From: a virus
IMG/VR virus record: IMGVR_UViG_3300034374_012018
Span: 1 to 23,687 of that record
Length of the DNA: 23,687 nt
Direction: 5' to 3' (one strand)
The first letter of the stretch is position 1. Each line of letters starts with the position of its first letter. The notes below the pieces were generated by a model. It saw only the letters and a program-made list of their open reading frames with translations. It did not search any database and was not told the DNA's origin. Made by a program: the position numbers and the translations under genes. Shown in pieces: positions 1 through 23,687 of this stretch.

Positions 1-82
1 GTTTTAAAGCTTCTAAAGCATTAAATTGAATTATAGTAACTTCATGCTCGCCAATTTTAACTGATTTTGTTTTGATAGCCAT
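1..82 (-). CDS. Tail assembly chaperone-like protein (N-terminal fragment)
   Basis: Only the first 27 residues lie in the window (starts MAIKTKSVKIGEHEV); the gene runs off the left edge. The ATG is at 80-82, two bases after the stop of the upstream tube gene, so it belongs to the same leftward tail operon. In phages with the DUF3383-DUF3277 pair, the next gene is usually a small tail assembly chaperone, and a short beta-rich start of this kind fits. An AGGAGG lies 12 bases upstream but also encodes part of the C-terminus of the previous protein, so it may not be a real ribosome binding site. The identification rests on position only. Confidence 0.5.
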   Translation of the reverse strand, partial: MAIKTKSVKIGEHEVTIIQFNALEALK

Positions 83-84
83 AA

Positions 85-516
85 TTAATTATTTCCTCCT
101 AAGTTAACAACATAAGTTGATCCAGTCTTGATCATCCATTCCCTTTCTTTTGCTTCATTACCAAATGAAGTTGTAGGATGTTTAACAATCCAGGCAGCAG
201 TTGCTGAAATTAAAGTATTTCCTGATCTATCTTTAATTAAAATAGGAAGAGGAGCACTTGCAAGACGATCAGCATTATGAATAGCTGAAAGAACCTGGTT
301 TGTTGGAGAAGTTTGACGAAGCCTTAAAGTAATAGTTAAGAAGTTAGAGTTATTTTTAACTCTATCAACATAACCATCAGCTCCACCTACTGAATTAAAA
401 GCGTCATTTTCTTCAGCTATTTCAACAGCATCACCTTCAGCAAATCCTGTAATTTGAGACACACCGAAGATAACACTTAGTTTTTTAAAATCGAAAGTTC
501 CTATTGATTGAGACAT
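85..516 (-). CDS. DUF3277 phage tail tube-like protein
   Basis: This 143-residue protein matches the pattern of the DUF3277 family: an N-terminal FDFKKLSVIFG strand, a central 'GADGYVDR' segment, a conserved 'LRQTSPTNQVLSAI' stretch, 'PILIKDRSGNTL', and a C-terminal 'GNEAKEREWMIKTG' region. Members are small beta-rich tail proteins found directly after a DUF3383 sheath-like gene and are thought to form the inner tail tube. That is the arrangement here, with the sheath gene 22 bases upstream in the same leftward operon. Its leader (AACTTTAAATAAAAATATATT before the ATG, broken here as AACTTTAAAT then AAAAATATATT) has no Shine-Dalgarno and shows the CTTTAAA-type module seen before many genes of this phage. 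The family call is firm; the tube role is inferred from the family and from gene order. Confidence 0.82.
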   Translation of the reverse strand: MSQSIGTFDFKKLSVIFGVSQITGFAEGDAVEIAEENDAFNSVGGADGYVDRVKNNSNFLTITLRLRQTSPTNQVLSAIHNADRLASAPLPILIKDRSGNTLISATAAWIVKHPTTSFGNEAKEREWMIKTGSTYVVNLGGNN

Positions 517-538
517 AATATATTTTTATTTAAAGTTA

Positions 539-1819
539 TTATACGGAAAGGTTACCAGCAATGGCAATCTTATTAACTGCACCAGCTAAAGTAGCTTCAA
601 AAGTTACCCCTGAAAATAATCTGGCTAATCTATCAGCTTCAGCTATATCAGCAACATCAGGAACAAAAATTGTATAAATACCATTACCTTCAGCATCAGA
701 AGCAATTAAGCCATTAGCTACACCAATATCTAAAATTTCTCTAATGTCATTTTCAATAATATCGCCACCGGCATCAGTATAAGGTATTTTTTCAACATTA
801 ATTAATGTTGAATATAAATTTTCTTGAAGTCTTGCTTGTAACCAATCAGCTCCACGAATAACGTCAATATATTCACCGCTTGCAACAGTACCATATCTAG
901 TAACTGAATTTCCAGCAATAGATTCATAAGTATTTCCATTATTACCAAATACTCCTGAAGCACCTGATTCAGAAGATAATAATTCATCAGCAACAATACC
1001 AGATAAAGTTTTAAATGCCCAGTTTGAAGAACCAGGAACAGTTGGTAACATTCTTCCAAACCATGCAGCATCAGCAAAATAACTAGCTGTATCACCATTA
1101 TAAATAGTCATAGTTCTATCATAACCTAAAGCTTTTAATTGATACATTAAGCTTCCTGTTTGAGCAACATCTAAATTATCAGCATCAGAAGTTCTAGCCA
1201 AAAATACTCTTTTCAAAGCTTCAACTTTACCTGCAGCACTTAAAATGTCAGCTTCAACATTTGAACTAATTGTTAAGCCATACCAAGTAGAATCATAATC
1301 AAAACATTTTTGAATTGCATTTGACCAGGTTTCTTGAGCAGTATAAGAACCTGAACCGGTAGCAGGAGTTGCTGAAGGCGTTGAAGCAGCTGTATATTGG
1401 AAATTATCATCATCAATTTTAGTAATTTCAAATGTTCCATTATATTCAGCTTTATTAAATCCTGTAACTGTTACAGAAGCACCTGACTCTAAATTATGAG
1501 CAGTTTTATTAATATTAACTAAATCTCCGGAAGGATTAGTTGCGGCTGTAATTGCTGTTGAAGTAGCAACAATCTTTTTTCCGATATAAACAGAAGGAGG
1601 AGTTTTTTCTTGTGAAAAAGCAGCAAGAGCCATTTTATATTCTGTATCAGTTTCAGCAAAATCAACTAAAACTTCAGTTACATTAGCATAACTTTTTACT
1701 CTTCTATCTAATTTCATGCTTTCACCTAAAATCATCTGAATACCAAAACCTTGTTGGGTTACGGTTTTAGTTGAAAGACTAATTGAAATATCAATTATCT
1801 GATCTAATTTATTTGACAT
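539..1819 (-). CDS. DUF3383 tail sheath-like protein
   Basis: This 426-residue protein begins with the hallmark of DUF3383 (LDQIIDISISLSTKTV, then GFGIQMILGES) and continues with RVKSYANVTEVLVDF and a TPPSVYIGKK strand. DUF3383 proteins are the probable contractile sheath subunits of a large group of myoviruses, so this gene sets the expected virion type. Residues about 84-160 look like an inserted beta domain (THE pattern 'AHNLESGASVTVTGF...YNGTFEITKI' followed by a Thr/Ser/Pro-rich run); after it the sheath fold resumes at 'ETWSNAIQ'. The C-terminal part, with 'IIENDIREILDIGVANGLI' and 'ATLAGAVNKIAIAGNLSV', is typical of the family. It sits 29 bases downstream of the probable tail terminator gene and 22 bases before the tube gene. 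No Shine-Dalgarno is visible. Confidence 0.82.
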   Translation of the reverse strand: MSNKLDQIIDISISLSTKTVTQQGFGIQMILGESMKLDRRVKSYANVTEVLVDFAETDTEYKMALAAFSQEKTPPSVYIGKKIVATSTAITAATNPSGDLVNINKTAHNLESGASVTVTGFNKAEYNGTFEITKIDDDNFQYTAASTPSATPATGSGSYTAQETWSNAIQKCFDYDSTWYGLTISSNVEADILSAAGKVEALKRVFLARTSDADNLDVAQTGSLMYQLKALGYDRTMTIYNGDTASYFADAAWFGRMLPTVPGSSNWAFKTLSGIVADELLSSESGASGVFGNNGNTYESIAGNSVTRYGTVASGEYIDVIRGADWLQARLQENLYSTLINVEKIPYTDAGGDIIENDIREILDIGVANGLIASDAEGNGIYTIFVPDVADIAEADRLARLFSGVTFEATLAGAVNKIAIAGNLSV

Positions 1820-1848
1820 ATTTATTTTCTTTTAATTATTATTAAAAA

Positions 1849-2388
1849 TTAATCCACTGTAAATTCTATAGAAAATGGATCAACACTATTCTCACTTTGA
1901 GCAGTGCCATCAACATCTATAGAAGTAACAGCTGGAACAGTATCTCCTGCAGCAGAATAATTTTTAGAAATTCTAAAAATTATTTCAGCTGCAGCTCTTG
2001 TTTCAAAACTATTACCAATAATAGTTGTTATATCAGTAGCCTCACTTTCTAATCCTACATATGCTAATTTATTTTGACACAATAATTCTAAATTGGAACT
2101 TAAATTTAAAGAACTATCTAAATTTGTCAAAATATCCATTCCTGTTTCACCAACAGCTATTAATGATAAAATTACTTCTCTATCTCCTTGCGTCTCAATT
2201 TCTTCAGCAGCATTTGGCTTACTTTCCCAATCTGTTCCCCCCGGGTTTCTAACAGTTGGTATTTTTAAAACAATATAATCACCATCAGGAGTAGGAGCAT
2301 TCTGATCTGACCAGATAACCGGCTTACTTGTTAATGTAGTAATTACAGTTGCAATATTTGTTTTTAAATCTATAAAATTTATTGACAT
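1849..2388 (-). CDS. Probable tail/neck terminator protein (LIC_12616-like)
   Basis: The protein has 179 residues. It starts 'MSINFIDLKTNIATVITTL', followed by 'PVIWSDQNAPTPDGDYIVLKI' split by short loops, a pattern I associate with small neck or tail terminator proteins that cap the tail tube in DUF3383-type myoviruses. A long middle helix/strand region contains 'DREVILSLIAVGETGMDILTNL', with an acidic C-terminus. Its position between the stopper-like gene and the sheath gene fits that role. The ATG is preceded by GGAG six bases upstream, though those bases also encode the end of the upstream gene. There is no diagnostic catalytic motif, so this call depends mostly on gene order and general pattern. 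Confidence 0.5.
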   Translation of the reverse strand: MSINFIDLKTNIATVITTLTSKPVIWSDQNAPTPDGDYIVLKIPTVRNPGGTDWESKPNAAEEIETQGDREVILSLIAVGETGMDILTNLDSSLNLSSNLELLCQNKLAYVGLESEATDITTIIGNSFETRAAAEIIFRISKNYSAAGDTVPAVTSIDVDGTAQSENSVDPFSIEFTVD

Positions 2389-2389
2389 A

Positions 2390-2761
2390 TTAAGCTCCTA
2401 TTGGTGGTACGGCGTCATTTGTTACCCTCTTAGCAACAAAAACTTTATAATGGTTAATCACATTATTTCGCCAATTAAAAGTCCTAATTACTTCATGATC
2501 AACTCCATCAATTACAACAAAATCAGGATTTAATCCACTTCCTTTAATTATACCATTCAATTTTATATCTGTATATAATTTTGTTATTTCTTCTTCTCTT
2601 CTATTTTCTGGCAATAACTTCATATCACTACCTGAAATCGGTTGAATACTTGCTTGAATTTCAAATGTAGAATCTGCTCCGGTAACTTCAAAAAATCCTG
2701 CAGCATTATAAGAACCGCTAGCTTTTCTTTTGACTGTCAATGTTTGTCTAAAACTACTCAT
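2390..2761 (-). CDS. Probable head-tail stopper / head closure protein
   Basis: This is a 123-residue beta-rich protein: 'FRQTLTVKRKASGSYNAAGFF' at the start (a common opening of small head-tail joining proteins), a middle 'IQASIQPISGSDMKLLPENRREEE', and 'VVIDGVDHEVIRTFNWRNNVINHYKVFVAKR' at the end. The layout of strands with a 'DG-x-hydrophobic' turn and a final hydrophobic strand is typical of head closure/stopper proteins that plug the portal after packaging. It overlaps the upstream gp10-like gene by 8 bases, which suggests translational coupling. The function is inferred from size, strand pattern and position. Confidence 0.5.
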   Translation of the reverse strand: MSSFRQTLTVKRKASGSYNAAGFFEVTGADSTFEIQASIQPISGSDMKLLPENRREEEITKLYTDIKLNGIIKGSGLNPDFVVIDGVDHEVIRTFNWRNNVINHYKVFVAKRVTNDAVPPIGA

Positions 2762-3221
2762 TTGCTCCTCTTAATTCGCTTGATATTTTAGATCTAGTTT
2801 CTCCTGTGTCAATTAAAGGATTTGATGAACCTTTTTTTCTTATAGTTGATTCAGCATTTGCCGGAGTTCTTAAATCAACCATTGCTTTTTTAATAGCTGC
2901 TTCTTGCTCTAATCCTATAAGCTTTAATTTACTTTTTACTTTATAATTACCATTAGAAATAGATTTAGCTATCTGACCAAATCTTCGTCCTACTTTTTTA
3001 TAATTTTTATTGTAAGTTGATCTGATAAAAGATCTTTCCGGAATAGTAATATTATGATTTTTTCCTGCTTGAGTTGTACCAAACTCATTTACAACACCTT
3101 TTGTCAAAACTTCATCGCCAACATCAGCAAATAATCCTACGGCAACCTTTTTAGAATCTAATTCTTTAAAGGCATCTTTATAATTATTAAATCCTGTATC
3201 TTTTGTTTTAACAACTGCCAC
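2754..3221 (-). CDS. HK97 gp10-like tail completion / virion morphogenesis protein
   Basis: The 155-residue protein has the run of signatures typical of the HK97 gp10-like or Mu-like neck family: 'KKVAVGLFADVG' near residue 25, 'VVNEFGTTQAG' near 43, 'IPERSFIRST' near 60, a central helix, and 'STIRKKGSSNPLIDTGETRSKIS' (residues about 125-147). Family members are small proteins that finish the head-tail interface or the tail end before joining. The start is a GTG at 3219-3221, inside the end of the upstream DUF4054 gene (14-base overlap); no in-frame ATG lies near. It is basic, as the family usually is. Confidence 0.65.
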   Translation of the reverse strand: MAVVKTKDTGFNNYKDAFKELDSKKVAVGLFADVGDEVLTKGVVNEFGTTQAGKNHNITIPERSFIRSTYNKNYKKVGRRFGQIAKSISNGNYKVKSKLKLIGLEQEAAIKKAMVDLRTPANAESTIRKKGSSNPLIDTGETRSKISSELRGANE

Positions 3222-3564
3222 TTTGCATATAAAATTGTGGCACTCGTGCCTTTATTAATCTTTTATAAGAATCTAAATATTGGGTATTATTCGTTTCTTT
3301 GCTACTTCCACCCCCATAACTTCTTGACAAATCGCCTTCTTTTTCCATTGTCAAAACTCCTCGAGAATTACCATCTCGAGAGCTAAGCTCCAACAAATGA
3401 GCTGCATAATAAGCCACGGCCATATTATAAGTATTAGTTTCAGTAAACAAAGTAGCATCTATTTCGCTTGTAGCTATACCAATAAACTTATTTTTTACAT
3501 CCGTGGAATTAGCAGCATCAATTGCTGGAGCAACACATGCCAACCACTCAAGGGCAGTTGTCAT
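3208..3564 (-). CDS. DUF4054 head-tail adaptor protein
   Basis: This 118-residue protein looks like DUF4054: an N-terminal helix after 'EWLACVAPAIDAANSTDV', 'TYNMAVAYYAAHLLELSS' (the conserved helix of portal-bound adaptors), 'GVLTMEKEGDLSRSYGG' (the conserved 'keGdLs-x-sy' signature) and 'NTQYLDSYKRLIKARVP'. DUF4054 proteins sit below the portal as the first connector ring. Its ATG overlaps the TAA of the upstream gene by one base (TAATG at 3562-3566), a common layout for coupled translation. Confidence 0.75.
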   Translation of the reverse strand: MTTALEWLACVAPAIDAANSTDVKNKFIGIATSEIDATLFTETNTYNMAVAYYAAHLLELSSRDGNSRGVLTMEKEGDLSRSYGGGSSKETNNTQYLDSYKRLIKARVPQFYMQSGSC

Positions 3565-4031
3565 TATTTTTTGCTTTCAATTAATTTGATGATTTGATCA
3601 GCATTTAATCCTTTAGTATCAAGTTCTAAAGCAGTAGCAATTTCAACTAAAGCTTTTTTATCTTGTTTTTTAAGATCAATATCAGAAAGATCAATTCCTT
3701 CTTCGCCTTCAGAATCAGAATCTTCTTTAGACTCATCTTCTTCACCTTCAGAATCAGCATTAGCAGCTTCTTCAGCAGCTAATTTTTCCTCTTCAGCTTT
3801 TTTAGCAGCTTTTTTTTCTGCTTTAATTTGAGCAGCAGTTTTAGCTTTTGGCTTCGGAGCTTCGGCAACTTCAACTAATCCTGAAGTTTTAACTAAAGCT
3901 TCATACATAGGATGTTCTTTAATTAATTTTGATTCAGCATCAGATAATTCATTTTCACCTTCTTTTAAAGTAATAGTTCCTGTTGAAACTTTAAATCTTA
4001 AAAGGCCTTTAGTTCTTTTTAATATTTTCAT
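3564..4031 (-). CDS. Putative virion-associated protein with charged linker and HeH/SAP-like C-terminus
   Basis: The protein has 155 residues in three visible parts. Residues 1-55 form a compact start (two short beta segments, then 'GENELSDAESKLIKEHPMYE'). Residues about 57-112 are low-complexity Ala/Lys and then Glu/Asp/Ser-rich (a flexible linker). Residues about 117-155 ('DIDLKKQDKKALVEIATAL', then 'GLNADQIIKLIESKK') look like a small helix-extended-helix or SAP-type domain. Proteins of this size and style often lie between the capsid gene and the connector genes in related phages. It is the first gene after the terminator that follows the capsid gene. Its exact role is unknown. Confidence 0.5.
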   Translation of the reverse strand: MKILKRTKGLLRFKVSTGTITLKEGENELSDAESKLIKEHPMYEALVKTSGLVEVAEAPKPKAKTAAQIKAEKKAAKKAEEEKLAAEEAANADSEGEEDESKEDSDSEGEEGIDLSDIDLKKQDKKALVEIATALELDTKGLNADQIIKLIESKK

Positions 4032-4063
4032 GTTAATACTTTTTTGTGTTAATAAATATAAAA

Positions 4064-4094
4064 TAATCAGGAGAATAATTTATCCTCCTGATTA
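4064..4094 (-). terminator. Intrinsic terminator after the major capsid gene
   Basis: A perfect 10-base-pair inverted repeat (4064-4073, TAATCAGGAG, pairs with 4085-4094, CTCCTGATTA) flanks an 11-base loop. Read on the minus strand it is followed by an A/U-rich run (ATTTTATATTTATT). It lies 11 bases beyond the stop of the capsid gene, where phages often partly stop transcription to set the capsid to tail protein ratio. The stem is visible; termination strength is inferred, because the U-run is interrupted. Confidence 0.65.
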
Positions 4095-4105
4095 AGTTTT
4101 CAATA

Positions 4106-5134
4106 TTATATACCAGTATTGATAGATACAGAATAAGGGAAGAATACTCTTGTTCCACCGCATCTAGCTTCTAAGATATTCTTAGTTGCAAGATTTTTAA
4201 CTTGTGGAGCGTGAGGCATCATTCTTATTGGTAATACACCTTCAAGTTTTTCTTGAGAATTATTATAAAGACAAAAACCTGATTTAGTACCACTAACAAA
4301 AGCATTTTTAAGTTGAGACATTTTAACAACTTTCAAATTATACTCTTGCTCGATATATTTAAGAACTGACATACCAGAATAATTGGTAACATCAAGAGCT
4401 TTCTTTCTAATTAATTCATAATTAGTATTATCAAGCAACATAGTATCAGCCATTTCATTACCTTTACTAATATCGTCCATGTCGTCCATTGCTGAAGCAA
4501 CATCGTCTAAAATTAGTTGAGCAGTTTTAGTTGTCCATAAAGTTGAAGAACCGGTACCAGTTGCAGCAACAGCAGCATTAGGCACATTAGCATTGTTGAA
4601 CATACCAGTAATTCCATATCTTGAATCACCAAAACCAAGCATTTTCTCGATTTTTTGATCAACAGCACGTCTAGCAGCTAAAGCTTTATTGGTAACAACA
4701 GAATGACCAGGACGATTAAGCATTTTATCGCGTCTCATATCTTGTACAGAATAGATATAAGCATCAGCGATTGACTTGATCTTATTGGTTTCTTCTTCGC
4801 CAAATACTTCAACAGTATTAATATCATCAGCAAAATCACCGATAACATCAGCTTCACCTGAAGAATCCAAAACATCATAAGTATCAGTTTCAGCGCCTTC
4901 TGGAATTGCACTATTAATTGGTAGTAAACCACCATTCAATAATTTCAATTCAGCATATACTGGAGTGAATATTTTTTGACGGATAAATTCAAGGTTTCTT
5001 GCAAAAAAGAATGCTTCATCATTTTTTACAATACCGACTTGCTCTGCCGCTCTTTCGTAAGCTTTAAACTCACTTGAAGAAGTGTCGATTTTCAACTCCT
5101 CTCCATTATCTAATTTAAAAGTTTTAATAGTCAT
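4106..5134 (-). CDS. Major capsid protein (DUF2184 family)
   Basis: The 342-residue protein shows the DUF2184 capsid pattern: an N-terminal arm, then 'FFFARNLEFIRQKIFTPVYAEL' (the conserved early helix), 'GGLLPINSAIPEGAETDTYDV' and 'KSIADAYIYSVQDMRR', a following 'ALAARRAVDQKIEKMLGFGD' helix, and 'GITGMFNNANVP'. These proteins adopt the HK97 capsid fold and build the shell. The gene follows the cement protein and the protease-scaffold gene in the expected order and is followed by a strong hairpin terminator. Its leader (ATAACTTAAAAATTAG, then TAAAACA before the ATG) has no Shine-Dalgarno but carries the TAACTTAAA module. Confidence 0.85.
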   Translation of the reverse strand: MTIKTFKLDNGEELKIDTSSSEFKAYERAAEQVGIVKNDEAFFFARNLEFIRQKIFTPVYAELKLLNGGLLPINSAIPEGAETDTYDVLDSSGEADVIGDFADDINTVEVFGEEETNKIKSIADAYIYSVQDMRRDKMLNRPGHSVVTNKALAARRAVDQKIEKMLGFGDSRYGITGMFNNANVPNAAVAATGTGSSTLWTTKTAQLILDDVASAMDDMDDISKGNEMADTMLLDNTNYELIRKKALDVTNYSGMSVLKYIEQEYNLKVVKMSQLKNAFVSGTKSGFCLYNNSQEKLEGVLPIRMMPHAPQVKNLATKNILEARCGGTRVFFPYSVSINTGI

Positions 5135-5160
5135 TGTTTTACTAATTTTTAAGTTATTAA

Positions 5161-5922
5161 TTACGGTTGGTTAATTTCTACTTTTGCTAAAGCAGGAGTT
5201 CCAGTTGTTCCAGTCGCAGCACTTACAAATTTAGCAGAAGAAACAGCTAAGTTTCCACTAGAAGCATTTGTAAAGTTACCTTGATTTGCAGAATCTGTTT
5301 TATCGTTAGCGATATAAACTGAATCACCATAAGCAACAGTAGCAATAACATTTACCCAAATAACGCCTTTAGTTAAAACATTAACAGCATCATTAATTTG
5401 GTAAGCATCATCGCCGCCAATAGTTACTGGTTGGCCATGTCTTAAAGCACTAATTCCTTCAACAACATCTGAAGAAGTATAAGCAACAGAACCATTAGCT
5501 TGAGAAGCACCAGCAGCAACAACAATATCTGAAACGGTAATATTATCACCAGCATCAGTTGTAATTGTGATTGCTCTTGAAGCAGCATCAACAGCACTAA
5601 TTCCTGTTAAAGCATCAATTGCAGCAACCAAAGCAGCTTTTGTAGTAGCTTGGTCAGTGTCAAAAGTTACTTCAGAAATTGCAACACCATTAACATTTAA
5701 GTTGATAGTATTTGAAGTTACAAAGTCAGCATCGAAATCAAGAGTTGCTATATTTTTAGCAATATTCTTAACATCAGTTCCGCCAGTGGAACCTTTAACA
5801 ACCCCTTTACCAAAACCGATAACTTCTTGAGCGTTTCTTGTTTTGATATTAGAATCTTCTAAAGTTGCAACTTGACCAGCTTGGCCAACGTCGTAATAAT
5901 CTTGATATTTTATAATAGACAT
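5161..5922 (-). CDS. Capsid cement / decoration protein with inserted domain
   Basis: The protein has 253 residues. The N-terminal 50 residues ('DVGQAGQVATLEDSNIKTRN', then 'EVIGFGKGVVKG') and the C-terminal half ('GQPVTIGGDDAYQINDAVNVL', then 'GVIWVNVIATVAYGDSVYI') read like the small cement proteins encoded beside DUF2184 capsids, which fill the gaps between capsomers. Between them, residues about 57-145 look like an extra beta domain (alternating Thr/Ile/Val strands, an Ala-rich helix, and 'AITITTDAGDNITVSDIVV') with no counterpart in the minimal cement fold. The gene sits between the protease-scaffold and capsid genes. The cement call is by pattern and place; the insert call is inference. 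Confidence 0.65.
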   Translation of the reverse strand: MSIIKYQDYYDVGQAGQVATLEDSNIKTRNAQEVIGFGKGVVKGSTGGTDVKNIAKNIATLDFDADFVTSNTINLNVNGVAISEVTFDTDQATTKAALVAAIDALTGISAVDAASRAITITTDAGDNITVSDIVVAAGASQANGSVAYTSSDVVEGISALRHGQPVTIGGDDAYQINDAVNVLTKGVIWVNVIATVAYGDSVYIANDKTDSANQGNFTNASSGNLAVSSAKFVSAATGTTGTPALAKVEINQP

Positions 5923-5927
5923 AATAA

Positions 5928-6476
5928 TTATTTATTTAAGGTTGATCTTTTAATTAAATCTGCTTGTAAATCAGAATTGCTAACAGCAATTTTAGACTCA
6001 TCAGAATCTTTTTTATTGCTTGCAACTTTGAAATTTGCAGCTAGTTTAGAATCTTTTTTAAGATCTAAAATAGCATCAAATCTAGCAGTTAAGTATTCTT
6101 CGCTTTTTTCATCAGATTTAAATTCTGGAGAAAATGCACAAATAACTTTAGATTTAAGTTCTGAATCTGAAAGAGAAGAAATATCTTCATCTTCTTTCAA
6201 AAATTCAGCACACTTTTTTTCTAAAGAAATTCTAGCTTTAACTTTTTCAGCAATTTCTTCTGAATCATCTTTTTTAGATAATTCGTCTAATTTTACTTTC
6301 AAAGCATCTTTCTCTACTTTTAAAGCGTCTTTTTCGCCTTCCAAAGAATCGATCTTATTTTTTGATTCCTTTTCAGTGTTTTTAAGAGAAGTAATTTCTG
6401 TTTCAAGAGTATCAAGTCTTGAAAAGACTTCCTCTGAAACTTCAATTTCTTTTCCATCTAGCTTATATTTTTTCAT
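5928..6476 (-). other. Possible internal start giving a separate scaffold protein
   Basis: An in-frame ATG at 6474-6476 begins MKKYKLDGKE, exactly where the protease part ends and the coiled-coil part starts. The DNA before it reads TTTTTAATAACTTCAATAAT and then AACAATAATCTAATT on the minus strand, very like the leaders used before other genes of this phage (for example TTTTTAATAACTTAAAATAT before the gene at 18486). Internal starts that give free scaffold are common in fused protease-scaffold genes. The product would have 182 residues. This is inference from sequence resemblance. Confidence 0.45.
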
Positions 6477-7103
6477 AATTAGATTATTGTTATTATTGAA
6501 GTTATTAAAAACACACATGGCGTCCTGCCCATCAAGTCTAAGCTTAGCTTTATCACCAGCTCGGCCTTGATAAACAATGGCCAAATGATTCCCTTTAATG
6601 CCAGTTTGAACATGATCATATCGTTCACCCTTGTAAATACCATCTTTCTTAACTAGATTAACTTTATATCCATAAGAAAGGCCGCGTTTACCAGCATTAA
6701 TTTGTTCTATAGCAGTTTTATCAGTTATTTTTAATTTTGTAACTAAAAAATTATCTTGCTTCTTTATTTCTTCCCCTGTATATCCAACAGAAAGTTCTTT
6801 TACATTATCAGCATTTACTTCTTCTTTTGGATGATCGTTTGTAATAGGGAGCATTTTGAAAGAGTTAATTGCATCTTCTTTAAATACTTCTTCAGGAAGT
6901 CTTAACTCTCTTTGGATTGAACCATCAGCTCTTACATAATTAAAAACTCCAGTTCTGGTAGCAATAGCAAAACCTTCTAAATAACCTTCATCGGTTTTAG
7001 TTAGCTTTCCTTCATCTAAGTTTAGATTATCATATCTTACAGCTTCAACAGTATCTAAGCCATCTAATTTTAAGCTGTCAATTGTTATATTGTCTTTAGT
7101 CAC
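5928..7103 (-). CDS. DUF2213 prohead protease fused to a scaffold-like C-terminal region
   Basis: The protein has 391 residues. Residues about 20-195 match the DUF2213 protease: 'LPITNDHPKEEV' (His of the catalytic site near residue 91), 'GKRGLSYGYKVNL' (probable nucleophile Ser near 143), 'YDHVQTGIKGNHLAIVYQGRAG'. Residues 197-209 are an odd Asn-rich run, and from residue 210 (MKKYKLDGKEIEV) the sequence becomes a charged coiled coil with heptad-like Lys/Glu/Leu (about 225-290) and a helical tail, the usual look of a scaffolding protein. The start is GTG at 7101-7103, just after the lipoprotein gene stop. One protein carrying both activities is known in other phages; here the junction looks like a translated former gene boundary (see findings). 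Confidence 0.78.
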   Translation of the reverse strand: MTKDNITIDSLKLDGLDTVEAVRYDNLNLDEGKLTKTDEGYLEGFAIATRTGVFNYVRADGSIQRELRLPEEVFKEDAINSFKMLPITNDHPKEEVNADNVKELSVGYTGEEIKKQDNFLVTKLKITDKTAIEQINAGKRGLSYGYKVNLVKKDGIYKGERYDHVQTGIKGNHLAIVYQGRAGDKAKLRLDGQDAMCVFNNFNNNNNLIMKKYKLDGKEIEVSEEVFSRLDTLETEITSLKNTEKESKNKIDSLEGEKDALKVEKDALKVKLDELSKKDDSEEIAEKVKARISLEKKCAEFLKEDEDISSLSDSELKSKVICAFSPEFKSDEKSEEYLTARFDAILDLKKDSKLAANFKVASNKKDSDESKIAVSNSDLQADLIKRSTLNK

Positions 7104-7108
7104 AATCT

Positions 7109-7591
7109 TTAATTAATGTTTATCTTTCTTGAACCATCTATATTCACTTTAGAAAATAGAAAAGCATTAAATAATTTCGTTCCTTTTCTTTCTATAACTT
7201 TTATCGTTTTATTGTCATTGTATAAATTATACCTTAACACGTCTTTTATTTCAATGTAAACAACTAAATTAGAATTTTTAGATTTAGCAAAATCTTTTAG
7301 ACTTTGTTCATCAACAACAAACATTTCATCAGTTGCAAATTTAGTAATATGCGTAACTGCATAACCTTCTAAATCTACAGATAATGCAACCAAAGTTGTT
7401 GGTATATCTTTAATCTCTTCTAATCTTATTAACTCTACTTTATCTACCTTTTCATTAGTTTTTCTTAAAGAAAGATCTGAATCAAATGTATTTTCTTTTA
7501 ATCTTTGTTCAAAATCTACCTTCAAAGCAAATTGACTTAATGAAGTACAAGATACAGTAAATAGTAAAATTACAATTGTAAATATTTTCAT
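7109..7591 (-). CDS. Small lipoprotein inserted among the head genes (moron-like)
   Basis: The 160-residue protein begins MKIFTIVILLFTVSC: a Lys at position 2, a hydrophobic stretch, and a lipobox-like 'TVSC' with the lipidated Cys at residue 15. It should be exported and anchored in a membrane of the host. The mature part mixes charged helix (residues 25-60) with beta strands ('TTLVALSVDLEGYAVTHI', 'SNLVVYIEIKDVL'). I do not recognise a family. It lies between the head morphogenesis gene and the protease gene, where no virion part is expected, and is preceded by an 80-base gap with a possible promoter; both are typical of 'moron' genes expressed from a prophage or early in infection. Superinfection exclusion is the leading guess, but nothing in the sequence proves it. 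Confidence 0.65.
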   Translation of the reverse strand: MKIFTIVILLFTVSCTSLSQFALKVDFEQRLKENTFDSDLSLRKTNEKVDKVELIRLEEIKDIPTTLVALSVDLEGYAVTHITKFATDEMFVVDEQSLKDFAKSKNSNLVVYIEIKDVLRYNLYNDNKTIKVIERKGTKLFNAFLFSKVNIDGSRKININ

Positions 7592-7631
7592 AATATTAGC
7601 TTTTAAGTTTTTAAAGTAAACATATAAACCA

Positions 7632-7661
7632 ATTATAGCGCATTCTAAGCTAAAATGACAC
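7632..7661 (-). promoter_or_regulatory. Possible promoter of the lipoprotein gene
   Basis: On the minus strand a perfect TATAAT (7632-7637) is preceded, 18 bases upstream, by GTGTCA (7656-7661; four of six match TTGACA). The gap 7592-7671 is the largest between any two head genes, and the start of transcription would fall about 30-35 bases before the ATG. The -35 box is weak, so this is moderate evidence. Confidence 0.4.
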
Positions 7662-7671
7662 TATTTTTAAG

Positions 7672-8532
7672 TTAAAGAAACATTTCATCAGTTAGTATAG
7701 GCTGAGCAGTACATCTGCATCTTATTTGTGAACCTGGGTGGCCTGTAATAAGTGACGGTTTATTCCATGCAAAATGTTTACCTTCATTATCTAAATGGGT
7801 TTGTCTTTCTCTTTCATCTAAAGAACCTGACCACCAATATTCGCCTATTCCTAATTCCTGTTGTCTTAATTGAGCTAAATCACCATTAAATTTATTTGTT
7901 TGATCCCTGGCAATTAGTCTTGCTCTATTCTCACTTATTTCAAAATTCTTTTGTAATTCTTCCCTAATTACTTTAACACCATTACCAGCTGACAAATTTC
8001 TAAATAGAGTTCCTTCCATTCTAGTAGCTTGTTCCGCTGATAATTTTTTAATTAATGCTGAATTTTGAGCTTGAAATAATTCTATTTGTGGCCTCAAATA
8101 AGGCTCGGCCATTATAGGATTAACTTTAACCGCTGAATGAATTACTTTAACTAATTGCCCTTTATTATAATTTGATATTCTAGCAGCTTGTTGGCCTGTT
8201 AGCTCATTTAGTGTTGGATCACTTACAAAAGAATTGTAATCAAAAAGGGTTGCTTTAGTTATTTCTTTAATTGAATCAACTAACCCTAAATCTAATTTTA
8301 ATTCAGAATTATCACCCCTTTCAACCTTAGCTTCTTCAACTAAAGAAGGCAATAAATCAATAACATTTTGCAAAGCTATTCTGCTTAATTGCTTATTTAA
8401 TGCTACTAATTCTTTTTCGTAAGTTCTTTGAGCATTGTGAGGATAAAGCCATTTAGCAAAATTCTTTCTAACCTTAACTTTACCATTATTAGCAAGTAAA
8501 GCTTGTTGTTTGAATATTGGATTTAAAGCCAT
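7672..8532 (-). CDS. Phage head morphogenesis protein (Mu gpF / SPP1 gp7-like)
   Basis: The 286-residue protein carries the C-terminal signature of the family: 'RLIARDQTNKFN' (residues 205-216), 'WWSGSLDERERQTH' (233-246), 'GKHFAWNKPSLI', and 'GHPGSQIRCRC' (264-274) with the paired Cys residues. The N-terminal 200 residues are helical. Family members enter the prohead with the portal and act in assembly or are ejected with DNA. I place the start at the ATG at 8530-8532 (MALNPIFKQQ) just after the stop of the upstream small gene; an in-frame TTG 12 bases further upstream is a less likely start. The gene follows the portal, as usual. Confidence 0.8.
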   Translation of the reverse strand: MALNPIFKQQALLANNGKVKVRKNFAKWLYPHNAQRTYEKELVALNKQLSRIALQNVIDLLPSLVEEAKVERGDNSELKLDLGLVDSIKEITKATLFDYNSFVSDPTLNELTGQQAARISNYNKGQLVKVIHSAVKVNPIMAEPYLRPQIELFQAQNSALIKKLSAEQATRMEGTLFRNLSAGNGVKVIREELQKNFEISENRARLIARDQTNKFNGDLAQLRQQELGIGEYWWSGSLDERERQTHLDNEGKHFAWNKPSLITGHPGSQIRCRCTAQPILTDEMFL

Positions 8533-8533
8533 A

Positions 8534-8740
8534 TTAATCTTCAATAAAATTATCTAATTCAATAGAATAATTAGTTTTTAAAAAACTTTTACAATATTCA
8601 TATCTTAAACAACCTGAAAAAATAATTCTAGAACTTATATCATTGTGCATAGAATGCTCGTCAATATCAATTATTATTTCATTATCAAGTTCGTTTAAAT
8701 AAATTTGAGTTTTATCTTTAGTATGAATTAATTTACTCAT
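8534..8740 (-). CDS. Small unknown acidic protein between portal and head morphogenesis genes
   Basis: The product has 68 residues with a beta-like middle ('TQIYLNELDNEIIIDIDEHS') and a Cys-containing end ('FSGCLRYEYCKSFLKTNY'). It overlaps the end of the portal gene by 8 bases and stops one base before the ATG of the next gene, so it is part of the head operon. I do not recognise it. The tight packing on both sides and the even codon use support a real gene. Confidence 0.55.
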   Translation of the reverse strand: MSKLIHTKDKTQIYLNELDNEIIIDIDEHSMHNDISSRIIFSGCLRYEYCKSFLKTNYSIELDNFIED

Positions 8741-10082
8741 TTTCTTTTGCTTTAGGTTCTTGAGGTATTTCTCCTAAATCAACTTCGCCTTCTGCTTCAG
8801 TTTCAATAGAGTAAGTTCCTCCTCCAAATCTACTTTCCCTAACTTCTTCAGGACCTACAACCCCATTATTAATATAAATCTGATCAGTCTCTGCTTGTTC
8901 TTTTCTCATAGTAACTTTTTCATTTTCTGTTTGTTGCCATAAAGAATTAAACTTAATATTATATTCTTGATTCTCATTAACTTTAGAGTCTTTAGCTTTA
9001 ACAATATAACCTTTTAATTTATCAAAAGGATCAAGCATTTCTTCATCTTGATCAGATTTTATTCTATCATAATATAATCTTAATTGGTTATCATCATTAC
9101 CGCCTAAAGATTTTCCTTGAATACCAAATAGCATTGGAGGAACACCCATAACACCAAATAAAGCGGTTTGAGATTTAGTAAAAGTTTCAGCAACTCCAGT
9201 TAATGTTTGATTTACTGAATCAAAATTTTCTTCATTATCTAAAAGTAATGTTGTTGAAACTGATTTAGCTAAATCAAAACTTGTTATTCTTGCATCTAAT
9301 TGTTTTAAACCATCTGGAGTTGATAATAAACCCATTAAACCTTTGATCTTTAGAACATCAATATTTGCTTTAGTTAATAATCTCATTAAAGCTTGCTGAG
9401 CTAATCCATAATCTTCTAATTCTTCATGGATTGATTGTAATATTGATAATCCCCAATAAGTTTCATAATTTGTTTGCAATCCTAATTCATCAAAAGGATA
9501 ATATTCTCCTCTAAAAACTAAACATCTACTTTCATGAATAGTTAATACCTGGCTTCCACTTGTTACCGTAAAGAATTCAGGATCACCAAACTTAGGGCTT
9601 GCTGCATCAGTATAATAATTCAAAGTATCAATAGTAACATATTTTCTACTAAAGAATTTAAGCTTTTGAACTGATCTAATATTATTGACATTTACAGGAT
9701 CGTTGGGCTCTCCGCCATCATCTATAACCATAAAGATAATTGATCCACCGAATAATTTTGAAGCCCTTAAAGCATTTTTAAATTCTTTCTTAGCTTTTAA
9801 TCTTTCAAGATAATTTAAAATTATTCCGTCAGTATCTTCAGGAATAGTAACCCATTGACGAGTCATATCATCACTTAAAAGATCAATATATCTTTTAGTT
9901 AATCCATTTCCTGTATATAAAGCAGCAAATAATGAATCATCGCCTAAATTTAATGAAAAGCCAGTATTGCCTGATTTTCTTGTGCCTAATTTTTTAGCGC
10001 AATCAACATAACCATCAGTATTTAATGCTTCATCAGTATTATCCACATTAGTTATTTTAGATATTTTATTTTTGTTTGTCAT
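8733..10082 (-). CDS. Portal protein (DUF1073 family)
   Basis: The 449-residue protein has DUF1073 portal features: 'GLTKRYIDLLSDDMTRQWVTI' (residues about 59-79), 'ALRASKLFGGSIIFMVIDDGG' (about 104-124), 'YETYWGLSILQSIHEELEDY', the clip/stem region, and 'GVPPMLFGIQGKSLGGNDDNQLRLYYDRIKSDQDEEM' (here quoted only as its key pieces GVPPMLFG and YYDRIKSDQDEE). It forms the ring at the capsid vertex through which DNA passes. It starts at an ATGA overlap with the stop of the large terminase gene. DUF1073 proteins are sometimes listed under the name of the anti-CBASS protein Acb1; nothing here supports a nuclease role. Confidence 0.82.
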   Translation of the reverse strand: MTNKNKISKITNVDNTDEALNTDGYVDCAKKLGTRKSGNTGFSLNLGDDSLFAALYTGNGLTKRYIDLLSDDMTRQWVTIPEDTDGIILNYLERLKAKKEFKNALRASKLFGGSIIFMVIDDGGEPNDPVNVNNIRSVQKLKFFSRKYVTIDTLNYYTDAASPKFGDPEFFTVTSGSQVLTIHESRCLVFRGEYYPFDELGLQTNYETYWGLSILQSIHEELEDYGLAQQALMRLLTKANIDVLKIKGLMGLLSTPDGLKQLDARITSFDLAKSVSTTLLLDNEENFDSVNQTLTGVAETFTKSQTALFGVMGVPPMLFGIQGKSLGGNDDNQLRLYYDRIKSDQDEEMLDPFDKLKGYIVKAKDSKVNENQEYNIKFNSLWQQTENEKVTMRKEQAETDQIYINNGVVGPEEVRESRFGGGTYSIETEAEGEVDLGEIPQEPKAKENE

Positions 10083-11584
10083 AATTTATTAACTTCGTTT
10101 ATTAAAGCCGAATAGTTTAAAGGTTTATTTTTATCATCTTCAGGATCAAAAAGTAAATCTTTTATTGCATAAGTCAGTGTATCAACCTGATCTTTTTTAT
10201 TATTGTTCTTTTTAGATGAAAAAAGAAGCAATTCTTTTTCTAATATTGCTAAGAATGGAGCATCTTTAGGAAATAAAACTTGTGATGATTCCATTCTAGG
10301 CAGTATATCATTAGCTCTAGCCACCTTATCCTTTTCAGGAATTAATTTAGTAACTGGTATATTTGTCTCATCTTCTAACAATTGAATTAATCCTATGCCG
10401 GAAGATTTATCTTCAACAGCAAATTTAATCAATGGAACTTTATATTCATTATTTTTATGCTTTAACCAGAACTCTTTAGAAGCCTTTAAAAGCTTAGGGG
10501 TTGTTACTTTCTCCCTATAAACATCAATCAAATATGCGTATTTTCTTCCATTTTTAGTAAGAAGTCCCCAACACATAAAAACAGTATAGTCATTGTCCCT
10601 TCCTTCCTTTGAAGCAGTATCAGCATAAATAGCATAATAATCCATCTTAGGCAAAAACATCCAGTATTTAAACCATTCTTTTTTAAATACTTCGCCGTCG
10701 TCTGGCTCTGTCTCTTGAAAGAATTGAGCTTCATAAACTTTAGAACCCATATCAATTCTATCTTGCTTCATTTCATTAGGCCCATACCTTCTAGGCTCTA
10801 TAAATTCACCTTTCTTATAAACTTTAACAACATCACCAAAACTATAAATTTTAGTTTGTCTTGCTTGAATAGGAATAATTACATTTTCCCATCCATCATC
10901 AACAAAAGTTCCTGTAAAATCTTCATCGCCTAATCTTTGTTGAATATTAAGCTTTTGACCTAGCTTCCTATTATTAAACCTGGAAAAAGCAGTTCCTCTA
11001 GTCCAATTTAAAGCTGATTCTCTTTGTGTTACTGATAAAGCTTCAGCCGGATTCATTAAATCATCAAAGATTAAAATATTACCACCTTCACCTGTTAATG
11101 CTCCATTTGTTGAAGCAGCTATTCTAAAACCTCCTTCAGTTGTAATAAATTGGCTTTGAGTATTTTTAGTTTCGCTTTCATCAATCTTTCCAAACTTAGC
11201 AGAATTATCAATTTTAAATCTAGGAAAAGCCCTTTTATACCAAGAAGTATTTGAAATTGCTCGACCGTAACCATGTAATTTTTGAGATAATGTTGCACCA
11301 TAAGAAATAGTTATTATTTTCATTTTAGGATTATGGCCTAGTAACCACATCGAAAAAGCAACATTGCATAAAGCTGATTTACCAAATCTAGGAGGGATAT
11401 TGATATTAAGGTTTTTAATTTCACCTCTACCAAATGCCTCTAAATACTCACACAGGAGCTCAATATACCAATTATCTAAATAAACCTCTCCGGCGTCAAA
11501 TTTAGGAAAAGATTGCTCATAAAAGCAGCTTAACTTGCTCTGAACGAGGTGATCTAATGTATCAGTATTATAAAGATCAGTCAT
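10079..11584 (-). CDS. terL: Terminase large subunit
   Basis: The 501-residue protein has an N-terminal ATPase with Walker A 'NIPPRFGKSAL' (residues 62-72), an ATP-coupling 'ITISYGATLSQKLHG' segment, and Walker B 'ILIFDDLMNP' (170-179). The C-terminal RNase H-like nuclease starts at 'YYAIYADTASKEGRDNDYT' (probable first catalytic Asp at 322) and continues with 'FAVEDKSSGIGLIQLL' and 'DQVDTLTYAIKDL', holding the remaining acidic residues. It powers DNA packaging into the prohead and cuts the concatemer. It overlaps the small subunit gene by 8 bases upstream and the portal gene by 4 bases downstream. Confidence 0.93.
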   Translation of the reverse strand: MTDLYNTDTLDHLVQSKLSCFYEQSFPKFDAGEVYLDNWYIELLCEYLEAFGRGEIKNLNINIPPRFGKSALCNVAFSMWLLGHNPKMKIITISYGATLSQKLHGYGRAISNTSWYKRAFPRFKIDNSAKFGKIDESETKNTQSQFITTEGGFRIAASTNGALTGEGGNILIFDDLMNPAEALSVTQRESALNWTRGTAFSRFNNRKLGQKLNIQQRLGDEDFTGTFVDDGWENVIIPIQARQTKIYSFGDVVKVYKKGEFIEPRRYGPNEMKQDRIDMGSKVYEAQFFQETEPDDGEVFKKEWFKYWMFLPKMDYYAIYADTASKEGRDNDYTVFMCWGLLTKNGRKYAYLIDVYREKVTTPKLLKASKEFWLKHKNNEYKVPLIKFAVEDKSSGIGLIQLLEDETNIPVTKLIPEKDKVARANDILPRMESSQVLFPKDAPFLAILEKELLLFSSKKNNNKKDQVDTLTYAIKDLLFDPEDDKNKPLNYSALINEVNKL

Positions 11585-12017
11585 TCTTTAGTTTTTTAGC
11601 TTGCTTTGCAATTTGCCTATCAATTAATTCTTTTTCCTTATCAGAAAGTTCTTGAGATTCATTTACTGTAGCATCAAGAATATTTTTCTGAACGGGTTTA
11701 CCTTCTGTTCTGTCCATTACATCATTCCATGCTGAAGCTTGAACTTTTTCATCAATTAAAGTATTGCTCGCAATTTCTAATAGAGAATAAACTTCTAAGC
11801 CTACTTCTTTTACTAATGCGGCTTTATCTAATTGGCCAGATTTTTTAAGAGCTTTTGCTTTTTCATTTCCCATAAATTCTAAAGCAATTTTAAAGCGTTC
11901 TTTCAAGTCTCTTTTCTTCCTTCTAGCCTCTCCGGATTTTTTTCCACCATTGCTACTAATTTTCTTTGCTTCCTCTTTGGTTCTTTGGGTAACAGGAATT
12001 AAATCTTTTTGTGCCAT
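11577..12017 (-). CDS. terS: Probable terminase small subunit
   Basis: The 146-residue basic protein directly precedes the large subunit and overlaps it. It starts with a Lys/Arg-rich, helix-forming segment ('SSNGGKKSGEARRKKRDLKE', residues about 21-40), which could bind DNA, followed by a helical core and 'WNDVMDRTEGKPVQ' (about 97-110), a phrase common in small terminase subunits and their DUF5681-like relatives, and a charged C-terminal helix. It is expected to recognise the packaging site, which may lie in the non-coding DNA just upstream. The function follows from position and motif. Confidence 0.72.
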   Translation of the reverse strand: MAQKDLIPVTQRTKEEAKKISSNGGKKSGEARRKKRDLKERFKIALEFMGNEKAKALKKSGQLDKAALVKEVGLEVYSLLEIASNTLIDEKVQASAWNDVMDRTEGKPVQKNILDATVNESQELSDKEKELIDRQIAKQAKKLKND

Positions 12018-12083
12018 TTTTTAACTAAATTAATATTAAAAACATAAATTATATTTTACAAATCCTAAAAGTACATTCAAAAC

Positions 12084-12203
12084 TAACCCTTTTTAATAGG
12101 TTACACTAAGGTTTCAGGCCTAGTAACCCTCTTAAAGCCAAGGTATGCTTATCTCCAGGGGGTTAAAAGTCACAGGTTTCAAGGTATATAGGCGCTAAGC
12201 CCT
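12084..12203. other. GC-richer structured non-coding patch upstream of the terminase genes
   Basis: This stretch is visibly richer in G and C than its surroundings. It contains alternating TAACC and GGTTA blocks: TAACCC at 12084-12089, GGTTAC at 12099-12104, GTAACCC at 12123-12129 and GGGTTA at 12060+100 (12160-12165), able to pair in several ways. AGGTTTCA occurs twice (near 12110 and 12174). No open reading frame fits. Its place beside the small terminase gene makes a packaging (cos or pac) site possible; an RNA leader or part of the origin are alternatives. Confidence 0.4.
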
Positions 12204-12210
12204 TATATAC
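12184..12210. repeat. Inverted repeat (hairpin) beside the AT-rich stretch
   Basis: GTATATA (12184-12190) pairs with TATATAC (12204-12210); inside it GGC (12191-12193) pairs with GCC (12199-12201) around a five-base loop, leaving a two-base bulge. It borders a very AT-rich run. It may be a protein-binding palindrome of the origin or a weak transcription terminator in either direction. Confidence 0.5.
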
Positions 12211-12405
12211 ATATTTATTATTTTATTTTTTATATATTTTTTATTATTATTATATGTATACTTTAATTATTACTTGTAACTTGTAACTTTATATAAATAA
12301 AATAATAATAAAAGCAATAAATAAAAGGCTTCAGGAAAAAATAAAAAAGTTACAACCCTTTCAAAACCTATAACTTTTTCTTGTAACTTTAGCCTTAGTA
12401 GTAAC
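12211..12405. repeat. AT-rich stretch with TTGTAACTT repeats: candidate replication origin
   Basis: Positions about 12211-12310 are almost pure A/T. Around it lie four exact TTGTAACTT copies: two overlapping direct copies with a 7-base step (12274-12282 and 12281-12289), one inverted (12347-12355) and one direct (12381-12389). Degenerate relatives are 12371-12376 (TAACTT) and 12401-12407 (GTAACCT). Repeated short sites beside a low-melting stretch, directly downstream of the primase-helicase gene, are the usual layout of an iteron-type origin. The window 12018-12406 has no gene. The origin call is inference. Confidence 0.45.
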
Positions 12406-12406
12406 C

Positions 12407-14716
12407 TTATTTTAATAATTCTCTAATTTTTTCATTAGAGTAATTTTTCTTTCGCCAAATTCTTCTCGCTTTTCCGTCAATTTTTATCGGTTTTGCAACA
12501 GCACTAAATCCTAATTTTTTCATTAAAAGATGTTTTTTACTAGTTTGAATGTCTAAATCCGGATATTCAAAAAGCAAAGCATCGAATAAATCTGATGAAG
12601 AAACAACCTCTTTATTGTAATATTTTCCCCCTTTTTCGATCAATTCTTTTAATTCTGAATACCCTTCAAAAGAAGATTCTTCAGTTGCAATCATAGAAAG
12701 TTTATCATCAGTCATAGGGGCTTGTTTTATAGCTAAAAATTCATCAGATAATTTATATTCCAATAACCATTTTCTAATTTCATTACCGTAAGTTCTAACC
12801 GCTCCAAATAGTTTAGGAAAATATGTATCAGCACTTTCCCCTACATATTCAACTAATTCATTTAATGATTCTATTTGAGTAAATATTATCCACCATCTTC
12901 GATCATCTTGATCAATAGGCAATGAGTCTTTATAGTTAGTAAAACAAATATAATTAGTTGTGTTGTAAGTCATATATTGCTTTACACCTTTATCATTAAT
13001 TTGAATCATCCGATCAGTAACTAAAGGTTTTAAACTATTAATAGCATCATATCTATTATGTCCTTTTACCCTTAATTCTTCTAAAACATTCACACTAACA
13101 TTTGTAGCCCAACCATTAAAATCACTTACAACTTGTCCGGGGCTTACTGTTCCTACATTCCTATCACCTAAACAACATCTAAGTAATTCGCCAAAAAATG
13201 ATTTACCTACACCTTGAATTGATTGAATAACCGGACTCCAAAGGATTTGTTTACCTGGAAATTGCACTTGATGAGCTAGCCATTGAGTAAAAATATCGCT
13301 ATTATTTTTAGTCGTGCAAATAAATTTAATATGTTTTTTAACTAAACTTATTGCGGCTCTTCCTTCTTCAGAATATTCAATTGCTGCTGTAGGAACTGTT
13401 TTAGGATTAAAACAATTTAATACTTTATATTCATCTATTTCAACAACAGGCTCATGAGTATTAGGTAAATAAGCCATTGCATCAACGGTATCAATAAAAC
13501 CGCTATCAGCAATATATTTAGCTGCTGATTGTTTTGAGCCATTAACAGAAGGAGGAACGTGTTTACCATTTTTAATATTAAAAGCTTCTGTTTTTAATAT
13601 CTTTAAAGTATTAAGATTTGCAAAGGCTGTATGACTATTAATATAAACCCATTCTTTACACCAATCAGGCGCTTCACCTTCTTCAACAAAAGTTCCATTA
13701 ATTATTTCAACACCGCTTAAAAGATTCCTGATATTGCTTATCGGGATTTTTACGTTAGAAATATCTTTATATCTATCTTGAATAGCTTTTACAATCTTCT
13801 CAAGATTAATCTTAGAAAAGTTATGCTTTTTAATTTTAGGTATTAATTCAAACTCTAAATCCTTTTCATTAGCATATTTAATCTTATCTAAATATCTATT
13901 TACTTGCTCGGAAGCTTCATCATAATTAACTTCTTTAACCATATAAGATATAGTGCCAAGAGTAACACCGCCAGAAACATCAAAACTCTTCCACCTGGTT
14001 TCTGTCATTCCTTCTTCATAATTATCACCGTCTTGACTCCAATCTTCCCATAAATCTAAACCCTTAACTGGGTCCCAATCATGCAAAGCCATTCCAACTT
14101 TAACCCATTCATCATTTCCCATTGATGGATCAAGTTTTTCAAGCATTTCTAATACTTTATCTTCGGACCAATTAGCAGATTTACCACCGATTAAACCTTC
14201 AAAATCTCCTAAGTCATTAGTTTCTAATTTGTAAGCAATAAGATTAAATATTGCTTCAGGGGTTTCTTGTTGTTCGAATTTACCAAATAAATCATCGCAC
14301 CAAACATAATCACCTTTATCAGTTGAGCAAGAAGTTATTAGGCAATAAGATCCTTCAGTTAAAAAATCAACACCCTCATATTCTTTTAAAGTTTTCTTGA
14401 AAGAATAATCATTGTATTTTTCAGGAATCTTTAAATAATAATGATAACCACCTCTAGGCGTTTTAACTGTAGGGGTTAAATCTAAATTAAATCTTTCACA
14501 TAATTTAGCCCAACTCTTATCTCCATTATTCCTAGGATCAACATCAACAACAAGATCTTTAAAACCTATTTGCCAACCAATATTGCTATTGTGGCTATGA
14601 AGCTGTTCACTAGAAAATATTGTAGTTCTCCAATTCTTTCTAGGTATTTTAACATCTAAAGGCATTAAGTTTTTACCAGCTGAAAGATATTGGTCAATAA
14701 TAGAATTTTTAACCAT
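12407..14716 (-). CDS. Bifunctional primase-polymerase / SF3 (D5-like) helicase
   Basis: The 769-residue protein has three parts. Residues about 1-165 form an archaeo-eukaryotic type prim-pol domain: 'WQIGFKDLVVDVDPRNNG' with the catalytic Asp pair at 58 and 60, 'TPRGGYHYYLKIP' with His 92, and 'GVDFLTEGSYCLIT'. Residues about 183-262 look like the PriCT helical domain ('GNDEWVKVGMALHDWDP', 'RWKSFDVSGGVTLGTISYM'). Residues about 450-640 form an SF3/D5-like helicase: Walker A 'QGVGKS' at 501-506, Walker B 'VLEE' at 544-547, sensor 'ICFTNYKDSLPI' near 590-601, and 'DDRRWW' at 604-609. It should prime and unwind at the phage origin. It is transcribed leftward with the small HTH gene just upstream, and the TTGTAACTT repeats follow its 3' end. 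Confidence 0.9.
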   Translation of the reverse strand: MVKNSIIDQYLSAGKNLMPLDVKIPRKNWRTTIFSSEQLHSHNSNIGWQIGFKDLVVDVDPRNNGDKSWAKLCERFNLDLTPTVKTPRGGYHYYLKIPEKYNDYSFKKTLKEYEGVDFLTEGSYCLITSCSTDKGDYVWCDDLFGKFEQQETPEAIFNLIAYKLETNDLGDFEGLIGGKSANWSEDKVLEMLEKLDPSMGNDEWVKVGMALHDWDPVKGLDLWEDWSQDGDNYEEGMTETRWKSFDVSGGVTLGTISYMVKEVNYDEASEQVNRYLDKIKYANEKDLEFELIPKIKKHNFSKINLEKIVKAIQDRYKDISNVKIPISNIRNLLSGVEIINGTFVEEGEAPDWCKEWVYINSHTAFANLNTLKILKTEAFNIKNGKHVPPSVNGSKQSAAKYIADSGFIDTVDAMAYLPNTHEPVVEIDEYKVLNCFNPKTVPTAAIEYSEEGRAAISLVKKHIKFICTTKNNSDIFTQWLAHQVQFPGKQILWSPVIQSIQGVGKSFFGELLRCCLGDRNVGTVSPGQVVSDFNGWATNVSVNVLEELRVKGHNRYDAINSLKPLVTDRMIQINDKGVKQYMTYNTTNYICFTNYKDSLPIDQDDRRWWIIFTQIESLNELVEYVGESADTYFPKLFGAVRTYGNEIRKWLLEYKLSDEFLAIKQAPMTDDKLSMIATEESSFEGYSELKELIEKGGKYYNKEVVSSSDLFDALLFEYPDLDIQTSKKHLLMKKLGFSAVAKPIKIDGKARRIWRKKNYSNEKIRELLK

Positions 14717-14772
14717 ATCAAATATTTATTTTAATTTATAATATTTACGTTCCAATCAAACTAAGATGAAGC

Positions 14773-14973
14773 TTAATTTGCCGTAGTTTTAGTAGGTCTT
14801 AGATAGTTTGTTACTTTCAGTAAAGTACCATAAGTATAATTAGCTTTTTTACCATCAGCAAGCTTTTTAAGAGTCGGATAAGTTAATCCTGTAGCTTCTG
14901 CAATCACATAAAGCTTCTTATCTTTAAGCAAAGCTTGTATTTCTTCTAAAGACATTAAATCATCAGTAGACAT
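14773..14973 (-). CDS. Small helix-turn-helix DNA-binding regulator
   Basis: The 66-residue protein is almost entirely one DNA-binding domain: 'LYVIAEATGLTYPTLKKLADGK' (split: LYVIAEATGL and TYPTLKKLADGK, residues about 22-43) is a classic helix-turn-helix, followed by 'YTYGTLLKVTNYL', the closing helix of Cro/CI-like folds. It is the first gene of the leftward early operon and faces a divergent promoter pair, the standard position for an early switch protein that controls its own promoter and the opposite one. It is shorter than full repressors and lacks a dimerisation or cleavage domain, so Cro-like is a better guess than CI-like. Confidence 0.72.
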   Translation of the reverse strand: MSTDDLMSLEEIQALLKDKKLYVIAEATGLTYPTLKKLADGKKANYTYGTLLKVTNYLRPTKTTAN

Positions 14974-15007
14974 AATTTATTTTAATTTAAGGTTAATAAA
15001 GAAAATA

Positions 15008-15036
15008 ATTATAAAATGCAATTTCTTATTTGTAAA
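15008..15036 (-). promoter_or_regulatory. Leftward early promoter (HTH and primase-helicase genes)
   Basis: On the minus strand TTTACA (15031-15036) and TATAAT (15008-15013) are separated by exactly 17 bases. Transcription should start near 15001, 28 bases before the HTH gene ATG. It diverges from the first rightward promoter at 15086 and has the same boxes but an unrelated spacer. Confidence 0.78.
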
Positions 15037-15061
15037 CCTTAAATTGCAAAAAATAAAATAT

Positions 15062-15143
15062 ATTTTAAAATATGTAAAATAATTGTTTACATTAAAGATT
15101 TAAGGATCTATAATATAAAAGTCAGTTAGACAAATAAAAACTT
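15062..15143 (+). repeat. 82-base perfect direct repeat, copy 1 (carries promoter P1)
   Basis: These 82 bases are identical to 18009-18090. They include an AT-rich upstream block (ATTTTAAAATATGTAAAATA), both promoter boxes, the spacer, and the start of the mRNA leader. The two copies flank the accessory gene block 15162-18003. Confidence 0.85.
15086..15114 (+). promoter_or_regulatory. Rightward early promoter P1
   Basis: TTTACA (15086-15091), 17-base spacer TTAAAGATTTAAGGATC, TATAAT (15109-15114). The spacer is identical in P2 and P4. An AT-rich UP-like block lies just upstream. Transcription should begin near 15121, giving a short leader that ends in CTTTAAAATGATAAAA before the first gene. 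Confidence 0.85.
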
Positions 15144-15161
15144 TAAAATGATAAAAATAAA

Positions 15162-15530
15162 ATGAATAATTATAAAAAATTCAATTGGCAATATTTTGTA
15201 ACAGATAGAAGGCAATTTTTAGCAATTATTAAACAAATTCAAAGAAAAGGAACTTTTAATAAGTATGATATTTATCAAATTGATAATTGTTTAAGATTTA
15301 CTTCTATAAGAAATTATATATTCCCACAATTTGAAAAAACCCCTTCTATTTATATTACTTTTAATTACGGCGATAAAGTAGATAAAAAATATTTCTTTGC
15401 AGCTTTACAAGACTTTAAAAGAAGTTTTGAAGAAATAGAAAAAGTAACTGAAATAATTAAAATATATAAACCTAGAAATGAAATTTGTATATTTTTCAAA
15501 AAATTAATTAAAAAGCTAATTAAATTTTAA
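15162..15530 (+). CDS. Unknown early protein, 122 residues, basic C-terminus
   Basis: The first rightward gene after promoter P1. Aromatic residues are frequent ('NWQYFVTDRRQFLAII', 'YIFPQFEKTPSIYITFNYGD'), and the C-terminus is Lys-rich ('FFKKLIKKLIKF'), which could contact nucleic acid or membrane. I do not recognise a family. The ATG overlaps (ATGA) the stop of a five-codon leader frame beginning at 15148. Codon use and A/T richness match the neighbours. First genes of early operons are often host-takeover or anti-defence factors, but there is no motif evidence for that here. Confidence 0.7.
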   Translation: MNNYKKFNWQYFVTDRRQFLAIIKQIQRKGTFNKYDIYQIDNCLRFTSIRNYIFPQFEKTPSIYITFNYGDKVDKKYFFAALQDFKRSFEEIEKVTEIIKIYKPRNEICIFFKKLIKKLIKF

Positions 15531-15592
15531 AATAAGTATTAAATAATATTTTAAAATATGTAAAATAAATTTTAAAATATGTAAATTAATTG

Positions 15593-15621
15593 TTTACATT
15601 AAAGATTTAAGGATCTATAAT
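15593..15621 (+). promoter_or_regulatory. Rightward early promoter P2
   Basis: TTTACA (15593-15598), the same 17-base spacer as P1 and P4, and TATAAT (15616-15621). The AT-rich upstream block is present twice in tandem (15548-15590). Transcription should start near 15628, at the base of a hairpin. Confidence 0.85.
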
Positions 15622-15624
15622 ATA

Positions 15625-15653
15625 TTTATCAATTGAGCAATCGATTAGATAAA
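15625..15653 (+). promoter_or_regulatory. 5'-end mRNA hairpin with GCAA tetraloop (P2 leader)
   Basis: TTTATC-AATTGA pairs with TCGATT-A-GATAAA around a GCAA loop (GNRA type), with one bulged A. The related hairpin after P3 has AATTGA/TCAATT, so the single changed base (C to G opposite T) keeps a wobble pair. It would lie at the extreme 5' end of the transcript, a position where hairpins protect mRNA from decay. Pairing is visible; function is inferred. Confidence 0.6.
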
Positions 15654-15677
15654 TATAAACTTTAAAATGATAAAATT

Positions 15678-15857
15678 ATGAAAACTTTAAATGAAAAAAT
15701 CTCTTTAGTAAGACAAGAAATTAAAATTATTGATGAAAAACTTACTAAATTATATGAAGAAGGATTTAAAAAGAATCAAATCAGAATTGAAGATTTAGAA
15801 GCTAAACAAAATCTTCTTAAAGATGAAAGAGAAGAATTAATTTCTAAAACTATATAA
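15678..15857 (+). CDS. Small coiled-coil protein, 59 residues
   Basis: Starts MKTLNEKISLVRQEIKII and continues with regular Leu/Ile/Lys/Glu heptads over nearly its whole length, ending 'EREELISKTI'. It is the first gene after promoter P2. Its ATG overlaps (ATGA) the stop of a four-codon leader frame at 15667-15681, and its stop is two bases before the next ATG. No family is recognised; a single coiled coil of this size probably works as a partner or inhibitor bound to another protein. Confidence 0.65.
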   Translation: MKTLNEKISLVRQEIKIIDEKLTKLYEEGFKKNQIRIEDLEAKQNLLKDEREELISKTI

Positions 15858-15859
15858 TC

Positions 15860-16258
15860 ATGACAACTCAAGAAACACAATTAAAAGATAAAATTATGAA
15901 GGTATTTGATATAACAAAACAAGATTTTTATGATAAAGCTGATCTTGCAAGAAAAGGAGATTATTTATTTTATCAAAACTTATTAAATGGTTTTTTAATA
16001 GAAAATGAATTTTCAGATTTACGAGTAGGGCAAATTATAAAAACAATGTTAAATAGTTTTATGAATAATGGTAAATCTTCTATGAAATTAGAATGGTGCG
16101 TAAAAAAAGCACAAGGTCCAATAATGTTTGATGATGTTAAAGAAAGAATTTATTTTGGAGAAGATAAATATTCTGAATTTTTATTTTATAAAGAAACTGG
16201 TAAAACCGCTATTGATTTTATCAAATACATAAAAGGATCTAATTTTCTAAAACTTTAA
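15860..16258 (+). CDS. Unknown early protein, 132 residues
   Basis: A helical start ('KDKIMKVFDITKQDFYDKADLARKG', quoted in part as VFDITKQDFYDKADLARKG) is followed by 'FYQNLLNGFLIENEFSDLRVG' and a mixed C-terminal half with 'EWCVKKAQGPIMFDDVKERIYFG'. I do not recognise a family. It is the second gene of the P2 transcript, two bases after the previous stop, and its last codons overlap the start of a 31-base repeat that forms the next gene's leader. Confidence 0.65.
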   Translation: MTTQETQLKDKIMKVFDITKQDFYDKADLARKGDYLFYQNLLNGFLIENEFSDLRVGQIIKTMLNSFMNNGKSSMKLEWCVKKAQGPIMFDDVKERIYFGEDKYSEFLFYKETGKTAIDFIKYIKGSNFLKL

Positions 16259-16276
16259 ATTAATAAAACTATGAAA
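16246..16276 (+). repeat. 31-base leader repeat, copy 1
   Basis: Identical to 16905-16935. It spans the end of one gene, the module CTTTAAATTAATAAAACT and the ATG of the next. The two copies flank the gene at 16271-16909. Confidence 0.85.
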
Positions 16277-16909
16277 AAAGAAATAACAGAACAAACATTT
16301 TTAAATGATGTAAAAGATCATAAACTAGAAATAATTAATGATACTAACGATATTATATCTCTTAAATTTAAAAGACCGAATGAATGCTATTATCATTTTG
16401 AAATAACTACTTGGGAGAATCATCTTTGCATATCAGGAGATATGGGGACTTATGTTTTTAAAAGGGTTAAAAATATGTTTAATTTTTTTAGAATGGATGA
16501 TTACGATTTTAATTATGATAAAGAAAAAACTTTACAAATTAATCCTTATTATTGGCACCAAAAATTAGTTTCTCAAGATGTACATAGTCCAGCTATGGAA
16601 TTTTCAACTGATTTATTTCAAAATAGGATAAAAGAAATTTTAAATGATTATTGTAAAGAAAATGACATGGATGATGAATTTAAACAAAGCTGCCTTCAAG
16701 AAATGGAAGAAGATTTTTTATATTCTGATAATGAGCACGAAGCAAGAGAAGGGGTAGAAAGATTTAATAGTTACGATGAAAATATAGATGAATTTGCTAA
16801 ATTTTTAAAACAAGATTTTTGGGAAGAAGAATTTGAAGATTATTCTATTCATTTTATATGGTGCTTATATGCAATAGTATGGGGTATTAAACAATATGAT
16901 AATTTCTAA
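16271..16909 (+). CDS. Uncharacterised phage protein with GDMG motif, 212 residues
   Basis: The protein carries 'ITTWENHLCISGDMGTYVF' (residues 45-63) followed by 'VKNMFNFFR' and 'INPYYWHQKL' (90-99). I recognise this series (a 'TW-x-x-HL-x-I-x-GDMG' core, then 'MF-x-FF' and 'INP-x-YW') as a widespread phage and prophage family of unknown function. The C-terminal half is acidic and helical and ends in an aromatic-rich segment ('IHFIWCLYAIVWGIKQY'). It lies third in the P2 transcript and is bounded by two perfect 31-base repeats, suggesting it can move as a unit. No function is assigned. Confidence 0.7.
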   Translation: MKKEITEQTFLNDVKDHKLEIINDTNDIISLKFKRPNECYYHFEITTWENHLCISGDMGTYVFKRVKNMFNFFRMDDYDFNYDKEKTLQINPYYWHQKLVSQDVHSPAMEFSTDLFQNRIKEILNDYCKENDMDDEFKQSCLQEMEEDFLYSDNEHEAREGVERFNSYDENIDEFAKFLKQDFWEEEFEDYSIHFIWCLYAIVWGIKQYDNF

Positions 16910-16935
16910 AACTTTAAATTAATAAAACTATGAAA
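16905..16935 (+). repeat. 31-base leader repeat, copy 2
   Basis: Second exact copy of 16246-16276; here the stop codon of the upstream gene falls within the repeat at a different reading frame from copy 1. Confidence 0.85.
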
Positions 16936-17220
16936 CAATATCTAAACATTTTACAAGGTAAAAATATTAAAGAATACTTTACAACTCTTGATGAGGCTTT
17001 ACCTGAGGTAATTACTTCTGACAATAATATAAGATCAGATTATGTAGGCACTATTGAATTTATATTAAATGAAGATGGTACAAAAGAATTATCAATTATA
17101 GATAGAAATGAGTTTGCTAAAGAGGCTTTAGAACGAAATACTATAATTTTAATAGATGAGAAAAAAGCTCAAATTAAAAAATTACAACAAGAATTAAAGC
17201 AATTAGAAAAAGAGGTATGA
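16930..17220 (+). CDS. Unknown early protein, 96 residues, C-terminal coiled coil
   Basis: The N-terminal half is mixed ('MKQYLNILQGKNIKEYF', 'YVGTIEFILNEDGTKELSII'), and residues about 78-96 are a short Lys/Gln/Leu/Glu coiled coil ('EKKAQIKKLQQELKQLEKEV'). It starts from the second 31-base leader and ends in an ATGA overlap with the next gene. No family is recognised. Confidence 0.65.
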   Translation: MKQYLNILQGKNIKEYFTTLDEALPEVITSDNNIRSDYVGTIEFILNEDGTKELSIIDRNEFAKEALERNTIILIDEKKAQIKKLQQELKQLEKEV

Positions 17221-17480
17221 AAATAGGAAATTATAATAAACCGGTTAATCGTCAATTACAATATAAAACTAAAGAGAATATTTATAGCAGAATTAAAAAG
17301 AGTAGCAATTTTATTATAAATAAAGTTAAAACTGAAAATATTTATGGTTTTCAATTAATAACTGAATTATATAATATAGTAGATAATGATTTTAAAGATA
17401 TATCTGATAAAAAACAAGATATAATAATTATGAGATTATGGGATAATCTTGACAGAAATATAAATAAAAAATTAATGTAA
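17217..17480 (+). CDS. Unknown basic early protein, 87 residues
   Basis: A basic protein rich in Lys, Asn and Ile: 'NYNKPVNRQLQYKTKENIY' at the start and a helical C-terminal half ('FQLITELYNIVDNDFKDI', 'IIIMRLWDNLDRNINKKLM'). The ATG overlaps the stop of the previous gene (ATGA), with a GAGG just upstream that also encodes the previous protein. It is the last gene of the P2 transcript before promoter P3. Function unknown. Confidence 0.6.
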   Translation: MKIGNYNKPVNRQLQYKTKENIYSRIKKSSNFIINKVKTENIYGFQLITELYNIVDNDFKDISDKKQDIIIMRLWDNLDRNINKKLM

Positions 17481-17509
17481 AATATATTTTAAAATATGTA
17501 AATTAATTG

Positions 17510-17538
17510 TTTACTATTATATTTTTAAGATTTATAAT
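17510..17538 (+). promoter_or_regulatory. Rightward early promoter P3
   Basis: TTTACT (17510-17515), 17 bases, TATAAT (17533-17538). The upstream AT block and the downstream leader match those of P2, but the spacer (ATTATATTTTTAAGATT) differs from the one shared by P1, P2 and P4. Confidence 0.82.
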
Positions 17539-17543
17539 AGTAA

Positions 17544-17568
17544 TATCAATTGAGCAATCAATTAGATA
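17544..17568 (+). promoter_or_regulatory. 5'-end mRNA hairpin with GCAA tetraloop (P3 leader)
   Basis: TATC-AATTGA pairs with TCAATT-A-GATA around a GCAA loop, with the same bulged A as the P2 hairpin. Transcription should start near 17545, so the hairpin would cap the mRNA. Confidence 0.6.
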
Positions 17569-17594
17569 AATAAAAACTTTAAAATGATAAAACA

Positions 17595-17816
17595 ATGAAA
17601 ATTAAAAAATCTGTAAACTTAATGACTATAAAAGAAATTAAAGCAAAATTCTTAACTAATCAAATATTAGATATGATCGTAGAGTTTACAAATGCTGCTG
17701 AAAAAATAGAAGCTAAAATAAGACATTCTAATAATCAATTCTTTGCTGAAGTTCAAACCTCTCTTCTTAATATGGAAATATCAAAAATCCGCAAATTAGA
17801 ATCAATTGTAAATTAA
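17595..17816 (+). CDS. Unknown small helical protein, 73 residues
   Basis: Nearly all helix: 'MTIKEIKAKFLTNQILDMIV', 'AAEKIEAKIRHSNNQFFAEV', 'SLLNMEISKIRKLESIV'. It is the first gene after P3, and its ATG overlaps (ATGA) a four-codon leader frame at 17584-17598. No family is recognised. An internal Met at residue 10 is a less likely start, given the conserved leader at 17595. Confidence 0.6.
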   Translation: MKIKKSVNLMTIKEIKAKFLTNQILDMIVEFTNAAEKIEAKIRHSNNQFFAEVQTSLLNMEISKIRKLESIVN

Positions 17817-17823
17817 TAGAAAT

Positions 17824-18003
17824 ATGTCAATACCAGTTCAATTAGAAGCTAAAAGATTATTCGAAGAAAACGGAGAAAAAGCAATTGATATTGCTAACCG
17901 TAGAATTGAAAACTTTAAAAATCAGCATTCTAAAGAGAGTGATTTTTGGTATCAAGTATTGACAGAAATCGAAAGACTAATTGAAGAAATTAATAATAAG
18001 TAA
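17824..18003 (+). CDS. Small helical protein, 59 residues, alphaproteobacterial-type family
   Basis: The sequence 'EAKRLFEENGEKAIDIANRR' followed by 'SDFWYQVLTEIERLIEE' follows a pattern (A-x-x-L-x-x-x-x-G-x-x-A-x-x-x-A-x-x-R ... W-x-x-V-x-x-x-I-x-x-L) I associate with a common family of tiny alphaproteobacterial proteins of unknown role. It starts seven bases after the previous stop and ends at the edge of the second 82-base repeat region. The match is from memory and supports the host guess only weakly. Confidence 0.6.
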   Translation: MSIPVQLEAKRLFEENGEKAIDIANRRIENFKNQHSKESDFWYQVLTEIERLIEEINNK

Positions 18004-18008
18004 AATAA

Positions 18009-18090
18009 ATTTTAAAATATGTAAAATAATTGTTTACATTAAAGATTTAAGGATCTATAATATAAAAGTCAGTTAGACAAATAAAAACTT
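18009..18090 (+). repeat. 82-base perfect direct repeat, copy 2 (carries promoter P4)
   Basis: Identical to 15062-15143 (offset 2947). After it the copies differ only by single-base insertions over the next 15 bases. Confidence 0.85.
18033..18061 (+). promoter_or_regulatory. Rightward early promoter P4
   Basis: TTTACA (18033-18038), the common spacer, TATAAT (18056-18061). It is the only clear promoter before the 82-residue gene, the 180-residue gene and the nuclease gene, so all may be read from it. Confidence 0.85.
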
Positions 18091-18093
18091 AAA

Positions 18094-18342
18094 ATGATAA
18101 AAATTAAAATGACTAAATTTAATAAAACAGAAGAAATATTTTTAGAAAGAGTAGTTTTAACTTTAGTAAAAGAAAATAAAAAACCTACTTCAGAAAATAT
18201 AGAACAAGCTATTAAAAATATTTTAATAAGAGATAGAGAACTTTATAAACAAAAAGATAAAGTTTGTAAAGTTGTAGGCGGTATAGTATGGAATAAAATA
18301 CAGAAAAAAGAGATAGATAGAAAAACTTTAAATTCTATATAA
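18094..18342 (+). CDS. Unknown small early protein, 82 residues
   Basis: The protein starts MIKIKMTKFNKTEEIFL and is helical and basic ('IEQAIKNILIRDRELYKQ', 'IVWNKIQKKEIDRK'). Compared with P1, the mini-frame ATGATAAAAATTAAA is here in frame with the gene, so translation may start at 18094 or at the ATG at 18109, which matches the starts used after P1-P3. No family is recognised. Confidence 0.6.
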   Translation: MIKIKMTKFNKTEEIFLERVVLTLVKENKKPTSENIEQAIKNILIRDRELYKQKDKVCKVVGGIVWNKIQKKEIDRKTLNSI

Positions 18343-18359
18343 TAAGAACATAGTTTGAA

Positions 18360-18451
18360 TTTACAACTGACTAGATTTATTGACAAGCATTAGATTTTTA
18401 AAAGCAATAGAATCGAATAATAATTGTAAATGACGGCTCGGAAAGACGAGC
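18360..18451 (+). promoter_or_regulatory. Structured intercistronic region with repeated hairpin
   Basis: Positions 18343-18485 have no gene. ATTTACAA (18359-18366 region) pairs perfectly with TTGTAAAT (18424-18431 region), closing a long loop, and is followed by the hairpin GCTCG-GAAAGA-CGAGC (18436-18451), which recurs exactly at 21218-21233. No promoter boxes at proper spacing are found. An attenuator, processing site or protein-binding RNA element is possible. Confidence 0.45.
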
Positions 18452-18485
18452 AATAAAATTTTTAATAACTTAAAATATAAATAAA

Positions 18486-19028
18486 ATGTCTTTAGAAAAT
18501 GAAATTAAAAAGCTTAGAGAATCAATAGAATATTTAGGTAGTGCCGTGACAAATATGTTAGAACCTTATAATGGATTAGAATATAGTATTGATGAATTAA
18601 AACATGCTATTTTAGGCAAATTAGAAAAACCTGAATTTGTAGAAAACATAACTGATCCTAAAAAAACAAAAGCTAAAAAAGAAGTTGAGGTTATAATTAA
18701 GCCGGCTCCTAAAGCTGTTGAAATTCCTAGCGAGGTTAAAGAATTAAGTGTCGGTTATAAACCTCTTGAAGAAATTGCTCCAGTTGAAGAACAATCCAAA
18801 TCTATTGAAAAAGTAGAAATCAAAAAAGAAGAAGATGAAATTGAAATTTCTGAAACTGTTACTTATGATGATCTTCAAGAATTAGCTAAAGCTAAAATGA
18901 AACTTCCTAATATTGATAGAAATGATATTAAGAAAATTGTTAATGATATTAAGAAAGATGCTCAAATTTCAGATTTAAATACTGAAGAATTAGCAATCGC
19001 TTATGAAAACATTAATAAATTAGGATAA
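18486..19028 (+). CDS. Unknown acidic helical protein, 180 residues
   Basis: Residues 1-50 form a helical start ('LENEIKKLRESIEYLG'), residues about 55-120 are a Lys/Glu/Pro-rich linker, and residues about 124-180 form a compact helical domain ('VTYDDLQELAKAKMKLPNI' then 'LNTEELAIAYENINKLG'). A similar C-terminal helical domain occurs in phage proteins next to DUF2800/DUF2815 genes. It sits two bases before the nuclease gene. A role as an accessory to the nuclease or ssDNA-binding protein is plausible but not shown. Confidence 0.6.
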   Translation: MSLENEIKKLRESIEYLGSAVTNMLEPYNGLEYSIDELKHAILGKLEKPEFVENITDPKKTKAKKEVEVIIKPAPKAVEIPSEVKELSVGYKPLEEIAPVEEQSKSIEKVEIKKEEDEIEISETVTYDDLQELAKAKMKLPNIDRNDIKKIVNDIKKDAQISDLNTEELAIAYENINKLG

Positions 19029-19030
19029 TT

Positions 19031-20275
19031 ATGTCAGATACAAGACAAAAAGATCATGCTAAGTTATCGGCCTCCGGTTCAGTTAAATGGCTGAATTGTG
19101 CAGGCTCGATAGCTGCTGAAGAAGAATTCAATTTGGCTGAAAAAGCTAAATATGAATTAGCTTTAAAAGAAGGTAAAAATCCTGAAATAAAATCTAATGA
19201 ATATGCTGATTTAGGAACTTTAGCTCATGAATTAGCGGATATATGCCTTAAAAATAATCAAGATGCTATTGAGTGGGTAGATAGAGAAATTTCTTGCGAA
19301 TCAGACGGCAAAATTTTAAAGATTGTTGTTGATCAAGAAATGGCTAAATTTGTTCAAGTTTATCTTGATTATGTTTTAGCTCATGAAACTAATGATTCTC
19401 AATTATATACTGAAGAAAAAGTTGATTTTTCTAATATTGTTCCTGAAGGTTTTGGAACAATGGATAGTGGTATTTTAGATTATACAACCGGAATATTACA
19501 TATATTTGATTTAAAATATGGTATGACTCCAGTATTTGCTGAAGGTAATACTCAAGGGAGATTATATTGCATTGGTATGTATAATGAGTTAAAATTTTTA
19601 GGAGTAATTAAAAGTTTTAAAATTCATATTATTCAACCTAGAAAATTTTCAATTACTTCTGAAGAAGTATCTTTAGAAGAATTAATTGAGTTTAGTAAAG
19701 AAGCTAAAATAAAAGCTAAAGAAGCTTTAAAAGAAAATGCTAAAAGAACACCTGGAGAAAAACAATGCGAATGGTGCGACGTTAGATTTACTTGTGAAAC
19801 TTTAGCTGATTATTCCTATAATCTTATAAAAGATGATTTTGAAGATTTAGGAGCTAAAAATCTTAATAAATTACCTGAAGAAGCTATGGAAAAAATTAAT
19901 TCAATTTCTGATGAAAGAATCAAAGAGTTATTAGATAATAAGAAATTAATAGAGAAATTTCTTAAAAATATCGAAGAACATACTTTAGAAAGAATGCAAA
20001 AAGGTGAAAAAATACCAGGTTATAAATTAGTTAGAAAGAAATCTAATAGAACTTGGATAAATGAAGCTGAAACAGTATTAGTTGAAGAGTTAGGGGATAA
20101 AGCCTATACTCAAAAACTAATTGGAATTACCGCGGCCGAAAAACTTCTTGATAAAAAACAAATGGAAGAACTTACTTACAAACCTGAAGGCGGTATTGAA
20201 ATGGCTCCTGAAAAAGATAAAAGAGAAGCTGTTCAATGTGTTATTGATCAATTTGAGGATATTAAAAATGACTAA
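19031..20275 (+). CDS. DUF2800 Cas4/RecB-like nuclease
   Basis: The 414-residue protein opens with the DUF2800 hallmark 'HAKLSASGSVKWLNCAGS' (residues 9-26) and continues with 'LGTLAHELADIC' (61-72, His 66), 'GFGTMDSGILD' (140-150), 'LHIFDLKYGMTPV' (156-168, Asp 160 and Lys 162) and Gln 175, the order of motifs in a PD-(D/E)XK nuclease. Cys 23 plus Cys 246, 249 and 255 would bind an iron-sulfur cluster, as in Cas4 and AddB. It probably resects or processes phage DNA during replication or recombination; in related phages it is encoded beside DUF2815 and a DNA polymerase, as here. Its 3' end overlaps the next gene by 8 bases. Confidence 0.85.
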   Translation: MSDTRQKDHAKLSASGSVKWLNCAGSIAAEEEFNLAEKAKYELALKEGKNPEIKSNEYADLGTLAHELADICLKNNQDAIEWVDREISCESDGKILKIVVDQEMAKFVQVYLDYVLAHETNDSQLYTEEKVDFSNIVPEGFGTMDSGILDYTTGILHIFDLKYGMTPVFAEGNTQGRLYCIGMYNELKFLGVIKSFKIHIIQPRKFSITSEEVSLEELIEFSKEAKIKAKEALKENAKRTPGEKQCEWCDVRFTCETLADYSYNLIKDDFEDLGAKNLNKLPEEAMEKINSISDERIKELLDNKKLIEKFLKNIEEHTLERMQKGEKIPGYKLVRKKSNRTWINEAETVLVEELGDKAYTQKLIGITAAEKLLDKKQMEELTYKPEGGIEMAPEKDKREAVQCVIDQFEDIKND

Positions 20276-20489
20276 TATAATTCAAAAAGAAAGAGAATTT
20301 ATTAAGGGTGAAATCTGGTATCTTATGACTCAAGATAGTTATTATAATTTAGAATTTTATCCTGTTGAAATAATAGGTGAAAATAAAAATGATAGCGATA
20401 TTAGAGTTCAAGGTATAGATGGAATAATACATGTTTGCCCTTTATCTTTATTTAGAGATATAACTTTAAAAACTAATAGATATAAATAG
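20268..20489 (+). CDS. Unknown small protein, 73 residues
   Basis: Starts MTNIIQKEREFIKGEIWYLM at the ATG inside the end of the nuclease gene, preceded by GAGG nine bases upstream. The middle is beta-like ('YYNLEFYPVEIIGENKND', 'RVQGIDGIIHVCPLSLF'). A longer frame upstream exists but would overlap the nuclease extensively, so the short start is better. No family is recognised. Confidence 0.6.
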   Translation: MTNIIQKEREFIKGEIWYLMTQDSYYNLEFYPVEIIGENKNDSDIRVQGIDGIIHVCPLSLFRDITLKTNRYK

Positions 20490-20518
20490 AAATTTATTTT
20501 ATAAATATTAAATTTTAA

Positions 20519-20547
20519 TTTACATTTAAAATCTATATATTTATAAT
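20519..20547 (+). promoter_or_regulatory. Rightward promoter P6 (ssDNA-binding protein and polymerase)
   Basis: TTTACA (20519-20524), 17 bases, TATAAT (20542-20547). The spacer is unlike that of P1/P2/P4. Transcription should begin near 20554, inside the first strand of the pseudoknot-like element. Confidence 0.82.
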
Positions 20548-20551
20548 AAAT

Positions 20552-20591
20552 ATTGTTCAAGTGTGGCGATTTGAGCAATTACTTTTTGCCA
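20552..20591 (+). promoter_or_regulatory. Possible H-type pseudoknot at the 5' end of the ssDNA-binding protein mRNA
   Basis: Stem 1: ATTGTTCAA (20552-20560) pairs with TTGAGCAAT (20571-20579), eight Watson-Crick pairs and one wobble. Stem 2: loop bases TGGCGA (20564-20569) pair with TTGCCA (20586-20591), five Watson-Crick pairs and one wobble. Loop lengths are 3, 1 and 6 bases (8 if stem 1 begins at the predicted start of transcription), as expected for an H-type pseudoknot. An unstructured A/U-rich run leads to the ATG at 20622. Confidence 0.55.
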
Positions 20592-20621
20592 ATATAATTA
20601 TTAACTTAAAATTTAAATAAA

Positions 20622-21131
20622 ATGTCTAAAAAAATTAAAATCGAAAATGTAAGATTATCTTATCCAAATCTTTTTCAAAAAGGATTTTATGAAGGTAAAG
20701 AAAATAAGAAATACACAGCAACATTAGTTTTAGATAAATCTAATCCTAAGCATGTCGCTGCTAAAAAGCTTATTGACGAACAAATTGAAACTATCTATAA
20801 AGAAACTAAGACAAAAAGAATTGACTTCAAAGAAGACAAATTTTGTGTTAAAGAAGAATCAGCAGATTTTGAAAATTCTTGGTTAATTAAAGTAGGTAAT
20901 TCTAAACGTCCTACTATTATTGATAGAGATAAATCTCCATTAGCTGAAAGTGATGAAAAAATCTATGCAGGTTGCTATGTAAATGTAATTATAGATTTTT
21001 ATTATTATGATAAGCAATATGGTAAATTTATTTTATCTAACTTATATGGAGTTCAATTTTCTGAAGATGGTGAACCTTTTGGAACTGGCCCTGTAGATGT
21101 TACTGATGAATTTGATGATATTGATCTATAA
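20622..21131 (+). CDS. DUF2815 single-stranded DNA-binding protein
   Basis: The 169-residue protein follows DUF2815: 'KKIKIENVRLSYPNLFQKGF' at the start, 'KKYTATLVLDKSNPKHVAA', 'IYAGCYVNVIIDFYYYD', 'ILSNLYGVQF' and an acidic C-terminal tail ('DVTDEFDDIDL') like the tails of T7 gp2.5 and T4 gp32, which contact the replication machinery. DUF2815 proteins are OB-fold-type ssDNA-binding proteins of phage replication cassettes. It has its own promoter (P6) and a folded leader that may allow feedback on its own translation. Confidence 0.82.
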   Translation: MSKKIKIENVRLSYPNLFQKGFYEGKENKKYTATLVLDKSNPKHVAAKKLIDEQIETIYKETKTKRIDFKEDKFCVKEESADFENSWLIKVGNSKRPTIIDRDKSPLAESDEKIYAGCYVNVIIDFYYYDKQYGKFILSNLYGVQFSEDGEPFGTGPVDVTDEFDDIDL

Positions 21132-21145
21132 ATTATCAATAAAGA

Positions 21146-21298
21146 ATGGCGGTGTTTATTATTTTAAACGGTGTAGTAGCTTAAAGGTGAATAACTTGGT
21201 ATAAAAAATAATTGACAGCTCGGAAAGACGAGCATTCTTTTTATGTTTAAATGTGTCGTCATTTATAGTTAAACGTTCCAAATTATTTATGGCGGCAC
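21146..21298 (+). promoter_or_regulatory. Structured leader of the DNA polymerase gene with alternative pairings
   Basis: The gap 21132-21335 has no gene. GTGTCGTCAT (21253-21262) can pair with ATGGCGGCAC (21289-21298) over 10 pairs (two wobble), or its last eight bases with ATGGCGGT (21146-21153), so the two structures exclude each other. A small hairpin GTTTA/TAAAC lies at 21154-21169, and the repeated GCTCG/CGAGC hairpin at 21218-21233. After the 21298 stem comes TTTT. It resembles an attenuator or RNA switch; no known class is recognised. Confidence 0.45.
21218..21233 (+). repeat. Repeated hairpin GCTCG-GAAAGA-CGAGC, second copy
   Basis: Exact copy of 18436-18451. Here it is followed by ATTCTTTTT, so it could act as a weak terminator; the loop could also pair with TCTTTT just downstream. 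The first copy lacks such a T-run close by. Confidence 0.6.
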
Positions 21299-21335
21299 TT
21301 TTAAGCATAAAATATAAAATCATAAAACGAATATA

Positions 21336-23276
21336 ATGGAAAATTTAGTAGTATTAGATTGTGAGGTTTATCCTAACTATTTTCTAGTAGCTTTTAAAAG
21401 CTTAGATTTAGGTAAAATAATTACAATAGAAATAAAAGGCGAAAATAATGTACTGGACGACGGATCCCGTAGAAAGCTTAATACTATTATGCAAAAGCGA
21501 ATTACTTTTGGTTTCAATAGCCTAAACTATGACATCCCTGTCATATTATGTGCTTTAAAAGGCAAATCCGCAAAACAAATTCATCAATTATCATCTTTCA
21601 TAATAAACAGTAATAGTCATGGTTGGCAAACTATGCAAAAGTTTGGTTTAGAATGGGATAAAAGTAAAATAGATCATTTTGATATTCAAGAACCTGCACC
21701 CGGAGTTAAAGTTAGTTTAAAGCTTTATGGTGGTAGAATGCACTCTAAAAGGCTCCAAGATCTTCCTATAGAACCTAATTCTATTCTTACAGAACATGAA
21801 ATGGAAGGTATAAAACTTTATTGTATAAATGATTTAGATACTACAATTGATCTTTATAACTCTATTAAAAATAGAATAGATTTAAGGGTTGATATGTCAA
21901 AACAATATGATCAAGATTTAAGAAGCAAATCAGATGCTCAAATAGCAGAAGCACTAATAAAGCATGAATTATCTAAAACAACAAATAGAAGTTTAAAAGC
22001 TCCTAAATTACCTGGTAATACTACTTTTAGGCCTGTTATTCCTGACTTTATAAAGTTTGAAACTAAACAACTTCAAGATGTTTTAGAAATAATAAAAAAT
22101 CATGATTTTAAATTAGATGCTAAAGGCTCCGTGGTTTTACCATCAGTATTAAAAAAAGCTGAAATAAAATTAGGAATTTCTACATATCAAATTGGTATTG
22201 GAGGTTTACATTCAACCGAAAGCTCACAATCAATAATTCCTAAAGAAGATGAGTTATTAATAGATAAAGATGTAGCTTCATATTACCCTGCTATCATTAT
22301 TAATAATAATTTATACCCTAACCATTTAGGGCCTAATTTCTTAAGTGTTTATAAAGATATAATGGAAACTAGATTAAAAGCTAAGAAAGAAAAAAATGAT
22401 GTTGTTAATCAAGCTTTAAAAATTGTTTTAAATGGAACGTATGGGAAATTAGGAAGCAATTTTTCAGTTATTTATTCACCAGATTTATTAGTTACTGTAA
22501 CTTTAACCGGCCAATTGTCTTTATTAATGCTTATAGAGAAACTAGAAAGCAAAGGAATTTCGGTTGTGTCAGTTAATACTGATGGATTTGTTTGTTTGCT
22601 TAAAAAACATCAATATCAACTTTATTCAATAGTTTGTTTTGACTGGGAACTTATAACCGGATTTATTTTAGAAGAAAGTATGTATAAAGGATTATTTTCA
22701 AGAGATGTTAATAATTATTTTGCTATTACTGAATATGGAATAAAAAGAAAAGGAATTTTTGTTGTAGATGAGTTAAGTAAAAATCCAGGTGGGGCTATTT
22801 GTGTAAATGCTGCTATAGAATATATTACTAATAAAACCCCTATAGAAAAAACTGTAAAAGAATGTAAAGATATAACTCAATTTTTATTAGTAAGAACTGT
22901 AAACGGAGGAGCAACTTATAGAGATAGATATTTAGGCCGAGTTGTAAGATGGATTTATTCAACTAAAGGAAGTACGATTTATTATAAATCTAAAACTGAT
23001 TTAGATTTAAAAGCTACTAGGAATGCTTTGAAAGAAAAATATAACTTAGAAAAAGGTGATCCTATATTAAAAATTGCTAAAAAAGAATTAAAAGAATCTG
23101 AAAAGTATAAAGATGATTTAGTTTTTAAAACTACAATTCCAAAAGTACCTAAATCAGAAAGCTCTAGGCCTATTATGGAATTAAATGAATTTCCTGATGA
23201 TATTGATTATGATAGATATATAAAGGAAAGTTTTGAAATATTAACTAATCTAGGAATAAACTATGAAAAAAATTAA
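21336..23276 (+). CDS. Family B DNA polymerase with 3'-5' exonuclease
   Basis: The 646-residue protein has an N-terminal proofreading domain: Exo I 'LDCEVYPN' (Asp 8, Glu 10), Exo II 'FNSLNYDIPV' (Asn 61, Asp 66), Exo III 'YCINDLDTT' (Tyr 162, Asp 166). The polymerase part has motif A 'DKDVASYYPAI' (Asp 312), motif B 'LKIVLNGTYGKLGS' (Lys 362 to Gly 370), motif C 'VNTDGFVCL' (Asp 416), and a 'GIKRKGIF' element in the place of the KxY motif. Motif C reads NTDG instead of the usual DTD, as I recall for other small phage polymerases of this kind. It is short for family B and probably replicates the phage genome with the prim-pol/helicase and DUF2815. Its 3' end overlaps the next gene by 14 bases. 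Confidence 0.9.
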   Translation: MENLVVLDCEVYPNYFLVAFKSLDLGKIITIEIKGENNVLDDGSRRKLNTIMQKRITFGFNSLNYDIPVILCALKGKSAKQIHQLSSFIINSNSHGWQTMQKFGLEWDKSKIDHFDIQEPAPGVKVSLKLYGGRMHSKRLQDLPIEPNSILTEHEMEGIKLYCINDLDTTIDLYNSIKNRIDLRVDMSKQYDQDLRSKSDAQIAEALIKHELSKTTNRSLKAPKLPGNTTFRPVIPDFIKFETKQLQDVLEIIKNHDFKLDAKGSVVLPSVLKKAEIKLGISTYQIGIGGLHSTESSQSIIPKEDELLIDKDVASYYPAIIINNNLYPNHLGPNFLSVYKDIMETRLKAKKEKNDVVNQALKIVLNGTYGKLGSNFSVIYSPDLLVTVTLTGQLSLLMLIEKLESKGISVVSVNTDGFVCLLKKHQYQLYSIVCFDWELITGFILEESMYKGLFSRDVNNYFAITEYGIKRKGIFVVDELSKNPGGAICVNAAIEYITNKTPIEKTVKECKDITQFLLVRTVNGGATYRDRYLGRVVRWIYSTKGSTIYYKSKTDLDLKATRNALKEKYNLEKGDPILKIAKKELKESEKYKDDLVFKTTIPKVPKSESSRPIMELNEFPDDIDYDRYIKESFEILTNLGINYEKN

Positions 23277-23499
23277 AGAAATATTTATAAAAAATAATCA
23301 CCCGGAAAATATAATCCCTTGGTATCATGGGTTTTGCTATTATGATTTTATAAAAAATAGAGTTATTACTGCAATTTTACCTTTTAATTTTGTTATAATG
23401 ATTCTTAGAAGTTTATATTTAGCCTTAAAATTTGCAGGTCAAGATATGGATAGATTTTATAATAATCAAATTAAATTAAGAGGTAAAAATGAAAGATAA
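23263..23499 (+). CDS. Small membrane-like protein, 78 residues
   Basis: A mostly polar start ('NHPENIIPWYHGFCYYDF') is followed by a hydrophobic segment at about residues 33-56 ('VITAILPFNFVIMILRSLYL') that could cross or lie on a membrane, and a basic end. Proteins with this 'aromatic-rich start then hydrophobic helix' shape are common small phage proteins of unknown role. The gene overlaps the polymerase gene and the next gene, as expected in a compact operon. Confidence 0.55.
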   Translation: MKKIKEIFIKNNHPENIIPWYHGFCYYDFIKNRVITAILPFNFVIMILRSLYLALKFAGQDMDRFYNNQIKLRGKNER

Positions 23500-23687
23500 A
23501 ATATTACAATTAAAAAGTTTAGGAAGAGCAATTGCTAAATTTTCTGATGAAGAAAAGAAATTTAGAATTTGTGCAATGCAAGAAGAGCTTGACAAATATA
23601 AAGAAGCTACTTCAAAAGAAGATGAATTAGATGCTTTAGTTGATCTTGTTGTTTTTGCTTTAGGGACTGCTGAAAGGCAAGGTATGC
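23489..23687 (+). CDS. MazG-like nucleotide pyrophosphohydrolase (N-terminal fragment)
   Basis: Sixty-six residues are visible before the window ends. 'FRICAMQEELDKYKEA' (residues 25-40, Glu 32 and Glu 33) and 'DELDALVDLVVFALGTAERQG' (here 45-65, with Asp 48 and Asp 52) match the metal-binding helices of the MazG/PRA-PH-like all-alpha NTP pyrophosphohydrolases found in many phages. It is expected to hydrolyse a nucleoside triphosphate and adjust the nucleotide pool or an alarmone signal. The start has a GAGG five bases upstream and lies within the end of the previous gene. Confidence 0.78.
   Translation, partial: MKDKILQLKSLGRAIAKFSDEEKKFRICAMQEELDKYKEATSKEDELDALVDLVVFALGTAERQGM

Follow-up and report, generated by a model that had tools for sequence, protein, structure and literature searches.

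In the window (the complete 23,687-nucleotide stretch of viral DNA analysed here), the leader of a DUF2815 ssDNA-binding protein gene is predicted to fold into a pseudoknot at the very 5′ end of its mRNA, which raises the question of where such an element came from and what it may do. The original prediction, made from the sequence alone, had compared this leader to the autoregulatory operator of T4 gene 32. The analysis presented here points to another origin: the element is probably derived from a type II hammerhead ribozyme that decayed and lost its catalytic activity, with a knotted 5′-terminal stem retained under selection.

The predicted pseudoknot and its surroundings

Both stems of the original prediction were found to pair as proposed (Table 1), and both helices were supported by relatives of the window. 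With the additional G-U pair, an 8-base loop (TGTGGCGA) remains. When scored with simple stacking energies, positions 20552-20621 gave a best H-type pseudoknot of -22.9 kcal/mol, a value attained in none of 1000 dinucleotide shuffles of this 70-base leader (mean -10.4, SD 2.6) and, among 1890 70-mers tiled on both strands, solely by the two that hold the 20552-20591 pseudoknot. The hairpin without the pseudoknot was less striking (z -1.2 for 70 nt and -1.8 for 44 nt). An Rfam search of the window leader matched no family, and a nucleotide search among annotated phages returned no convincing match to it. As promoter P6 ends at 20547 and is followed by a 6-nt discriminator, transcription is expected to start around 20554, i.e. 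within the 5′ arm of stem 1 and only a few bases from where this stem begins, in agreement with the placement of the pseudoknot at the predicted 5′ end of the P6 transcript.

The sole Pfam match of the downstream protein is PF10991, representing the DUF2815/Enc34 ssDNA-binding proteins, which are of the T7 gp2.5 type (PMC5686142); the protein is thus not a member of the gp32 family of ssDNA-binding proteins. The A/U-rich run reported to precede its start codon is present, but is not specific to this gene: AACTTWAAA...ATAAAA is found before many unrelated genes of the window, few of which have a Shine-Dalgarno sequence, and the numbers of UUAAA/UAAA units before such genes equal or approach that of the ssDNA-binding protein gene. 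Since the same run also precedes other genes of this phage, its interpretation as a special operator was rejected. More generally, most genes of the window, on both strands, lack a clear Shine-Dalgarno sequence, and AACTTWAAA...ATAAAA is located approximately 20 bases 5′ of many start codons.

Table 1. Features of the leader and the downstream gene (window coordinates)
Feature	Position	Strand	Remarks
Sigma70-like promoter P6, TTTACA-17-TATAAT	20519..20547	+	11/12 consensus bases; predicted +1 ~20554
Stem 1, ATTGTTCAA with TTGAGCAAT	20552-20560 with 20571-20579		Extra G-U pair possible at 20561/20570
Stem 2, TGGCGA with TTGCCA	20564-20569 with 20586-20591		
Stem I 5′ strand, ATTGTTCAAG	20552..20561	+	Counterpart of the stem I 5′ strand in hammerheads, which would be the new 5′ end after cleavage in relatives
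Loop I, TGTGGCGA, 8 nt	20562..20569	+	20564-20569 is the pseudoknot 5′ strand; same loop as hammerhead loop I of L035/L079
Stem I 3′ strand, TTTGAGCAAT	20570..20579	+	
Linker, TACTTT	20580..20585	+	CUGANGA plus stem II here in hammerhead relatives; core absent from the window, probably by loss
Pseudoknot 3′ strand, TTGCCA	20586..20591	+	Within TTTGCCAATATAA, common to L010 and L035
A/U-rich translation start region with AACTTAAAA	20592..20621	+	No Shine-Dalgarno; generic for genes of the same phage
DUF2815/Enc34_ssDNA-bd gene, PF10991	20622..21131	+	E 1.6e-29; T7 gp2.5-type ssDNA-binding protein

Hammerhead ribozymes in the corresponding leaders of relatives

A number of relatives whose DUF2815 proteins are 42-76% identical to that of the window were shown to carry a complete type II hammerhead in the corresponding leader, and the loop and tail UGUGGCGA ... 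UUUGCCAAUAUAA represent the loop I/3′-tail pseudoknot of these hammerheads. Rfam family RF02276 (Hammerhead_II) matched DUF2815 leaders at or above the gathering threshold in L098 (46.7 bits) and L107 (37.0 bits), and the leader of L010, which encodes a protein 76% identical to that of the window, scored 34.5 bits (E 1.1e-7 for the record); nothing scored above the cut-off in control genomes. The L010 leader reads AAC-GAAA-CACATAATTGTGT-C^ATCAAGC-AGTGGCGA-GCTTGAT-CTGATGA-GTTTTGCCA and is a complete type II hammerhead whose pseudoknot is made by the loop and tail that are found in the window. In type II hammerheads, this pseudoknot joins loop I to the tail following stem II and, as observed by in-line probing, its formation does not require the remaining parts of the ribozyme (Perreault et al. 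2011, PMC3088659).

In the loci covered by a structural motif scan, complete hammerheads were confined to DUF2815 leaders, 12 of them distinct (complete cores in L010, L035/L079, L056/L058, L076, L077, L078, L080, L082, L084, L098-L101, L105 and L112). By inspection, the leaders of L083, L094, L116 and L187 were also assigned to hammerheads, L083 and L094 being without a clear stem II. The window loop TGTGGCGA is identical to the loop of L035/L079, and the window tail TTTGCCAATATAA was also found in L010 and L035. A DNA pattern consisting of loop and tail matched 64 stretches across the collection, nine of which are DUF2815 leaders. Promoters resembling P6 are present in the L005, L010 and L077 leaders and, in L010 and L077, the promoter places the transcription start directly before the ribozyme. 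A search of the open-licence literature returned no earlier report linking hammerheads with DUF2815 genes. A hammerhead-like sequence, apparently of type III order, was also observed in L193 (~3729-3758, minus strand), a locus in which no DUF2815 gene was found.

In the window, positions 20540-20600 contain neither the catalytic CUGANGA nor a GAAA with an NUH cleavage site. RF02276 did not match the window record at E values up to 10, and the structural scan detected no hammerhead anywhere in the window. The window and L005 both lack the catalytic GAAA and CUGANGA, while stem I and the pseudoknot are kept. As the window copy is devoid of GAAA, stem III, the NUH site and CUGANGA, self-cleavage is not possible.

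Conservation of the helices and history of the core

Three viral contigs were found to be near-copies of the window (98-100% protein identity), whereas L005/L006 encode a DUF2815 protein 74% identical to that of the window. The L005 leader keeps both helices, with one mismatch. Between the window and L005, stem I changed from A-U to G-C twice, from U-G to U-A and from G-U to G-C, and stem 2 from G-U to A-U; the retention of both helices with such paired changes supports the pseudoknot, the strands of which are nearly constant across a protein distance of 26%. The L005 linker, at 4 nt, is short for a full knot with all ten stem I positions paired, and some end pairs may therefore be open. A DNA-pattern search for further core-less leaders returned only known relatives and chance matches within genes and, with only two independent core-less leaders, constraint after core loss would rest on few changes. 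Sister leaders L081 and L086 carry a GCCAAC/GCCAAT tail in the absence of the UGGC loop or a hammerhead core, and may represent further ribozyme losses.

The original prediction had proposed covariation in both stems as a check, and this was borne out by two-sided changes for stem I, whereas the second helix displayed conservation and G-U-type changes only. For the covariation counts, the stem I, loop and tail pieces of 16 distinct leaders were segmented by hand. Each of the seven stem I pairs was altered on both sides, with 95.5% of cells paired; because of this manual segmentation, such absolute figures lean towards structure and favour stem I to some degree. The controls nevertheless still speak for stem I, as its covariation score was attained in 0 of 500 shuffles and slid versions scored far lower. 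The four pairs of the pseudoknot core were 98.4% paired, and this helix is supported by conservation and compatible changes, rather than by two-sided changes.

A tree built from 103 DUF2815 proteins placed every hammerhead carrier in a single 34-row clade that includes the window (SH-aLRT 99). Within the protein tree, L005 was weakly paired with the hammerhead-bearing L010 (SH-aLRT 93 in one tree; bootstrap 80 and SH-aLRT 50 in the other), a pairing that would imply two losses or leader exchange. A clade of the window and L005 was not rejected (p-AU 0.20), and the promoter-stem I junction TTTATAATAAATATTGTT, which is identical in both, suggests a single loss. Sequence identity between the L010 and L077 leaders is 93%, while the corresponding proteins, 76% and 58% identical to that of the window, respectively, are located on different branches, which makes leader exchange or strong constraint likely. 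Loss of the core is better supported than its gain, short of proof.

The position of the stem was compared across those DUF2815 leaders that lack a hammerhead and have a recognisable promoter (24 leaders, including those of the window and L005). A hairpin at the predicted +1 (first pair no more than 6 bases from it) was present in 23 of these leaders (mean z -2.2), suggesting that the conserved outcome is a 5′-terminal stem. In 28-base segments, the mean z was -1.8 at +1, compared with -0.5 to 0 at the other offsets at which at least 20 leaders could be scored. Most DUF2815 relatives display a simple 5′ hairpin alone, without a pseudoknot of the window type. Leaders with a simple hairpin, a hammerhead or a window-type knot would all yield a stem at the very 5′ end of the mRNA.

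Additional structured elements were observed in these loci. A second conserved leader hairpin (UGAC-n-stem-GGAAAGAC-stem), which exhibits compensatory stem changes, is located at 18431-18451 and 21213-21233 of the window, and is also present in L003, L004, L005, L010, L056, L058, L076, L077 and L085, as well as in L132 (three copies, at 3722, 3941 and 4062) and L155 (at 3840). It precedes early genes (the gene at 18486, DNA polymerase and, in L085, the DUF2815 gene), and an Rfam search at both window copies of the GGAAAGAC hairpin matched no family. A long hairpin with the conserved loop AACGUUCC is situated between the ssDNA-binding protein and DNA polymerase genes (window 21238-21310; L010 ~770-880) and, in L010, its loop is complementary to GGAACG directly before the polymerase start codon. 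A 132-base promoter module is also present in the window in four diverged copies (15048-15179, 15555-15686, 17472-17603 and 17995-18126; TTTACA-17-TATAAT or similar). In two of these, with promoters at 15593 and 17510, a hairpin of the TTATC-AATTG-AGCAAT-CGATT-A-GATAA type lies directly 3′, with a compatible G-U change.

Alternative readings and the proposed origin of the leader

The T4 gene 32 operator requires a 5′ pseudoknot and UUAAA/UAAA units (PMC535899), and the window shares with it a predicted 5′-terminal pseudoknot, a subsequent unstructured A/U-rich stretch with UUAAA/UAAA units and a gene for an ssDNA-binding protein. The original prediction had interpreted this arrangement as a possible operator on which the DUF2815 protein nucleates at the pseudoknot, spreads over the A/U-rich run and blocks its own translation. 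The pseudoknot, its predicted 5′-end location and its conservation, including the retention of both helices in the core-less L005 leader, withstood the analysis; the proposed feedback gained no specific support. Unlike in T4, the knot appears to be ribozyme-derived, with a ribozyme counterpart at the corresponding site in relatives, and the start region has no Shine-Dalgarno sequence. Most DUF2815 leaders lack such a pseudoknot, and the A/U-rich run and its units are generic in the same phage. The protein belongs to an unrelated, T7 gp2.5-type family, and the study of the Enc34 protein never uses the word RNA (PMC5686142). As relatives carry complete hammerheads with the same, already described pseudoknot, ancestry explains the knot without a protein ligand. 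Autoregulation by the DUF2815 protein is possible, but a gene 32-like operator is considered quite improbable.

A hammerhead ancestry might also have left the stem and pseudoknot as a mere remnant of recent ribozyme loss, now acting as a plain 5′ hairpin. Such a remnant would be compatible with the simple 5′ hairpins that seem to be enough in most relatives and with there being just two known core-less lineages; it is nonetheless judged unlikely, given the paired changes between the window and L005 and the near-constancy of the pseudoknot strands at the protein distance that separates them. Inverted repeats directly 3′ of a promoter are in typical operator positions, and the location of the +1 hairpin would fit a repressor site acting in DNA instead of an RNA element. 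Among relatives, however, the arms differ in sequence but remain paired, with G-U pairs and loops of the GAAA type present, and a pseudoknot such as that of the window would be senseless in duplex DNA, making a DNA operator very improbable.

Descent from a type II hammerhead, with selection for the retained knotted stem, is the reading that we prefer. The window element shares with type II hammerheads (RF02276; PMC3088659) stem I, the 8-nt UGGC loop, the pseudoknot with the GCCA tail and the position in a phage leader, and relatives are full members of this family at the corresponding site; it differs by the missing GAAA, stem III, NUH site and CUGANGA, and by a predicted transcript start in place of a cut. 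The ancestral ribozyme would have been located in the leader of the ssDNA-binding protein gene, with the order retained by relatives (GAAA, stem III, NUH^, stem I, CUGANGA, stem II and the loop I/3′-tail pseudoknot). We infer that the ribozymes of relatives cut in vivo; cleavage would occur directly 5′ of stem I, so that the mRNA would start with a base of stem I. CUGANGA and the segment comprising GAAA and stem III would then have disappeared from the window lineage, with stem I and the pseudoknot retained, and the promoter appears to be positioned so that transcription begins at stem I, approximately where a ribozyme cut would leave the 5′ end.

The 5′-terminal stem probably shields the mRNA. 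Stems at the 5′ end are known to block access of RppH and RNase E, thereby stabilising the mRNA (PMC3997798), and the knotted stem may have been selected because it guards the 5′ end from decay of this type while the start region stays open. The bacterial stabilising stem-loops of ompA and papA (PMC3997798) are comparable in that the window stem, like that of most DUF2815 relatives, begins where the mRNA itself is predicted to begin, and different in that the window possesses a pseudoknot of putative ribozyme origin. A further parallel is provided by the HHphage hammerhead of haloviruses HF1 and HF2 (PMC3088659), which is also found in the leader of an early replication gene and for which the mRNA 5′ end lies no more than 3 nt from the cut site; this hammerhead has a variant core that is believed to be active, belongs to archaeal viruses and precedes a helicase gene.

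Phages and prophages commonly carry hammerhead ribozymes, the biological role of which is an open question (PMC3088659, PMC10085705). The present analysis describes a hammerhead family with a single conserved location in the leader of a phage ssDNA-binding protein gene, together with one lineage that is devoid of the ribozyme and keeps the would-be RNA end. Tentatively, and with some doubt, these phages may maintain the same 5′ end of this mRNA either by hammerhead cleavage or, once the ribozyme has been lost, through a transcription start at the position of the former cut. The window lineage thereby offers a direct, testable idea of the purpose of the hammerhead cut: if such replacement is true, phage type II hammerheads would serve to fashion the 5′ end of an mRNA, rather than to regulate by cutting.
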